The notes below the pieces were generated by a model that saw only the letters and a program-made list of their open reading frames with translations, was not told the DNA's origin and did no database searches. Shown one piece after another: positions 1 through 64,000 of a DNA stretch of 64,000 bases. The DNA lies in NCBI RefSeq assembly GCF_019703855.1, contig NZ_AP024086.1, positions 868,001 to 932,000 of the forward strand, in the 5' to 3' direction. Positions within the stretch are counted from its first letter, which is position 1. Every line of letters begins with the position of its first letter. The position numbers were made by a program, and so were the translations under genes. Source of the stretch: Desulfomarina profundi (lineage in GTDB: Bacteria; Desulfobacterota; Desulfobulbia; Desulfobulbales; Desulfocapsaceae).

Positions 1-134
1 TACTACTACTCAGATGGAGAGAAAAAATCAATGTCTCAAATTGCAACCTGAGTATATGTGAAACCCGGCCTGTCAGAAATTGTAAAAAGGGGGCTGTTAA
101 CTTTTCCAATGACTGAGAAAAAAATATCTGTATA

Positions 135-380
135 CCTAAATCCTGCAATTGGCAAGTTTTTCGGAGATGCGAGGCATCAAGGGCGCAGACGTATTAACAT
201 ACTTCAAGCACTTGATAACGAAGCAGATTCGATGAAATTGCCAATCCCCCAGGGCAAGGGAATAAAGAAAAAACAATCTCACTCTGATAGTGAGTAGTAC
301 AGCCCCTGTTGTAATATTATAACTATCTGTTTATACATTATAAATATTTTTTCTTTGTTCCCGAAGTGCAGGATTTGGGG
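135..380 (+). repeat. Family A miniature inverted-repeat element, full-length copy A1
   Basis: An element of about 246 bp with terminal inverted repeats (left CCTAAATCCTGCAATTGG, right ending GTGCAGGATTTGGGG) flanked on both sides by TATA, consistent with TA-type target duplication. It is nearly identical, about 95% by eye, to the inverted copy at 52902-53145. It contains a small internal palindrome (CTCACT/AGTGAG) and no convincing gene. A short open frame across it is a shadow. It is probably a non-autonomous element moved by a Tc1/mariner- or IS630-type transposase encoded elsewhere. Confidence 0.8.
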
Positions 381-651
381 TATAATAATTTCTGGTTACC
401 CTTGAAACTCAGCCAACCTGGTAATGCGGCAATAGTTCAGGCTGGCCTGTGGTTAACAATCATAAAAAACCCATTTCTGAACAGACACCAGATAATATTT
501 TTCCTGATTATCCGGTTTGGACAGGTTCGGTGTAGCCTTTATTTATTATTTCAGGTAATGGTTAATTGGAAAATTGCAGTTCGGGTAGAATTTATTTCGT
601 AATTGAGGGTTCCATTGTTTTGTAGTCAAAGGGGAAAAATGGCTGTGTTGT
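381..651. other. Intergenic region before the first activase gene
   Basis: No gene is supported here. The stretch at 472-494 matches the right terminal repeat of the family C element at 38149-38303. The rest is AT-rich leader for the gene at 652; a purine-rich stretch near 630-637 could serve as a ribosome binding site. Confidence 0.5.
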
Positions 652-3600
652 ATGCTCAGCCAGGCTTTAAGGGGGAATGTGTCTGCAGTGAATAGGAGCG
701 TTACAGCATCACTTGGTATCTGTCTGGGGGCTTCGACGATTTCTATCGTCGAGATGGCTGAACAGGACGAAAAGAGAAAGATTGTCAGCAGAACCAGAAA
801 GCCTCATCTCGGTGATGTGCGTGGCACATTGCGGGAAATACTGGCCGGTGTCAGTTCCCTGGAAAAAAAACGAATCTGTGTCACCGGAAGGCAGTTAAGA
901 AATTCAGTTCGGTGCAGTTCCATTTCCGAACCCGAGGCTGTTGAGCTGGCTGTCCGCCATATTCTACCTTCTGGCCATCCTTTCAGGGTGATCATCAGTG
1001 GCGGGGGAGAGACCTTCATGGTCTACCATCTCGACGATTTCGGCTGCATTCAGAACATCAAAACGGGCAATAAATGCGCGTCCGGCACGGGAGAATTTTT
1101 TCAGCAGCAGTTGCGCAGAATGGATATCAGTATGGAGAGTGTTTCATCCATGGATATTCCGGAAAACCCGTTCAGGGTGTCGGGCCGCTGCTCCGTTTTC
1201 TGCAAAAGTGACTGCACCCATGCCCTGAACAAGGGTATTCCGAAAGAATCCGTTGTGGCCGGTCTGACATTAATGATGGCTGACAAGCTGGAAGAACTCT
1301 TTAAGGAGTTACCGAGTCGCCATGTGTGCCTGGTCGGCGGATGCAGCGAAAATAAGGGGCTGGTCCACTACCTGAAAAGTCGTGTTGATGAACTGTTCAT
1401 TCCAGATGAGGCGTCATTTTTTGAGGCTATGGGGGCAGCCTGCTGGGCCCTGGAACATGAAACCCGGCCGTTTTCGGGAATTGAAAAACTTTTCACTGAC
1501 AATCTTTCCCGTTTTTCCTGTCATAAGCCACTGAAAGAATACAGCCATCTTGTTCATTTCAAAGCCAGGCCCCATGGCAGGGCACGGGCCGGTGACAAAA
1601 CGATTCTCGGCCTTGACGTGGGATCGACAACGACCAAGGGTGTGATTCTCCGCTGTTCAGACAGGAAGATTCTCGCATCTTCCTACCAGCGGACAAACGG
1701 TGACCCCATCTGTGCTTCAAGAAATGTTTACAAGGCCCTGGCGGAACAACTGGAGGCTGCGGTCGTTATAGACGCCCTGGGAATTACCGGGTCAGGAAGA
1801 CAGATTGCCGGGTTGCATGGTTCCGCTACGGCCGTTATCAACGAGATCACCGCCCACGCGACTGCTGCGGCATTTTTTGATCCGGAAGTGGATACCATCC
1901 TGGAAATCGGGGGACAGGATGCCAAATATACCTATCTGACAAATGGTGTTCCAAACGATTATGCCATGAATGAGGCCTGCAGTGCCGGAACCGGTTCTTT
2001 TCTGGAAGAGTCGGCAAAGGAGAGCCTGGGGCTTGATGTTAAAGAGATTGGTGATGCGGCCTGTCGTGCGGAAAATCCGCCAGATTTTAATGACCAGTGC
2101 GCTGCTTTTATCGGTTCAGATATTAAAAACGCGGTCCAGCAGAATATCAATATGGAGGATATAGTGGCTGGACTGGTTTACTCGGTCTGCATGAACTATA
2201 TAAATCGTGTGAAGGGAAATCGACCCGTGGGCAGGAAGGTTTTTGTCCAGGGTGGTGTCTGTTATAACCGTGCTGTTCCCGTTGCCATGGCGGCCCTGAC
2301 CGGCAGGGAAATTATTGTGCCCCCTGACCCCGGTCTGATGGGGGCCTTTGGCGTTGCCCTTGAGGTTGAGAAGCGGATAGAGCAGGGATTACTCGAAAAG
2401 GGCAGTTTTGATCTTGAGCACCTGGCAGATCTTCCCGTTCGTTACGGGAAAAGCTTTATCTGTGGTGGCGGCAGGGAGAAGTGTGACCGGAAGTGCGAGA
2501 TCGCCATGATCGAAGTGGGTACGCGGAAACTACCTTTCGGAGGGATCTGTAACCGGTATGATAATCTGGCAATCGGTAAAAAGGGGGATGATTCTGTTTT
2601 TGACCTGGTGGCCCGGCGCCAGGAACTGGTATTCGGCGGAGAAAATGAAGAGAATGGCAATCGATCAAAGGTGCGGATGAACAGATCCTTCCTGGTGAAT
2701 ACCTATTTCCCCTTTTACAGGACTTATTTTGATCACCTGGGGTTTGACCTGGTTCTGCCCGATCGGGTTGATCCGGAAGGGGTGAGCAGAAAAAAATCAT
2801 CCTTTTGTTATCCTGTAGAAATTGCGCACGGTTTTGTAAATGAAATGCTGAAGATCAAGGCAGATTACACCTTCCTGCCCCATCTCAAGGGTATCCCGTC
2901 CGGGGAAGGTGATGTTTCATGCACCTGTGTTTTTGTTCAAGGTGAACCATACTATCTGAAATCCACCTTCGGGGAGCTGGATTCGTCCCGTACCCTCAGT
3001 CCGGTGATTGATTTTTCGCATAGTTTCAGCCGTAACCGGAAAAATTTTGCAAAAATTGCCCGGCAGCTGGGATGTTCCGGCAGGGAGGGCAGGCAGGCAT
3101 TTGAGGCGGCCTACAAGGCCCAGCAGCAGAACCGGATAGCAATGAAGGTTATGGGAGAGCAGTTTCTGGCGGAACTGGAGAAGAATCCGGAAGATATCGG
3201 TATTGTCCTTTTCGGCAGGCCCTATAACAGTTTTGTGCCGGAGGCAAATAAGGGAATTACTTTGAAATTTGCCTCGAGGAATGTGCGGATTATACCCTTT
3301 GATATGCTCCCCTATGGTGAAGAAGGGCTTGGAGAAGAAAGCAACATGTACTGGGCCATGGGAAACATGCTGATGAAATGTGCCCGCTTTGTGCGGTCCC
3401 ATCCCCAGCTTTTCGGCACTTATATCACTAACTTTTCCTGCGGACCGGACTCTTTTGTCGTCACCTATTTCCGCGATATCATGGCTCAGAAACCGAGCCT
3501 TACCCTGGAGCTGGACAGTCACACCGCGGATGCGGGAATAGAGACCAGAATTGAAGCCTTTCTGGATATTGTTGCCTCGTATCGTGTGCTGCAGCAGAAA

Positions 3601-4956
3601 AAGAAGAAAAAAAGGAAAAAAGAGGGTTCTGTTCCGGCCATAATGGAATTTCACGGGGATATGGCCTGTATGCACCGGTCGAACGGGGAAGTGGTCCCCC
3701 TGACCGACAGGAGGGTGCGCGTGGTTCTGCCCGCCATGAGCAGGTATGGCTCTCCCCTTTTCGCTGCCACTTTTTCACGGGCCGGTATTCGGGCCATGGC
3801 CCTGGATCCGGCGGATGAAGAGGTGTTGAAGCTCGGACGGGGAAACTCAAGCTGTAAGGAGTGTCTGCCCCTGCAGACGACCGTCGGTTCTATTCTCAAT
3901 TATCTTGAGAACGACCGGCCGGAAGGGGAACTGACTGTCTATTTTATGCCCAGTGCGCCGGGGCCATGTCGTTTTGGCCAGTATAATGTGTATACAAAAC
4001 GGGTTATCAGTCAACATAAATTTGAAGATGTTGCTGTTTTTTCACCCACTTCAAAAAACTGCTACGGTGGCATGGGGACCGACTTTTCCATTGCAGCCTG
4101 GCGGAGTGTGGTCATTGGTGATCTTTTCGATGAGATGTGGGCAACCCTGTTGACCGCAGCCGTAAACAGGGAGGAGGCACTGGAAGTCCTTGACAGAAAT
4201 TTTTCGGCGATAAAAAATTGTATTGGTGGTGAGTGGCGGGAATTGGCCGGGCAGCTGAAACGGACTGCCGGGGAACTTTCAGAAATCAAACTTGTTCAGC
4301 CGTACGAAGCCATCCCCAAAATTTCCCTGGTGGGAGAAATCTATGTCCGCCACGATCCCATATCTCTTCAACAACTCATAGAAAAAATGGCGGCCCGTGG
4401 GTTTATTGTCCGGACCGCTCAGAACAGTGAGTGGGTGAAGTACCTCGACTGGCTGATTAAAAAGGGGATTATGGGCGAACGTTCTCTTTCCTTCTGGTTT
4501 GGCCATCTTACCAAGGAAAAGGCTGATGCCAGAATTAGAAAACTGCTGGCTCCCAGTGGGCTTTTTCACGTGGGTGATATGCGGGTAAGCCATGTGGTCA
4601 AGGCAGGGGAGAAGTATATATCACCCCAGTTACGGGGAGAGGTTATTCTGACTGTCGGTTCCGCGTTTCACGATATGCTCAACCCTGCCTGTGGTATCAT
4701 ATCCATAGGGCCTTTCGGCTGTATGCCGGTTCGTGTCGCGGAGGCCATACTGAATGAAAAATTCAACGTGGGTGAGAAGAAAACACAATTGAACGGCCAT
4801 GCATTTCTGCAACTGCCTGCCGATGATGAACGTAAATTCCCCTTCCTTGCCATTGAAACCGATGGCAATCCCTTTCCCCAGATTATTGAGGCCCGCCTGG
4901 AGGCCTTTTGCCTGCAGGCAGAGCGGGTGCACAAGGAGATGCTGTCGGGTCAATGA
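652..4956 (+). CDS. Giant acyl-CoA dehydratase activase-type protein (BadF/BadG/BcrA/BcrD family plus HgdB-like part)
   Basis: This 1,434-residue protein has two ASKHA-type ATPase activase regions followed by a large C-terminal part resembling 2-hydroxyacyl-CoA dehydratase subunits and DUF2229. The first activase (about residues 20-275) is divergent: its phosphate loop reads GICLGAST and the usual EIGGQD motif is replaced by SGGGETF. The second (about 315-590) is canonical, with LGLDVGSTTTK, EIGGQDAKY and CSAGTGSF. Cys-rich stretches follow near 600-625. Family members use ATP to drive low-potential electron transfer from a [4Fe-4S] cluster to a dehydratase or reductase partner; the substrate here is unknown. 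The start is uncertain, since in-frame GTG codons at 679 and 688 are also possible. It converges on the paralogue at 5085-9305. Confidence 0.85.
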   Translation: MLSQALRGNVSAVNRSVTASLGICLGASTISIVEMAEQDEKRKIVSRTRKPHLGDVRGTLREILAGVSSLEKKRICVTGRQLRNSVRCSSISEPEAVELAVRHILPSGHPFRVIISGGGETFMVYHLDDFGCIQNIKTGNKCASGTGEFFQQQLRRMDISMESVSSMDIPENPFRVSGRCSVFCKSDCTHALNKGIPKESVVAGLTLMMADKLEELFKELPSRHVCLVGGCSENKGLVHYLKSRVDELFIPDEASFFEAMGAACWALEHETRPFSGIEKLFTDNLSRFSCHKPLKEYSHLVHFKARPHGRARAGDKTILGLDVGSTTTKGVILRCSDRKILASSYQRTNGDPICASRNVYKALAEQLEAAVVIDALGITGSGRQIAGLHGSATAVINEITAHATAAAFFDPEVDTILEIGGQDAKYTYLTNGVPNDYAMNEACSAGTGSFLEESAKESLGLDVKEIGDAACRAENPPDFNDQCAAFIGSDIKNAVQQNINMEDIVAGLVYSVCMNYINRVKGNRPVGRKVFVQGGVCYNRAVPVAMAALTGREIIVPPDPGLMGAFGVALEVEKRIEQGLLEKGSFDLEHLADLPVRYGKSFICGGGREKCDRKCEIAMIEVGTRKLPFGGICNRYDNLAIGKKGDDSVFDLVARRQELVFGGENEENGNRSKVRMNRSFLVNTYFPFYRTYFDHLGFDLVLPDRVDPEGVSRKKSSFCYPVEIAHGFVNEMLKIKADYTFLPHLKGIPSGEGDVSCTCVFVQGEPYYLKSTFGELDSSRTLSPVIDFSHSFSRNRKNFAKIARQLGCSGREGRQAFEAAYKAQQQNRIAMKVMGEQFLAELEKNPEDIGIVLFGRPYNSFVPEANKGITLKFASRNVRIIPFDMLPYGEEGLGEESNMYWAMGNMLMKCARFVRSHPQLFGTYITNFSCGPDSFVVTYFRDIMAQKPSLTLELDSHTADAGIETRIEAFLDIVASYRVLQQKKKKKRKKEGSVPAIMEFHGDMACMHRSNGEVVPLTDRRVRVVLPAMSRYGSPLFAATFSRAGIRAMALDPADEEVLKLGRGNSSCKECLPLQTTVGSILNYLENDRPEGELTVYFMPSAPGPCRFGQYNVYTKRVISQHKFEDVAVFSPTSKNCYGGMGTDFSIAAWRSVVIGDLFDEMWATLLTAAVNREEALEVLDRNFSAIKNCIGGEWRELAGQLKRTAGELSEIKLVQPYEAIPKISLVGEIYVRHDPISLQQLIEKMAARGFIVRTAQNSEWVKYLDWLIKKGIMGERSLSFWFGHLTKEKADARIRKLLAPSGLFHVGDMRVSHVVKAGEKYISPQLRGEVILTVGSAFHDMLNPACGIISIGPFGCMPVRVAEAILNEKFNVGEKKTQLNGHAFLQLPADDERKFPFLAIETDGNPFPQIIEARLEAFCLQAERVHKEMLSGQ

Positions 4957-4959
4957 TTA

Positions 4960-5022
4960 CCTGAATCCTGCGCTTCGGGAATAAAGAAAAAATATTTAAC
5001 TTGCCAATTGCAGGATTTAGGG
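4960..5022 (-). repeat. Family A element, internally deleted copy between convergent genes
   Basis: It carries both family A ends (CCTGAATCCTGCGCTTCGGG at the left and CAATTGCAGGATTTAGGG at the right) but only about 63 bp in total, so the centre of the 246 bp element is missing. It lies in the 128 bp gap between the two convergent activase genes and could form a hairpin there. Confidence 0.75.
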
Positions 5023-5084
5023 ATCATATTTTTCTGTTCCCGATGCTCATCCGGAAATTCTGCCTGAATGACCTTCGTCATCGA

Positions 5085-8000
5085 TCAGGTTTCTTTTGCA
5101 CTTTCTCCCTTTCTGCGGGCTCTCAGTAATTCAACAAAGGCTTCCAGCCTGGTCGTAATATGGGTATCTCCTATGGAATCATAGGAAATTGACGCTATGG
5201 GAATGTTGTTGTGGTTGGCACGTATCTTCGGAAAAAGAGCATCGGAGGTGAGGCCGACCATGCAGTTATGGCACATTACACTGAGAATACCGTCTGCACC
5301 CATTTTGATGAAGTCCAGAGTCTTACCGAGGTTCTGGGCAAGGTAACCATCGGACTGGTTGTTGCAGTAGAGGGAGGTCTCACGGAACCAGTCGAGTCCC
5401 GTGCCGTCAAAACTGATTTCCGGGTTGTCGGGAAAGAGCCTGCGGATACGGGCCGCCTCCCTGAGCTGAACGGCCGACTGGACAGTTCGTTTGAGGGCTG
5501 TGCCAAATCTTCTGCTGTAGAAATCCTGGATGGGATCCGTCCAGGCATCATAGAGCTGACCGTCCAGCATGAAAGGCGGTGCGAGTACCTGGCAACCGAG
5601 CTCTTCCAGTCTGTCATACAGTCCCTGGTTGGCCAATGGGTTGACGCGGGTATAGATATCGCCGACGATACCGACTTTAAATCGTTTCTTGCTGGTGCTC
5701 AGATCCACCGGTACGGCTTTCATGATGGAAATACCTTTTTTGATATTTTCGTAAACTGAACCTTCCCGTACCCCTGTCCTAATCCAGTGCAGTGCCTGTT
5801 CCTTGGCCTTCGCAAGATCATCTTTTTCCCGTGCATAAGGGTGAAGGGCCACGCTCCAGCGCCAGAAGTAATCACAGGCAACAATTCCCCGCCACAACTC
5901 CATCAGGTCGGACAGAGACATGACTCCGGGCAGCTCAGACCCATACGGGTTCCACAGGAGCAGCTCATGGGCACCAAGGTCCGTGAGAACACGGGAAAAA
6001 GCGTGAGCATAGTGGGCAAGCAGGCAGGGACCTTTGGCCGAGGTGATAAAGAATCCTTTTCTGTCCTGGGGTAGAGAGTCGTCCAGGGCCCATTTCACCA
6101 GGTCCCCAAGGATCATGGCATAGGGGCTGCATTCTCCTCCATCGCAATACTGTTCTCCAAGGATACGGGTTTCTTCAGTGGCCGGCTCCATCATGATCAC
6201 GGACATTTCCGCCCGCTCCAGGGCTCCCGCAAAGGCATGGACATGATCTGCAAAATAAGGCATGGCGATGGTTCGGCCCTTGAGACGTTCAGGACAGCGG
6301 AGGGGAATATTTTGTTTTTTTATCCGGCGATCGGTTTTCCGGGAACTGGTTGAGAAAATTGCATCAGCGAAAGCTTCCAGACGGGTTTCAAGTCCCGCCT
6401 CTCCACTGTGTCCATCCAGCTCTATCTGCAGGGAAAGACGGTCCCCAAGGACCTGGCGCAGGCTTTTGGCAATGAAGGCGTCCGGTCCGCAGCCGTAATA
6501 GGAGAGAAAGAGGGGGTAGGCATCGGTAACAGACTTGATGGCTGCCGCTGCCCGGATATGTTCCGTACCTGTTCGCCACTGCATATGACTGAGTTCAGGG
6601 GGGACAGTGCTGTTTGCCAGAATAGTATCATAAGGTACCGGGGTCAATCCCAGCCGTTCAAGTCTGCGGCTGATCTGAATATTGAGGACCGGGTCATACA
6701 GGGTGTAGGATCGGCCGAAGAGAACAACAACCGGTTTTTCCGGTGTTGTGTTCTTAAGAGTTTCCAGGCCGAGTTGTGCAGACTGCTCTTTGATGGCCTG
6801 CAGACTGGTTTTCCCTTTTCGGAAAGCTGAACGGATTTGGCTTCTGGAGAAATTACCCAGTGGTTTTAATGCCTTGTGAAGGGATTGAACTGCAAGTTTT
6901 TCCCGTTCCGGATTCATGGGAATGGAGGGATGAAGCAGGGGAAGCCGGTGTTTATTCACCTTTTTTTCAAAAGTTGCCCTGATGACTGAACCGAGCTGCA
7001 GGGAATAGATGCAGTTAATCAGCCGTTTGGCCACAGGATCCTCAAGGTTGGGATCCTGTTCCATTTCCCCGAAGACCGGAATAAAAAGTGCTCTTGCTCC
7101 TTTTTGCAGGATCATATCAACATGGGAGAGGGCAATTTTCACAGGCAAACACTGTTCCGCCCGACTCAGGGTGACGCCATGCTGAACAGAAGATGGAGTG
7201 CTCGGGGGAGAAAGGGCGATTTTCAGTCCCAGTTCGTCAAAAAATGTCTTGAGAAAAGGGAACATGTCCCATGTCTGGTGGGCCCGGGGAATTCCAATGG
7301 TTTGCGAACAGAGAGGTGTGTTTTTTTCGTCAAGTCCCCAGAGCTGAATTCGTTTGTCCAGCAGGTTACGGGGTCGGCAAATTTCTGTTGTGCTGTCGGA
7401 CGGTTCGTTATCCTTCCCACTCCAACGACCGCAACCGTCCCCTGTATAAAATTTCAGATCGTCAAATTCCAGTTGCCTGACAGAGCAGCTCCCCCCACAC
7501 CCTTTGCAGGTGAACAGACGGCTTTTCTTGAGATTTTGAGGAATGGCAAGGTTGAAGAGATCATGTTCTTTTTCGGGAAGAGTCGAACGACCGGCAACAA
7601 GGGCCGCTCCAATGGCTCCGCTGAACGGTCCCCATGGTGAAGCTGTGACTTTTTTCCCCGTGAGACGTTCAAGTTCTTGTGTGATTACGTGGGAACGGGA
7701 TACACCACCTGCAAAAACGATATGGCTGCCTGTTTTCCTGTGACCTACAACCTTTTCAATATAATTGCGGGCCACAGCATGGAGGAGACCCCTGCTTAAT
7801 TCTTCTATCGACACACCCTGCTGCATTCTGGCAACGAGGTCGGAATCGATGAAGACAGTACATCGATCCTGAAGGTCGGCGGCACGATCTGTCATGGAAG
7901 CCATATGATCCAGCTCCTTCACATCCAGTCCCAGCCTTTTTGATTCTTCGAGAAGGAGCGACCCGGTACCGGCTGAACAGGCAGTGTTCAGGGCAAATTC

Positions 8001-9305
8001 CTTGATCTGATTTCCTTCGAAACGGACAAACTTGGCATCCTGACCTCCAATTTCAAATAGAGTGTCAACCTCCGGATTCAGCATGCGCATGGCCGTTGTA
8101 TGGGCCGTTATCTCGTTCACCGAGATATCAGCGTGCAGCAATCTGGCTGCCAGTTTTCGACCGGAACCTGTGACGCCGACAGTGCTGACTTTTCTGTCTG
8201 CAAATGCCGGACTTTTCCGGAGTTCGGCCAGGGCGTGAGCCAGGGCTTTCAGGGGTTGTCCCCTGGTAAAAGCGTAATATTCATCAAGAATGCTTTCATT
8301 GGAAACAATTGCCCATTTAATGCTGACACTGCCCAGGTCAAAACCTAAATCGACCGTTTGACCCGTCCGGGTGGAAGAAGGTCGGGAAGGAGACAGTATG
8401 ACATTTGGGCCGGTAGTGAAGGAGCCGGGACTACAGGATGGTGTTTCAGCCGGGGTCAGCCTGGCAAGGAGTTCTCGTATTGTTTTCGGTGAATTTTCTG
8501 TTTCTTCCTTCCTGGCCCGCAAGGCTGCGCCGATGGCTCCCAGTAAACGATGGTCGGGCGGCACAATCAACTGGTCTTTGTGTAAATTCAAGACTGTGAG
8601 CAGGGCCCGGCACATTCCACGATTGGCGGCCACACCACCGGTAAAAAAAAGGGGAGGATGGATTGTCCTGCCATGAATCAGGGTGCCGATGATATTTCGT
8701 ACGGCACTTTCACAGAGACCGAGGGCCAGTTCGTCACTCCTGGTTCCGGACTGCTGGTGGTGGATGATATCTGTTTTTGAAAAGACAACACAGCGGCCGG
8801 CCACATGGGCAGCCTTCTTGGCTTTCTGGGCTAATTCTCCAAGTTCGGCAACTGATATGCCGAGTCGGGATGCCTGGCCGTCAAAAAAAGTACCGGTACC
8901 GGCTGCACACAGGCTGTTCATGGAATGGTCCAGGACCTCCACTATCTGATTTTGCCGTTTCAGGGTTATGAACTTGGAATCCTGACCACCGATTTCAAGC
9001 AGGGAACAGACAGTATTTTCAGGCAGCAGGGGGGCGGTACCCATGGCGTGGGCAGTTATTTCATTCACACTGACTGTCTGGAGAGTTTCGGCAATAAGAG
9101 TTCGTCCTGACCCGGTGATACATACACCTGCCAATGAACAGTCAGGATGTTTTTCGTCAAACTCCAGAAGGGCCTTTTTCAGTGCCCGGTTTGTCTGGCC
9201 ACGGGTGAGTACAACAGTTTTTGCCACAGTTCTGCCCAACTGGTCAATTATTGCCGCGTCCAGGCTGATTGAGCCTGCGTCCACCCCAAGGTACATTTTC
9301 GTCAT
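5085..9305 (-). CDS. Giant acyl-CoA dehydratase activase-type protein, second paralogue
   Basis: This 1,406-residue protein has the same architecture as the gene at 652-4956, on the opposite strand. Activase domain 1 (about 1-265) has LGVDAGSISLDAA, EIGGQDSKF and CAAGTGTFF; domain 2 (about 320-590) has LGFDLGSVSIKW, EIGGQDAKF and CSAGTGSLL. Both look intact, unlike domain 1 of its neighbour. A Cys-rich segment near 605-640 (CKGCGGSC) precedes the DUF2229/HgdB-like region, and a late CHNCMVG motif could bind a cluster. The predicted role is ATP-driven electron activation of an unknown CoA-ester dehydratase or reductase. Its ATG overlaps the stop of an upstream glycosyltransferase remnant by four bases. 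Confidence 0.85.
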   Translation of the reverse strand: MTKMYLGVDAGSISLDAAIIDQLGRTVAKTVVLTRGQTNRALKKALLEFDEKHPDCSLAGVCITGSGRTLIAETLQTVSVNEITAHAMGTAPLLPENTVCSLLEIGGQDSKFITLKRQNQIVEVLDHSMNSLCAAGTGTFFDGQASRLGISVAELGELAQKAKKAAHVAGRCVVFSKTDIIHHQQSGTRSDELALGLCESAVRNIIGTLIHGRTIHPPLFFTGGVAANRGMCRALLTVLNLHKDQLIVPPDHRLLGAIGAALRARKEETENSPKTIRELLARLTPAETPSCSPGSFTTGPNVILSPSRPSSTRTGQTVDLGFDLGSVSIKWAIVSNESILDEYYAFTRGQPLKALAHALAELRKSPAFADRKVSTVGVTGSGRKLAARLLHADISVNEITAHTTAMRMLNPEVDTLFEIGGQDAKFVRFEGNQIKEFALNTACSAGTGSLLLEESKRLGLDVKELDHMASMTDRAADLQDRCTVFIDSDLVARMQQGVSIEELSRGLLHAVARNYIEKVVGHRKTGSHIVFAGGVSRSHVITQELERLTGKKVTASPWGPFSGAIGAALVAGRSTLPEKEHDLFNLAIPQNLKKSRLFTCKGCGGSCSVRQLEFDDLKFYTGDGCGRWSGKDNEPSDSTTEICRPRNLLDKRIQLWGLDEKNTPLCSQTIGIPRAHQTWDMFPFLKTFFDELGLKIALSPPSTPSSVQHGVTLSRAEQCLPVKIALSHVDMILQKGARALFIPVFGEMEQDPNLEDPVAKRLINCIYSLQLGSVIRATFEKKVNKHRLPLLHPSIPMNPEREKLAVQSLHKALKPLGNFSRSQIRSAFRKGKTSLQAIKEQSAQLGLETLKNTTPEKPVVVLFGRSYTLYDPVLNIQISRRLERLGLTPVPYDTILANSTVPPELSHMQWRTGTEHIRAAAAIKSVTDAYPLFLSYYGCGPDAFIAKSLRQVLGDRLSLQIELDGHSGEAGLETRLEAFADAIFSTSSRKTDRRIKKQNIPLRCPERLKGRTIAMPYFADHVHAFAGALERAEMSVIMMEPATEETRILGEQYCDGGECSPYAMILGDLVKWALDDSLPQDRKGFFITSAKGPCLLAHYAHAFSRVLTDLGAHELLLWNPYGSELPGVMSLSDLMELWRGIVACDYFWRWSVALHPYAREKDDLAKAKEQALHWIRTGVREGSVYENIKKGISIMKAVPVDLSTSKKRFKVGIVGDIYTRVNPLANQGLYDRLEELGCQVLAPPFMLDGQLYDAWTDPIQDFYSRRFGTALKRTVQSAVQLREAARIRRLFPDNPEISFDGTGLDWFRETSLYCNNQSDGYLAQNLGKTLDFIKMGADGILSVMCHNCMVGLTSDALFPKIRANHNNIPIASISYDSIGDTHITTRLEAFVELLRARRKGESAKET

Positions 9306-9547
9306 TTTCGATATGTCATTTGCAGTTTTAAAAGTGTTGTCATAATTTCCCCGGCTGTGTTTCTGGAGGCAAACTGCAGAGGGATCTCCGATATGTCTAT
9401 TTCCCGCCGTGTCAGATAAAACAGCATTTCCAGTTTATAACCGAAATCCTTTGAGATGAAACGGTCAAAATCAAGTTGGTGGCAGGCGGGGCCGGTTCGT
9501 TTCGCTCTCAGTCCTATAGTGGGGTTGGTGATTCTGAAATTTGATTT
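9302..9547 (-). pseudogene. Remnant of a family 2 glycosyltransferase (C-terminal fragment)
   Basis: An 81-codon open stretch with no start codon, closed upstream by an in-frame TAA. Its translation includes NPTIGLRA, then DFDRFISKDFGYKLEML and a REIDISEIPLQFASR segment. I recall this pattern from the C-terminal part of dolichyl-phosphate-mannose-type GT2 enzymes (TSGFR, then FQxEML, then EVPIxFxxR). The TGA stop overlaps the ATG of the activase gene (ATGA), as in a translationally coupled operon. The catalytic N-terminal portion is missing, because only about 190 bp separate it from the next gene. The family call is from memory of motifs and is moderate. Confidence 0.5.
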
Positions 9548-9738
9548 TTATATCTTTATAAAAAATTTACTATTGAAACTCTGATAATATGCTATCCTGT
9601 TGTTAATAAAAAAAATCGCAGTGGGGAAGGTTATTGATGGTTGTTTTGGGCCCGGATCGCAACCTGCGCGGGGCAAAAACAGGTACAATACAGGAAGTAG
9701 TTCATTTTTTTTGGAAGATAAAGTGGAGTGGCAGATAA

Positions 9739-11214
9739 ATGCCTTTTGAGCTCAGTGTAATACTCACTTTTCTGGTGTCTTTCTTTTCAGCACTGTTTGT
9801 TTTGCCTAATTTATCAATTATTGCCAAACGGATAGGTCTTGTTGATGTGCCCAATGAGAGGAAGATGCACCATGTACCGCAACCGTTGGTCGGTGGTATC
9901 GGTATAATAATTTCGGCGACATTCAGCTCCCTGGTTTTTGTTCCCCTTGGAGGAATGAGAGGGTATTTTTCCGGGCTTGCCCTGCTGCTTCTAGTTGGAT
10001 TTTTTGATGATTTCCTTGAACTTGGACATCGGAAAAAATTCCTTGCCCAGATTGCAGCAACAAGTCTGCTGATTTATCTCAGTAAGGTTCAACTTCACAC
10101 TTTTGGCGATTTGCTCGGTCTCGGGGAAATTGTGGTTCCAGCTGTTTCCTGGATTATCTGGACCGTTACTGTTTTCTGTGTTGTGGGGGTAACCAATGCA
10201 GTTAATATGATAGACGGACTTGACGGGCTCGCTGGGGGATTTGCCTTTATCGCGTTTATTGCATTTGCCGTGCTGGCCTCCCTGTCGTCAGACAATACCC
10301 TGATGCTGCTGAATCTGGCACTCGCCGGGGCTGTTCTTGGCTTCCTGAAATTCAACTGGGCACCGTCAGAATTATTCATGGGTGATGCGGGTAGCCTCTG
10401 TCTGGGGTTCTCCCTGTCATTCATGGCCATCGCGCTCACCCAGGGTGAAGCTTCATCCATTTCACCGATAATTGTTCTACTTGTGTTGGCCGTTCCGATT
10501 GCTGACACTCTGACGGTTATGTTAAAAAGGATTTTTGATCGTAAAAGCCCCTTCAAGCCTGATAAAACTCATTTTCACCATATTCTGGTAAAACATGGCT
10601 GCAGTGAAAAACAGGCCGTCAAGATACTTCTGGCACTGGTAATCACCCTTTCGGGGATGGGTATTCTTGGGACCATTCTGAAATTACCGGAACCTGTTCT
10701 TTTTGGGATTTTTCTTTTTTATTTCCTCTGTAATTTTCTGGCTGACAGTTTTGCTGAAAGAATTGTTTCTCTGATCAAGGCCTTTCAGAGAAAGGAAAAA
10801 CCGCAGAACTGTCCGGCGATTGTTCATTCTTTTTTGAAAAGATTGAAAGCAAACCGTTTTTTCAGGGGAGCGGACAGGTATGAAGTTGAGATGGCCATAA
10901 CCTGCTCAAGCTATTCTTCAAAATTTGCACTTGAGGGCACTATGCTGAATATTTCCAGAACAGGATTTCTGGCAAATATTGATAAACTTGGGTTTGTCTG
11001 CAGAGAGTGTGTGGTGACAATTTCTTTTCCGGGAACGGCGGAAAAACAGTTGATTGATATCCCCGTGGAGCATTTGTGGATGTCCCGTCGAGGCGCAAAA
11101 CAGTACCATGGTTTTAAATTTTGTGAATTGGAGGAGAATCAGGCGCTTATTTTGTATGAATTTATCGACAAGATGGAAAAAACCGTTCCGAAAAACACCA
11201 GTAAACCGAACTGA
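9739..11214 (+). CDS. WecA/MraY-like undecaprenyl-phosphate sugar-1-phosphate transferase with C-terminal PilZ domain
   Basis: The N-terminal ~345 residues form a polytopic membrane enzyme of the WecA/TagO/MraY superfamily, with the signatures NMIDGLDGLAGG, FMGDAGSL and the HFHH loop. It would load the first sugar phosphate onto undecaprenyl phosphate for polysaccharide synthesis. The last ~120 residues look like a cytosolic PilZ domain: RGADR at 376-380 fits RxxxR and NISRTG at 404-409 fits [D/N]xSxxG, the two c-di-GMP-binding motifs. Usual WecA proteins are about 340-370 residues and lack this extension. The implied role is c-di-GMP control of glycan initiation. It opens the exopolysaccharide gene set that runs to 19394. 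Confidence 0.85.
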   Translation: MPFELSVILTFLVSFFSALFVLPNLSIIAKRIGLVDVPNERKMHHVPQPLVGGIGIIISATFSSLVFVPLGGMRGYFSGLALLLLVGFFDDFLELGHRKKFLAQIAATSLLIYLSKVQLHTFGDLLGLGEIVVPAVSWIIWTVTVFCVVGVTNAVNMIDGLDGLAGGFAFIAFIAFAVLASLSSDNTLMLLNLALAGAVLGFLKFNWAPSELFMGDAGSLCLGFSLSFMAIALTQGEASSISPIIVLLVLAVPIADTLTVMLKRIFDRKSPFKPDKTHFHHILVKHGCSEKQAVKILLALVITLSGMGILGTILKLPEPVLFGIFLFYFLCNFLADSFAERIVSLIKAFQRKEKPQNCPAIVHSFLKRLKANRFFRGADRYEVEMAITCSSYSSKFALEGTMLNISRTGFLANIDKLGFVCRECVVTISFPGTAEKQLIDIPVEHLWMSRRGAKQYHGFKFCELEENQALILYEFIDKMEKTVPKNTSKPN

Positions 11215-11219
11215 TCGTG

Positions 11220-11254
11220 CCTGTTTTCCGGAAAAATGTTTTTCGGAAAACAGG
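11220..11254 (+). terminator. Stem-loop after the WecA-PilZ gene
   Basis: CCTGTTTTCCG at 11220-11230 pairs perfectly with CGGAAAACAGG at 11244-11254 around a 13-base loop. No U-run follows, so it may be a processing or weak termination structure rather than a strong intrinsic terminator. Confidence 0.5.
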
Positions 11255-11428
11255 ACATGAAGATAACAGGAAAGGGTTGACTTTTAAAAGAGTCGTAAAT
11301 ACAGTAAGATGAGTTTTCCTGGGAAATGAGTTAGCTTTTGGCTTACTATTTGCATAAATACTTTATAAAGATTTACCGGAAGCGAAGAGTCGGAAGTGTT
11401 GTTCCGATTTATTTTAAAGGAGGGCCAG

Positions 11429-11884
11429 ATGAAGAGATTTTTGATTCCGATAATTTCAACCGTATTGTTCTGTACCGTGGCATTTGCAGAATGGCAGGTT
11501 GATTTTGAAGATAATTTTTTTAATAAAGGGATTGATCAGGCGGTAATAGATGCATTGAAGGAAGGTGCTGAGCCTGACGCCATAGTAGAAAAGGGATTGG
11601 CCCTTGAAGGGTTGAATCCTCAAAATTTAGTTGTTGCACTTTATTGTGCGGGAGTCAAGGGACAGGATGTGAGAGAGGCGGCTACGAATCATGATATTTC
11701 AGAAATGATTATAACTGCCGGCTACAAGAAAAGTGTTGCCGAGTGTGGAGATGCCGTAGCTGACAGTCAGGCTTATACCCCTGTGACTTCAGGTTTTTCC
11801 GGTGGTAAGTCAGCCGGAGGCGGGGGGGATCTTTCGCCAGTCCATCTACTTTCAATTGATCTTTTCAATCTCTTGAATCCATGA
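11429..11884 (+). CDS. Small secreted protein of unknown function in the exopolysaccharide locus
   Basis: A 151-residue protein starting at the ATG that follows the ribosome site AAAGGAGGG. Residues 1-20 form a signal peptide (hydrophobic core IPIISTVLFCTVAFA, likely cut after AFA). The mature part is acidic and helical with two cysteines, then a Gly/Ser-rich stretch (GFSGGKSAGGGG) and the C-terminal end SIDLFNLLNP. I do not recognise the family. Position between the glycan-initiating enzyme and the outer-membrane barrel suggests an envelope role in polysaccharide export, by inference only. Confidence 0.7.
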   Translation: MKRFLIPIISTVLFCTVAFAEWQVDFEDNFFNKGIDQAVIDALKEGAEPDAIVEKGLALEGLNPQNLVVALYCAGVKGQDVREAATNHDISEMIITAGYKKSVAECGDAVADSQAYTPVTSGFSGGKSAGGGGDLSPVHLLSIDLFNLLNP

Positions 11885-12052
11885 CGGTTTTATGAATTTG
11901 TTTTAAGTCATCTTATTGAAAATACTACTAGTATATTCATACGGTTGATCTAAAAAAAATCACTTGCCGATTAAGAGATATTCATCTGCAATACATCCCA
12001 GCTCTTCTTGAACTCATTGAATGCTCACGGATTCAGGATCCGGAAAAAAGTT

Positions 12053-12087
12053 AATAGATTGATCAGCCTTGCGCCGGTCAATCTATT
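12053..12087. terminator. Stem-loop upstream of the barrel gene
   Basis: AATAGATTGA at 12053-12062 pairs perfectly with TCAATCTATT at 12078-12087 around a 15-base loop. It lies 169 bp after the small secreted protein gene and 75 bp before the barrel gene. It may terminate the former or structure the leader of the latter. Confidence 0.45.
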
Positions 12088-12161
12088 TGTGTATATAACT
12101 ATAAGAAGTTATTGATTTTTAGGAATAGTATCTCTTATCAAGTTATATTCTGGAGGGCAGG

Positions 12162-13547
12162 ATGAATATCAGAATGAAAGTGTTGGCCCTCGCGATTGTC
12201 TTTGCTATCAATTTATGCTGGCAGAATGGCTTCGCAGCAGGTGAAGTTGTTGTATCCCCCATGAATGTATCTGATGTGCCCATGGGGCAGAGCAAAACAG
12301 GGGAAGTCAGTCTTCTTCCTGAAGATGTGGGAGACGTAAGTGATGAAGATCTTTTCGGTATGGAAGGAGGTTATTTTCATCCTTATGTCTCAATTTCTTT
12401 TGATTATACAGACAATCTGTATAATCTCGATGACAGTTTTGAAGATGGTGGTGTTGAAAATCTGTTAACCACCGTATCACCCGGGATATGGTTTGCTCTT
12501 CCCCGGAAAAAAATAATTCCTGTCACCATTAATCCCAATAACAGTTCTCCCGGTGGTCTACAGTTGCAGTTTAAGGATTACGAGGGGACTGACCGTTTCC
12601 AGGCATATGCCCTGGGAGGATTTGATTTCAAGTATTACACGGAAGATTCCGACCTGAATAAAACTGATGGTTTGCTGGAGGGTATGGGGCGGTATAATAT
12701 GCGGGGTGGCCTGTCGTTGCAGCTCGTGGATCGTTATACACATGGCGAGGACAGACTGGAGGCGGGGTCGTCAACCCGGAACCAGGTTCGTCAGTTTGAT
12801 TCAAATTTTCTGATGGCTACCGCGGACTGGGATATCACTGAAAAATTAAGGGTAAAGGCGGATTACCTTAATTTTGCGCTCTGGTATGATGATGAGATTA
12901 ATCAGTTTCTTGATAGAGTTGATAACGGTTTTGATCTCTATGGCTATTTTAACTACAGTCTTCTGACATCTTTCTTTCTTGAGTATAAGTTTATTGATGT
13001 GGCTTATGATCAATCCACTCAGATAGATAACAATTCACATTTTATCTATGGTGGTATCAAATGGGACACGACGGAAAAAGTGGCCATGCTTTTCAAAGTC
13101 GGGTATCAGAATAAGAAATTTGATGACGATTCAATTGGTCAGGAAGATTTTGATGGTATTGCCTTTGATCTTCAGTTCACTTATCGTTATTCTGAAAAGA
13201 CAACCATGTCTCTTGATATGTACAGAACAAATGAGGAGACAGATAACTTTCAGGCCAGTGATAAAACCGTTATCGGTTCGGTTTTCGGATATAAGCAGAA
13301 ATTTACAGACCGTTTAAGCGGCAGTTTTGATTTTACATATGAAGATTCCGATTATTCAAACCTGCACACCGTTACGGCTGAAGACCGCGATGACTGGACC
13401 ATAGATCTGCGACCGGCTGGTCAGTATCTTTTCCGGGACTGGTTGATGTTTGAGCTGGCTTACCAGTATGAACGTAGAGAATCGACTGATGATTTTTTTG
13501 ACTATGATTCCAATTCGGTTATTTTTACGATTAATCTGGCATTATAA
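12162..13547 (+). CDS. Outer-membrane beta-barrel protein of an exopolysaccharide locus
   Basis: A 461-residue protein with a clear signal peptide (MNIRMKVLALAIVFAINLCW, cleavage near FAAG). The mature chain has alternating hydrophobic and polar residues, abundant Tyr, Phe and Asp, many short amphipathic strands (for example FDFKYYTED and LSGSFDFTYEDSDYS), and a C-terminal strand NSVIFTINLAL typical of outer-membrane barrels. It resembles the barrel proteins (BBP2/TIGR03016-type) found beside Wza/Wzc genes. A role as a polysaccharide secretion porin is inferred. A strong ribosome site (TGGAGG) precedes the ATG, and a good terminator follows at 13581. Confidence 0.75.
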   Translation: MNIRMKVLALAIVFAINLCWQNGFAAGEVVVSPMNVSDVPMGQSKTGEVSLLPEDVGDVSDEDLFGMEGGYFHPYVSISFDYTDNLYNLDDSFEDGGVENLLTTVSPGIWFALPRKKIIPVTINPNNSSPGGLQLQFKDYEGTDRFQAYALGGFDFKYYTEDSDLNKTDGLLEGMGRYNMRGGLSLQLVDRYTHGEDRLEAGSSTRNQVRQFDSNFLMATADWDITEKLRVKADYLNFALWYDDEINQFLDRVDNGFDLYGYFNYSLLTSFFLEYKFIDVAYDQSTQIDNNSHFIYGGIKWDTTEKVAMLFKVGYQNKKFDDDSIGQEDFDGIAFDLQFTYRYSEKTTMSLDMYRTNEETDNFQASDKTVIGSVFGYKQKFTDRLSGSFDFTYEDSDYSNLHTVTAEDRDDWTIDLRPAGQYLFRDWLMFELAYQYERRESTDDFFDYDSNSVIFTINLAL

Positions 13548-13580
13548 GACGTTATTTTTGTTTTAAATAAGTAAAAGTTG

Positions 13581-13626
13581 CCCCGTACCGTCGGTATATT
13601 ATATACTCACTGTACGGGGTTTTTTA
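13581..13626 (+). terminator. Intrinsic terminator after the barrel gene
   Basis: CCCCGTAC at 13581-13588 pairs with GTACGGGG at 13612-13619, with a secondary TATA-rich stem in the loop, followed directly by a run of seven T residues. Confidence 0.85.
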
Positions 13627-13633
13627 TTTATCA

Positions 13634-13712
13634 CCTGAATCCTGCAATTGGCAAGTTCAGAGTATGCCCGCTTTTCTCATCAGTTCAGGTGGCGTCAGCT
13701 TCAAACTGTTGA
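13634..13712 (+). repeat. Family A left end joined to a family B left end
   Basis: 13634-13660 matches the left end of family A (CCTGAATCCTGCAATTGGCA). After a TA, 13666-13712 matches the left end of family B (GCCCGCTTTTCTCATCAGTTCAG). Neither right end is present. The piece lies between the barrel terminator and the Wza-like gene, so it may contribute to the leader of that gene. Confidence 0.65.
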
Positions 13713-13785
13713 TAACAAAGTAGATTGGGTAGATTTGTTGAATTACAGGGTTCAGCCGAAAGGTTTGGGGAAAGGAAGGATAATT

Positions 13786-14577
13786 ATGAAACGAGCGATT
13801 ACTTTAATGATTCTGGTTTTCATCTTCTCTTCAGGAATCGCCGGATCAGTTCTGGCTGATGATTATCGTACCGGGCCCGGTGATGTCCTCAAAATCATAG
13901 TATATGACAATGATGATCTGACGGCGAAAGTCCGTATCTCTGATGCGGGAACAATAGTCATGCCCCTTCTTGGCCGGATCGATATCAATAAGTTGACAAT
14001 TGATCAGATTACGGAAAAAATCACCCGTCTTCTTGCCGATGGATATCTTGTCAATCCACAGGTGAATGTCTTTGTAGAGGAATACAGATCCAAAAAAGTT
14101 GTAGTTCTGGGAAATGTAAGGAGGCCCGGGATAACGGAATTGACGGGACCGATTACTTTTCTGGAATTGATTTCCCGTTCGGGCGGCCTTGAAAAGGATG
14201 CCGGGGATACTGCAACCATCCAGCGAAAAGAGGATGGCGGGGAGAAGGTCATTGTCATTGATTTGAGGGCTCTTATAGAAAGGGGAGATCTTTCTCAGAA
14301 TATAGTGATACAGGATGGAGATACGGTTTTTGTTTCAAAGGCCGGTATGTGTTTTATTACCGGTGAAGTCAATTCTCCCGGAACCTATCCATGCGGGGAT
14401 AAGGGTACTGTGCTGAAACTGGTTGCCCTGTCAGGAGGTTTTACCGGTAAGGCTTCAAAATCAGGTATAAATATTGTCCGAATAATAAACAATAAAAAAA
14501 CAGTCATTGAGGATGTGGACTTGAGTACACCTCTTGTGGACAACGACGTGGTTGTTGTTCCGGAAAGCTTTTTTTGA
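13786..14577 (+). CDS. Polysaccharide export lipoprotein-like protein (Wza/poly_export family)
   Basis: 263 residues from the ATG after AAAGGAAGG; an upstream in-frame start at 13648 would run through repeat DNA and is rejected. A signal peptide (about 1-24) ends near SVLADD. There is no lipobox Cys, unlike E. coli Wza. YRTGPGDVLKI opens the poly_export domain, and two SLBB-like segments follow (VLGNVRRPGI and ITGEVNSPGTYP). The protein would form the periplasmic and outer-membrane channel that exports the glycan, working with the Wzc-like kinase 53 bp downstream. Confidence 0.9.
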   Translation: MKRAITLMILVFIFSSGIAGSVLADDYRTGPGDVLKIIVYDNDDLTAKVRISDAGTIVMPLLGRIDINKLTIDQITEKITRLLADGYLVNPQVNVFVEEYRSKKVVVLGNVRRPGITELTGPITFLELISRSGGLEKDAGDTATIQRKEDGGEKVIVIDLRALIERGDLSQNIVIQDGDTVFVSKAGMCFITGEVNSPGTYPCGDKGTVLKLVALSGGFTGKASKSGINIVRIINNKKTVIEDVDLSTPLVDNDVVVVPESFF

Positions 14578-14630
14578 TTTATGCTCCTTAAATTCAAGGT
14601 TCATCTCAATGCAGCAGGAAAGAAGATTAT

Positions 14631-16855
14631 ATGGAGAACTCGCCATACTGGGAAATGATAGACGATGGAGATGATGGGGGAATTGATTTCAAGACATATA
14701 TCGGCATCATCAGGAAGAGGTGGGGTCTTATTCTTTCCGTGGTGTGTTTTGTCCTGCTTGTAACAATAGTGGTTACATACACGACTACTCCCATATATAC
14801 ATCTTCATCGCAGGTTTTGATTGAGAGAAATTATGGGAAATCGGCACTTGAATCAAATTATTATCGATACGAACCTGATTTTCTTGATACTCAGTCGGAG
14901 ATTATAAAAAGTGAAAATGTTGCGCTGAAGGTGGTCAGGCATCTTCAGCTTGCAACAAAATATCAGCACTATTTTTTCAATCAGTCCACTGACGAACAAT
15001 CTTTCATCGGCATTGTAAAAAAGAAAATTACCGATCTTGTACAAATGGGTATCTCCCTTGTTTCCGGAAACGGCAGGGAGCAGAATAAGGGAGACCGTTC
15101 CGGTGGAATCATTCCTGTTGAGCCGAAAAGTGATGAGGAAATCATAGCTTCAATTATCAGGTCCGGGCTCAGTGTTACTCCTTTAAAAAATACAAAAATT
15201 GTGACCATCTCCTTTCGTTCGAGGAATCCTGCCATCGCGAAGATCGTGGTCGATGCGGTGGTGAAAGCGTATATGGATGAGATGCTTGATATTAAATTGA
15301 GCACCAGCAGTTATTCACTGAAATGGATGACTGAGAAGGCGGCGGAAGAGCGGGACAAACTGGAACGGTCTGAACGGCAGCTCCAGAAATTCATGCGGGA
15401 GAATGATCTTGTTACCGTTGAGAACCGGTTGACCATCCTCCCCAGAAACTTTCTGAATTCGGCAGCCAGCTTTCGAAAGCGGAGACGGAAAAAAATGAAC
15501 TGCAGGATCTTCTCGAGCAGATTGGATCCGCCGGCAATGACATTGAACAGCTGGAAAAGATTCCCCAGTTTGCCCAGGATACTGTTCTGAAAAATATTCG
15601 TGAGCGAATCTACAAGGCCAATCAGAATATCCAGGAGCTTTCAAAAAAATATGGCAGAAAGCATCCGGTAATGATACGGGCTCGGGATGAATTGAGGATT
15701 CTGAAGCAGGAAAAACGATTTGAAATTGACCGTGTGGTCTCAACGATAAAAAATTCCTATGAACTTGCAGTGTCCAAGGAGAAAAGTTTAAAGAAGCTCC
15801 TGGAAACGACCAAACGTGAAATGTTGAATCTGAATGAGAAATTCATGCAGTATTCCATCATGAAACGTGATGTGGACAGCAATCGTGTTCTCTATGATAC
15901 TCTGCAGACAAGTATAAAGAAACAGGGAGTAACGGAACAGTCCCAGAGTGTAAATATCTGGGTTATAAAAAAAGCAGCTCTTCCGGTGGTTCCGTCTAAA
16001 CCGAATAAGAAATATAATTTAATTGTCGGTCTTATAATTGGAATCTGTGGAGGACTCTGTCTGGCCTTTTTTGTGGATTATCTGGACAATACTATCAACA
16101 GTGTCAGGCAGATTGAAGATAAGTTCGGTCTGACGGTCCTGGGTTCTATTGAAGAGTTGAAAGGCAAAGATAAAAACATAGACACGTATATTCTCTACAA
16201 TCCCCTTTCTCCCATTGCGGAAAGCTATCGTCTGATACGTTCCGCCCTGCTTCTGTCAAAGGCGGATCATCCACCGAGGGTGGTATTGATAACCAGTATG
16301 AATAAATCCGAGGGAAAAACCGCCACTGTAACTAACCTTGCAAGAATGCTCGCAAAAGATAAGAAAAATGTGCTGGTCATTGACTGTGATCTCAGGCGGC
16401 CGAGAATGCATTCTCTTCTCGGAATGCCCAATGACCTTGGGTTGAGTTCATATCTTACTGGAAATACGGATGAATGTCCCCTTCTGCAGATCAAGGATGA
16501 GGGGTATTGCCTGATTCCTGCAGGGCCCGTTCCCCCTGACCCTTCTGAATTGCTTGGTTCACGGAAAATGAAGAAACTCCTTGAGATGATGGCTGAAAAA
16601 TATGATTTTCTGCTCCTTGATTCTCCTCCAGTTGGTGCAGTAACCGACAGCCTTACTCTCAGTCAGTATGTTGATGGCTCTATTCTGGTAGTCAAAGCGG
16701 GCAGTACAACTCTGGAAATGTTTGAGAGTGGCGTAAAGAAGATGCGTGATATCAATTCACACATTCTCGGAGTCGTGCTCAACGGGTTGAAAATGGAAGA
16801 GAAAGATTCGTATCAGTATGGTTATTCCAGCTACTATGCATCCGACGATGACTGA
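14631..16855 (+). CDS. Wzc-like polysaccharide co-polymerase and tyrosine kinase (frameshifted in this sequence)
   Basis: The reading frame changes at the CCCC run 15440-15443; one extra C restores a continuous protein of about 741 residues. The N-terminal part has a Wzz domain with a membrane segment near residues 35-55 and long coiled coil. A second membrane segment (LIVGLIIGICGGLCLAFF) precedes the cytosolic BY-kinase. The kinase has the Walker A-like SEGKTATV, the Walker A' VIDCDLRRP and the Walker B LLLDSPPVGAVTD. The C-terminus is Tyr-rich (SYQYGYSSYY), the usual autophosphorylation cluster. It sets chain length and controls export with the Wza-like protein upstream. Both halves are well conserved, so the break is probably a sequence error. 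Confidence 0.9.
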
Positions 16856-16892
16856 TACGGGGTTGTCCTCCCCGAGGTTACAGGTATGAAAC

Positions 16893-17002
16893 GTAACAGG
16901 TCACAGGGTACCGAATCTTTCCGCGATCAGCCCGGTTTACGTATGACCAATACGCTGCACCGGGCTACTTGCGAAAATCTCCGGCACCCTGTAACCTGTT
17001 AC
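16893..17002. repeat. Nested inverted-repeat structure between the kinase and ligase genes
   Basis: Outer arms GTAACAGGTCACAGGGTACC at 16893-16912 and the near-complement at 16981-17002 (19 of 22 paired) enclose an inner stem, AGCCCGGT at 16929-16936 with ACCGGGCT at 16959-16966. The whole 110 bp could fold as one long stem. It could be a further small mobile repeat or an RNA structure that tunes expression of the downstream ligase gene. Confidence 0.6.
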
Positions 17003-17051
17003 AAATACAATGATTAATACAACGAAGTTGCCTGCCCTGTGATCAGTTACT

Positions 17052-19394
17052 ATGAAACGGATATCATCTGCACTCTTTCTCTTTTCACTTGTTTTTGCTC
17101 CGCTGGCTTTTGGAACCGTTGAAGCATGGTCTCTTTCAGTTGTTGAGATCACTACAGCCGCAGCATTTATTCTGTTTTATCTTTCCGCCTGGTTTCATAA
17201 AGATTCGACACTGAAAGTTCCAGGAACCCTGCCGCTTGTGCTGCTGCTGGGGGTTATCGGATTTCAGCTCCTGCCATTGCCGGTATCTGTTGTTCAAGTC
17301 CTTTCTCCGGAAACATATGCAGTGTATTCGCCTCTTTTCCAGATCGAGCATGGACGGAACTGGCTCCCTCTTTCCGTCAATCAGAGAGCTACTCTCCATG
17401 AATTGTTACGATTTGGATCGTACGGTCTGCTGTATGTCTTGACCGTTCAATTGCTCAGTGAGCCAGAACGTCTGCGAAAAACTGCGAGTGTAGTTGTTTT
17501 TCTCGGTTCGGCCATTGCCCTGCTGGCACTGATTCAGCATGTTGGTTCTCCGGACAGGATATACTGGTTGAGGAAGGTCCCGGACAATGCAAGTCCATTT
17601 GGCCCCTGGATAAACCCCAATCAGTTTGCCGGATACATGGAGCTTGTCAGTCCTCTGGCTTTTGGTCTTTTTCTCTTTTATCGACCAAGGGTCCGCGGCA
17701 GTGAATCTTTTCGTGAAAAATTTGTAACCTTTTTTACCATTCCTCGAATTCACTTGTACCTTTTCCTCTGGTTTGGTGCGGCCCTGATGGTTTTTTCTGT
17801 TTTCATCAGCCTGTGTCGGGGCGGTATTCTTTCCATAGTTGCGGGGGGAGTCGTTTTTTTCCTGCTGTACAGGAGAAAATTTCCAGGGCGGAGCAGTTAT
17901 ATTTTCCTGACGATGGTGGTGGCAGTTGTTCTGGCTATTACATGGTTTGGCTGGGATATTATTCTGTCCGAGTTTAACCAGAAATTTGACAGCTCGGGAC
18001 ATATACGTGAAGGGCGTCTTCTTCTCTGGAAGGATACGCTTGCTCTTATCAGAGATTTTCCGATCTTCGGGGCCGGGTTCGGTTCATTCATTCATATTTA
18101 TCCACTGTATAAGACCTTTGTCGGTAACCTTATTTACGATCATGCCCATAATGATTATCTCGAACTGTTGACCGATGGAGGCATTGTCAGCCTGTTGCTG
18201 GCTGCCTGGTTTGTTGTCAGTATTCTTCTGCACGGTTGGAAAATGATCCGCAGAAGACGTGACAGATATGCAGTTTTCCTTGGAATTGGAGCGATCAGCG
18301 GAATACTTTCTCTTCTGGTGCACAGCGTGACCGATTTTAACCTGCATAACGGAGCCGTGGGGTACTATTTCTTTTTTCTTCTCGGTCTGCTTGTTGCGGC
18401 TGTCAATACCAGATTCAGTTATGGCAGTTCTGCCAGCCTTCTGAAAAAACAATCTCCGGGATTGACTGCACCGATTGTTGTTTTCGGTCTTGCCTGGTGT
18501 GTTGCTGTGGTCATTGTTCAGATTGGTTCCTATCGTGCGTGGTCCGGATATGAAAGTATAAAAAATATTTATGTCAATCCGCATCTTGGCAGGAAATTTC
18601 TCTGGAAGATTACGAAGACCATGGACAGAGCTGAACGGCAGGATCCTTTTCATGGATTGTATTCCTACAGGAATGGAACGGCGTTGTGGTACATGGGGGA
18701 GAAAAAAGCGGCACTTGAAAAGTATCTCCTGGCTTTTCGTAAAAATCCCCTTGAAGGGATATTTCTTCAACAACTTGGTCTGTTGCAAAATGATGAGAAG
18801 ATAGCCGAAAAACTGCTTGAGGAGGGGTACAGGCGTACGCTGAATAAGGACATCCTGATTTCAAGTTATGTTGAGTGGCTACTGTGGCGGGGGCAGCGGC
18901 GCAGGGCGGTTGAAGTATTGTCCCGCAGCATGCATGACGCACCTGATCAGGCGGTAGCCTGGAGTGGTCTGCTGAGGGAATATTCCTTCACTCATGAGGA
19001 ACTTGAAAAAATAATACCAGGGAATTCAAAAACCTGGGTGGATTTCGGCCGGCATTTATCAAGTATCGGGCTCGAAAAAGAATCCAATTATTTTTTTAAC
19101 AGGGCTGAAAAACTGCTGATGGAAGAAGACAATCCTGCCATGGAAAGTTATCGCAACCTTATCCAGTTTTTTTATCGACAGGGTTTTGATGCGCGGGCAC
19201 TCAGTGTTCTTCGCCGGGCTGTTGAAAAACTTCCCGATGAGCTTTATTTTCACCTTAAGCTCGGGGAGTATTATCAGAAAGAGAACATTGCCTATCGTGC
19301 AAAGGAAGAATTTGAGCGGGTTCTGTTTCTTGATCCGGGCAATAAAAAAGCTGTAAGGGCCCTGCGACGGCTCGGTTTTGCCGACAGTTACTGA
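17052..19394 (+). CDS. O-antigen ligase/polymerase-like membrane protein with C-terminal TPR repeats
   Basis: 780 residues. About residues 1-490 hold roughly eleven hydrophobic segments and a Wzy/WaaL core, including the NPNQFAGYMELV segment and the periplasmic region ending HNDYLELLTDGG, a signature of the O-antigen ligase family. The C-terminal ~250 residues are soluble and helical with TPR-like units (for example LKLGEYYQKENIAYRAKEEF). It would polymerise or ligate the exported glycan. It ends the plus-strand exopolysaccharide set and converges with the minus-strand peptidase gene 31 bp away. Confidence 0.85.
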   Translation: MKRISSALFLFSLVFAPLAFGTVEAWSLSVVEITTAAAFILFYLSAWFHKDSTLKVPGTLPLVLLLGVIGFQLLPLPVSVVQVLSPETYAVYSPLFQIEHGRNWLPLSVNQRATLHELLRFGSYGLLYVLTVQLLSEPERLRKTASVVVFLGSAIALLALIQHVGSPDRIYWLRKVPDNASPFGPWINPNQFAGYMELVSPLAFGLFLFYRPRVRGSESFREKFVTFFTIPRIHLYLFLWFGAALMVFSVFISLCRGGILSIVAGGVVFFLLYRRKFPGRSSYIFLTMVVAVVLAITWFGWDIILSEFNQKFDSSGHIREGRLLLWKDTLALIRDFPIFGAGFGSFIHIYPLYKTFVGNLIYDHAHNDYLELLTDGGIVSLLLAAWFVVSILLHGWKMIRRRRDRYAVFLGIGAISGILSLLVHSVTDFNLHNGAVGYYFFFLLGLLVAAVNTRFSYGSSASLLKKQSPGLTAPIVVFGLAWCVAVVIVQIGSYRAWSGYESIKNIYVNPHLGRKFLWKITKTMDRAERQDPFHGLYSYRNGTALWYMGEKKAALEKYLLAFRKNPLEGIFLQQLGLLQNDEKIAEKLLEEGYRRTLNKDILISSYVEWLLWRGQRRRAVEVLSRSMHDAPDQAVAWSGLLREYSFTHEELEKIIPGNSKTWVDFGRHLSSIGLEKESNYFFNRAEKLLMEEDNPAMESYRNLIQFFYRQGFDARALSVLRRAVEKLPDELYFHLKLGEYYQKENIAYRAKEEFERVLFLDPGNKKAVRALRRLGFADSY

Positions 19395-19425
19395 TCCAGG
19401 TAAATGGCTCTGCACTGTGAACTGG

Positions 19426-19962
19426 TTAGTCAGTGATATGTTTCTCGGTAAATTGGGCCATCAGTTCATGGATGTTGTATGGTGGACGGATTTTGAAATA
19501 GTGGTCAACAATGGCGTGACCTAACTCATGGGCAAGGACGCGTAGCCCTGCATCATCAACAGAGATATAAATGGTATCTTCCGAGAGAGAATAGTAGGCG
19601 ATATGATTCACCTTTTTATGGTATTTTTGTTTGTAAACTGCCGAAACATCGTCTGAATCTTCGAGTAATACAACATGGATATGCATGTTGTTCGGAAACA
19701 TGTCGAGAACAACTTCCGCTTTTTCGATCAGGGTATCAAGTTTGGCCAGAACCTCATCTTCCACGGTGACAATATTTTTTTTCCTGACAATGTAGTTGAG
19801 TTTTCTGGTCAGCCGGATCTGGTCATTGAAATCATTTAACAGTTGTCTGTTGGCGTAGTGAAGGGTCGTGTATCTGCTTTTTGCCTCTCTGGCCTCTCCC
19901 GGGGCAGGGAGGCAATGGAAGTAGAACAGGAAAAGTAATAACCACGCAGCAGTTTTATTCAT
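19426..19962 (-). CDS. Secreted zinc-metallopeptidase-like protein (HExxH)
   Basis: 178 residues from the ATG at 19962, which overlaps the end of the upstream HAMP gene by eight bases; a longer frame exists but lacks a signal peptide at its start. Residues 1-22 (MNKTAAWLLLFLFYFHCLPA) are a signal peptide. The motif VLAHELGHAIVDHYF near residue 145 gives the HExxH zinc-peptidase signature. It is small for a peptidase. It is the last of three coupled genes with a PpiC-like and a HAMP-like protein, so a cell-envelope role is likely. Confidence 0.75.
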   Translation of the reverse strand: MNKTAAWLLLFLFYFHCLPAPGEAREAKSRYTTLHYANRQLLNDFNDQIRLTRKLNYIVRKKNIVTVEDEVLAKLDTLIEKAEVVLDMFPNNMHIHVVLLEDSDDVSAVYKQKYHKKVNHIAYYSLSEDTIYISVDDAGLRVLAHELGHAIVDHYFKIRPPYNIHELMAQFTEKHITD

Positions 19963-20569
19963 CCCGCAGAGTATATGATGAGCAGATTGTCTGAATCTTT
20001 TTATTGTTTTCTTCAATATTCCACAGGATGGCTTTCATTTCTTTCTTATGGTCTTCCGGTAAGGTGGAAGATTCAGTGTCGGCCTGTTCAAGGAGAGTTT
20101 TTACGGCCTCTGTGTGAATAGTCAGCTTTTTGAATGTTTCCGACAGGTCCCTGTTAAAAGTGTTGATCTGTCTGGCCAGTTCCTTACCTTCATCCCTGTA
20201 GCGCAGATGAATAACATCGCTCAAATCTTTTTTGAGCATTTTTGTAAGGGTTTTTTCAAAGCGAAACAGGGGGCCGGCAATGCGGTGCGTGATCAGCATT
20301 GCGGCAATGGTAATAAATACTGCCCCCAATACGATAAAGATCCAGTGGGCTGTCAGAATACTTTTCAGCAGCATCAAAGGAGTTCGCCCCAGCTGGAGGT
20401 CACTGTTTGTATAGGAGATGGTTAAAGTATCCGCAGAGAAATAGCCGAGGAGTATGATGAAAAAGAGACATCCGCCGGTAACGAAAAGGAAATAACCGAA
20501 AATCAGTTTCCCCTGGAGCTCTTTTTTGATGAAGATGTTTCTTCTCTTATACTGTTTTGTCATGGTCAT
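19955..20569 (-). CDS. Membrane protein with HAMP-like domain
   Basis: About 204 residues from the ATG that overlaps the upstream stop (ATGA at 20566-20569); an ATG two codons later is also possible. Two transmembrane segments (GYFLFVTGGCLFFIILLGYF and HWIFIVLGAVFITIAAMLI) bracket a short outer segment. A HAMP-like linker follows (RIAGPLFRFEKTLTKM to DEGKELARQINTF) and then coiled coil. It has no kinase, methyl-accepting or cyclase output domain. It could pass an envelope signal to the coupled secreted peptidase, or be structural. Confidence 0.75.
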   Translation of the reverse strand: MTMTKQYKRRNIFIKKELQGKLIFGYFLFVTGGCLFFIILLGYFSADTLTISYTNSDLQLGRTPLMLLKSILTAHWIFIVLGAVFITIAAMLITHRIAGPLFRFEKTLTKMLKKDLSDVIHLRYRDEGKELARQINTFNRDLSETFKKLTIHTEAVKTLLEQADTESSTLPEDHKKEMKAILWNIEENNKKIQTICSSYTLRDE

Positions 20570-21312
20570 TTTTTTTCTGTTGGTTGATAAATGGTTATGG
20601 AGGCATTTTTCTTCAGACCTGCCAGCCATTTCTGCATCTGCCTTTCACGTTTGAACTGGATAAGAATATCACGGATTTTTTTCCGATCCTGATGGGAAAC
20701 GGTGGTTGCCGGAGATGGTTCAATTGTATCAAGGCGTATAACAGTTTTATCACTGCCGGTATCTGAAGTAATTCTGAATTCACCCGGAGAAAGTGAGAAG
20801 AGCGTAAGCCTCAGTGGGAGTGCAAGGTCATCAAAAAGAACCGTATTGGTAATCCCCGGTGCTGTTGTAATTTGGTCGGAGGATTTGGGAACAGAGTCGA
20901 GTTGGGTGTAGGTTACCAGTTTTCCGGTAAAAGAGAGATACCGGTCTATTTCCCGGTCAGTTACTGAGACTTTGATTTTGCTGTTCTGCCGATCCAGAAG
21001 CACTTTAATTAGTGAATTTTCATAGTAATTCTGCAGTGCTTCCCTGAAAGAAGGTTCCCTGTCAATACCCTGGCGTTGAGCTTCCTGGAGAAGAATTTCA
21101 CGGGTTATGGCTTCATCGACTATATCTGACAGGTCTTGAGAATGATAGCCGAACTTTCCGTACCGGGATTCGATTGTTTTTCTGGCAAGATCGTGGCCGT
21201 TAATTGTTACAGCTATATCTGTCTGCGGTTCAGGTTTAGTCGGCAGCAGGAAGTAAAATGAAAAGAGGGTTATTGCCAGGACGATGGCTATGATGAAATA
21301 GATATATTTCAT
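20566..21312 (-). CDS. PpiC/SurA-like peptidyl-prolyl isomerase-type periplasmic protein
   Basis: 248 residues with an N-terminal membrane anchor (IYFIIAIVLAITLFSFYFLL). A SurA-type chaperone region follows (EAITREILLQEAQRQGID and then FREALQNYYENSLIKVLLD). The C-terminal half resembles a degenerate parvulin domain (SPGEFRI, then VIRLDTIEP). It is similar in layout to EpsD-type PPIases near exopolysaccharide loci. It begins an operon of three overlapping genes ending with the HExxH protein. Confidence 0.7.
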   Translation of the reverse strand: MKYIYFIIAIVLAITLFSFYFLLPTKPEPQTDIAVTINGHDLARKTIESRYGKFGYHSQDLSDIVDEAITREILLQEAQRQGIDREPSFREALQNYYENSLIKVLLDRQNSKIKVSVTDREIDRYLSFTGKLVTYTQLDSVPKSSDQITTAPGITNTVLFDDLALPLRLTLFSLSPGEFRITSDTGSDKTVIRLDTIEPSPATTVSHQDRKKIRDILIQFKRERQMQKWLAGLKKNASITIYQPTEKK

Positions 21313-21398
21313 GGTGTGTTGTTTGTACTGAAAAGAGGTTATTTTACAGTTGACGGCCCGCAGGATACCGAGTTTATGGGGAATTGGTTTATTTTATA

Positions 21399-21430
21399 CC
21401 TAAATCCTGCAATTGGCAAGTTCGGAGTCT
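21399..21430 (+). repeat. Family A left-end fragment
   Basis: TA followed by CCTAAATCCTGCAATTGGCA and GTTCGGAG, matching the left end of family A. No right end is found. It sits in the 144 bp gap between the PpiC-like gene and the end of the cation exchanger gene. Confidence 0.6.
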
Positions 21431-21456
21431 TCGCTACCTGTCGGAGTTGCTTAATC

Positions 21457-22296
21457 TTACGTCAGCAGATAGGCGGTGATACCAATGGCTGCAAGCCAGA
21501 TATTTGTGATATTGGAAACAGTGATATTGAGAATTGCCCCAAGCCTGTTTCCTCTTCTCAGTAAAACAATACAGGATTTGAACTCGGGCCAGCTGGTCAG
21601 GCTGGCAAGAACGATAAAACCTATCACTCCTTTGGGTGCGTGGGAGTTTGCTGCCGCAAAAGAGACAACGGGATCAAGGAAATAGCCGGCAACGGTAAGA
21701 ATCAGAATTGACGGGAAAAGCCAGAGAGATGGATTGAAAGAAAAATCTTCTTCCTCCTCCTTTCCAGGTTCCGTGGGGCGAATAAAGAAAAAGAGCAGGG
21801 AGAGGGGTATTACAATCACCAGCCACCAGACGTAATGAGATGGAGAGAGCAGGAAAAATCCGGCAGCAAGCAGGGCCGTGGTACAGAGTGTTACCACACT
21901 GTACACTCTGTGAACTGAAAAGGTTTTTATAAATTGATGGCAGAGCAGGGTAGCTGCAATCAGCAATATGGGATTCATAAAATTGGACCCCAGTGGTGTT
22001 GAAGCTGCAAAAACGATATCACCGGCAAAGAGACCTGCCAGAAGGCAGATGGCTTCAGGGCCATTCGTTATAAATCCAGTCAGTGTACCTATTCCTTTTT
22101 TCTTTTTCAGGCATTCAATAATGATTTCCACGGCCAGGGAAATAAGAAGCATTTCCACGATTACGCCACTGGCCCCGATAAAAGTAAGATTCAGGTCGCC
22201 ACCGAAAAGCAGGGCAGAGCCGAAGAAGAATGCCAATACCAGGACCCAGATGATAAGATCCAGTTTACCGATAGAACTGACAAGGAATGTTTTCAA
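21457..22296 (-). CDS. Sodium/calcium exchanger family membrane protein (cation antiporter)
   Basis: 279 residues with about ten hydrophobic segments and the two inverted alpha-repeats of the CaCA family. Repeat 1 has TGFITNGPEAICLLAG and STPLGSNFMNP; repeat 2 has LTSWPEFKSCIVLL and ITVSNITNIW. An acidic cytosolic loop (EPGKEEEEDF) separates them. It would exchange Ca2+ or Na+ against H+ or Na+. It overlaps the upstream thioredoxin-like gene by four bases, so the two are translationally coupled. Confidence 0.85.
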   Translation of the reverse strand: MKTFLVSSIGKLDLIIWVLVLAFFFGSALLFGGDLNLTFIGASGVIVEMLLISLAVEIIIECLKKKKGIGTLTGFITNGPEAICLLAGLFAGDIVFAASTPLGSNFMNPILLIAATLLCHQFIKTFSVHRVYSVVTLCTTALLAAGFFLLSPSHYVWWLVIVIPLSLLFFFIRPTEPGKEEEEDFSFNPSLWLFPSILILTVAGYFLDPVVSFAAANSHAPKGVIGFIVLASLTSWPEFKSCIVLLRRGNRLGAILNITVSNITNIWLAAIGITAYLLT

Positions 22297-22568
22297 GGTT
22301 TTCTGTTGTTTTGCTTATGGCGGGAGATGAAATCCTCAATCGATTTTCTGTTGAGATAGATGGAGCTGAGGGTTTCTTTTCCTATTACAAGTGCAGGTAT
22401 CATTCGGATGCCGGTTTCCATGAACCTGAGAGGTGAACTCAGGATATCAACTTCTTCCACATCGATAGTGCTGTCTTCTTTGATGGCAGCCCTGAGATAT
22501 TTTCCGGCCAGAAAACATCTGGGACAGAGTTTTGAGCGATAAAAGGTTATTTTTATTTTTTCTTCCAT
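22293..22568 (-). CDS. Small thioredoxin/glutaredoxin-like protein with CPRC motif
   Basis: About 91 residues from ATG 22568; an in-frame GTG at 22574 is an alternative. The N-terminus KITFYRSKLCPRC carries a CxxC redox pair at the start of helix 1, followed by a cis-Pro-type segment (GIRMIPALVIG) as in the thioredoxin fold. It is probably a cytosolic thiol-disulfide protein. Coupling to the cation exchanger is by a four-base overlap. Confidence 0.75.
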   Translation of the reverse strand: MEEKIKITFYRSKLCPRCFLAGKYLRAAIKEDSTIDVEEVDILSSPLRFMETGIRMIPALVIGKETLSSIYLNRKSIEDFISRHKQNNRKP

Positions 22569-22812
22569 GATCACTTACAAATAATTAAAGTTATAAAAAC
22601 AGGCAGTAACACCTCGTGATCAGTTGCGATTGCAGTCGTGAAGAGTCGTGGACCCGGATTTGAATGTTGCCCGGCAGGATACATGAAGTTTACTATTTTC
22701 TCAACAGGTGAGTGAGAATGGCGATTTTATAACGGCGATTTCTTCGGTGACGTATGGTATAATGAATACAGGAGATTCGGCTCCTAACCAGATTCGAGGA
22801 AAAGGAGGCAAA

Positions 22813-23454
22813 ATGTATATTCTGGAGCACATGACTCCCGACCCGATTACAGTTTCTTCAGAGATATTACTTCCTGAGGCCCGTTTAATCCTGAATCAGA
22901 ATGATTTCAGGCATCTTCCGGTTGTTGACAGAGACAGAAAACTGATTGGAATTATTACGGACCGGGATCTGAGATCGGCGTACCCTTCGTCAGTTACCTC
23001 AAAAAGTGAGCGTATGCTGATCTATGCGCGGGTTGAAAAGACCAGGGTAGCCGAAATTATGACCACTTCCTGTTCGACCCTGGGGCCTGCTGCCACCATT
23101 GATGATGCCTTGCTGATTTTTGACCGGGATAAGGTGGGTGGCATTCCGGTAGTTAGCGAGGAAGGTGTGGTTATCGGTATTTTTTCCATGCGTGATCTTA
23201 CTGCGGCCTATAGAAAATTGTTTGGAGTCGAGGAAAAAGGGTCCATGCTGATCACGGTTGAGGACGACGGCAGAGAGACTTTAATGAGCGAACTGGTTTT
23301 ACTGCTGGAAAAGAATTCTATTCCTCTTACCCGACTGATACGACTCCGTCATTGGCAGGAAGGTGCCAGAATCTATATGAGAGTAAATACGCTGAAGCCG
23401 GGGATGGTCAACAAGTTACTGATCCGAAATGGCTATATTCCCCTTGCACCGTAA
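22813..23454 (+). CDS. CBS-domain pair protein
   Basis: 213 residues from the ATG after AAAGGAGGC; the open frame further upstream has no ribosome site. CBS domain 1 (about 1-60) has MTPDPITV, FRHLPVVD and GIITDRDL; domain 2 (about 78-135) has IMTTSCSTL, GGIPVVSEEG and GIFSMRDL. The C-terminal ~70 residues may form an ACT-like domain (SMLITVEDDGRETL). Such proteins sense adenine nucleotides. The partner is not evident from the neighbours. Confidence 0.85.
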   Translation: MYILEHMTPDPITVSSEILLPEARLILNQNDFRHLPVVDRDRKLIGIITDRDLRSAYPSSVTSKSERMLIYARVEKTRVAEIMTTSCSTLGPAATIDDALLIFDRDKVGGIPVVSEEGVVIGIFSMRDLTAAYRKLFGVEEKGSMLITVEDDGRETLMSELVLLLEKNSIPLTRLIRLRHWQEGARIYMRVNTLKPGMVNKLLIRNGYIPLAP

Positions 23455-23528
23455 CCTGGACAGCTTCAGTATCGTATCTGTCCGTAATATGCACTTGGAA
23501 CATCCCAGGGAAAGAACAGGAAAAATCA

Positions 23529-24182
23529 GTGGAGAGTGAACAGAACCATTGCAGGAGATGTGGCAATTGCTGCAGACAGGGAGGGCCGGCGCTTCATACA
23601 CAGGATCTGGAGTTGATCCGGTCCGGACGGCTTCCCGTGAGAAGTCTCATTACTGTTCGGAAGGGAGAACTTGCATATAATCCCATAAAAAAGAAAATCT
23701 GTCCTGCCGGAGTAGAACTGGTTAAAATAAGGGGTACCGGGAGGCAGTGGGACTGTTGTTTCCATGATGAGGAAAAAGGCTGCACCATTTATGAAGACAG
23801 GCCCAGGGCCTGTCGGGTTCTTAAGTGCTGGGATACGGAAGAAATCCTTGCTCTCGTGGAAAAAGAGACATTGACCCGCATTGATATTCTCCTGGAAGAT
23901 GATCCTCTGGTCGAAGTAATCAGGGAACACGAACGGATATGTCCCTGTCCGGATTTTGAGTATCTTCGTCGGAGTATTGAAAATTTGTCAGACCGGGAAA
24001 AAAGGGAACTGGAAAAATGTGTAAGGAATGATCTACGTTTCCGGGCCAGGATTATAGAAGATTTTGATCTGGATCTGAACCGGGAGCTTTTTTATTTTGG
24101 CAGGCCCCTTTTCCACCTGCTCCAACCCCTGGGAGTTGGATTCAGTGAATCCGGCGGAGAGGTAAATCTCAGGTGGAAATAA
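23529..24182 (+). CDS. YkgJ-type cysteine-cluster protein (putative zinc/iron-chelating)
   Basis: About 217 residues from the GTG at 23529; the longer frame would overlap the CBS gene without signals. The N-terminus CRRCGNCCRQGGPAL, then CCFHDEEKGCTIYEDRPRAC, is the Cys pattern of the YkgJ/CxxCxxCC family, and a further CPCPDF lies downstream. The family is thought to bind Fe-S or zinc, with unknown activity. A strong terminator follows immediately. Confidence 0.8.
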   Translation: MESEQNHCRRCGNCCRQGGPALHTQDLELIRSGRLPVRSLITVRKGELAYNPIKKKICPAGVELVKIRGTGRQWDCCFHDEEKGCTIYEDRPRACRVLKCWDTEEILALVEKETLTRIDILLEDDPLVEVIREHERICPCPDFEYLRRSIENLSDREKRELEKCVRNDLRFRARIIEDFDLDLNRELFYFGRPLFHLLQPLGVGFSESGGEVNLRWK

Positions 24183-24218
24183 AAAGCCTGAGCCCCGGGT
24201 GGCCGGGATCAGGCTTTT
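24182..24218. terminator. Bidirectional terminator between convergent genes
   Basis: AAAAAGCCTGA near 24182-24191 pairs with TCAGGCTTTT near 24209-24218, with an inner CCGG/CCGG pair. A and T tracts on either side serve both the YkgJ-type gene and the minus-strand ferredoxin-domain gene. Confidence 0.85.
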
Positions 24219-24238
24219 GTGATAAGACGGATCGTTTG

Positions 24239-25000
24239 CTACCAGGTTTTTCGGGCCAGTTCCTCTCCCTGGGTGGAGATTGTAACCTGTTCGACAGGAA
24301 CGCTCTTGCCAGCTCTTTCAATAGCCTTTTTGATGATGATATTCATTGCGGAACAGCAGGGGACCTCCATGATGAGGATCGTCAGGCTTTTCAGTTCGCA
24401 TGTCTTTATTATTTCTGCGAAACGGTCCACGTAACTTTCGGCATCGTCGAACTTGGGACATCCCATCATGACAGTTTTTCCCTGGAGATATTTTTCCTGG
24501 AAATTTCTTGCTGCCACCGCGCAGCAGTCAGCTGCCACAAGGAGATCACTGTTTTTAAGAAACGGTGCCTGGGGCGGCACGAGACGAATCTGAACCGGCC
24601 AATGGGACAGCAGGGAAGCGGTTTTACCGGATGCGGCTATTTCCACGGGGACATTTGCTGTCTGACATGAAGACTGCTGTTGTCCGGCAGAGGGAAAGGA
24701 TTGAATATGAGTTGATGCACAACCGCAATCCATCGTTTCTGCCGCCTGTTCTTTTTCTTTGGCCAGATATTCCTCTACTGCTTCTTCGTCAAATTCATCC
24801 GCTTCTCTTTCAATTATTTTCAACGCTCCTGTCGGGCAGGAACCGAGGCAGGCACCAAGTCCGTCACACAGGTTTTCGGCAACCAGTTTGGCTTTGCCAT
24901 CGACAATCTTCAGAGATCCTTCAGCGCAGTCAGGTACACACTGTCCACAACCGTCACACAGTTCTTCATCTATCTCAATTATTTTTCTCATTGCTTTCAT
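24239..25000 (-). CDS. Two-[4Fe-4S] ferredoxin-domain protein with C-terminal Cys-rich region, beside hcp
   Basis: About 253 residues from the ATG at 25000, eight bases after GGGAGG. The N-terminus has two cluster-binding motifs, CDGCGQCVPDC and CDGLGACLGSC; in the second, the second Cys of CxxCxxC is replaced by Leu. A linker with CGCASTH leads to a C-terminal region with AADCCAVAA, MMGCPKFDD and EVPCCSAMN. I know such proteins from sulfate reducers near hcp but not their activity; electron supply to Hcp is a plausible inference. A perfect FNR-type palindrome lies 116 bp upstream. Confidence 0.8.
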   Translation of the reverse strand: MKAMRKIIEIDEELCDGCGQCVPDCAEGSLKIVDGKAKLVAENLCDGLGACLGSCPTGALKIIEREADEFDEEAVEEYLAKEKEQAAETMDCGCASTHIQSFPSAGQQQSSCQTANVPVEIAASGKTASLLSHWPVQIRLVPPQAPFLKNSDLLVAADCCAVAARNFQEKYLQGKTVMMGCPKFDDAESYVDRFAEIIKTCELKSLTILIMEVPCCSAMNIIIKKAIERAGKSVPVEQVTISTQGEELARKTW

Positions 25001-25057
25001 GACCATCCTCCCGGCGGTTTTTCTTCTATCGATCATTTAATGGAGTTACTATTCATT

Positions 25058-25085
25058 GTCATATCTGAAAATCCCCAGATATGAC
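25058..25085 (-). promoter_or_regulatory. Leader hairpin containing the family D end motif
   Basis: GTCATATCTG pairs perfectly with CAGATATGAC around an eight-base loop. Read on the minus strand it includes GGATTTTCAGATA, also found at the 3' end of family D elements upstream of hcp and of the gene at 57226. It lies in the probable 5' leader of the ferredoxin-domain gene. Confidence 0.5.
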
Positions 25086-25115
25086 TGCATAATAACATTG
25101 GAATGGGAAATATCC

Positions 25116-25129
25116 TTGATCTGGATCAA
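25116..25129 (-). promoter_or_regulatory. CRP/FNR-family operator candidate (TTGAT-N4-ATCAA)
   Basis: TTGATCTGGATCAA is a perfect match to the FNR half-site pattern with the standard four-base spacer. It is 116 bp upstream of the ferredoxin-domain gene and just downstream of the hcp-side terminator, as expected for a separate promoter of that gene. Confidence 0.65.
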
Positions 25130-25157
25130 GTTCTGTTATTTTCTTCCACTGTGCAAC

Positions 25158-25190
25158 AAAAAGGCGGGGTGCATCTGCAACCCGCCTTTT
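25158..25190. terminator. Strong stem-loop downstream of hcp
   Basis: AAAAAGGCGGG pairs with CCCGCCTTTT around GTGCATCTGCAA. Flanking A and T tracts make it an intrinsic terminator in both directions. It separates the hcp transcript from the promoter region of the ferredoxin-domain gene. Confidence 0.8.
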
Positions 25191-25199
25191 GTGCTGATA

Positions 25200-25236
25200 A
25201 TTGCAGGATTTAGGTCAAACATAAATCCTGTACTTC
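25200..25236. repeat. Two family A ends placed back to back
   Basis: AATTGCAGGATTTAGG at 25199-25214 is a family A outer end, followed after a few bases by CATAAATCCTGTACTTCAAG, the opposite end in reversed order. It looks like the scar of a rearranged or deleted element. Confidence 0.5.
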
Positions 25237-25245
25237 AAGAATAAA

Positions 25246-25273
25246 CATGGCTGAGCCATAAGGTTCAGCCATG
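25246..25273 (-). terminator. Stem-loop directly after hcp
   Basis: CATGGCTGAGCC pairs with GGTTCAGCCATG around ATAA. The minus-strand transcript continues into TTTATTC. The stem sequence resembles the ATGGCTGA part of family D elements, so this may be a domesticated repeat. Confidence 0.6.
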
Positions 25274-25278
25274 CCGGT

Positions 25279-26913
25279 TTATCCAAGAATGGTCTTGAGA
25301 TCTTCCGCCGGAGTTTCCGCAATCGGCTTACAGTCAAAATTCTCGACGAGGACGTCCAGAACATTAGGTGTAATAAAAGCCGGCAGGGAGGGTCCAAGAC
25401 GGATATCCTTGATACCCAGGCTGAAGAGAGTGAGCAGGATAACAACCGCCTTCTGTTCATACCAGGAAAGAATCATTGAGAGCGGCAGGTCATTGACGCC
25501 ACAGTCAAAGGCATTGGCGAGTGCTACTGCGATCTGAATGGCGGAATAGGCATCATTGCACTGTCCCACATCGAGAAGTCTCGGGATTCCCCCGATATCA
25601 CCAAGTTTTTTGTCAAAGAAACGGAATTTTCCGCAGGCCAGGGTCAGAATCATACAGTCTTCTGGCACCTGCTCAACAAACTCCGTGTAGTAATTTCTTC
25701 CAGGTTTCGCCCCATCACAACCGCCCACGAGGAAGAAGTGGCGGATGGCCTTGCTTTTGACACCTTCAATAACCTTATCCGCCACACCGAGCACGGTGTT
25801 ACGGGCAAAACCGGTGAGTACGCTGCCTTTATCGGTATCCTCGGGAAAACCCGGTAATGCCAGGGCACGTTCAATAACCGGCGTGAAATCCTTGTCCTCT
25901 CCAATGTGAGTGACATCAGGCCAGCCGACCAGTCCGGTGGTGAAAACATTGTCTTTGTAGGAGTCTTTCGGCTTCTGGATACAGTTGGTGGTGAAGAGAA
26001 TTGCACCAGGGAATTCAGGAAATTCCTTGGCCTGGTTCTGCCAGGCAGTACCAAAATGTCCATAAAAATGGTCATATTTTTTCAGTTCCGGATAGGCATG
26101 GCAGGGCAGCATTTCACCATGGGTGTAAATGTTGATGCCTTTTCCTTCTGTCTGTTGCAGAAGGAGATCAAGGTCTTTCAGGTCATGACCGGTAACGACG
26201 ATGGCTTTCCCGGCTTTGGCACCCAAGGGAACTTCAGTCGGAGTCGGATGACCGTAGGTCCCGGTGTTACCCGCATCAAGCAGTTCCATGGCCTTCAGAT
26301 TCACTTCACCACATTTCAGTGTGATACCCACCAGCTGTTCAAGGGACTGTCCACCTTTGGTGAACTCTGCCAGGGTATCATGAATATATTCAAAGACAGA
26401 ATCATCTTCCTGCCCGAGAATGGCCGCATGGTCAGCATAGGCGGCAAGACCGCGAATACCGTATACAGTTATCTGCTTCAGGGAGCGGAGATCTTCATTT
26501 TCGTCCAGGCTGTTCATGAAATCAAGTTCCATTCCCTGGGCAATCAGACCGTCAAGGGAGTCAGCCGGAGTAAAGTTTGCGGCGGCCGCATCAAAAGCAG
26601 TGCTTCCTCCGGCAGCTTTAACTTTTTCTTTCAAGGCTTCCCGTAATTCAACTGCCTTGTTGATTAAGGTTTCAAAACGTCTGGGGTCAAAGTCTACATT
26701 GGTCAGGCAGGAAAACACAGCTTCAGCCGTGAACCTGTTGATGTCGTTATCGACAATACCGTTTTTCCTCGCTTCTACCGCCACGACCGATAATCCCTGG
26801 ACTGAGTAGGTCAGTAGATCCTGAAGTGCAGCTACGTCTTCTGTTTTTCCACAGACACCGATTTTTGTACAGGCCATACCTTTGGCAGTTTGTTCGCATT
26901 GATTGCAAAACAT
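25279..26913 (-). CDS. hcp: Hydroxylamine reductase / hybrid-cluster protein
   Basis: 544 residues, the full length of the family. The N-terminus has the proximal-cluster motif CNQCEQTAKGMACTKIGVC (CxxC-x8-C-x5-C). Downstream are hybrid-cluster ligand regions such as TNCIQKPKDSY, LVGGCDGAKPGR and ACGKFRF. In vivo the enzyme mainly reduces nitric oxide and can reduce hydroxylamine. The start ATG has a good site (AGGAGG). Upstream lie a family D repeat and a TTGAC-N4-GTCAA operator candidate. Confidence 0.97.
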   Translation of the reverse strand: MFCNQCEQTAKGMACTKIGVCGKTEDVAALQDLLTYSVQGLSVVAVEARKNGIVDNDINRFTAEAVFSCLTNVDFDPRRFETLINKAVELREALKEKVKAAGGSTAFDAAAANFTPADSLDGLIAQGMELDFMNSLDENEDLRSLKQITVYGIRGLAAYADHAAILGQEDDSVFEYIHDTLAEFTKGGQSLEQLVGITLKCGEVNLKAMELLDAGNTGTYGHPTPTEVPLGAKAGKAIVVTGHDLKDLDLLLQQTEGKGINIYTHGEMLPCHAYPELKKYDHFYGHFGTAWQNQAKEFPEFPGAILFTTNCIQKPKDSYKDNVFTTGLVGWPDVTHIGEDKDFTPVIERALALPGFPEDTDKGSVLTGFARNTVLGVADKVIEGVKSKAIRHFFLVGGCDGAKPGRNYYTEFVEQVPEDCMILTLACGKFRFFDKKLGDIGGIPRLLDVGQCNDAYSAIQIAVALANAFDCGVNDLPLSMILSWYEQKAVVILLTLFSLGIKDIRLGPSLPAFITPNVLDVLVENFDCKPIAETPAEDLKTILG

Positions 26914-26966
26914 AATGTCCTCCTTAATAAGACAAATCCGGCTATCCTCTCTGGATAGTCCTCTTG

Positions 26967-27090
26967 TTTATCTGAAAATCCAGTCACAGAAGGTATTTCT
27001 GCCGCAGTCTGGATTTTCATTTGTTTTTGTACCTTCAGGGATCAAACACCCGAAAGGCAAAATGACTGAGCTGTATGATTCAGCCATCAT
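26967..27090 (-). repeat. Family D element in the hcp leader
   Basis: On the minus strand it reads ATGGCTGAATCATACAGCTC, then ACAAATGAAAATCCAGACTG, CGGCAG and GGATTTTCAGATAAAC. This matches the tandem units at 57026-57211. Inner inverted repeats TGAAAATCCAG (26973-26983) and CTGGATTTTCA (27009-27019) are perfect. It lies between the operator candidate at 27162 and the hcp ribosome site, so it is probably transcribed as 5' untranslated RNA. Confidence 0.65.
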
Positions 27091-27161
27091 GTATCGATTT
27101 GATGAAAACAGCCCGTTTCAGGCTTTGAGAGGGACTCTACACTAAGAGTGTCTCAATATCT

Positions 27162-27175
27162 TTGACTTACGTCAA
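27162..27175 (-). promoter_or_regulatory. HcpR-like CRP/FNR-family operator candidate upstream of hcp
   Basis: TTGACTTACGTCAA is an exact TTGAC-N4-GTCAA palindrome. I recall this pattern as the consensus for HcpR, the CRP/FNR-family regulator of hcp in deltaproteobacteria. It lies 248 bp before the hcp start. Confidence 0.65.
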
Positions 27176-27227
27176 GGTATAATTATTATTCCGCTTCAGT
27201 GAAATGGAGAATTCCATCTCAGGCAGG

Positions 27228-28022
27228 TTATTTTTTTTGAAACACAGCCATCAGGATAGAATTATTACAGGATTTGACCGGCTCCAGCTCATAATTACCA
27301 TAACTCTTTTCAAGAATAAATCCAGCGTGCCAAAAGAGTTCAAGCCAGGTTTCAAATGAAAAAGCTGCAACAGTATAGAAATGATTATAGTCACCGTTAG
27401 CCTGTCCTGTTTTCATGGGTCTTATCCGAAATCTTTCCTCGATTTCAATGAGTCCTGAAGCTGAATTATATTTTTTCAGAACCTCTTTTATTACTTTTCC
27501 CCCGGTTGGTCTGTCAAACATCTGGAACTGGAAGGTTTTGCCCTTTTGTCTCAATGTATTCAAAGCAGGCAGGTAGAGCTGGAGGCAGAGCAGGCCCTGG
27601 TTTGCAAGAAAGGTTGTACATTGGTGAAGACAGGTGAGAATGTCATCCCTGTGTGGTAGCAGGTTCAGAGTATTGTAGGGTATGATGATGGAATTGAAAT
27701 GACATGAAAATGCCATGTTGAGCATGTCCATACAGAGAAAATGGCAACTTCTTCCGACACTATTCCTGGCTTTCTTCAGCATGGGCAACGAGATGTCAAT
27801 TGCGGTTATTTTTCTTTTGTGATCAGTAAGTTGCCTGCAGACCCTTCCGTTGCCGCAACCAATTTCAAGGATATTTCCACTTTCGGGCAGATGGCACTGG
27901 TAAAACGGGATATCCGCTGAGAAAGTATCCATTTCAAGGCTGTAGAGATCACTGTAGAGTTCTCTCGTGATGGGAAGAAAGATATCTTCAGGTTCTTCGT
28001 CATAATTTTTATATATTTTCAT
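27228..28022 (-). CDS. Class I SAM-dependent methyltransferase
   Basis: About 264 residues from ATG 28022 (MKIYKNYDEEP); ATG 28052 is an alternative and neither has a strong ribosome site. Motif I is ILEIGCGNGRVCRQL, motif II is ITAIDISLPMLKKA and a post-I acidic segment is CMDMLNM. It ends with strands typical of the fold (NHFYTVAAFSFETW). The substrate is unknown. It lies divergent from the rubrerythrin gene. Confidence 0.8.
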   Translation of the reverse strand: MKIYKNYDEEPEDIFLPITRELYSDLYSLEMDTFSADIPFYQCHLPESGNILEIGCGNGRVCRQLTDHKRKITAIDISLPMLKKARNSVGRSCHFLCMDMLNMAFSCHFNSIIIPYNTLNLLPHRDDILTCLHQCTTFLANQGLLCLQLYLPALNTLRQKGKTFQFQMFDRPTGGKVIKEVLKKYNSASGLIEIEERFRIRPMKTGQANGDYNHFYTVAAFSFETWLELFWHAGFILEKSYGNYELEPVKSCNNSILMAVFQKK

Positions 28023-28121
28023 TGGAGTTTTCTGGTTATCTGATCCTGTCATCAGGAATACAGGAGTAGTCACGGATGTTAATACGAGCCGGAAAAATAT
28101 GAAACACAATAGAATTATTGC

Positions 28122-28150
28122 TTGCAAAATTCCACAGCCGTGTGTATTAT
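28122..28150 (+). promoter_or_regulatory. Sigma-70-type promoter of the rubrerythrin gene
   Basis: TTGCAA at 28122-28127 and TATTAT at 28145-28150 are separated by 17 bases, an ideal spacing, about 50 bp before the start codon. Confidence 0.6.
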
Positions 28151-28166
28151 TGTTTCGGTTTTAACA

Positions 28167-28183
28167 ATAATGGTTATCATTAT
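28167..28183 (+). promoter_or_regulatory. Fur/PerR-type operator candidate
   Basis: ATAATGGTTATCATTAT matches 15 of 17 positions of the Fur-box core ATAATGATAATCATTAT. It sits just downstream of the predicted -10 box, where repressor binding would block transcription. PerR is the more likely family member given the peroxide-defence gene. Confidence 0.65.
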
Positions 28184-28201
28184 CGAACAAAGGAGATAAT
28201 A

Positions 28202-28750
28202 ATGGAAAAATATGTATGCAGTGTATGTGGTTATGTTCATGAGGGAGAGTCGGCTCCTGATAAATGTCCCCAGTGTGGTGCAGTCGCAGAAAAATTTCGT
28301 GTACAGGGAGATGAGGCAACTTCATGGGCCGATGAGCATGTAATTGGTGTTGCTCAAGGTGTTGATGCGGAAATTATTGAAGGGCTGCAGGCCAACTTCA
28401 CCGGTGAATGTACTGAGGTGGGAATGTATCTGGCCATGAGTCGTCAGGCTGATCGTGAAGGTTATCCTGAGGTTGCTGAGGCATATAAGCGCATCGCCTT
28501 TGAGGAGGCTGAGCATGCTGCCAAATTTGCCGAACTTCTCGGTGAGGTTGTTGTCGGGGACACCAAAGCCAATCTTGAGGCCAGGGTCGCGGCGGAACAT
28601 GGTGCCTGTGCTGGTAAAAAGGAACTGGCTACCAGGGCCAAGCAGTTGAATCTTGATGCAATTCATGACACCGTTCATGAAATGTGCAAGGATGAAGCTC
28701 GTCATGGCCAGGCGTTTGCAGGTCTGTTGAAGAGATATTTTGCAGAGTAA
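28202..28750 (+). CDS. Rubrerythrin with N-terminal rubredoxin domain (reverse rubrerythrin type)
   Basis: 182 residues from the ATG after AAAGGAG. A rubredoxin-like domain is at the N-terminus: [10 protein letters not shown] and CPQCGA, with the Cys pairs closely spaced. A four-helix ferritin-like diiron domain follows, with [19 protein letters not shown] and [13 protein letters not shown]. This order is reversed relative to classical rubrerythrin. It reduces hydrogen peroxide to water in anaerobes. Predicted promoter, Fur/PerR box and terminator make it monocistronic. Confidence 0.95.
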
Positions 28751-28783
28751 GCAAGAGTTGCCCGTACAGGGCAAATTGTAAAT

Positions 28784-28819
28784 AAAAAAGGTCGGATATC
28801 TTCATATCCGACCTTTTTT
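28784..28819 (+). terminator. Intrinsic terminator of the rubrerythrin gene
   Basis: AAAAAAGGTCGGATAT pairs with ATATCCGACCTTTTTT around CTTC, a textbook bidirectional terminator that also serves the convergent minus-strand gene. Confidence 0.9.
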
Positions 28820-28861
28820 GTTTACTCGAATTTAAAAACAAGAGACTGTCTGTTCAGGTTA

Positions 28862-30028
28862 TCAACTCTTGTTCTGATTTTTGTTCTGTGCTGCATAGGC
28901 TGTGGCAGCGCATTCGTTTTTCCCCAGGTCGAGTATTTCTGCCTCTTCATCATCAACCTGTTCCAGGTTTGCATTTATAAGCCGTATTTTTGCATATTCC
29001 GGTGGCTGTTCGCGCATATTGGACTGTATGAACGTTAGGAATTCTGCTTTGTTGTCGATGGCATAAATGTGTTTGTTAAAATCAATTACATTGCTGAGGG
29101 AATTGGCAAAACAGAGCCTGCTGTTTGCCTCTTCCCAGTTCATATAATGGCCGGGCAGAACAGTCAGTTTACCTGACAATTTTTTTACTCTCTGCAGGGT
29201 TTCAAAAAGTGTGTCAGACCAGGCTTCAACCTGGCCACCCAGATCGGGGCGCCCTACAGATTGAATAAAGATTATATCACCGGAAATAATAAATTTTTCA
29301 TCAATGATGAATGAAGTGGAGCCGGGGGTATGGCCGGGGGAGGAAAACACTTTGACATTCGGTCCGCCATTTGAAAAAGAAATGATTTCACCATCCGACA
29401 GGGGAGTAAATGTAATTTTTGCGGAAGCGAAATCAGCAGAGTCAGCAAGAAATTCGGCCCCGCTTTTTTCCGAGAGCATCCTGCTGCCGGCTATATAATC
29501 CGCCTGCAGATGTGTTTCAAATGTTTTCACTAATCGGCTATTATTCTCTTCTGCAAAATCAAGGTAAAAATCAACATTTCTGGAAGGGTCGAACAGCATG
29601 AGTTCATCTTTGTACAGGAGCCCGTAACTGCAGGACGCCTTGCCTGGTCTGATGAATTGAAACAGCTGGTAGTCTCCCCCTTCATTCACCTGGACCGGAA
29701 CCAGGAGATTTCCCCAGGATTTAATACCACCCTCCAGGTAACCTACGTCCTCAAAACCATGCTTTTCAAGGACTTCTGCCACAAATTGTGCAGATCCCTC
29801 CTTGGCGCAGACGATACGAATCGGTTTGTCCCGGGGGACCCTGGCCACACAGTCATCCTCAATCTCCATGAAATCAAAATAGGAAATATTGAGCATTTCA
29901 AAAGGATAGGGAGATTCCACATGGAAGCGTCCAAAATCTTTTTTATTTCTGACGTCGAGAAGGATAAAATCTGTTTTGGTTGTCAGCCAGCTATAGAGAT
30001 CCCTGGCTGGGTATTTGAATATAGACAT
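28862..30028 (-). CDS. Rhodanese-metallo-beta-lactamase fusion (persulfide dioxygenase-like)
   Basis: 388 residues from the ATG after AAGGAGC. The N-terminal rhodanese domain (about 1-115) carries the persulfide Cys in IRIVCAKEGSAQ. The metallo-beta-lactamase domain follows, with THLQADYIAG where the family has THxHADxxxG, then SSPGHTPGSTS, ISGDIIFI and LPGHYMNW. The first His, the His of the GHTPGS loop and the Asp, which hold iron in ETHE1-type enzymes, are kept. The second His of HxHxD is Gln. Order differs from CstB, which ends with rhodanese. A role in persulfide or sulfide detoxification is inferred. Confidence 0.85.
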   Translation of the reverse strand: MSIFKYPARDLYSWLTTKTDFILLDVRNKKDFGRFHVESPYPFEMLNISYFDFMEIEDDCVARVPRDKPIRIVCAKEGSAQFVAEVLEKHGFEDVGYLEGGIKSWGNLLVPVQVNEGGDYQLFQFIRPGKASCSYGLLYKDELMLFDPSRNVDFYLDFAEENNSRLVKTFETHLQADYIAGSRMLSEKSGAEFLADSADFASAKITFTPLSDGEIISFSNGGPNVKVFSSPGHTPGSTSFIIDEKFIISGDIIFIQSVGRPDLGGQVEAWSDTLFETLQRVKKLSGKLTVLPGHYMNWEEANSRLCFANSLSNVIDFNKHIYAIDNKAEFLTFIQSNMREQPPEYAKIRLINANLEQVDDEEAEILDLGKNECAATAYAAQNKNQNKS

Positions 30029-30124
30029 AATTGCTCCTTTTCTGAATCCGTCACTGCATTGTGTCTTTCTCTTCGTCGTTACTCGAGAAATCACAATCTC
30101 TTCAGCAGTCGGTTTCAAGGGTGA

Positions 30125-31020
30125 TTATTGGGAGGAAAAACCTAGTTCTGTCAATAAATTATCTAATTCGAAAGAAAGCTTGTCAAGGTGTTTCTGTTCC
30201 TCTTTGGCCATTTGCAGGTAAAATGAGTGCAGGACGGGCTCAGATTCATGTCTCCGGGAGAGACGTAGATAGAGGTCAAGGGCCTGGGCTTCAAACTGCA
30301 TGGCTAGCTGATAGATGGTTTCGGGGGAGTCCAGTTGATCTCCGAAAGCATCTGCGAGTGATGAAAGGGTGATCCCTCCTTCAGCCACCGGATCCCCTGT
30401 TTTGGTCTCTGTTGGGGTAATTGCTGATATTGAGCCAGGAGCTTTGCCATGTGGCCATCTTCAAACCTGGCTAGTTCATGCAGTATTTTTCTAAAATGGG
30501 AGTCCTCGGTTTCGTCTTTGAGAAGGAGATAAAATTCCTTCAGGCCGGCTTCCATCTGATAGGCCATTGCGAAAACGGAATCGAAATCTTTTTGGAGAAA
30601 AAATTCCAGACCCTGATTGGTGGAACCTTGTACCCTGTGACCCTGCCACTGCAATATACCACCGGACATGTTGAGTACCCTGGAAAAGGAGTGGCCACGC
30701 AGAATCTGACAGGCACCATTGCTGCGGGCACCAGATCTACAGTACACGATTGTTTCTCTGTTCCTGTCCAGCTCTTCAATACGGTCCGGGAGTTCTTTGA
30801 GGGGAATCAGCTGGGCTCCGGGGAGGTGAAATTCCTGATATTCTCCAGGTTGACGCACATCAAGGAGTGTGAATTCTCCAGGGAGGCGTGAAGCCAGAAG
30901 CTCTTTTGCCTGGTCGGCGGGAATTGATTCACTTTTATTAAACAATGTTTCCCAGTTCATGCTTTTCATGTTTTTCCAGCTGTTCTCAGTATCAGAAAGA
31001 AATTGAATTATCCATGACAC
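30125..31020 (-). CDS. Rhodanese fused to ferritin-like (rubrerythrin-type) domain (frameshifted in this sequence)
   Basis: The frame breaks near the G run 30414-30417 (CCCC on the coding strand); one added base joins both parts into about 298 residues. Residues about 35-130 form a rhodanese domain with active-site IVYCRSGARS. The C-terminal part is a four-helix ferritin-like domain with ExxH pairs in ARFEDGHMAK and AKEEQKHLDK. Such fusions link sulfur transfer to oxygen or peroxide handling, but the reaction is not established. The start is uncertain (31020, 30969 or 30960). It follows the unknown gene at 31052 by 31 bp. Confidence 0.8.
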
Positions 31021-31051
31021 TCAGGTACATCTTCCGTTAAAGCCATGGTGG

Positions 31052-31540
31052 TCATGCGGTTTTATGCAGAAGCCCGGCCTCTTCCGGAACAGTGGCAAAA
31101 CAGTCAAGATGAAGAAGCCACAAATCTTTTTCTGAATCGGCGATGAATGTACTGCAATTTTCAGGAAGCCAGTGACTGTCATCAATCAGATTATAAAAAG
31201 AGGAATCAATTCCGATAAAACCATCTAAAAAGTGGCTGAGAATATGAAGCAGTTTGCTTTCATAACCCTGGTTGATTGATGCAAGGGAGTCAAGGGAGCT
31301 GAAACCAGTCTGTTTCAGCTCTTCCACCAGATCCAAGACCTGAACGCGATTCAGGTTTTCCGCGTCCTGGAGCTGCTGAAGAAAAACGGTGTCCCGGTTG
31401 TTGCAGGATTGTTCTCTGACAACCTGGATACGGTCATATTTCACCAGCATTGTTTTTCGGAAAAAACGTAATACTAGCTCCCTGCACGCGGCGAACGACT
31501 CTCCGGCCAGGAGAATTTTATGTTCAGATATCTTTTCCAT
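31052..31540 (-). CDS. Protein of unknown function downstream of fprA
   Basis: 162 residues from ATG 31540, 13 bp after the fprA stop; the longer frame into fprA has no support. No signal peptide or membrane segment is seen. It is acidic and helical with scattered Cys (AACRELV, EQSCNNRD, ENCSTFI, LDCFATV). I do not recognise the family. Tight spacing places it in the fprA operon, so a link to NO/O2 stress is plausible. Confidence 0.65.
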   Translation of the reverse strand: MEKISEHKILLAGESFAACRELVLRFFRKTMLVKYDRIQVVREQSCNNRDTVFLQQLQDAENLNRVQVLDLVEELKQTGFSSLDSLASINQGYESKLLHILSHFLDGFIGIDSSFYNLIDDSHWLPENCSTFIADSEKDLWLLHLDCFATVPEEAGLLHKTA

Positions 31541-31553
31541 CCGTCTTTTCCGG

Positions 31554-32756
31554 CTATTGTCCGGCAGTACTGTCCAGAACACGTTTACCTATTCTGCGAC
31601 CCATTTCAACACATTCTGCAAGGCTGTCCTGATCCGGGACATATTTGAGACGCAATCCGTCTTCAATGACTTCAATCTTCATGTCTTCAAGAGCCTTGTT
31701 CATGAGATTGACAGCTTCTCCACTCCAACCGTAGGAACCAAAGGAAGCTCCGAATTTATTGGTCGGTTTCAGACCACGCATATACATGAGCAGGCCGGCC
31801 ATGCGGGGCAGAAGACCATTGTTCAGGGTTGAACAGCCTAGAATAATAGTGTTTGCATTCAACACGGCAGTCATTATATCGCTGCGGTGATGTACCTTGA
31901 GATTGATAAGGTCCGTGCTGACACCTGTTTCTGTGATACCTTCTGCTATGGAGTGGGCCATTTTTTCAGTGGAATGCCACATGGAATCATAAATGATCAG
32001 TGCCTTCCGGTCAGCCTTGTTTTGTGACCAGTTATCATAGGCCTGTAAAATTTTATCAATATTGGAGCGCCAGACGACACCATGGTCCGGTGCTATCATT
32101 TTGATATCAAGATCCATCTCACTGACATTTTTGAGAAGCTTGCGGATAAGAGGTGAATAGAGATAGAGGATATTTGCATAGTATTTTGCACTCTCTTCCA
32201 TCACCCGCCACAGGTCGACTTCATCGTCGAATCGTTCAGTGGTGGCAAGGTGTTGGCCGAAAGCGTCGCTGGAAAAAAGGATGCCGTCTTCCTTAATGTA
32301 GGAAAACATGGAATCGGGCCAGTGGAGCATACGGGTTTCTATAAAGCGAACGGTTCGTTTACCCAGATTGATTTCATCACCGGTTTTAACTACTTCGTAG
32401 GGCCAGTCTTCACGGTGAAAATGGTCAATGATGGCCTTTTTCCCCATAGGGGAACAGATAATTTTTTCAGGCTTGACCAGTTCAACCATGTCTGGCAGGC
32501 ATCCCGAGTGGTCGGGTTCAACATGGTTGACAACAATATAGTCAATTTTTTCCGGATCAATGATGGCCTTGATATTATGGATCAGGGTATCCTTATGTGA
32601 TTTTTTTACCGTATCAAAAAGAGTAATCTTTTCATCAATGATAAGAAAGGCATTGTAGGTTGTTCCTTTATAGGTTGAGTAGCCGTGGAAATCACGAACA
32701 TCCCAGTCAACAGCTCCAACGCTGTAAATTCCTTTTGCGAGTTCAGTCTTTTTCAT
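31554..32756 (-). CDS. fprA: A-type flavodiiron protein (NO/O2 reductase)
   Basis: 400 residues, the standard size. The N-terminal metallo-beta-lactamase domain keeps the diiron ligands, with VNHVEPDHSGCLP (HxExDH), MLHWPDS, LFSSDAFGQH and APDHG. The C-terminal flavodoxin domain (about 255-400) binds FMN, with YDSMWHSTEKMA. It reduces NO to N2O or O2 to water with electrons from rubredoxin-type donors. It heads a minus-strand operon with the unknown gene, the rhodanese-ferritin protein and possibly the rhodanese-lactamase gene. Confidence 0.95.
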   Translation of the reverse strand: MKKTELAKGIYSVGAVDWDVRDFHGYSTYKGTTYNAFLIIDEKITLFDTVKKSHKDTLIHNIKAIIDPEKIDYIVVNHVEPDHSGCLPDMVELVKPEKIICSPMGKKAIIDHFHREDWPYEVVKTGDEINLGKRTVRFIETRMLHWPDSMFSYIKEDGILFSSDAFGQHLATTERFDDEVDLWRVMEESAKYYANILYLYSPLIRKLLKNVSEMDLDIKMIAPDHGVVWRSNIDKILQAYDNWSQNKADRKALIIYDSMWHSTEKMAHSIAEGITETGVSTDLINLKVHHRSDIMTAVLNANTIILGCSTLNNGLLPRMAGLLMYMRGLKPTNKFGASFGSYGWSGEAVNLMNKALEDMKIEVIEDGLRLKYVPDQDSLAECVEMGRRIGKRVLDSTAGQ

Positions 32757-32883
32757 GTCAGCTCCTGTAATAATATTTGATATGTTGCAAAATATTCATT
32801 AATTTTAAAATGGAAAAACACAAATAAATGATAATTTTACAACTTCAGTTGATTTGTGCAATTTAATTATGTCTGTATCCTTT

Positions 32884-32903
32884 TTAATAATAATTATTAT
32901 TAA
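32884..32903. promoter_or_regulatory. Perfect 20-bp AT palindrome upstream of fprA
   Basis: TTAATAATAATTATTATTAA is fully self-complementary and lies 128 bp before the fprA start. It resembles AT-rich PerR/Fur-family boxes. It may also mark a bent, AT-rich promoter region. Confidence 0.45.
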
Positions 32904-32989
32904 CTCTTTCAAGTTTATTTTTATAATGAGGTAAATTCAGGTGAATTCTTGGGATTGTTGAAGGTATGTTAAAGAGATTATCGTTTTCA

Positions 32990-33095
32990 GCTGATCTCCG
33001 CGTCACAGGAAAATGAAAACGGTAACATTTGTCTAATATGCTGTGCTTTTATTTTTCTGTACTCCTTGAACTCGAACGAAAACTTGAATTTTTCA
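32990..33095 (+). repeat. Diverged family C internal segment
   Basis: It aligns with the interior of the family C element at 38149-38303, sharing CTAATATGCTG, GCTTTTATTTT and CTCCTTGAA followed by CGAACGAAAA. Terminal repeats are not evident. It covers the apparent upstream start of the ferredoxin open frame, which argues for the downstream start at 33129. Confidence 0.5.
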
Positions 33096-33128
33096 AGGTA
33101 TCCTTATGATGAAGAACGGCAGAATATA

Positions 33129-33323
33129 ATGAGAATTCCTGTAATAGATCTGGGCCGTTGCAGTGAATGCATGGGCTGTGTTGAGATTGCGCCGCAGATT
33201 TTTCAATACAACGAATCTTTGGGGTATATGGAAGTTGTTGAAATGGATTATTACGATAAAAAAGATGTTGATGAGGCAATAAAAAACTGTCCGGAAGATT
33301 GTATTTCCTGGGAAAAGGTCTGA
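33129..33323 (+). CDS. Small single-cluster [4Fe-4S] ferredoxin
   Basis: 64 residues from ATG 33129. CSECMGC near the N-terminus and NCPEDC near the end supply four Cys ligands for one cluster, the pattern of short monocluster ferredoxins. The fold retains the central acidic hairpin ([15 protein letters not shown]). It ends four bases before uvrB but is functionally closer to the redox island; it could feed electrons to FprA or Hcp. Confidence 0.75.
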
Positions 33324-33327
33324 CTGC

Positions 33328-35343
33328 ATGGAGAATTCTTTTCAGCTTGTATCACAGTTTTCACTCTCCGGTGATCAGCCGGATGCTGTTGCGCAACTGG
33401 CACAGGGTGTGGAAAAAGGAGCCAAAAGCCAGGTGCTTCTCGGGGTTACCGGTTCCGGCAAGACTTTTACCATCGCCAATGTCATTCAGCGTGTACAGCG
33501 GCCTTCCCTGGTCATTGCTCCGAACAAGACCCTGGCAGCCCAGCTGTTTGGTGAATTCAGGGAACTCTTTCCCCACAATGCCGTGGAATATTTTGTATCC
33601 TACTACGATTACTACCAGCCCGAAGCGTATATTCCCCAGTCGGACAGTTATATAGAAAAAGACTCTTCAATCAATGATGCCATTGACAAAATGCGCCATT
33701 CTGCCACACGTTCTCTGCTCACTCGGCGTGATGTGCTGATTGTTGCCTCTGTGTCATGTATTTACGGCCTGGGTTCTCCCGAAGAATATAAAAACATGCA
33801 TCTGTTTCTGCGGACCGGGGAAGATTATCCTCCGGAAGATGTCCAGCGTCGCCTGGTTTTCATGCAATATGAACGTAATGATGTCTCTTTTCACAGGGGA
33901 ACTTTTCGGGTTCGAGGAGATGTGACTGATATTTTTCCGGCCCATGAGGAGGATCGGGCTGTGCGTCTTGAGTTCTTCGGTGATACACTTGATGCTATTA
34001 CGGTGATTGATTCCCTGACGGGGGCAGTGCTTGAGAGGCTTGATGAATATACTGTTTTTCCCGGCAGTCATTTTGTTACCTCAAAGGACAGGCTGCAGAT
34101 TGCCAACCGGACCATCAAGGAGGAACTGCAGGAGCGGCTGCAGTTTTTCCAGAATGAAAATCGTCTGGTGGAGGGCCAGCGTCTGGAACAACGGACCATG
34201 TTCGATCTTGAAATGATCCGGGAGCTGGGGTATTGCACCGGTATCGAAAACTACAGCAGACATCTGACCGGAAAACCTCCAGGGGCACCTCCGCCCAACC
34301 TGCTCGACTATTTTCCCGAGGATTATCTGCTTTTCATTGATGAGAGTCATATCGGTATCGGCCAGCTGAACGGCATGTATAACGGAGACAGATCCCGTAA
34401 AACCACCCTTGTTGACTACGGTTTTCGTCTTCCTTCCGCTCTGGACAATCGCCCGCTGCGTTTTGATGAATTTGAAAAGCGTATCAACCAGGTGATTTAT
34501 GTCTCCGCAACACCTGGACCTTATGAGTTGAAGCAGGTGGGGGGGGAAGTGGTGGAACAGGTTATCCGCCCGACCGGCCTTCTTGATCCGAGAATCGAGG
34601 TGAGACCGGCCGTCAACCAGGTTGATGATCTGCTGGAAGAAATTCGCCTGCGGACGGAACGGGGTGAAGCGGTTCTGGTGACCACCCTGACCAAAAGGAT
34701 GGCTGAGGATCTCACCGATTATTATGAGAATCTGGATATCCGTGTGCGGTACCTCCATTCGGACATAAAAACCCTGGAACGGGTTGAACTGATACGTGAA
34801 CTCCGAAACGGTGAATTCAATGTGCTGGTCGGTATCAACCTGTTGCGGGAAGGGCTCGATATTCCCGAGGTATCTCTGGTTGCTATCCTGGACGCTGATA
34901 AGGAAGGGTTTCTCCGTTCCGAGAGATCTCTTGTTCAGACCTGCGGTCGGGCTGCGAGAAATGTTGATGGGCTTGTAATCATGTACGCCGATGAGATTAC
35001 CGGCGCCATGAAATATACCATTGAAGAGACGGAGAGGCGTCGAAAAATACAGCAGGAGTACAATAGAAAAAACAATATTACGCCAAGAACCATTATTTCC
35101 CCGGTGAAAAACAGTATGCAGGAGCATCTGCAGGCATCGGGGTACCCTGCCGATGATTACAATCATCTGTTGCAGGCAGCCGAGGAGATACCTGAATATT
35201 ATTCCGTAAAGGATCTGGAAAAGGAAATCGACAGACTGGAGACGGAGATGCATGAAGCGGCCGCGGAACTGGCATTTGAAAGGGCCGCGGAATTACGGGA
35301 TCACATAAAAACGTTGAGAATGCTGGAGATAGAATTGGGATGA
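33328..35343 (+). CDS. uvrB: Excinuclease ABC subunit B
   Basis: 671 residues, full length. Walker A is [10 protein letters not shown]; the damage-probing beta-hairpin is [20 protein letters not shown]; helicase motifs include [17 protein letters not shown] and [11 protein letters not shown]-terminal UVR motif (about 630-670) contacts UvrC. It acts in nucleotide excision repair with UvrA and UvrC, which are not in the window. The acyltransferase gene overlaps its stop by four bases. Confidence 0.98.
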
Positions 35344-36011
35344 AATCTGGTCTTGCAAGGAAAATATCTCTTGCTGTTATACCCTTTTGTGTGGCCTGGC
35401 TGATGCGAATGTGGTTTTTTACCTGCCGGGTGAAGGTATACAATCCGGAACATTTTAAAGAGGTCGGTGAAGGAAAAAAGATCATCATTGCTTCCTTCTG
35501 GCACTATACAATTATTTATGTTTTTTATTTTCTCAGGAAATATCGGGCCACGGTGATGGTGAGTGCCAGTGATGACGGGGATTATATAGCCGCCCTTGCC
35601 CGAAATTTCGGTTTCAGTACAGCAAGAGGGTCAAGCAATAGAAAAGGGGTGGCCGCTCTGAAGAAACTGCTTGGTATTATACGCAGTGGAGAAAACTGCG
35701 CCATGGTGGCCGATGGTTCCCAGGGCCCTCCCAGAATTGCCCAGGCCGGAGCCATTCTTCTAGCCTCCAGAACCGGAGTGCCCCTTGTTCCCATGACATG
35801 GGCGGCTTCAAGTTATTTTACTATTCATTCCTGGGATAAAACGGCCATTCCCAGACCTTTTTCAAGGATAGATTATTATTTTGGTGAACTCCTTTACGTT
35901 CCTGCCGGAATCAGGGGTGACGAGATTGAGCGATACAGGCGACTGCTTGAAGAGCGGTTGAATACTCTCTACGAAAAGGCATGGACAGGCTTTGGTAGAG
36001 TGGAGCATTAA
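35340..36011 (+). CDS. Lysophospholipid acyltransferase family protein (DUF374)
   Basis: 223 residues with an N-terminal membrane segment. DUF374 signatures are [17 protein letters not shown], then [24 protein letters not shown] and [13 protein letters not shown]. The family is related to LPS lauroyl/myristoyl and phospholipid acyltransferases; the substrate here is unknown. It overlaps uvrB (ATGA) and is followed one base later by cbiA, so the three are probably cotranscribed. Confidence 0.85.
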
Positions 36012-36012
36012 G

Positions 36013-37413
36013 ATGGCTGAAAGAAAGGATAAAAGGGTGAGAAAAGGACTTGTTGTTGCCGGTCTTGCCGGAGGTTCAGGAAAGAGTGTCGTGTCTGTCG
36101 GGCTTTCTGCGGCACTGCGTCGAAAGGGAAATAACATTGTGCCTTTCAAAAAGGGGCCGGACTATATTGATGCCGGGTGGTTGCAGCTTGCTGCGGGGAA
36201 CAACTGCTATAACCTTGATCCCTATCTTATGGAGCCGGAAAAGATAACAGAATCCTTTCTGAAGCGTTCAGTCCCGGCGGATATAGTCATTGTTGAAGGG
36301 AACCGGGGACTTTATGACGGGGTCAATGTGAAGGGTGGATATTCCACGGCGGATCTTGCACTGACCCTGGGGCTTCCCGTTCTGCTGGTGGTTAACTGTA
36401 CCAAGACCACGCGAACTGTGGCGGCTATGCTCATGGGCTGTATGCAGTTTGAACCGAGGCTTGATATCTGCGGAGTTGTTCTCAACCGGATAGGGACAGA
36501 GCGCCAGAAAAAATTGATAAGTGAAGCTGTACAGTACTACACAAAACTGCCTGTTCTCGGGGCAATACCCAGGTTGAAGAAAGATATCTTCCCCATGCGT
36601 CACTTGGGAATGGTGCCCTGGCAGGAATATGAAGGTTCCGGGAAGGCCCTTGATTTTCTGGCTGATCTGATTGAAGAAAATGTAGACCTGGAGAGGATCA
36701 GCAATCTAATGGCTGAGGTCAGAGGAGCCGGAGCCGTGGTCAGGAGCGAAGAAAAAGTTCCAGGAGACGTAAGGATTGGTGTTCTGCGGGATGCCGCCTT
36801 TCAGTTTTATTATTCAGAAAACCTGGAAGCCCTGGAACGTTGCGGGGCTGAGCTGGTTTTTTTCAATGCCATGACCGACAGTAAGCTGCCTCCCCTTGAT
36901 GGACTGTATATCGGTGGTGGTTTTCCTGAAACCGGAGCCCGCCTTCTTTCGGAAAATAGAGGTTTTTGCCGGAGTGTAAAAGATGCTGCGGAGAGTGGGA
37001 TGGTGATCTATGCCGAGTGTGGTGGGCTCATATACCTTGGAAGGTCTATTACAATTGATGGAGAGACGTTTCCCATGACCGATGTCTTTCCTGTCAGTTT
37101 CGGTATGTCACCAAAACCCCAGGCCCATGGCTATACCAATTTTACTGTGGACGGGGAGACGGTTTTTTATCCGCGGGGGTTAAAGGTCAAAGGGCACGAG
37201 TTCCGCTACTCCACCATTCTGGAATGGCACGGGAATGACAGTGATCTGGTGCTGAAAATGGAACGGGGAAAAGGTTTTTGTAATGGTCGTGACGGACTGG
37301 CAAAAAAAAATGTTCTAGCTCTCTATACCCATGTGCACGCAGAAGGAACTGTGGAATGGGCGCGGGGTTTTGTGGGGAGATGCCGGGCCGTTCGGAGGAA
37401 ACAGACAGATTAA
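36013..37413 (+). CDS. cbiA: Cobyrinate a,c-diamide synthase
   Basis: 466 residues from ATG 36013. The N-terminal P-loop domain has AGLAGGSGKSVVS and GPDYIDAGW; the C-terminal class I glutamine amidotransferase-like domain has LYIGGGFPE and the nucleophile in AECGGLIYLG, then THVHAEG. It amidates cobyrinate (or Ni-sirohydrochlorin in the related CfbB) using glutamine and ATP. No other corrin genes lie nearby. Confidence 0.92.
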   Translation: MAERKDKRVRKGLVVAGLAGGSGKSVVSVGLSAALRRKGNNIVPFKKGPDYIDAGWLQLAAGNNCYNLDPYLMEPEKITESFLKRSVPADIVIVEGNRGLYDGVNVKGGYSTADLALTLGLPVLLVVNCTKTTRTVAAMLMGCMQFEPRLDICGVVLNRIGTERQKKLISEAVQYYTKLPVLGAIPRLKKDIFPMRHLGMVPWQEYEGSGKALDFLADLIEENVDLERISNLMAEVRGAGAVVRSEEKVPGDVRIGVLRDAAFQFYYSENLEALERCGAELVFFNAMTDSKLPPLDGLYIGGGFPETGARLLSENRGFCRSVKDAAESGMVIYAECGGLIYLGRSITIDGETFPMTDVFPVSFGMSPKPQAHGYTNFTVDGETVFYPRGLKVKGHEFRYSTILEWHGNDSDLVLKMERGKGFCNGRDGLAKKNVLALYTHVHAEGTVEWARGFVGRCRAVRRKQTD

Positions 37414-37514
37414 CACCCCACAAGGGGGTATAAGTGCCATGGAAATAAACCTAATTAATTTCAAAACACCTTTCCCTTTCTTATTTTTTATGACAGGAAT
37501 TCAGGAGTAAGGCA

Positions 37515-37868
37515 CTAATTAACCGGAGCCGTACCCAGGACCTTCCTGCATATTTCCCTTTGGGTTGTTTCATCGGGTGCCGGTTCCACCCAGTCGATAA
37601 AGGACTCGGAAACACGCATGTAAGCACCGTTGTCCTCCTTGCATTTATCACAGACACTCTGGGCATTGTCCCGATAGATTATCACTTTGGAAGCCGGGTC
37701 GCCACTGGCTGAAACCGCTGCCATTTTCCGGCAGCCACATTCCAGTCTTATAACAACAACACCTATACCTTCAGGGCTTCCTTCGAGAATACCTTCGATC
37801 ATGGCTTGTTCACGTTTTTCGACCCGGAGTTTTTTTTTCGATTTTTTCTGTTTTGTTTTCTGAGACAT
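37515..37868 (-). CDS. Small basic protein with CxC/CxxC zinc-binding pattern, unknown function
   Basis: 117 residues. The first 20 are very Lys-rich. LECGCRK and SVCDKCKEDNG supply a CxC plus CxxC set that could bind zinc. No membrane segment or signal peptide. I do not recognise the family. It is isolated between cbiA and a repeat-rich region and begins 20 bp from a family B fragment. Confidence 0.65.
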   Translation of the reverse strand: MSQKTKQKKSKKKLRVEKREQAMIEGILEGSPEGIGVVVIRLECGCRKMAAVSASGDPASKVIIYRDNAQSVCDKCKEDNGAYMRVSESFIDWVEPAPDETTQREICRKVLGTAPVN

Positions 37869-37888
37869 GATTCACCAGTTATTATGGA

Positions 37889-37979
37889 TAATTTGTTCGA
37901 TTATTGATAGTTGGCTAATTATTTGTATTTTACAGCTATTCTCAAAATTGACACAATGCTCATAATAAGAAATGCGGGC
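37889..37979 (+). repeat. Family B right-hand fragment
   Basis: Matches the right ~90 bp of the complete family B element at 53146-53366, including TTGGCTAATTATTTGTATT, AAAATTGACACAATG and the terminal AAATGCGGGC, followed by TA. The left part is missing. Confidence 0.7.
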
Positions 37980-38148
37980 TAACGGCAGACAGAATAATTT
38001 GTTCTGATTATACACGAAATTCAGCCGGCCACCTGGAAATGTTAAACTGAGTTTTGTACATAATCACAATAATTGTTGAAATAAGTACACAATATTATGG
38101 AAAGTGAATGAAAGGTCAATAGGGATAATCCGAGACCTTTTGGGTGTA

Positions 38149-38303
38149 CCAGGTAGTGCCTGTCCATAAATGGCCTTTTTGCCCGATTTCTGCGTCGCTA
38201 CGAATAATTAAAAATGCTCACATATGCCTAATATGCTGCGCTTTTTATTTTCCTATGCTCCTTGAATTCGAACAAAAAATCTCATTTCTGGACAGACACC
38301 AGG
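38149..38303 (+). repeat. Family C miniature inverted-repeat element
   Basis: 155 bp with terminal inverted repeats CCAGGTAGTGCCTGTCC and GGACAGACACCAGG, flanked by TA on both sides. It encodes nothing convincing. A right end is also present at 472-494 and a diverged interior at 32990-33095. Confidence 0.65.
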
Positions 38304-38311
38304 TAAGTGTT

Positions 38312-38380
38312 CTAAATCCTGCAATTGGCAAGTTTACCGGAGATGCGAGGCATCAAGGGCCCCGAAGTGCAGGATTTAGG
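38312..38380 (+). repeat. Family A element, internally deleted copy
   Basis: Both family A ends are present (CTAAATCCTGCAATTGGCAA and CCCGAAGTGCAGGATTTAGG) with only about 30 bp between, including GGAGATGCGAGGCATCAAGG. The deleted centre makes it a 69 bp minimal element, nine bases beyond the family C copy. Confidence 0.75.
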
Positions 38381-38451
38381 TTGTACATTTTTACTCTTTT
38401 GATACGTCGTTTGTTTTAATTCCCGCATTAGAAAAGACAATCCGTTTTTGC

Positions 38452-38480
38452 TTGACAAAAATCTGGCCTTGAATTATTGG
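38452..38480 (+). promoter_or_regulatory. Promoter candidate for the ferredoxin gene
   Basis: TTGACA at 38452-38457 is a consensus -35 box, followed after 17 bases by TATTGG as a weaker -10 box, about 95 bp before the ferredoxin start. Confidence 0.5.
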
Positions 38481-38575
38481 AGTAGTACACGAAATGACTG
38501 AGTCGTTCGAGTTAGTTCCGCATATCAATAAGTACGATGTTTACTTATTTAAAACTCACTCTATGGAGGTGAATT

Positions 38576-38761
38576 ATGTTCGAAGTAGTGGTAGATAAAG
38601 ATAAATGCAGTGGCGATGAAGAATGTGTAGCAGCATGTCCCGCACAGGTATTTGAAATGGAAGACGGCAAGGCTGAGCCCGTAGAAATGGACGAATGTCT
38701 TGGTTGTGAAACCTGTGTTGAAGTTTGTCCGGAAGATGCAATCACAGTAACCGAGATGTAA
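38576..38761 (+). CDS. Two-cluster ferredoxin with Asp in the first cluster motif (7Fe/8Fe type)
   Basis: 61 residues. The first motif, CSGDEECVAACP, is C-x2-D-x2-C-x3-CP: Asp replaces the second Cys. The second motif, CLGCETCVEVCP, is a complete CxxCxxC-x3-CP. This is the arrangement of Desulfovibrio africanus ferredoxin III, whose first cluster converts between [3Fe-4S] and [4Fe-4S] forms. It has its own promoter, a GGAGG ribosome site and a terminator, consistent with high monocistronic expression as a general electron carrier. Confidence 0.93.
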   Translation: MFEVVVDKDKCSGDEECVAACPAQVFEMEDGKAEPVEMDECLGCETCVEVCPEDAITVTEM

Positions 38762-38785
38762 TTACTGCTGCATTCGCTTTGAGTG

Positions 38786-38822
38786 ACAAGCCCATCTCCT
38801 GAGCAGGGGATGGGCTTGTTCC
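38786..38822 (+). terminator. Intrinsic terminator of the ferredoxin gene
   Basis: ACAAGCCCATC at 38786-38796 pairs perfectly with GATGGGCTTGT at 38809-38819 around TCCTGAGCAGGG, followed by a short T stretch. Confidence 0.8.
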
Positions 38823-38842
38823 GTTTCTGCGGGAGGCCACAG

Positions 38843-39295
38843 GTGAAATCACGAAAAACTACAATATCGCGGTTTAAACCGGGGGTGGCCAGGCGGACAC
38901 ATCTTCTCCTGGCGGCAATGCTGTGGACCGGTGTCGGTACACTTTTATTGACTAAAGGAGCTTTTCGCCTGACACGGGTAACTGATTATCAGGGTGCGAT
39001 TGTTGCCGCATCTCTGTTGGCCGGTACTCTCAAGGGATATTTCGTTCTTGACAGGTCTGCCCGGAGAACCATCAACCGAATAGCCGGTTTTAATGATAAT
39101 ACTTGTTTCGGAGCTGTTTATTCCATCAAGACCTGGGTACTTGTTGTGGGAATGATTGCCATGGGCATAGCATTGCGCAGATCATCTCTTCCCCCTGAAC
39201 TGCTCAGTTTTATTTATATTACAATAGGGTGGGGACTGCTTTTTTCCAGCAGGCTCGCCTGGTTTGCCTGGAGAAAGGGGACGGATTATGTCTGA
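38843..39295 (+). CDS. Small integral membrane protein of unknown function upstream of alr
   Basis: About 150 residues from the GTG at 38843 preceded by GGGAGG; an earlier ATG falls inside the ferredoxin terminator. It has about four hydrophobic segments (LLLAAMLWTGVGTLLL, GAIVAASLLAGTL, TWVLVVGMIAMGIAL, FIYITIGWGLLF) and a basic N-terminus. I do not recognise the family. Its stop overlaps the start of alr by eight bases, so the two are coupled. Confidence 0.65.
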   Translation: MKSRKTTISRFKPGVARRTHLLLAAMLWTGVGTLLLTKGAFRLTRVTDYQGAIVAASLLAGTLKGYFVLDRSARRTINRIAGFNDNTCFGAVYSIKTWVLVVGMIAMGIALRRSSLPPELLSFIYITIGWGLLFSSRLAWFAWRKGTDYV

Positions 39296-40415
39296 TACAT
39301 CATTTAATTGTGTCTCTGTCAGCAGAAAGGCTCTACAGAGTAATTATAAATTCATTGAAAGCCGGGTAGCCCCGGGTGTCAAAGTAATGGCCATGGTGAA
39401 AGCGGATGCGTATGGACATGATATGGTTCTTACCGCCCGGGCCCTTGAAGATGTCGGCTGTACTGTTTTCGGTGTGGCAGAACTCTGTGAGGCTGTTATT
39501 CTTCGGAAGTCCGGTATCAAGGGACAGATTTTTGTCATGCTTGGGTTTGATCCGGAAAATGCGGCAATTTTTGTGGAACATGACCTGACTCCCGCAATTT
39601 TTTCCTCCAGGGCTGCAACTGCTCTTTCCCGTGCCGCTGTCGCGGCAGGGAAACAGGTAGAAGTGCATGTCAAGGTGGATACAGGTATGGGGCGGTTGGG
39701 TGTCATGCCCCGTGATCTGGTCGGGTTCGTAAAGGAGCTGGATACACTGCCGGGAATATCGGTGCAGGGTGTCATGAGTCATTTTCCCGAATCGGATGTA
39801 CCGGATTCCTCCAGTACCAGGGACGGTTTTTCCACCTTTGAACAGGCATGCTCATTGTTGGCCGGTCGCGAGAATTTTGTCCGCCACATTGCCAATTCCG
39901 GAGCAGTGCTTAATTTTCCCGACACCAACTGTGACATGGTTCGTGCCGGAATATCTCTGTATGGCTATCATCCTTTCGGTAAACAGCCTGAAAACGGCAG
40001 CGATGGCAACAGACTTATACCGGCCATGACATTTTCAACACAGATTATTCAGGTGAAGGACCTGCCGAAAGGTGCCGGAATAAGCTACGGTCACACATAC
40101 AGAGCTGAGCGGGATATGCGGATTGCTGTTCTTCCCGTTGGATACGAGGACGGTTTTTCCCGTATTCTTTCAAACCAGGGAGAAGTCCTGATCCATGGCA
40201 GAAAGGTACCGGTACGCGGTCGAATCTGCATGAATATCTGTATGGTTGAGATTACTGGAATAGACGGCGTTCAGGTGGGAGATGAGGCGGTTCTGCTGGG
40301 ACGACAGGGGGATGCGGTGATAACGGCTGATGACATAGCCGAAAAAACCGGCAGCATAAGCTATGAAGTGCTTTGTCTTTTTGGCAATAATAATAAAAGA
40401 GTGCATAGAGAGTAG
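39288..40415 (+). CDS. alr: Alanine racemase
   Basis: 375 residues, normal length. The PLP lysine lies in MAMVKADAYGHD near residue 39, and the catalytic Tyr of the second base is in ISYGHTYRA. HVKVDTGMGRLG and GRICMNICMV are further family motifs. It makes D-alanine for peptidoglycan. It is followed six bases later by argS. Confidence 0.96.
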   Translation: MSDTSFNCVSVSRKALQSNYKFIESRVAPGVKVMAMVKADAYGHDMVLTARALEDVGCTVFGVAELCEAVILRKSGIKGQIFVMLGFDPENAAIFVEHDLTPAIFSSRAATALSRAAVAAGKQVEVHVKVDTGMGRLGVMPRDLVGFVKELDTLPGISVQGVMSHFPESDVPDSSSTRDGFSTFEQACSLLAGRENFVRHIANSGAVLNFPDTNCDMVRAGISLYGYHPFGKQPENGSDGNRLIPAMTFSTQIIQVKDLPKGAGISYGHTYRAERDMRIAVLPVGYEDGFSRILSNQGEVLIHGRKVPVRGRICMNICMVEITGIDGVQVGDEAVLLGRQGDAVITADDIAEKTGSISYEVLCLFGNNNKRVHRE

Positions 40416-40421
40416 AGTGGA

Positions 40422-42080
40422 ATGATTCGTTTACAGGTCAAGTCGGTTCTGGACAGGTGTTTTGAAAAGGGTGTTGCTGCCGGGCACTGGTCCGACGCAG
40501 GTATGGGCAAATATACGGTGGAATTGCCCAAACATGAAGGTCAGGGAGATTTTTCCTCCAATATTGCTCTGGTGCTTGCCGGAATTGAGAAATGTAATCC
40601 GAGAGAGATTGCTGCAGCTGTGGTGAAAGAACTGGCCGGGGAGAAAAAACTGTTTGATCGGGTGGAAATTGCCGGTCCCGGGTTTATTAATTTTTTTATA
40701 AACGGTGATATCTGGCGCACTCTCATACCTGTTGTTATTGATCGGGATGAAAAGTTCGGTAAAAGTGAAGTGGGAAGAGGCAGGAAGGTGATGGTCGAAT
40801 TCGTCAGTGCCAATCCCACAGGCCCCCTCAGTATCGGCCACGGGAGACAGGCTATCCTCGGCGATTCGATCGCCAGACTGCTGGAGGCCACGGGGCACGA
40901 TGTGTTCCGGGAGTATTATTATAATGATGCCGGCAGACAGATGCGTGTCCTCGGAGAATCGACAAGAGCCAGGTACCTGGAACTGCTCGGGGAAAAAGTT
41001 GTTTTTCCGGAGGACGGTTACCAGGGGGAGTATATTATTGATATCGCCCGTTCTTTAGTTGATGAAAAAGGGGATTCTCTCAAAAGTGTGGAAGATGTCA
41101 CCCCGTTTAAGGAGCGTGCGGAGAAATTTATCTTCCAGGATATTTCCGGGACACTTGAACGAATGGGAATTGTTTTTGATAACTATTATAATGAACGTTC
41201 CCTTTACGAAGATGGTCATATAAATGATGTGGTTTCCCGTTTGAGGGAAAAGGGATATGTCTATGAAAAGGACAATGCCGTCTGGTTCAAAACAACGGAG
41301 TTCGGGCAGGAAAAGGACCGTGTAATTATCAAGAGCAGTGGAGAACCGACATACAGGCTGCCTGATATCGCCTATCACAGGGAAAAGTTCAGGAGAAAGT
41401 TTGACTGGCTGATTGATATTTTCGGTTCAGATCATATTGCGACGGTTCCCGATGTCCTTGCGGGTGTAGAGGCTCTGGGGTATGATCCATCCCTTGTGAC
41501 TGTTGTGCTTCATCAGTTCGTCACCCTGACCAGGGAGGGAAAACAGGTGAAAATGTCCACCAGAAAAGCCAATTTCATAACGGTGGACGAACTTATTGAA
41601 ATGGTGGGTACCGATGCGGTTCGGTTCTTTTTTATGATGCGCAGGGCGGACAGTCAGATGGAGTTTGATCTGGATCTTGCCACAAAAAGAAGCCAGGAGA
41701 ATCCGGTATATTATGTGCAATACGGGCATGCAAGGCTCTGTTCCATAATTCGCCAGGCCAGGGAAAAAGGGCTGCAACCTGGTAATCTCGAAGAGGTTGA
41801 TCTTTCTCTTCTCCAGGAACCGGAAGAATTGAATATCCTGAAAGCAGTATCATTCTTTCCGGAAATGATTGAAACCGCAGCGCTTGATCTGGCGCCCCAC
41901 AAGGCTATTTTTTATTTTATTGATCTGGCAGGTAAATTTCACAGTTACTATAATAAACACAAGGTGTTAACCGATGATTTGCCACTGACCAGGGCCCGTC
42001 TGGCACTGGTGGAAATGCTGCGTATCGTCATCAGGAACGGGTTGGTTATTACCGGTATCACTGCGCCTGAAAAAATGTAG
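40422..42080 (+). CDS. argS: Arginyl-tRNA synthetase
   Basis: 552 residues. The N-terminal additional domain is followed by the class I HIGH signature in GPLSIGHGRQ and the KMSKS-equivalent KQVKMSTRKAN. The C-terminal DALR anticodon-binding domain includes DLAGKFHSYYNKHKV. The full length appears intact. It lies between alr and the small membrane protein/secA genes. Confidence 0.97.
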   Translation: MIRLQVKSVLDRCFEKGVAAGHWSDAGMGKYTVELPKHEGQGDFSSNIALVLAGIEKCNPREIAAAVVKELAGEKKLFDRVEIAGPGFINFFINGDIWRTLIPVVIDRDEKFGKSEVGRGRKVMVEFVSANPTGPLSIGHGRQAILGDSIARLLEATGHDVFREYYYNDAGRQMRVLGESTRARYLELLGEKVVFPEDGYQGEYIIDIARSLVDEKGDSLKSVEDVTPFKERAEKFIFQDISGTLERMGIVFDNYYNERSLYEDGHINDVVSRLREKGYVYEKDNAVWFKTTEFGQEKDRVIIKSSGEPTYRLPDIAYHREKFRRKFDWLIDIFGSDHIATVPDVLAGVEALGYDPSLVTVVLHQFVTLTREGKQVKMSTRKANFITVDELIEMVGTDAVRFFFMMRRADSQMEFDLDLATKRSQENPVYYVQYGHARLCSIIRQAREKGLQPGNLEEVDLSLLQEPEELNILKAVSFFPEMIETAALDLAPHKAIFYFIDLAGKFHSYYNKHKVLTDDLPLTRARLALVEMLRIVIRNGLVITGITAPEKM

Positions 42081-42089
42081 TTCCAAATA

Positions 42090-42146
42090 AATATTATTTC
42101 TTTATTCTGCGAAGTGCAGGATTGAGCCCGCATTTCTCATGAATTT
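42090..42146 (+). repeat. Family A right end joined to a family B left end
   Basis: 42090-42124 matches the right end of family A (TTTCTTTATTCTGCGAAGTG, CAGGATT), and 42126-42146 the left end of family B (GCCCGCATTTCTCATGAA). The same junction order is seen at 53144-53146, suggesting that a nested A-B unit existed here and decayed. Confidence 0.55.
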
Positions 42147-42168
42147 ATGATGTAAATACACCTTTTCC

Positions 42169-42411
42169 ATGGCAGCCAGAAAAAAGAAGGCGAAAAAATT
42201 GAAATTCGAGTTAACCCGCAGTGCTGCTGCCGGTCTCGGAGTTATTCTTTTCTGTCTTTTCCTCTGGATGTTTCTCCTTGGCGTCTGGGCGGGGCAGTCG
42301 CTGCTTCTCCCTTCCTACGGCAAGAAAGTGGCAGTTGTGGATAAAAAAGCAAGTGAGCTCAGTGAGCCTCTGGTCATACATGCAGAGAAGAAACCAGTAA
42401 AAAAGAGATAA
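42169..42411 (+). CDS. Short single-pass membrane protein between argS and secA
   Basis: 80 residues: a Lys-rich N-terminus, one transmembrane helix (AGLGVILFCLFLWMFLLGVWAG) and a short charged tail. In related bacteria argS is often followed by a protein of this layout carrying a C-terminal SPOR domain. Here there is none before secA, so this may be a shortened form. The role is unknown. Confidence 0.6.
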   Translation: MAARKKKAKKLKFELTRSAAAGLGVILFCLFLWMFLLGVWAGQSLLLPSYGKKVAVVDKKASELSEPLVIHAEKKPVKKR

Positions 42412-42478
42412 TCCTGGAACCGTCGCGAATTCAGGATAATTCCTCATTTCAGATAACTATAAGGATTGGCCGAATACA

Positions 42479-45030
42479 ATGATTGGAAAATTACTTACTA
42501 AGGTTTTTGGCAGCAGTAATGACAGGATACTGAAACAGATACGTCCTGTGGTAAATCGGATAAATGAGCTCGAAAAGGATATCCAGCCCCTGACTGATGA
42601 GGAACTTGCGGCCAAAACAGTGGAGTTCAAAGAAAGGTTGAATAAAGGAGAGCCACTGGATGATCTGCTGCCGGAATCTTTTGCGGTGATGCGGGAGGCC
42701 GCCCGGCGGGTTCTTGGTGAGAGACATTACGATGTGCAGCTGGTGGGTGGGGTCATTCTCCACCAGGGAAAGATCGCTGAAATGAAAACGGGTGAAGGAA
42801 AGACCCTCACCTCCACCCTGCCTGTCTACCTCAACGGTCTGACGGGAAAAGGTGTTCACGTGGTGACGGTCAATGATTATCTGGCTGCCCGTGATGCCGA
42901 ATGGATGGGCCAGGTCTATTCGTTCCTCAAGATGAGCTGTGGCAAGATTGTACATGGGCTCAGTGATGAAGAGAGGCGGATAGCCTACGGCGCTGATATT
43001 ACCTACGGGACAAATAACGAGTTCGGATTTGATTATCTCCGGGACAACATGAAGTTCGAACTGAGCGATTTCTGTCAGCGTGGTTTTCACTATGCCATTG
43101 TCGATGAGGTCGATTCAATTCTTATCGATGAGGCGAGAACGCCGCTCATTATTTCGGGCCCCGCCGATATATCCACTGATCTGTACAGGAGTGTTGATCG
43201 AATTATTCCCCGGTTTAAAAAAGATGAACACTATGTTGTCGATGAAAAATCAAAACAGGTTTCTCTCACTGAAGAGGGGATTGGTCTTGGTGAAAAACTG
43301 CTGGGGATTGATAATCTCTATGATCCCGCAAATATAGAAAAACTTCATCACCTGAACCAGGCACTCAAGGCCCATGTCCTTTTCCAGAAGGATGTGGATT
43401 ATATTGTTAAGGACGGCCAGGTAGTGATCGTTGATGAGTTTACCGGTCGGACCATGGAGGGGCGCCGTTACAGTGACGGCCTTCATCAGGCCCTTGAGGC
43501 AAAGGAAGGAGTGAATATTGAAAAGGAAAATCAGACCCTTGCCTCCATTACCTTTCAGAACTATTTCCGCATGTATGAAAAGCTGGCGGGTATGACTGGT
43601 ACGGCCGATACGGAGGCACCTGAATTCAAAAAAATCTATGATCTTGATGTGGTTGTCATGCCGACAAACCAGCCCATGATCCGGGATGATTATGCCGATG
43701 TCATTTATAAAAACGAGGCGGCCAAATACCGGGCTGTTATCAGGGAAATCAAGAGTATGCATGAACAGGGACGGCCTGTTCTCGTGGGAACCATTTCCAT
43801 TGATGTTTCAGAAAAGATTTCCCGGATGCTTAAAAAAGAAAAAATTGCCCATGAAGTGCTGAATGCAAAACATCATGAGCGCGAGGCTGAAATTATCGCC
43901 GGCGCCGGACAGCTGGGCAAGGTCACCATCGCCACTAACATGGCTGGTCGGGGACGGATATTAAACTCGGAGAAGGTGTGGTTGAAGTGGGCGGACTCCA
44001 TATTCTTGGTACATCCCGCCATGAATCCAGACGGATTGACAACCAGTTGAGAGGCCGTTCGGGGCGCCAGGGAGATCCAGGTTCTTCACGGTTTTTTCTC
44101 TCTCTGGAGGACGATCTTCTCCGTATTTTCGGATCCGGGAAAATCAGTGGCATCATGGAAAAACTCGGTATGGAGGAAGATGAACCCATTGAGCACAACA
44201 TGATTTCCAGGGCTATTGAAAATGCCCAGAGAAAAGTGGAAGGGCATAACTTCGATATTCGAAAGCATCTCCTGGAATATGATGATGTCATGAACATTCA
44301 GCGTGAGGTTATTTACCAGCAGCGCCGAGAGATTCTTGAAGGGGACAATGTGTCCGAAGTTGTTCAGGATATGATTGAAGACCTGGTAGATGATGTGGTG
44401 ACACAGTTTTATCAGGATCGGATCGATTCGGAAGAATGGGACTGGAAAGGATTCAAAGTAGCAATGGAGGAGACATTCCATAATGTTCCGGAGTGGCCGG
44501 AGGATGAACTCAAGGGGCTGAAATATGACTCTTTTAAGGAAAAGACGCTTTCCTTCGTGCAGGAAGCGTATAAGGCACAGGATGAGCAGAACGGGTTTGA
44601 AACGCAGCGGCAACTCGAAAAAATAGTTCTGTTGCAGATTGTGGATACCCAGTGGAAGGATCATCTTCTTTCCATGGATCACCTGAAAGAGGGTATTGGT
44701 CTGCGGGGTTATGGCCAGAAAAACCCCCTCAATGAATATAAGCGCGAAGGGTATGAGCTGTTTCAGAATGTGATTGAGGCCATAAAACGTCAGACGATTT
44801 CCAGCCTTATGCGGGTCCGGGTCGTTCACGAGGAAGAGGTTGAGCGGCTGGAAGAGGAGCGCAGGCGGCGACACGAGGAAGAGCAGCAACGCATGAGCAA
44901 AAGTTCGGGAGCGTCGGCTGAAGCTGTACAGCAACCATTGAGAAGGGAAGGGGAAAAGATTGGTCGTAATGCACCCTGTCCCTGCGGCTCAGGAAAAAAA
45001 TATAAGAGATGTTGCGGCAGAGCCCGGTAA
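42479..45030 (+). CDS. secA: Preprotein translocase ATPase SecA (frameshifted in this sequence)
   Basis: Two open frames together give a normal SecA of about 850 residues. The break is at the GGGG run 43950-43953, inside helicase motif VI: the sequence ends MAGRGRILN in frame 1 and resumes at [19 protein letters not shown], where the family has [13 protein letters not shown]. One extra G restores it exactly. Walker A is [11 protein letters not shown] and Walker B is [13 protein letters not shown]. The C-terminus ends with the zinc-binding SEC-C motif [15 protein letters not shown]. SecA is essential for Sec export, so the frameshift is most likely a sequence error. Confidence 0.93.
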
Positions 45031-45055
45031 GCCTGCATTTCTCATGAACATTGTA
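45031..45055 (+). repeat. Family B terminal fragment at the secA stop
   Basis: GCCTGCATTTCTCATGAACA, directly after the secA TAA, matches the family B terminal repeat. No other part of the element is present in the 36 bp gap before the convergent ppk2 gene. Confidence 0.45.
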
Positions 45056-45066
45056 ACCGGCGGAAA

Positions 45067-45987
45067 TCAGCCGTGGAGCTTCTCCGGATGCATCAGGTTG
45101 TCTTCCATATGCTTGAGTTCATCAATGCCTGATACAACAATTTTCGGATCGGGGGCAAGTTCTTTCCTGGGGAGTTTTCCTTCGTAATCCATCTGGCTGA
45201 GAATGAACTTCATACAGTTCAGTCTCGCCTGTTTTTTGACATCGGACCGGATGATTGTCCAGGGAGCAATTGTCCGGTTAGTTTCCGAGAGCATCTGGAA
45301 TTTCCTGATGGAGTAGTTATGCCAGTATTCCTGGGCAAGATTGTCGACCGGTGAGAGTTTATACTGTTTCAGGGGATCTTTTTTTCGTGAATCAAACCGT
45401 TCCTTTTGTACCTCCTTGGATACAGAGAAGTAAAACTTAAAAAGCTTGATACCGTCTTTGACCAGCATCTCCTCAAGAAGAGGAACATCCTTTAGAAAAC
45501 GTTTGTTCTGTTCATCCGTACAGAATCCCATTACCGGTTCCACCATGGCCCTGTTATACCAGCTTCGGTCGAAAATGACGATTTCCCCGGCGGCGGGCAG
45601 GTGGGGAATGTAGCGTTGGAAATACCACTGGGAAATCTCAGTCTCATTGGGTTTTGTCAGGGCGATGACTTTGGTGTTCCTGGGATTGAGATGAGCAATG
45701 ATTCGTTTGATTGTACCTCCTTTTCCTGCAGCATCCCGACCTTCAAAAATTGCCAGGATACGCTTGCCTGTTGCCTTCATGGAGCTTTGCAGTTTCATAA
45801 GTTCTATCTGCAGCTTTTTCAGCTCGATCTCATAGGCAAGATGACTGTTTTTTATCCAGATAGCGGTTCTGTTATCTCCCTTTTTGGTGTGCAGGTTTTT
45901 AAACGCAGTCTCTTCCAGCAGTTTGATTTTTACAGGGGCCTGTTCTTTCTTGCTTTTACTGTGTTTTTTATTGCCTTTTTTACCCAT
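45067..45987 (-). CDS. ppk2: Polyphosphate kinase 2 family protein, copy 1
   Basis: 306 residues. The N-terminus is very Lys-rich. Walker A is [15 protein letters not shown], and Walker B with lid is [32 protein letters not shown] and [16 protein letters not shown] are further PPK2 signatures. The enzyme transfers phosphate between polyphosphate and nucleotides. A second PPK2 lies 83 bp upstream on the same strand, suggesting a tandem duplication or a pair with different nucleotide preference. Confidence 0.93.
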   Translation of the reverse strand: [306 protein letters not shown]

Positions 45988-46070
45988 GTGAATTTCCTTT
46001 TGTTATTTATGTCTGGAAAACGATTTCCAGAGTGACACCCGTTACGTTTTTTCTGCAAGGACCAGTATTA

Positions 46071-47062
46071 TTATTTCAGTGCAGCACCGTATTTTTTCTT
46101 TTCCTTGGTCATAAGCTTATATTCCACATCACCGGGGATAACAATTTCAGGATCCACCTTGAAATTGAGTGTTCTTGACCTGCCCCGGTACTTGACGGCA
46201 CTGAGGATCAGTTTCATGGTTTCCCGTCTTGCAAGGTGCTTGTTATCAGAGCGGATAACATACCAGGGTGATTTTTTCTTATGGGTTTTGCGTAACAGTA
46301 TCCGTTTTTTCTCAGTGAATTCATCCCAGAGCTCCTGAGCCTGCAGGTCAACCTCACTGAGTTTCCACTGTCTGAGCGGGTCATTGCGGCGTCTTTCAAA
46401 ACGCCTGGCCTGTTCCTCCTTGGATACGGAAAAGTAGAGTTTGAGGAGAATTGTTTTTCCACCGTCAAGGATGAAGTTTTCTTCATAGGTGGTGACTTTC
46501 TTTAAAAATCTTTTGTACTGGGCCTGGGTACAGAACCCCATGACAGGCTCCACCATTGCCCTGTTATACCAGCTTCGATCAAAGAGAACAATTTCTCCGG
46601 CGTGGGGAACTGCTCGATATAACGCTTAATGTGAAGTTCCGTTTTCTGGTATTCGTTCGGTTTTCCCAGGGCGATTACCCTGTAACGTTTTTCGTTCATA
46701 TAGCGTGTGACACGCCTGATGGTTCCGCCCTTGCCGGAGGCATCCCGGCCGTCAAAGAGGACAATCATTTTTTTTCCTGTCCGCTCCAAATGTTCCTGCA
46801 TCTTTATCAGTTCCGCCTGGTAGGGCTTGAGTTCTTCAGAGCAGTAATACTTGAGCAGGGCAGCTTCAACAATTTTTTCCTTGTGCTTTTCCCCAAGCAG
46901 CTTGGTGATGATCCGGCTCTTCGTGGTGGGCGTCTGGATTTTTTTGGATTTTTCAAACGATTTAACCACATCGCGGATTACGGCAGTTGTTCCCTTGCCG
47001 GGATCATACGGGCACGAAGGGCCGGCTTTCTTCTTTTTGGAATGTTTCTTTTTTGTCTTCAT
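46071..47062 (-). CDS. ppk2: Polyphosphate kinase 2 family protein, copy 2 (frameshifted in this sequence)
   Basis: Two open frames joined at the G run 46604-46607 (CCCC on the coding strand) give about 330 residues. The break falls just before Walker B: one extra C restores the [18 protein letters not shown] segment seen in copy 1. Walker A is FDGRDASGKGGTIRR; RRRNDPLRQWKLS and WYVIRSDNKHLARR follow. The N-terminal extension of about 75 residues is longer than in copy 1. A sequence error is the likeliest cause of the break. Confidence 0.88.
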
Positions 47063-47175
47063 AAAATGGTACCGTTGTACGGGGAGGGGAGAGGGTTATC
47101 CCGGAAGAAACCGGTAGAAAATACCCTGACATTACCTGTAGTATAGTAAGAAAAAAAGGGACTGCAAGTGAAAAA

Positions 47176-47894
47176 TCAATTGAATTTCAGGCCTGAGAGA
47201 AACATATGAGAATAAATCTCAGGGAGTTTTAACTTTGCAAGGGCGACTGTTGTTTCAATGATATCATAAGGTATTCTATGGTGGGTGACTTTAATATCAT
47301 GGCCGGTAAGTGTCATGACGGCGAAACTGGCCCATGGGTTTCCGTCAAACATTCTTCCGACTGATCCCGGGTTGATGAAATGCACACCACCAAGAAATTT
47401 GTAATAGGGTGTGTGGGAGTGACCGGTAACAACAATTCTACAGTTGCTTTTTTCGGCCAGTTCGAGAAAACGGCTGTCCGGGTGTCTTGAAAAAGAAATT
47501 CATGGTGTGCTGCGGGACTGCCATGGAAGATGGCTGTGGAGTTCTCTTTTTCGAATACGATATGCAGTGATTTCGGCAATGATTGCAGATAGTCTGCCGA
47601 TTTTCCAGTGAGATTATCCGCAGTCCAGGTATACATGATTCTCTTTTCAGGGTTTCTGGGTTTTTTGAAGGTCTTTCCTTTGAGAAGTTTCAGCACTTTT
47701 TTGTCGGTATTGCCGAGAATGGATAAGCTACGGTATTGTTGAAGCCAGGAGAGGGTTTCATTTGGAAAGGGACCATAGACAACGGAGTCGCCACAGTTGA
47801 CAATGGCTTCAAAGTCATCCATGTTCAGACTGTCAACAACAGCCTTCAGGGCCGGAAAATTAGCGTGTATGTCGGAAAGAAGTAGTATCTTCAA
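47176..47894 (-). CDS. Calcineurin-like phosphoesterase (YfcE/MJ0936 type; frameshifted in this sequence)
   Basis: About 239 residues after joining two frames at the G run 47480-47482; an added C on the coding strand turns DTRTAVFS into DTPDSRFLE. The N-terminal metal-binding motif is LLLSDIHANFPAL, followed by VNCGDSVVYGP, LGNTDKK and IFHGSPAAHHE. After repair the VTGHSHTPY and FINPGSVG motifs appear in frame. It is a metal-dependent phosphodiesterase of unknown substrate. Confidence 0.85.
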
Positions 47895-47942
47895 TGTATT
47901 ACTTAGAGAAAATCATAAAATCGACATGAATTCAGCTTCCCT

Positions 47943-49448
47943 TTAAAGGAGTGGGGAGACAAGAAGTGATAAATTTTCCTTGAATTTTTCCACGATAGTT
48001 CTGTCGGCAAATGATGTGGTTTCTATCTCATGGGATTGATTGAGATAACCCATCTGGACAGCGTGTAGATCCTGGGTAAAATTTCTGCAGTAAATAAACA
48101 GTGTAGCTTCAAAATTGAGCCAGAAACTTCTCATGTCCAGGTTTACGGAGCCAAAGAGTGAAAGATCACCATCAACGGTTATTGTTTTGGAATGGAGCAG
48201 ACCTCCCCGGAAAAGGTAAATTTTTACCCCCGATTCCGTCAATTCCTCGTAGCGGGCACGGCTTGCATACTTGACCAGTACGGAATCATTTTTTTCGGGA
48301 ACTATGATTTTAACGTCAACTCCCCGTTGGGCTGCAGCTTTCAGGGCCATCAGGAGTGGTTCGTCAGGTATAAAATAGGGAGTGGTCATAATCAGCTCGT
48401 GTCTCGCCGCATATATTGTTGTAAGCAGAAGGGTATGGATAGCTTCTGGGGCGAAACCTGGACCGGAAGGGACAATCTGCACGGCCGATTCGCCGACGAT
48501 TGGGCGCTGCCTGATATCGCCGACTCGCCGTACAGTTTCGACATCCTCAATAATTGACCGGGAGCGGAATTGGCCGACGTCGGCCTCCAGAAACCAGTCG
48601 CTGATAAATGTTCCTGCGAGGCTTTCAACGACGGGGCCTTCCACCCGTACCATTGTATCTACCCAGTTCCCCACACCGGCATCTATTTTAAAAACATCCG
48701 GATCAACCATGTTCTGGCTGCCCGTGTAAGCTACATCTCCGTCAATGACAACGATTTTCCTGTGGTTACGGATATCTATCCGGGAGAAAAAAACCATGAA
48801 CAGGCCGGCCGGTAATGACTCCTGGATTTTGACCCCGGCGTTTTTCAGGGAGGTGGCCGTTTTGCTTTTGAGAAAATGCCGGCTGCCGATAGAATCAAGG
48901 AGAACCCGGCAGGTGACACCCCGGGACGCAGCCCGTATCAGGGCATGGGCAATCCTGTCGACTCTGCCTCCTTCTTCCCAGATGTAGAACTGCAGGTGAC
49001 AGGTTGAGCGGGACTGGTCGATATCTTTTAAAATGGAAGTAAGGATATCTTCCGGGTTGTCAATCAGCTGCAACCGGTTTCCGGCCATTGCAGGAATGCC
49101 GATAAGTGTTTCCGCCTGCCGGTGAAGGGGTTCACATTCAGGGTTAAGGTGTTCCCAGGACACAGGGGCCCTTGCCCGCAATGATTTCAGCCAGTGTTGG
49201 TACTGATTGTAGGAAACCCTGGCTCTTTCTGAACGTCTTTCGGGAATACGGTTTTCCCCGAAAAGAAGGTAAAAAATGCCACCTATGAATGGGATCAACA
49301 GAATGACAATAAGCCACGCAAGGGAAACTCCATAGGGACGTTTGCGCATGATCACCCGAAGCGACAGAGTGATACGGATGAAGAAATCTGCAAGAAGTAG
49401 ACTGGTTGAATAAATGGAGTAACTCCAGTGTGGTTCAGGAATAGTCAT
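47943..49448 (-). CDS. cls: Cardiolipin synthase
   Basis: 501 residues. Two N-terminal membrane segments (PLDNc type) lead to two phospholipase D HKD motifs, NHRKIVVIDGDVAYTGSQN and LHSKTITVDGDLSLFGS. It condenses two phosphatidylglycerols (or PG with another lipid) at the inner membrane. It is transcribed on the minus strand, separate from the argJ gene group. Confidence 0.95.
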   Translation of the reverse strand: MTIPEPHWSYSIYSTSLLLADFFIRITLSLRVIMRKRPYGVSLAWLIVILLIPFIGGIFYLLFGENRIPERRSERARVSYNQYQHWLKSLRARAPVSWEHLNPECEPLHRQAETLIGIPAMAGNRLQLIDNPEDILTSILKDIDQSRSTCHLQFYIWEEGGRVDRIAHALIRAASRGVTCRVLLDSIGSRHFLKSKTATSLKNAGVKIQESLPAGLFMVFFSRIDIRNHRKIVVIDGDVAYTGSQNMVDPDVFKIDAGVGNWVDTMVRVEGPVVESLAGTFISDWFLEADVGQFRSRSIIEDVETVRRVGDIRQRPIVGESAVQIVPSGPGFAPEAIHTLLLTTIYAARHELIMTTPYFIPDEPLLMALKAAAQRGVDVKIIVPEKNDSVLVKYASRARYEELTESGVKIYLFRGGLLHSKTITVDGDLSLFGSVNLDMRSFWLNFEATLFIYCRNFTQDLHAVQMGYLNQSHEIETTSFADRTIVEKFKENLSLLVSPLL

Positions 49449-49880
49449 ACATTTCAGACTGTTAATTCTTTTATGAATTCTGGTGTTTTTTCAGTGGATC
49501 AGGTTGGTTAATCTATAAAACGGGGAAAACACCATATTGGATCGGAAGAAGACATTAATTTGCAGCTATATTTTTTAACTGCCTGCTCCTTTCGTGAGAT
49601 GACACCGGAACAGAATACCATATTAGTTGAAATTTTATATAAAAAACTTACAATTTAATACTAGCGTTATCAGCATCATAAGTGGTAGATTTTTAAATTA
49701 GAGCGAATCCGAACGGTGTCAAAAATGCATGCCGCCTTGCGGATTTTTAAATAAATTGCTGAATTACTCGATTTCCCGGCCTGTTATGCAGAAACCTAAC
49801 GGGTAACATGAAAGAACTGTTCGGGAGATTCTTTTCCGGTGGGAGGACTGGCCGGATATCCACTTGTCTATGGAGTTTGA
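49449..49880. other. Intergenic region between divergent cls and argJ
   Basis: 432 bp, AT-rich at 49560-49760, with no repeat family member and no convincing operator. It should hold the divergent promoters of cls and argJ. A 27-codon frame from ATG 49808 into the argJ start has no ribosome site and is not called. Confidence 0.6.
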
Positions 49881-51065
49881 ATGAACATTGAAGGTTTTTT
49901 GTTTTCCGCTGTTGAAGCCTCGGTAAAATACCCTGACAGGCTCGATCTTGGCCTTATTTTCAGTGATGAACCCTGTGTCACTGCTGGTGTTTTTACGACT
50001 AACCAGGTCAAAGCTGCCCCCGTTGTTATCGATATTGAGCGGCTCAAGGAGGGCAGGGCTCAGGCCATCCTGGTTAACAGTGGATGCGCCAATGCCTGTA
50101 CCGGTGAAGAGGGCGAAAAGAATGCTCTGGCGATCAGTGCGTGTCTCGCGGAGACGTTGGGTATTCCTGATGAAATGGTGCAACTGGCCTCAACCGGAGT
50201 AATCGGTGAACAGCTTGATGTGGCTGCATTTGAAAAAAATATAACCAGGCTTGTTAAAGGACTGTCTTCCGACAATTTTGATAAAGTTGCGGAAGCAATT
50301 ATGACCACCGACACCCGGCCCAAGGTTGCCTGTGATACAGTAAAAATAGGTGGCAGAGACGTCCGGATCATGGGAATGGCCAAGGGCGCAGGTATGATCA
50401 TGCCCAACATGGCAACCATGCTCGCCTTTGTTGTCACCGATGCCCAGATCAGTTTTCCAGAGCTCCACAAATCACTGCTTTTCGGGGTGGAACGGACTTT
50501 CAACAGAATTACTGTTGACGGGGATACCAGTACCAACGACATGGTTCTGGTGATGGCCAACGGCAGAGCTGATAATCCGTGGATTGATGGTGATTCTCCT
50601 GACGACCAGCTTGTTTTTCAAGATGCCCTTGAAACGGTCCTGAAGGACTTGGCATTACAGATTGTAGCGGACGGAGAAGGAGCCACAAAGACAATTACTG
50701 TCCGTGTATGCGGGGCAAAAGAGGATGAGGAGGCGGAGACCATCGCCAGAACAGTGGCAACATCGAGTCTTGTTAAAACGGCTTTTTTCGGGGAAGACGC
50801 CAACTGGGGAAGAATTATGGCCGCGGTGGGCAGGGCCGGTGTACGGTTTTATCCCGAAAGAGTTGACCTGGCATTCGGTGATGTCCTTATTGTAAAAAAC
50901 GGTCAGTTTCTCGGTAGTGAAGCGGAAAAAGCTGCGTCAGAGATTTTGAAGGAAAAGTCTTTTTCGATCTGTATAGACTTGAAGGACGGAACCGGGTGTG
51001 AAGAGGTGTACACCTGTGATTTTTCGGTAGATTATGTGAAAATTAATGCCGACTACAGATCTTGA
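49881..51065 (+). CDS. argJ: Bifunctional ornithine acetyltransferase / N-acetylglutamate synthase
   Basis: 394 residues. The self-cleavage site is in GMIMPNMATMLAFV, where Thr becomes the N-terminus of the beta chain; the oxyanion region is LASTGVIGE. NSGCANACTG and FFGEDANWGRI are family signatures. It transfers acetyl from N-acetylornithine to glutamate in arginine synthesis. The C-terminal DYVKINADYRS end is intact. Confidence 0.96.
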   Translation: MNIEGFLFSAVEASVKYPDRLDLGLIFSDEPCVTAGVFTTNQVKAAPVVIDIERLKEGRAQAILVNSGCANACTGEEGEKNALAISACLAETLGIPDEMVQLASTGVIGEQLDVAAFEKNITRLVKGLSSDNFDKVAEAIMTTDTRPKVACDTVKIGGRDVRIMGMAKGAGMIMPNMATMLAFVVTDAQISFPELHKSLLFGVERTFNRITVDGDTSTNDMVLVMANGRADNPWIDGDSPDDQLVFQDALETVLKDLALQIVADGEGATKTITVRVCGAKEDEEAETIARTVATSSLVKTAFFGEDANWGRIMAAVGRAGVRFYPERVDLAFGDVLIVKNGQFLGSEAEKAASEILKEKSFSICIDLKDGTGCEEVYTCDFSVDYVKINADYRS

Positions 51066-51113
51066 GGTTTGCCAATGGCAGCCTGACAATCAACCGTAAC
51101 GGAATATGTCCGG

Positions 51114-51610
51114 GTGAAAGAACTTTATCTAATACGACATGCCAAATCAAGCTGGGCTGATCCGGATCTTGATGATTATGACAGGCCCTGAATAAACGGG
51201 GCAAAATGAATGCACCGTATATGGCGGGCAGGATCTCCATGCGTAATATTTTTCCCGATCGCATTGTCTCCAGTCCTGCCCTGAGAGCACGAAAAACTGC
51301 GCGATCCATAGCTGCTGGAATTGGTTACAGAAAAGGGAAAATAATCTATGATCGAGGTCTCTATTTTTCAGGATTCAGCTATTTCCTCAGTGTCGCAGAA
51401 TGTTATCTCAACAAGGTTGACAGGATTTTCATGGTCGGACATAATTCCGTAATTACCGATGTCGCCGAGTATCTCAGTGGAGAGACTTTTGATAATATTC
51501 CAACCTGCGGCATTGTGGGGATTGCGTTTCGTGGAAAAAGTGGGTTTCAACAGGCTGGTGGTAAAGGTTCTCTTCTGTTTTTTGATTATCCTAAAAAAAT
51601 TTCTCTCTGA
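51114..51610 (+). CDS. SixA-like phosphohistidine phosphatase (frameshifted in this sequence)
   Basis: About 165 residues starting at GTG 51114 (KELYLIRHAKSSW, the RHG catalytic motif). The frame hits TGA after DYDRP at the CCC run 51186-51188; one extra C continues as LNKRGKMNAPYMA. The rest follows as IVSSPALRARKTAR and FMVGHNSVITDV with the second catalytic His. It is a histidine-phosphatase-superfamily enzyme that probably acts on phosphohistidine proteins. Confidence 0.85.
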
Positions 51611-51611
51611 A

Positions 51612-51736
51612 CACCGTTTTTGCCGGAGTTGGGATTTTCATTTCTTTTTGCAGTTAACAGTAATATCCAATTGTTACTGCGGTAAGCAAAGATTTTAAAA
51701 CAAAATGAACACAATGTTCATGAAAAATGCGGGTTA
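51612..51736. repeat. Family D fragment followed by family B right end
   Basis: 51615-51650 on the minus strand (GAAATGAAAATCCCAACTCC, GGCAAAAACGG) matches the middle of family D. 51710-51734 (ACAATGTTCATGAAAAATGC, GGGT followed by TA) is the family B right end. Confidence 0.5.
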
Positions 51737-51747
51737 AAGGGTTGTGT

Positions 51748-51957
51748 ATGTTGTCTGGCGAAATACAATGTAGAAACTGTGTCCATTATTATATCACATA
51801 TGACCCGGCAAAACCCCATGGCTGCCGAGCTGTCGGTTTTAAAAGCAGGCAGAATCCGGCCAAAGTTGTTTTTGCGAACTCGGGTATTTCCTGTCAGCTG
51901 TACACTCCTAAAGAAGGGAAGAGGAACCCTCCCTCAAGAGATTCAATAAAGGCATGA
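51748..51957 (+). CDS. Small Cys-containing protein of unknown function
   Basis: 69 residues from ATG 51748; a slightly earlier ATG at 51727 overlaps repeat DNA. CRNCVHYYITYDPAKPHGC and ISCQLYT give four Cys that could bind zinc, like small PF-type CxxC proteins seen in many Desulfobacterota. Function unknown. The stop overlaps the ATG of the next gene (ATGA), implying coupling. Confidence 0.7.
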   Translation: MLSGEIQCRNCVHYYITYDPAKPHGCRAVGFKSRQNPAKVVFANSGISCQLYTPKEGKRNPPSRDSIKA

Positions 51958-52906
51958 ACAGAAAGTCCCTGAAGGAGAAGAGTCTTACGCTTCTTGTCGA
52001 TACCTGGCAGACCAGCTGGGAGCTGTTGAAAATAACGGTTCCCGTCCTCATTGTCACCAGAATTCTTGAACAATTCGGGCTCGTGTCTTTTTTCAGTGTT
52101 GTTCTTGAGCCTGTAATGGGGGTCATGGGCCTTCCCGGCTCCCTTGGTCTTGTCTGGGCGACCGCCATGCTGACCAGTCTTTACGGGGGATTGCTGTTTT
52201 TGCGGTTCTGGCACCTTCCCTGGATTTGACTGTAGCCCAGATAACCGTTCTCTGTTCTGCCATGCTTATCGCCCATGCCCTCCCCATTGAGTTAAGTGTC
52301 AGTAAAAAAGCAGGGGCTTCCCTTATTCCTATCGGGCTGCTACGTCTTCTGGGAGCTGTCATTTACGGAATGATCCTGCATCATCTGAGTCTGTTTTTCG
52401 GTTTCTGGCAGGAAAAGGCGACAGTGTATTTCAAAGCTGCTGATACCAGTCAGACCCCGGTGGAGTGGGTGCTTGATCAACTGCAGAATATTGCACTGAT
52501 TGTTTTGATAATTTTTTGTATACTCATAGTCATGCGTGTTCTGCGGGCCATTGGCCTTCTCACCTTGCTTGAAAAAATCCTGTCCCCGGTTCTGCCGGTT
52601 TTCGGTATGGGGCACAATGCTGCACCGGTAACTGTTGTCGGTATGGTAATGGGACTTGGATACGGTGGGGCCATGATTATCCGGGAAACGGCAAGGGGAA
52701 AGATGGGCCGGGAGGAACTTTTTTACTCTATGGTCATGATGGGATTGTGCCATGGACTGGTTGAGGATACGTTGCTGATGGTCGCCATTGGTGGCAAGAT
52801 TACCGGAGTTTTCTGGGGAAGGATATTATTTTCACTTTTCGTTGTGTATTGTATTGTCCAATGTGGACGGGTTTTTTCCGGCAGACGGGTACGGACTGAA
52901 ACCTAA
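51954..52906 (+). CDS. Nucleoside-recognition (Gate) domain membrane protein (frameshifted in this sequence)
   Basis: Joining two frames at the G run 52185-52189 gives about 317 residues. One extra G turns SLYGGLLFL into SLYGGIAVFAVLAPSLDL and continues into TVAQITVLCSAM. Hydrophobic segments surround two Gate-type repeats (TRILEQFGLVSFFSVVLEPV with LPGS, and LLTLLEKILSPVLPVFGMG). Related to SpmA/SpmB-type and YjiH-type proteins; the transported or sensed ligand is unknown. Confidence 0.8.
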
Positions 52907-53145
52907 ATCCTGCACTTCGGGAATAAAGAAAAAATATTTATATTGTATAAACAGATAGTTATCATATTGCAGTAGGGGCTGTACTACTCACTATCAGAGT
53001 GAGATTGTTTTTTTCTTTATTCCCTTGCCCTAGGGGATTGGCAATTTTATCGAATCTGCTTCGTTATCAAGTGCTTGAAGTATGTTAATACGTCTGCGCC
53101 CTTGATGCCTCGCATCTCCGAAAAACTTGCCAATTGCAGGATTTA
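52902..53145 (-). repeat. Family A element, full-length copy A2, interrupted in its end by family B
   Basis: It is the reverse complement of A1 (135-380) with about ten differences. Its outer end should read GGATTTAGG; here GGATTTA is followed by a family B element, and the missing GG appears at 53369-53370 after the TA at 53367-53368. Confidence 0.85.
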
Positions 53146-53366
53146 GCCCGCATTTTTCATCAGTTCAGGCGGCGTCAGCTACAAAATTTTCAAGAGTAAA
53201 TAATAGTTGTCTATATTTACTGTTGAAATATTGCAGAAGATGGCGTCGCCTGGGCTGACCTTGGGTGAACATTGTGTCAATTTTGTTCGACTACTGATAA
53301 TTGGCTAATTATTTGTATTCTACAGCTCATCTCAAAATTGACACAATGTTCATGAGAAATGCGGGT
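53146..53366 (+). repeat. Family B miniature inverted-repeat element, complete copy
   Basis: 221 bp with terminal inverted repeats GCCCGCATTTTTCAT and ATGAGAAATGCGGGT, flanked by TA (53144-53145 and 53367-53368). It is inserted at the TA inside the family A end. Other pieces lie at 13666, 37889, 42126, 45031 and 51710. Confidence 0.85.
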
Positions 53367-53434
53367 TAGGTGAAAATTGAACATGACGTATCACGTAACT
53401 AATCCGGTTACGATTCAGGAGGATGGAACAGAAT

Positions 53435-54700
53435 ATGGAATTTTCACGTTTTGGCAGGAAAATGACCAGTAATGCCGGAATACTCTCCCTTATGGATGAT
53501 CTGGGAAAAGCACTTCTTTCCGGAGGAGAGAATATGATTATGATGGGAGGCGGTAACCCTGGAGTTGTACCCGAATTCAGGGAGACTGTTCAACAGAGAT
53601 TGAGGACAATATGTGATGATTCCCGTCTTTTTCACCAGCTTACCGGAGTTTATGGCCCTCTCTGCGGAGATCATGGTTTCGTTGAAGGACTGGCATCCTT
53701 GTTGAACCGGGAACATGGATGGGATGTGGGACCGGAAAATATCTGCCTTACAAACGGCAGTCAGACTGCATTTTTTTATCTTTTTAATCTTTTTGGTGGT
53801 TTGTATGAAGATGGTCTCAGAAAGAAAATATGTTTGCCTCTGGCGCCGGAATACATAGGCTATGCTGATCTTGGGCTGGAAGAGGAATTGTTTGTCACGA
53901 CCCGGCCGAGGATTGAATACCTGGATGATGGGATGTTTAAATACAGGGTCGATTTTGACGAGCTTGCCATAGGTGATGATATTGGGGCCATCTGTGTTTC
54001 CAGGCCGACCAACCCCACGGGGAACGTGGTAACTGACAGGGAGGTTGAGAAGCTTTCAAAACTTGCTGAAGAAAAAAATATTCCCCTCATCATTGACAGT
54101 GCCTACGGCCTGCCTTTTCCCTGTATGGTTTATACGGATGCCAGGCCCTTATGGAATAAAAATACGATAGTCTGTCTTTCCCTGTCAAAGCTTGGGCTTC
54201 CCGCCATCAGAACTGGCATTGTGGTCGCCGATGAAAACGTTGTCAAAGCCCTTGGCAGTATGAATGCCATAATGTCTCTTACGCCGACAAGTGTCGGGGC
54301 AACCCTGATGCGTGAAATTGTAAAAAGTGGGGAAATCGGGAAAATAAGCCACGATCTTATTCAACCTTTTTATAAAAGGAAAATGGAAAATGCACTCGGG
54401 GCAGTACGGGAGCAGTTCGCAGGTATTCCATGCCGTATACATAAACCTGAAGGAGCCATGTTTCTCTGGCTCTGGTTTGAAGATCTTCCCATTTCCAGTC
54501 TGGAGCTGTACGAGAGGTTGAAGAAAAGAGGTGTTCTGGTTGTTTCGGGACATTATTTCTTTCCGGGACTGCGGAGTGCCTGGAAACATAAGGATGAATG
54601 CCTGCGTGTGACCTATGCCCAGGATGATGATGCAATCAGAAGGGGAATTGCTATTATTGCGGAAGAGGTGAAAAAGGCATATTCAACTTCGACACCATGA
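53435..54700 (+). CDS. avtA: Valine--pyruvate aminotransferase
   Basis: About 421 residues. ATG 53435 (MEFSRFG) aligns with the E. coli AvtA start; ATG 53423 touches the AGGAGG site and is less likely. Motifs are MMGGGNPGVVPE, ALTNGSQ-like CLTNGSQTAFFYLFNLFGG, SRPTNPTGNV and the PLP lysine in SLSKLGLPAIRTG. It interconverts valine with alanine. It follows the nested A/B repeat pair. Confidence 0.94.
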   Translation: MEFSRFGRKMTSNAGILSLMDDLGKALLSGGENMIMMGGGNPGVVPEFRETVQQRLRTICDDSRLFHQLTGVYGPLCGDHGFVEGLASLLNREHGWDVGPENICLTNGSQTAFFYLFNLFGGLYEDGLRKKICLPLAPEYIGYADLGLEEELFVTTRPRIEYLDDGMFKYRVDFDELAIGDDIGAICVSRPTNPTGNVVTDREVEKLSKLAEEKNIPLIIDSAYGLPFPCMVYTDARPLWNKNTIVCLSLSKLGLPAIRTGIVVADENVVKALGSMNAIMSLTPTSVGATLMREIVKSGEIGKISHDLIQPFYKRKMENALGAVREQFAGIPCRIHKPEGAMFLWLWFEDLPISSLELYERLKKRGVLVVSGHYFFPGLRSAWKHKDECLRVTYAQDDDAIRRGIAIIAEEVKKAYSTSTP

Positions 54701-54730
54701 ATACATTATCTTGATAAACGGAGAATACCA

Positions 54731-56457
54731 TTGAAGACAAGACTGCTGGTGATGTTGCACGCATTGTTTTTTTTGACTGCTCTTGGTCCGTCGGCTGGAT
54801 GGAGCAAATGTTTGCAGGGAGACTGTCGGAACGGTAAAGGTGTGTATGTATCGGCGGATGGCAGGCACTATACGGGGGAATTCAAGAATGGTGCTCTCAA
54901 TGGCCGGGGGAAACTGAAATTTGCTGATGGAACAGTTTATGAAGGACAGTTTCGAGACGGCAGGTTTCACGGTAAGGGAAAGATCGTCCATCCGGATGGT
55001 CGCACATACGATGGTCAGTTTTATAAAAATGTAATTCACGGGAAAGGTACCCTGGTACGGGCTGATGGCACTCAGTACATCGGTGAATTCAGCCTGGGGC
55101 AGTTTCACGGGAAAGGCGTTCTGTTTTCTCCGGATGGCAGGGAATACAACGGAGAATTCAGAAATAACATGATCGAGGGGAAGGGGAAGATCGTTTATGC
55201 CGACGGCAGCTGGTTTGACGGATTTTTCCATAATGGCAAACCCGATGGAATGGGGACCAGGAAATATGTCGACGGCAGCAGTTATTCTGGAGAATATCGC
55301 GGTTCGGCCAGGCATGGTTACGGGGTGTTTTACTCCCCCGGGGGGAAAAGTACGAAGGCATGTTTGTCAATGACCGTTACGAGGGAGAGGGAACCCTCCG
55401 GTACGCGGATGGCCGAAAATACACGGGAGAATTTAAAAACAATCTCTGTCATGGTCAGGGTACCATGGAATATGTGGATGGTTCCAGGTACCAGGGAGAT
55501 TTTATAGAGGGACTGCCCCATGGCAAGGGACGGCACGAGTTTCCAGATGGTACCGTTTACGAGGGTGAATTTATCAAGGGAAAGAGAAGTGGTATGGGTG
55601 AACTCTTGTTTCCTGATGGTTCCAGGTATAAAGGAGAATTCGCCGATAACAGGATGCATGGCACGGGAACACTTGTCTACAAAGACGGTTCTGTTTTTAC
55701 CGGCCAATTTGTCAACGGTCAGCCACAGCAGCAAGAGGGGGCAGCTGGAAAGCAAATTCGGACACCGGCGATGGTCGAAGGGAAGAAGACAGGGACGGAC
55801 TCGAAACAGGTTCTGGCTCTGCAAACCGGCAAATATACTATTCGAAATGGTGTGGTTCTGGATACGACTCGGAATAATACACCACTTACAGGCAGTGCTC
55901 ATATTGTTTTTCCTGATGGCAGGGAATATCGGGGGCAATTTAAAAATGGGTTGATGCATGGCCCGGGAATGCTTGAATTACCCAGTGGAGACAGCTATGT
56001 CGGTGATATGAGAAATGGTAAAATTGAGGGGTATGGTATCTTTCATCATAAAGACGGCAGGGAATATAAAGGCGATTTTGTAGCTGGCAGGAAACAGGGC
56101 AGCGGTATCTTCACTTACCCGGACTCCACCCGTTATGCTGGCGAATTCAAGGATGATCTGTTTTCCGGCAGGGGAGAGTATTTTTTTTCCGATGGTAGTC
56201 ATTACAAGGGAGAATTTGCCCATGGCAGTTTCCAGGGAATCGGGGAATTGATCTACCCGGACGGCAGTGTATACAGGGGGGAGTTCAAAGATGATCTTCC
56301 CCACGGTGAGGGTATTCTGGTTTCGAGTGACGGTAGTCGTTATGAAGGAGAATTCAGGTTCGGGGCTCGTGATGGCAAGGGCACATTCACTCAAAAGGAT
56401 GGGCGCGTTTTTAAAGGGATTTTCAAAAAGGATGAATTGGTAAAGAGGGAATTCTGA
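54731..56457 (+). CDS. Secreted MORN-repeat protein (frameshifted in this sequence)
   Basis: About 575 residues after joining two frames at the G run 55340-55345, where one extra G gives SPGGEKYEGMFVND. The start is TTG 54731 after GGAGAAT. A signal peptide (about 1-25, LLVMLHALFFLTALGPSAG) is followed by about twenty MORN repeats of ~23 residues (pattern Y-x-GEF-x-n-x-x-x-G-x-G). A low-complexity linker lies near residues 330-355. MORN arrays contact lipids or proteins; a periplasmic or surface scaffold is inferred. Confidence 0.88.
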
Positions 56458-56668
56458 TTAACTGCTGCCACTTACGAATTTTTTAAAGTATGCCTGGTAA
56501 AGCACGTACATCTTCAGACTCATAACTGTCAGGCTGGGTTGGGTACGTAATTGAATTTGATAATCAAGAAAACCGGGTAAAAACCACAGGGCCATCACGG
56601 ATTAAGAAAATATATATTTCCGGTTATATGGAGTGGGAAGACGGATAATACAGGAAAAGAGACAGAAA

Positions 56669-57016
56669 ATGCGTTGGAGCTATAAAACCGTACACTACGA
56701 ACTGAAAAAGGAAGGCCTGCTTGGCAGTGCTTTTCTGGATGAGTCGGAAATGGAGCTTTCCCTCAATGAATATGGACGGGCGGGTTGGGAACTCGTTTCT
56801 GTAATACAAACCATGGATGGTATTATTGCCGTGTTTAAACAACCTCTGGCTGGAGACTCTTCCGCTCTTTTTCATATTGATCCAATTGCAGAAGAAGAAA
56901 AATCACCTCCACCGGTGCTCGAGGATTTTGAGGTTATTGATTCCGGGGAGGAGCTGCAGGAATTTAACGATGAAGAAGATAGCTCTCCGGATGTGGGTGC
57001 AATCCGGATTGAATAA
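56669..57016 (+). CDS. Small acidic protein with DUF4177-like N-terminus
   Basis: 115 residues from ATG 56669. The first ~65 residues (WSYKTVHYELKKEGLLGSAF, then LNEYGRAGWELVSVIQ) fit the DUF4177 pattern in which a GWELV motif is typical. The C-terminal ~45 residues are very acidic and probably disordered. Function unknown. It ends just before the tandem family D repeats. Confidence 0.75.
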   Translation: MRWSYKTVHYELKKEGLLGSAFLDESEMELSLNEYGRAGWELVSVIQTMDGIIAVFKQPLAGDSSALFHIDPIAEEEKSPPPVLEDFEVIDSGEELQEFNDEEDSSPDVGAIRIE

Positions 57017-57025
57017 TGTTTGTTT

Positions 57026-57211
57026 AACCAGCATGGCTGGACCAGATGGCTCAGCAGCAGAAAACAAATGGGAATCCGACTGCGGCAAAATAACCTCCAG
57101 CAGGCGGATTTTCAGATAAACCAGCATGGCTGGACCAAATGGCTCAGCAGCAGAAAACAAATGGGAATTCGACTGCGGCAAAATAACCTCCAGCAACAGG
57201 ATTTTCAGATA
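57026..57211 (+). repeat. Two tandem family D units (93 bp each)
   Basis: Units 57026-57118 and 57119-57211 differ at about five positions. Each contains the CCAGCATGGCTGG palindrome, GATGGCTCAGCAGCAG (or AATGGCTCAGC), CGACTGCGGCAAAATAACC and ends GGATTTTCAGATAAA. The second unit ends about ten bases before the ribosome site of the gene at 57226, the same placement as the copy in front of hcp. Because 93 is a multiple of three an open frame crosses both units; I treat it as a shadow. Confidence 0.85.
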
Positions 57212-57225
57212 AAGGAAGGGAGCTG

Positions 57226-58368
57226 ATGGGGGAAGGAAGAAAAAGAAATACGGGAACACCGCTTATATTTTCACCAAGTCCGGATTATACTCTCGGAGTG
57301 GAAATCGAGTTTCAGACTCTTGATAAAAAAAGTTGTGATCTGGCCCCGCTTGCTCCAATTCTACTCGAAAATGCACCACCACTTCTGCGTCCCCGTCTCT
57401 CGCCTGAATTTATCCAGTCCATCCTTGAAATTCAGACTGGTATCTGTCACACGCTCAAAGATGTTGAAAATGATCTGATGCAGACTGTGAGTATGGCTGA
57501 AGAACTGGCAGAGGATAATCATGCCATGCTTTTCGCTGCGAGTCTGCACCCCTTTGCGCAGCACAGGGAGCAGCTCCTCACCACAAACAGTCGTTACGAG
57601 GCGATAATGCAGGAGCTGCAGATTGTCGGCAGAAGGTTTATCACCCAGGGGTTGCACGTGCATGTTGGTATTCCGGACGGGGATACAGCGGTAAGAGTCT
57701 GCAATCGTATTCAGGCCTATCTGCCTGTACTTCTGGCCCTGACCGCTTCCTCTCCTTTTTCCCAGGGAGAGGATACCGGCTTTATGTCCTATCGGACCAA
57801 GCTTTTTGAAGCGTTACCGCTTGCGGGAATTTACACCCACGTTGACAACTGGAAATCGTTTCAGGATGAGGTTGAGCTGTTGCGATCTGTGGGTGTTATT
57901 CATTCCATAAAGGATTTGTGGTGGGATGCCAGGCCCCACCCTGATTTTGGTACCCTGGAGGTTCGTATCTGTGACCTGCCGGTGAGGTTTACCGATATTC
58001 TTGGCATTACAGCCATGATCCAGGCCCTTGTGGCGACCCTGGTAGAAGAGGGAAAAACTGCTGATCCCCTGAATCAGCATATTATAAAATCGAATAAATG
58101 GCAGGCAGCCCGGCATGGTCTTTCGGGAAGCTATTATGATCCTTCAGGCTGGCTGGCAGGCAGGAGGATACCGTTGAGGGACGCGGCAGTGAAGCTGCTG
58201 GAGAGGCTGGAGTTCATGGCCGGACGGTTTGGATCCTCAAGATATCTTGAAAATATCCAGCGTGTTCTCCGGGATGGTACCGGATCAGATTTTCTACGCT
58301 GCTGCCATGGCAAGGAAAAAAGTCTTAAAAGTGTAGTCCAATCATTGTGGGGGGAATTCTGGTTGTGA
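57226..58368 (+). CDS. Glutamate-cysteine ligase-like carboxylate-amine ligase (YbdK/GCS2 family)
   Basis: 380 residues, normal for the family. LGVEIEFQTLD at the N-terminus is the nucleotide/metal-binding glutamate motif. GLHVHVGIPD, DLWWDARPHPDFGTLEVRICD and RHGLSGSYYDPSG are family signatures. It would form gamma-glutamyl-cysteine or a related amide. Its stop overlaps the GTG start of a gamma-glutamyltransferase, so both act on gamma-glutamyl compounds. Two family D units lie in the leader. Confidence 0.88.
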   Translation: MGEGRKRNTGTPLIFSPSPDYTLGVEIEFQTLDKKSCDLAPLAPILLENAPPLLRPRLSPEFIQSILEIQTGICHTLKDVENDLMQTVSMAEELAEDNHAMLFAASLHPFAQHREQLLTTNSRYEAIMQELQIVGRRFITQGLHVHVGIPDGDTAVRVCNRIQAYLPVLLALTASSPFSQGEDTGFMSYRTKLFEALPLAGIYTHVDNWKSFQDEVELLRSVGVIHSIKDLWWDARPHPDFGTLEVRICDLPVRFTDILGITAMIQALVATLVEEGKTADPLNQHIIKSNKWQAARHGLSGSYYDPSGWLAGRRIPLRDAAVKLLERLEFMAGRFGSSRYLENIQRVLRDGTGSDFLRCCHGKEKSLKSVVQSLWGEFWL

Positions 58369-59896
58369 ATCTGTATGATAAATCCATTGCGGCTTCGGGG
58401 CATCCTCTGGTGAGCCGGGCTGCTGCCGTTGTTCTGGAGCAGGGGGGAATGCTTTTGACGCGGTTGTTGCCGCCGGTTTTGCCGCGGCGGTTGCCGAACC
58501 GGCCCTGACGAGTCTTGGTGGGGGCGGGTTGATGCTCGGTCACAGTGAGAAACATGGCCAGATCTTTTTTGACTTTTTCGTTGATATTCCCGGAAAAGGG
58601 AGAAAACAAAAGTCTGATTCTCTTGATTTTTTCCCTGTAACGGTGGATTTTTCAGGAACGACCCAGGTCTTTAATATCGGTCTTGGCTCTGTTGCAGTTC
58701 CCGGAGTCCTTAAGGGACTGCTCCATATTCACAGGAAACTGGGATATATGGAGTTGAAGGATGTTGTAGCTCCCGCCATACAGCTGGCCTTGGGGCATGA
58801 ACTGAACAGTCAGCAGGCTCATTTTCTTGAGATTCTGTCTCCCATTATGGGTCGTACGGAGCAGGGTGTTGCCCTTTATGGTTCCGGGGAGACTATGATC
58901 CGTGAGGGGGACCTTCTCGTTAACCTGGAAACAGCAGAATTCCTTGAGCAGATCTGCCTGGAGGGAGATGAAAATTTTTACAGGGGTGAACTTGCAGCAA
59001 AAATGGTGCGTGAGATGGAAGAGGGAGGGGGGCTTCTTACCCTGGAAGACCTTTCTGCTTACAGGGTATATGAGAAAAAACCTCTCAGTGTGCCCTACGG
59101 CAGATATCTTTTTCTCACGGCGCCTGAACCGTCCATGGGAGGAACACTCATCGCCCTGGCCCTTCATCTCTCCAGTAGGTGTCATCTTGGGGAAACCAAA
59201 TGGGGGTCGGCTTCACATCTTGTCCGAACTGCGGCTGTGATGAAAGAGGTTGAACAGTTGCGAGCCGAAGGAATTGCAACACCAGCTGATCTTGACAGGT
59301 TCCTGGGATCCGATGAAAGAACTGCTGTTTCTGAGAACAACATCCGATTGTTTTCCAGGGGAACCACCCATATCAGTATTGCAGACAACAGGGGGAATTG
59401 TGCGGCCATGACCTGTTCAAATGGCGAGGGTTCCGGTTATTTCGTTCCCGGCACCGGTATAATGCTGAATAATATGATGGGAGAAGATGATCTTCATCCG
59501 CAGGGATTTCATGCTGGTACTCCGGGCGACCGCGTCTATTCAATGATGTCACCCTCTCTTTTATTGAATGGCAATCGGGTTAAACTGGTCATAGGCAGTG
59601 GTGGTTCAAAACGGATACGAACAGCCATTGCCCAGGTTCTTCAGCAGGTTATCGATTTTCACCGTCCTCTGCAGGATGCGGTGGATGCACCCCGTCTATA
59701 TCTCGACGAACAATATCTGCAGCTTGAACCCGGATATGAACATTGTGCAGTCAACGCATTGAGAAAGGTAGTGGATGTGAATCTCTGGCAGAAGCCGGGA
59801 GTGTATTTCGGAGGTGTCCATGCCGTTATCCCAGGTGTCGAAGGAGCTGGTGATCCACGACGCGGTGGAGCTGTTGCGGTTGTCGATCATTCATGA
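58365..59896 (+). CDS. ggt: Gamma-glutamyltransferase (frameshifted in this sequence)
   Basis: About 510 residues. The start is GTG 58365, overlapping the preceding stop. The frame breaks just after the G run 58442-58447; one extra base restores EQGGNAFDAVVAAGFAAAVA, the classic N-terminal motif, ahead of SLGGGGLML. The nucleophilic Thr is in RGTTHISIADNRGNCAAMT, and VIGSGGSKR follows. Most family members have a signal peptide; none is seen here, so a cytosolic location is possible. It hydrolyses or transfers gamma-glutamyl groups. Confidence 0.9.
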
Positions 59897-59985
59897 TTTT
59901 CCTTTTTTATTGAAAAATGGAATAAATCGGTTGCCCGAAAGCTCTTTACTGTAAGTTCCCAAGATGGATTCTACCTGGAGGCGTC

Positions 59986-60564
59986 ATGGTTATTCTGCGG
60001 CGAGTTGATAAAAAGAGATTCAAGGACTTGACTTATCCCCACCTTGAATTTCTTTTCAATGTTGCCATGAAATACAGTGGAAACCGGTATGACGCAGAGG
60101 ACCTGGTTCAGGAAACAATGTATTCAGCATACACCAGGTTTGCCCAGCTGCGTAATGACAAGAGTTGCAGGGCCTGGCTCTTTACAATTCTCAGAAATCA
60201 TTTTCTCAAGGAAAGAAGACAGTTCCTGAGGCGCCCCTATCTGGATGACGGTACGAGTTATCTTAATTATTTCAAGGATGAAAAAAGTTCAGGCTTCGTT
60301 GACCGGATTATTGAAAAAGATGCCAACAGAAAGCTCCATAAAGTTCTCGCAGGAATACCCGAAAAATTTCAGTCTCCACTTATTCTTTATTATATGGATG
60401 AGATGACTTACCAGGAAATCGCTGAGTACCTGGATATCCCCATCGGTACGGTCATGTCCAGGCTTGCGCGGGGCAAGCAGTATCTGAAAAAGGGATTGTT
60501 GCGGCTTTCGGCCGGAAAAAAGGGGATTGGGAAGATTATTCATCTGTCTGGATTGAGGAAATAA
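59986..60564 (+). CDS. ECF-type RNA polymerase sigma factor
   Basis: 192 residues after a GGAGG site. Region 2 has YDAEDLVQETMYSAYTRF and SCRAWLFTILRNHFL; region 4 has YYMDEMTYQEIAEYLDIPIGT and SRLARGKQYL. The DNA-binding helix-turn-helix is intact. The gene 75 bp downstream has a zinc anti-sigma motif and a membrane segment, so the pair should respond to an envelope or redox signal. The target promoters are unknown. Confidence 0.9.
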   Translation: MVILRRVDKKRFKDLTYPHLEFLFNVAMKYSGNRYDAEDLVQETMYSAYTRFAQLRNDKSCRAWLFTILRNHFLKERRQFLRRPYLDDGTSYLNYFKDEKSSGFVDRIIEKDANRKLHKVLAGIPEKFQSPLILYYMDEMTYQEIAEYLDIPIGTVMSRLARGKQYLKKGLLRLSAGKKGIGKIIHLSGLRK

Positions 60565-60639
60565 TCTCTGCTATTGCGGGGGTTGAGAGAAGGATTTAGC
60601 TTAAATGTCCAGCTATGCTGGGCTAGGAGGGTCTCTACC

Positions 60640-61332
60640 ATGAATTGCACTACCTTCACCTCCTGGCTGGAAAACCGGGATGTCCATGATTTGTCCGAAG
60701 CGGACAGGGCGATGAAACATGCGACACATTGTGCGCAATGTGCGCAACTCATGCAGTTTGATGAGGAACTTGAAACGTGTATCGTCGAAATGTTTCAGTA
60801 TGAGAAAGTTGATGACGGACTGTACGCCCGGATAGATAGATGTCTGGATTTACCAGTGAAACGGAAAAGAATAAAACATGGCCTGGTTGCATCTATTGCC
60901 GCCATTGCCGCAGTGTTTGTTATTTTTTTTCTTGCTCCTTCTCCAGGGAATTTTTCTTCATTGGGAGAGCTTGGAAAATATGTAGCAAGAGAACACCGGG
61001 ATCACGGAAGAATCCTGCCGATGTATGAAAAGATTGGAGATATGGAGCAGTGGACCGTGAAAAACCTGCATTACCCCGCGGTAGTGAAACAATTGCCAAA
61101 GAAGAATCTGAAGATAGTCGGTGGAAGAATCTGTTATATCAAGAACTGTGATTTCGCCCATCTGCTCTATCAGGACAAGTCTGAAAGTATTTATTCACTT
61201 TTTGTCGTCTCCGGGGATGAGATCGGTTTTTATATGGAACCGGGACGTATCTATTCTCTCAATGTGTCCGGTATCGAGCTGCATATCTGGCAGCAGGAGG
61301 AAACAGTTTTTGCCCTTACGGGACAGGCCTGA
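60640..61332 (+). CDS. Membrane-anchored zinc-type anti-sigma factor
   Basis: 230 residues from ATG 60640 after AGGAGG. The N-terminal ZAS motif MKHATHCAQC (HxxxCxxC) binds zinc and would hold the sigma factor; a single membrane segment (GLVASIAAIAAVFVIFFLA) lies near residues 88-106. The C-terminal ~120 residues are outside the cytosol and contain two Cys (GRICYIKNCDF) that could be redox-sensitive. Its operon position with the sigma gene supports the role. Confidence 0.85.
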   Translation: MNCTTFTSWLENRDVHDLSEADRAMKHATHCAQCAQLMQFDEELETCIVEMFQYEKVDDGLYARIDRCLDLPVKRKRIKHGLVASIAAIAAVFVIFFLAPSPGNFSSLGELGKYVAREHRDHGRILPMYEKIGDMEQWTVKNLHYPAVVKQLPKKNLKIVGGRICYIKNCDFAHLLYQDKSESIYSLFVVSGDEIGFYMEPGRIYSLNVSGIELHIWQQEETVFALTGQA

Positions 61333-61357
61333 ACCCGCAAGACGGATTCAGTAAAAA

Positions 61358-63544
61358 TCAGCTCAGCTGAAAAAACATGCCCGCCTGGTAAACTGCCACA
61401 GCCGCCAAAAATGCGAAAACCGTATTAAAGCATATGGAAAAAAAGGCCCATTTCCATGAAGATTCTTTTGCAATACAGATGACGGTGATAAAACAGGGGG
61501 CATAAAACATAATAAAAATCAGGGCGGAAACGGCTACAACCTTGTTCCAGCCAGGGTCTTTTTTCAGGCGTTCTCCAAGTGTTTCTGTTTTGTCCGTGTT
61601 TATATCTCCCATGGAGTAGGCTGTACCAAGAGTTGATACTATAACTTCCTTGGCGGCAAATCCACCAATTAGAGCAATATTGGTACGCCAGTCAAACCCG
61701 GCAAGTTTTGTCAGTGGTTCCAGTGCACCGCCAATTTTGCCGGCGAACGAATGCTGCAGAGTGGCTTCTTTCTCGGCGTTATCTATGGCGGCCAGTCTCA
61801 TGGCCATGGCCGGATTATTTCCTGCCTCCTGGCCATTTTCCCCATTGTTAAAGGAAGCAATTATTTTCTGTCGCTGCTGGTTAAACATTTCCTGCTGTTT
61901 CCCGTCCAATCCCGGGAAGGTCATCATGGCCCAGAGTAGAATGGAGATTCCAAGGATGACTGTACCGGCCTTTTTTATGTACTGGTAGGTTCTTTCCCAG
62001 GTGTGGAGAAACAGGCCACGTATGGTCGGAAACCGATAGGGCGGCAGTTCCATGACAAACGGAGTGGGAGCACCCCGCAGGACTGTGGAGCGCAGGAGTT
62101 TGGCGGCCAGAAGAGCCACAAGCCAGGCGAGCATGGTAAAAAAGAACATGTAGCGAGCCTTGTTCTCGCTGAAAAATGCACCGATCAGAAGAGCAAGGAC
62201 TGGAAGTTTGGCGCCGCAGTTCATAAATGGCACCGTGAGCAGGGTTGCCATTCTTTCCTTGGGTGAGCGCAGGGTTCTCGTGGCCATGACACCGGGGACG
62301 GCACAGCCTCCGGCGATTCCTCCGGAAACAATAAACGGCATGACTGATGAACCATGCAGACCGAATATCCGAAAAACCCGGTCCATCATAAAAGCGACCC
62401 TTGCCAGGTAACCGGAATCTTCGAGGACAGCAATACCGAAGAACATGAACATTATAAGAGGAACGAAGCCGAGAATACCTCCGACACCGTCAATAACTCC
62501 CGAGATTATCATTGATTTTATCAGTCCATCGGGAAGTGTGGTTTCGATAATCCCGCCAAACCAGCCAAAAAAAGATTCTAGCAGGGATACAGGCAATTCG
62601 CTCCAGCTGAAGGTAAACTGGTAGAGTCCGAACAGGACCAAAACCATGATGACCGGTCCCATCAGGCGGTTAGTCAGCACCTTATCAATTTTATCGGAGG
62701 TGTACAGCCTGTCGGTTGCATAGGTGTTAATCTGTACTCCCTGTCTGATGATCGATTTTATATAGCCGTAACGCTGATCCGCTATGATTGCCTCCGGATA
62801 GACATCAAGTGTTTTCCTGGTGTGATCAGCAGCCTGGGCGACAATTTTTTCCAGTTTTTCTGCCACATGTTGATCATGTTTTCGACCCTTTTCCAGAATC
62901 TGGTCATCGTCTTCAAGGTATTTGATAGCAGTATATCTTGGAGGGTACGCATCGGTGATGAATCTGTGTTTGGAGATAACCTCCACAAGTTCTTTTATTG
63001 CAATATCGAGATCTTCTCCATAGGAAATATTTCTTGATTGCCAGGGTTCTTTTCTGTCGGCGGTGCTGATGGCTTCTTCAATGAGCTTTTCTTTGCCGAA
63101 TCCTGATCGGGCGATTACAGGAACGACCGGTACCCCTATCAGTTCCTGGAGTTTTTCCACCTTTATTTCTATGCCCCTGTCCCTGGCAACATCTATCATA
63201 TTGAGAGCGATAACCAGGGGGACTCCCAGTTCAAGAAACTGACATGTAAGATAGAGGTTTCTTTCCAGGTTGGAACTGTCAACAATATCAATAACCACGT
63301 CCGGCCGTTCGTTCACCAGATAATCTCTGGCGACCAGCTCTTCAGCAGAGTATGCGGTCATGGAATAAGTTCCAGGAAGATCGGTAATGGTCATCCGCCG
63401 TCCATTATGGATGATACAGGCTTCCTTGTGATCAACTGTGATACCGGGATAGTTTCCCACATGCTGCCGGGCGCCGGTCAATTGATTGAAAAGAGTAGTT
63501 TTTCCGGCATTTGGGTTTCCGGCAAGTGCGATTTTAAGTTGCAT
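61358..63544 (-). CDS. feoB: Ferrous iron transporter B
   Basis: 728 residues, full length. The N-terminal GTPase has G1 GNPNAGKTT, G3 ITDLPGTYSM and G4 ALNMIDVA. The membrane part has two Gate-type regions and iron-path Cys segments, GGCAVPGVM and MNCGAKLPVL, then MFYAPCFIT. It imports Fe2+ under anoxia. It lies 40 bp downstream of feoA on the same strand. Confidence 0.97.
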   Translation of the reverse strand: MQLKIALAGNPNAGKTTLFNQLTGARQHVGNYPGITVDHKEACIIHNGRRMTITDLPGTYSMTAYSAEELVARDYLVNERPDVVIDIVDSSNLERNLYLTCQFLELGVPLVIALNMIDVARDRGIEIKVEKLQELIGVPVVPVIARSGFGKEKLIEEAISTADRKEPWQSRNISYGEDLDIAIKELVEVISKHRFITDAYPPRYTAIKYLEDDDQILEKGRKHDQHVAEKLEKIVAQAADHTRKTLDVYPEAIIADQRYGYIKSIIRQGVQINTYATDRLYTSDKIDKVLTNRLMGPVIMVLVLFGLYQFTFSWSELPVSLLESFFGWFGGIIETTLPDGLIKSMIISGVIDGVGGILGFVPLIMFMFFGIAVLEDSGYLARVAFMMDRVFRIFGLHGSSVMPFIVSGGIAGGCAVPGVMATRTLRSPKERMATLLTVPFMNCGAKLPVLALLIGAFFSENKARYMFFFTMLAWLVALLAAKLLRSTVLRGAPTPFVMELPPYRFPTIRGLFLHTWERTYQYIKKAGTVILGISILLWAMMTFPGLDGKQQEMFNQQRQKIIASFNNGENGQEAGNNPAMAMRLAAIDNAEKEATLQHSFAGKIGGALEPLTKLAGFDWRTNIALIGGFAAKEVIVSTLGTAYSMGDINTDKTETLGERLKKDPGWNKVVAVSALIFIMFYAPCFITVICIAKESSWKWAFFSICFNTVFAFLAAVAVYQAGMFFQLS

Positions 63545-63584
63545 GACAGTTGATTTCAGCTGGAATGAATAGGAAATTATAAGG

Positions 63585-63827
63585 TTAAGAATTCTGGTCT
63601 ACTTCAACCTGGATATATTCGGCCTCGTTATTGCGAAGAGTAAGGATGGAGTTGAGAACGCGGATTGCAACAGGATCTTTGAGTGGGGCCCGGCCACAGA
63701 CTGAAATTTCGGTTCCGGGAGTCAATCCCATTTCCCGCAGGCGTCGGCCCAGTTCTCCGGTGACTGTAATGGCCTTGATGATACCACTCTGGTTCTTTTT
63801 CATGTTTCTCAGAATCACTGTATGCAT
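63585..63827 (-). CDS. feoA: Ferrous iron transport protein A
   Basis: 80 residues with an SH3-like fold: ELGRRLREMGLTPGTEISVCGRAPLKDPV is split by the typical LREMGL turn, then a final beta strand. It is a cytosolic partner of FeoB. It lies 40 bp before feoB. The start codon is close to a family A mini-element upstream. Confidence 0.92.
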   Translation of the reverse strand: MHTVILRNMKKNQSGIIKAITVTGELGRRLREMGLTPGTEISVCGRAPLKDPVAIRVLNSILTLRNNEAEYIQVEVDQNS

Positions 63828-63853
63828 TTTTGTATTGTTGTTTTTGGTTTAAA

Positions 63854-63898
63854 CATAAATCCTGTAATCGGCAAGTTTTCCAGAGCACAGGATTTATG
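63854..63898. repeat. Minimal family A element upstream of feoA
   Basis: CATAAATCCTGT at 63854-63865 and ACAGGATTTATG at 63887-63898 are perfect inverted repeats around a 21-base core (AATCGGCAAG...). It is a 45 bp palindromic remnant in the gap between the Cys-rich gene and feoA. Confidence 0.7.
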
Positions 63899-63923
63899 TC
63901 AAAATAGTGCCTGAGCCAACACC

Positions 63924-64000
63924 TTATTTCTGCCTGTCATTGCAGGATGATCCGGATCCGCAAGACGAACAGCAGTCGGTGCAGCAAGGTACACCTTTTC
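63924..64000 (-). CDS. Partial Cys-rich protein upstream of feoA
   Basis: Only the last 24 residues are in the window, ending at TAA. They contain PCCTDCCSSCGSGSSC, seven Cys in about 16 residues. This could be the tail of a FeoB-associated Cys-rich protein or a zinc-ribbon protein; the rest lies beyond the window edge. Confidence 0.5.
   Translation of the reverse strand, partial: KGVPCCTDCCSSCGSGSSCNDRQK

Follow-up and report, generated by a model that had tools for sequence, protein, structure and literature searches.

Direct control by c-di-GMP is well established for the synthase-dependent polymers cellulose, alginate and PNAG. The cellulose synthase BcsA is a GT2 enzyme with a cytosolic PilZ domain placed directly after its membrane core, following TM8, and binding of c-di-GMP at the linker and barrel releases an autoinhibited gate (PMC12564702). 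PilZ domains of this fold that bear RxxxR and [DN]xSxxG motifs are also found in Alg44, which forms a subunit of its own in the alginate machinery, and in YcgR and MotI, whose target is the flagella. As for Wzx/Wzy pathways, their post-translational control has been termed incompletely understood, and the nearest precedent comes from M. xanthus, in which a response regulator acts on the initiating phosphoglycosyl transferase (PGT) of an EPS pathway (PMC12802240). In this EpsW-EpsZ case, the initiating enzyme EpsZ belongs to the large monotopic PGTs, and a phosphorylated response regulator supplies the signal in trans.

We analysed 64,000 nucleotides of the genome of Desulfomarina profundi, a bacterium of the sulfate-reducer type (contig NZ_AP024086.1, positions 868,001 to 932,000; hereafter the window), in which one gene is predicted to encode a polytopic PGT with a C-terminal PilZ domain. 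As in BcsA, a membrane polysaccharide enzyme would thus carry a cytosolic PilZ domain just behind its membrane core; unlike BcsA, which polymerises and exports in one step, this enzyme would be confined to forming the first lipid-linked sugar in a pathway of the Wzy type. The catalytic fold and motifs are shared with E. coli WecA, MraY and DPAGT1, and we know of no PilZ domain in any of these named enzymes. With EpsW-EpsZ, the protein has in common an initiating PGT, a Wzx/Wzy EPS pathway and a post-translational activation that is predicted here, the signal being cis-acting c-di-GMP in our case. No description of a WecA-type PGT fused to PilZ was found in the open literature, to which subscription journals mostly do not belong, so that absence there is not proof. 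Both halves are known families; what is new is the joined architecture and not the kind of system.

We consider it likely that the fusion protein is an EPS initiator under allosteric control by c-di-GMP bound in cis, probably activated, as BcsA is, through release from autoinhibition. This would add a c-di-GMP layer of post-translational control that is undescribed for Wzy-type pathways in the literature searched. A PilZ domain covalently attached to the initiator would let the second messenger act where the shared undecaprenyl phosphate becomes committed to a single polymer, and biofilm signalling may in this way reach the very first polymer-making step. Since sensor and enzyme share one chain, the question is testable with a single purified protein.

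Catalytic membrane half of the fusion protein

The open reading frame, 491 amino acids from an ATG start, has exactly the limits first given for it (Table 1). Pfam hmmscan placed Glycos_transf_4 (PF00953) at residues 76-233 with an E value of 3.5e-41 and 141.3 bits against a gathering score of 27. The catalytic signatures were found at D90-D91, NAVNMIDGLDG (residues 153-163; NxxNxxDGxDG), FMGDAGS (213-219) and HFHH (278-281; the HxHH loop), and in an alignment of 21 homologues having 43-61% identity to the window protein, the key residues of these signatures vary little or not at all. The Pfam score and these motifs together indicate that the protein belongs to the polytopic phosphoglycosyl transferases of the PF00953 superfamily.

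The best NCBIfam model was TIGR02380 (WecA), with a score of 217.7 bits that lies under the equivalog cut-off of 326.05. An assignment to WecA sensu stricto (UDP-GlcNAc:undecaprenyl phosphate GlcNAc-1-P transferase) is not supported by this score, which sets the protein apart from E. coli WecA. "WecA-type" should therefore be read as a superfamily label and not as the name of a GlcNAc-1-P enzyme, the donor sugar not being assignable from such a score. Identity with MraY was rejected: the MraY models scored lower than TIGR02380 on the fusion protein, which falls below the MraY cut-off, and a separate MraY-like relative of 360 amino acids is encoded at 753 kb in the genome.

An AlphaFold2 model of the full-length protein, built from a 12-sequence alignment (mean pLDDT 84.3), contains 11 membrane-type helices up to residue 337. 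In a Foldseek search with this model, the core matched MraY (E 6e-11) and DPAGT1, and BcsA and the c-di-GMP-bound PilZ structure 4xrn were also listed. Residues 337-380 form a basic tail with 11 lysines or arginines, and the linker and the relative placement of the two domains were modelled at low confidence (pLDDT 51-58). In the WecA/MraY superfamily, the active-site loops face the cytosolic side. Given 11 helices followed by a basic tail, the PilZ domain should according to the model be cytosolic and lie on the side of these loops. At the nucleic acid level, Rfam revealed no riboswitch or other RNA family in 9200-12300, and promoter- or terminator-like sites were no more frequent than expected by chance.

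Table 1. Features of the fusion gene and of the export genes downstream (positions in the window; residues are those of the fusion protein).
Feature	Position	Strand	Basis and remarks
Fusion gene: polytopic phosphoglycosyl transferase with C-terminal PilZ	9739..11214	+	ORF, Pfam, AlphaFold2 (mean pLDDT 84.3)
Membrane-embedded catalytic domain (residues 1-335) with 11 transmembrane helices predicted	9739..10743	+	PF00953, Foldseek, conservation
Basic cytoplasmic linker (predicted), residues 338-375, low-confidence helices	10750..10863	+	AlphaFold2, sequence
PilZ domain (predicted), residues 376-482, six strands and C-terminal helix	10864..11184	+	AlphaFold2, Foldseek, VIA-align
RxxxR motif RGADR, residues 376-380	10864..10878	+	in 20/21 aligned family members
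[DN]xSxxG motif NISRTG, residues 404-409	10948..10965	+	in 21/21 aligned family members
P162, small uncharacterised protein, signal-peptide-like start, next gene downstream	11429..11884	+	conserved neighbour
EpsL-like outer-membrane beta-barrel protein	12162..13547	+	PF10082, TIGR03014 partial, conserved neighbour
Wza/EpsE-like polysaccharide export protein	13648..14577	+	Poly_export, SLBB, EpsE; start probably ATG near 13780
Wzz/chain-length part of Wzc-like protein, ends in shifted frame	14631..15590	+	Wzz match
Second part of this Wzc-like protein, with GNVR and tyrosine autokinase	15671..16855	+	GNVR, TIGR01007 over cut-off
Wzy_C/O-antigen-ligase-like polymerase with TPR tail	17052..19394	+	PF04932

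The PilZ extension and its ligand motifs

In the AlphaFold2 model, the extension folds into strands 381-391, 397-405, 409-413, 424-430, 437-451 and 454-461 and a helix at 466-482, that is, the six-stranded barrel and C-terminal helix of a PilZ domain. The same barrel appeared when the C-terminus was modelled alone (pLDDT 81.7). The top solved structures matched by this part in Foldseek were MotI, 4xrn, YcgR, BcsA, Alg44 and MapZ, all of them PilZ proteins, and VIA Z scores to PilZ structures reached 13.9 as against 6-7 for unrelated entries. With BcsA, the Z scores were 10.6-13.5. The alignment with the R. sphaeroides BcsA protein opens at model residue 26, corresponding to R376, opposite chain residue 580, at the start of the PilZ domain of BcsA and the site of its RxxxR motif.

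RGADR and NISRTG conform to the RxxxR and [DN]xSxxG motifs of PilZ receptors and are spaced by 28 residues, start to start. In the 21 homologues, full conservation within the extension is limited to R376, R380, S406, G409, W447, G458 and F461, and the position of N404 is occupied by N or D in all 21. One of these assignments is nominal: L011, from the same genus, reads RQTPLNGEKR, so that it matches the R376 column only via an alignment gap and has lost RxxxR. The mean fraction of the most frequent residue was 0.71 for the catalytic part, 0.47 for the extension and 0.37 for the linker. Since the extension is less conserved overall than the catalytic part, its conservation is concentrated at the ligand and core positions of PilZ. 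A chance occurrence of the motifs was ruled out by this conservation and by the predicted fold.

The Pfam profile gave a less clear signal. PilZ (PF07238) matched residues 374-475 with 21.1 bits (E 4e-4) in hmmscan and 24.7 bits in the genome scan, for a cut-off of 22.5; the homologues L014, L022, L031 and L032, of the same architecture, scored 31.8-42.3 bits, L010 20.6 and L011 13.8. The low hmmscan score and the loss of RxxxR in the congener L011 could mean that in this organism the domain has lost c-di-GMP binding and is a degenerate structural remnant. We hold this to be very improbable, as the window protein and 20 of the 21 homologues retain both motifs intact despite overall identities of 43-61%.

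The original prediction had paired a WecA-type enzyme with a PilZ domain bearing intact binding motifs, and had named the lack of a PilZ barrel as one outcome that would speak against it; structure prediction of the C-terminus returned the barrel. Sequence, conservation and model agree on the motifs, and the WecA-type catalytic domain holds at the superfamily level, as attested by PF00953, TIGR02380 as top NCBIfam model, the HxHH loop, the Foldseek matches and the separate MraY-like gene. The sequence comparisons and models thus lend support to the enzyme fold, the PilZ fold and the conservation of the motifs, as well as to the EPS gene context described below. We infer that the domain would bind c-di-GMP and that binding would affect catalysis; we likewise infer the sign of regulation and the identity of the sugar.

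The downstream export locus and the proposed mechanism

The genes downstream of the fusion define a locus of the Wzx/Wzy type, with Wza, Wzz/BY-kinase and Wzy_C polymerase genes nearby; no Wzx flippase gene was detected among the scanned window ORFs. P162 had no match in Pfam or NCBIfam. The Wzc-like gene (14631-16855) is broken by a frame change near 15440, at a CCTCCCC run, which may reflect either true loss of function or an indel introduced by sequencing; in relatives L149 and L151, the Wzz/tyrosine-kinase gene appears to retain a single frame. Upstream, two convergent genes, 652-4956 (+) and 5085-9305 (-), encode CoA-enzyme-activase-like proteins of about 1400 amino acids (BcrAD_BadFG type), the assignment of the second being made from its own sequence only.

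We compared this arrangement with that of relatives in a sample of 93 genomes, one per species, from the same bacterial family, the Desulfocapsaceae. The order fusion-P162-EpsL-Wza-Wzz-kinase-Wzy was repeated, within contig limits, in 16 homologous loci, one of which (L166) gave no P162 match. At L163-L165, the fusion is placed elsewhere in the genome, away from the EPS locus, and its neighbours, where scanned, include genes for an NTP_transf_5 protein, a GT2 glycosyltransferase and a UDP-GlcNAc 2-epimerase. An EpsL gene was present in 23 of the 24 genomes with a fusion and in 19 of the 69 others (Fisher p 2e-9, calculated with relatedness ignored). Some genomes have an EPS locus of this type but lack the fusion, and in two of them a WbaP-type initiator (Bac_transf and CoA_binding_3) lies directly upstream of P162 (L197:8936-10360 and L199:8406-10007), a monotopic and non-homologous PGT thus standing in the very place of the fusion. 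This in-place replacement is the best evidence for an initiator role. Because WbaP-type initiators fill its slot in these two relatives, the fusion protein most likely starts the polymer made by the downstream EPS locus, and both gene order and slot bear out the place at chain initiation that had been proposed for it. P162 itself is kept beside EPS genes in about 40 of the 93 relatives and, in L177 from Nitrospirota, a P162-like sequence reads in frame after a PGT without PilZ.

The fusion enzyme would use a UDP-sugar as donor and place its sugar-1-phosphate on undecaprenyl phosphate at the cytoplasmic face of the inner membrane, its 11-helix core putting the C-terminus in the cytoplasm beneath the active site. 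In the ligand-free state, the basic linker with R376 and R380, just past the last membrane helix, could touch either the HFHH loop or the site for undecaprenyl phosphate. Uptake of c-di-GMP by the PilZ domain through R376/R380 and N404-S406-G409 would alter catalysis, most likely by relieving autoinhibition, and high c-di-GMP would then unlock the first committed step and with it the pathway. We favour activation because the gate of BcsA, taken as the analogue, is freed when ligand binds at the linker and barrel. The PilZ domain might instead bind c-di-GMP yet repress initiation, or steer undecaprenyl phosphate away from the polymer at high c-di-GMP. PilZ modules work in either direction, the sequence is silent on the sign, and the several initiators of the genome would share undecaprenyl phosphate. 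Such an effect nevertheless seems improbable, as BcsA and Alg44 require c-di-GMP binding for polymer production (PMC12564702) and the locus resembles a biofilm-type EPS system.

The genome contains about 20 GGDEF and 14 PilZ matches, from which it appears that c-di-GMP is probably made in this organism and has further receptors. Three further initiators of the Bac_transf type are encoded in it and could feed the same EPS pathway. Two large proteins of the same genome combine a cyclic-nucleotide-binding domain with PilZ, and one of them adds HEAT repeats (L169:5529-7247 and L171:1253-3604); the gene for the former is separated by about 5 kb from a Bac_transf initiator and has another PilZ gene nearby.

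Distribution of the fusion and variation of its C-terminal part

Within the Desulfocapsaceae, the fusion was found in 24 of the 93 species and in nine genera, in four of these genomes (G029, G045, G058 and G040) on short or broken contigs. Named relatives in the family include Desulfocapsa, Desulfoprunum and Desulfobulbaceae MAGs. The aligned fusions of the family form one clade (support 100/99); the tree leaves its relation to Nitrospirota fusions and to unfused relatives unsettled, and with it the choice between one origin and repeated origins. In the wider phylum, among the matches listed from 395 genomes, a sample thin in the family of the window, only the window's own match extends across the PilZ region; the remaining strong matches either lack an extension or carry additional hydrophobic segments.

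A few full-length fusions occur in Nitrospirota (L043, L044, L045 and L172), where a sample of 198 genomes contained two. One of them, L044, has the motifs RRQER and NISKGG. The other three have K-x-x-x-R and NIGTCG and, to judge from these residues, may not bind c-di-GMP. A Desulfobacterales MAG (L048:9932-11461) encodes a PilZ-like tail with the degraded motifs RWEGY and SISTRG. Judging by the motifs, c-di-GMP binding is not retained in every fusion, since L011 has lost RxxxR and three Nitrospirota fusions carry Lys for Arg together with NxGxxG.

That L011, Nitrospirota proteins and L048 keep the domain with poor motifs, and that linkage to the Wzz/kinase and Wzy genes is conserved, would also suit a PilZ domain serving chiefly as a docking or assembly module for the Wzc kinase or glycosyltransferases, with c-di-GMP only tuning complex formation or localisation. 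We regard this as unlikely, because the ligand-contacting residues are among the best conserved of the domain, which exceeds the needs of pure docking. For the family of fused PGTs, we lean towards control in which c-di-GMP bound in cis acts as a gate on the first lipid-linked step in making a Wzy-dependent polysaccharide.

Other additions were seen at the C-terminus of related enzymes. In the wider phylum and in Nitrospirota (L120-L148, L033, L050 and L180-L191), the related PGT is often extended, in the place of PilZ, by some 200 residues that include several hydrophobic segments; in L033, the only one scanned, this addition had no Pfam match. Three other PGTs of the Desulfocapsaceae (L035, L036 and L037) end in a different, soluble domain of about 190 amino acids, with no Pfam match. 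This domain looks sensory, and possibly other regulators have been fused to the same enzyme class.
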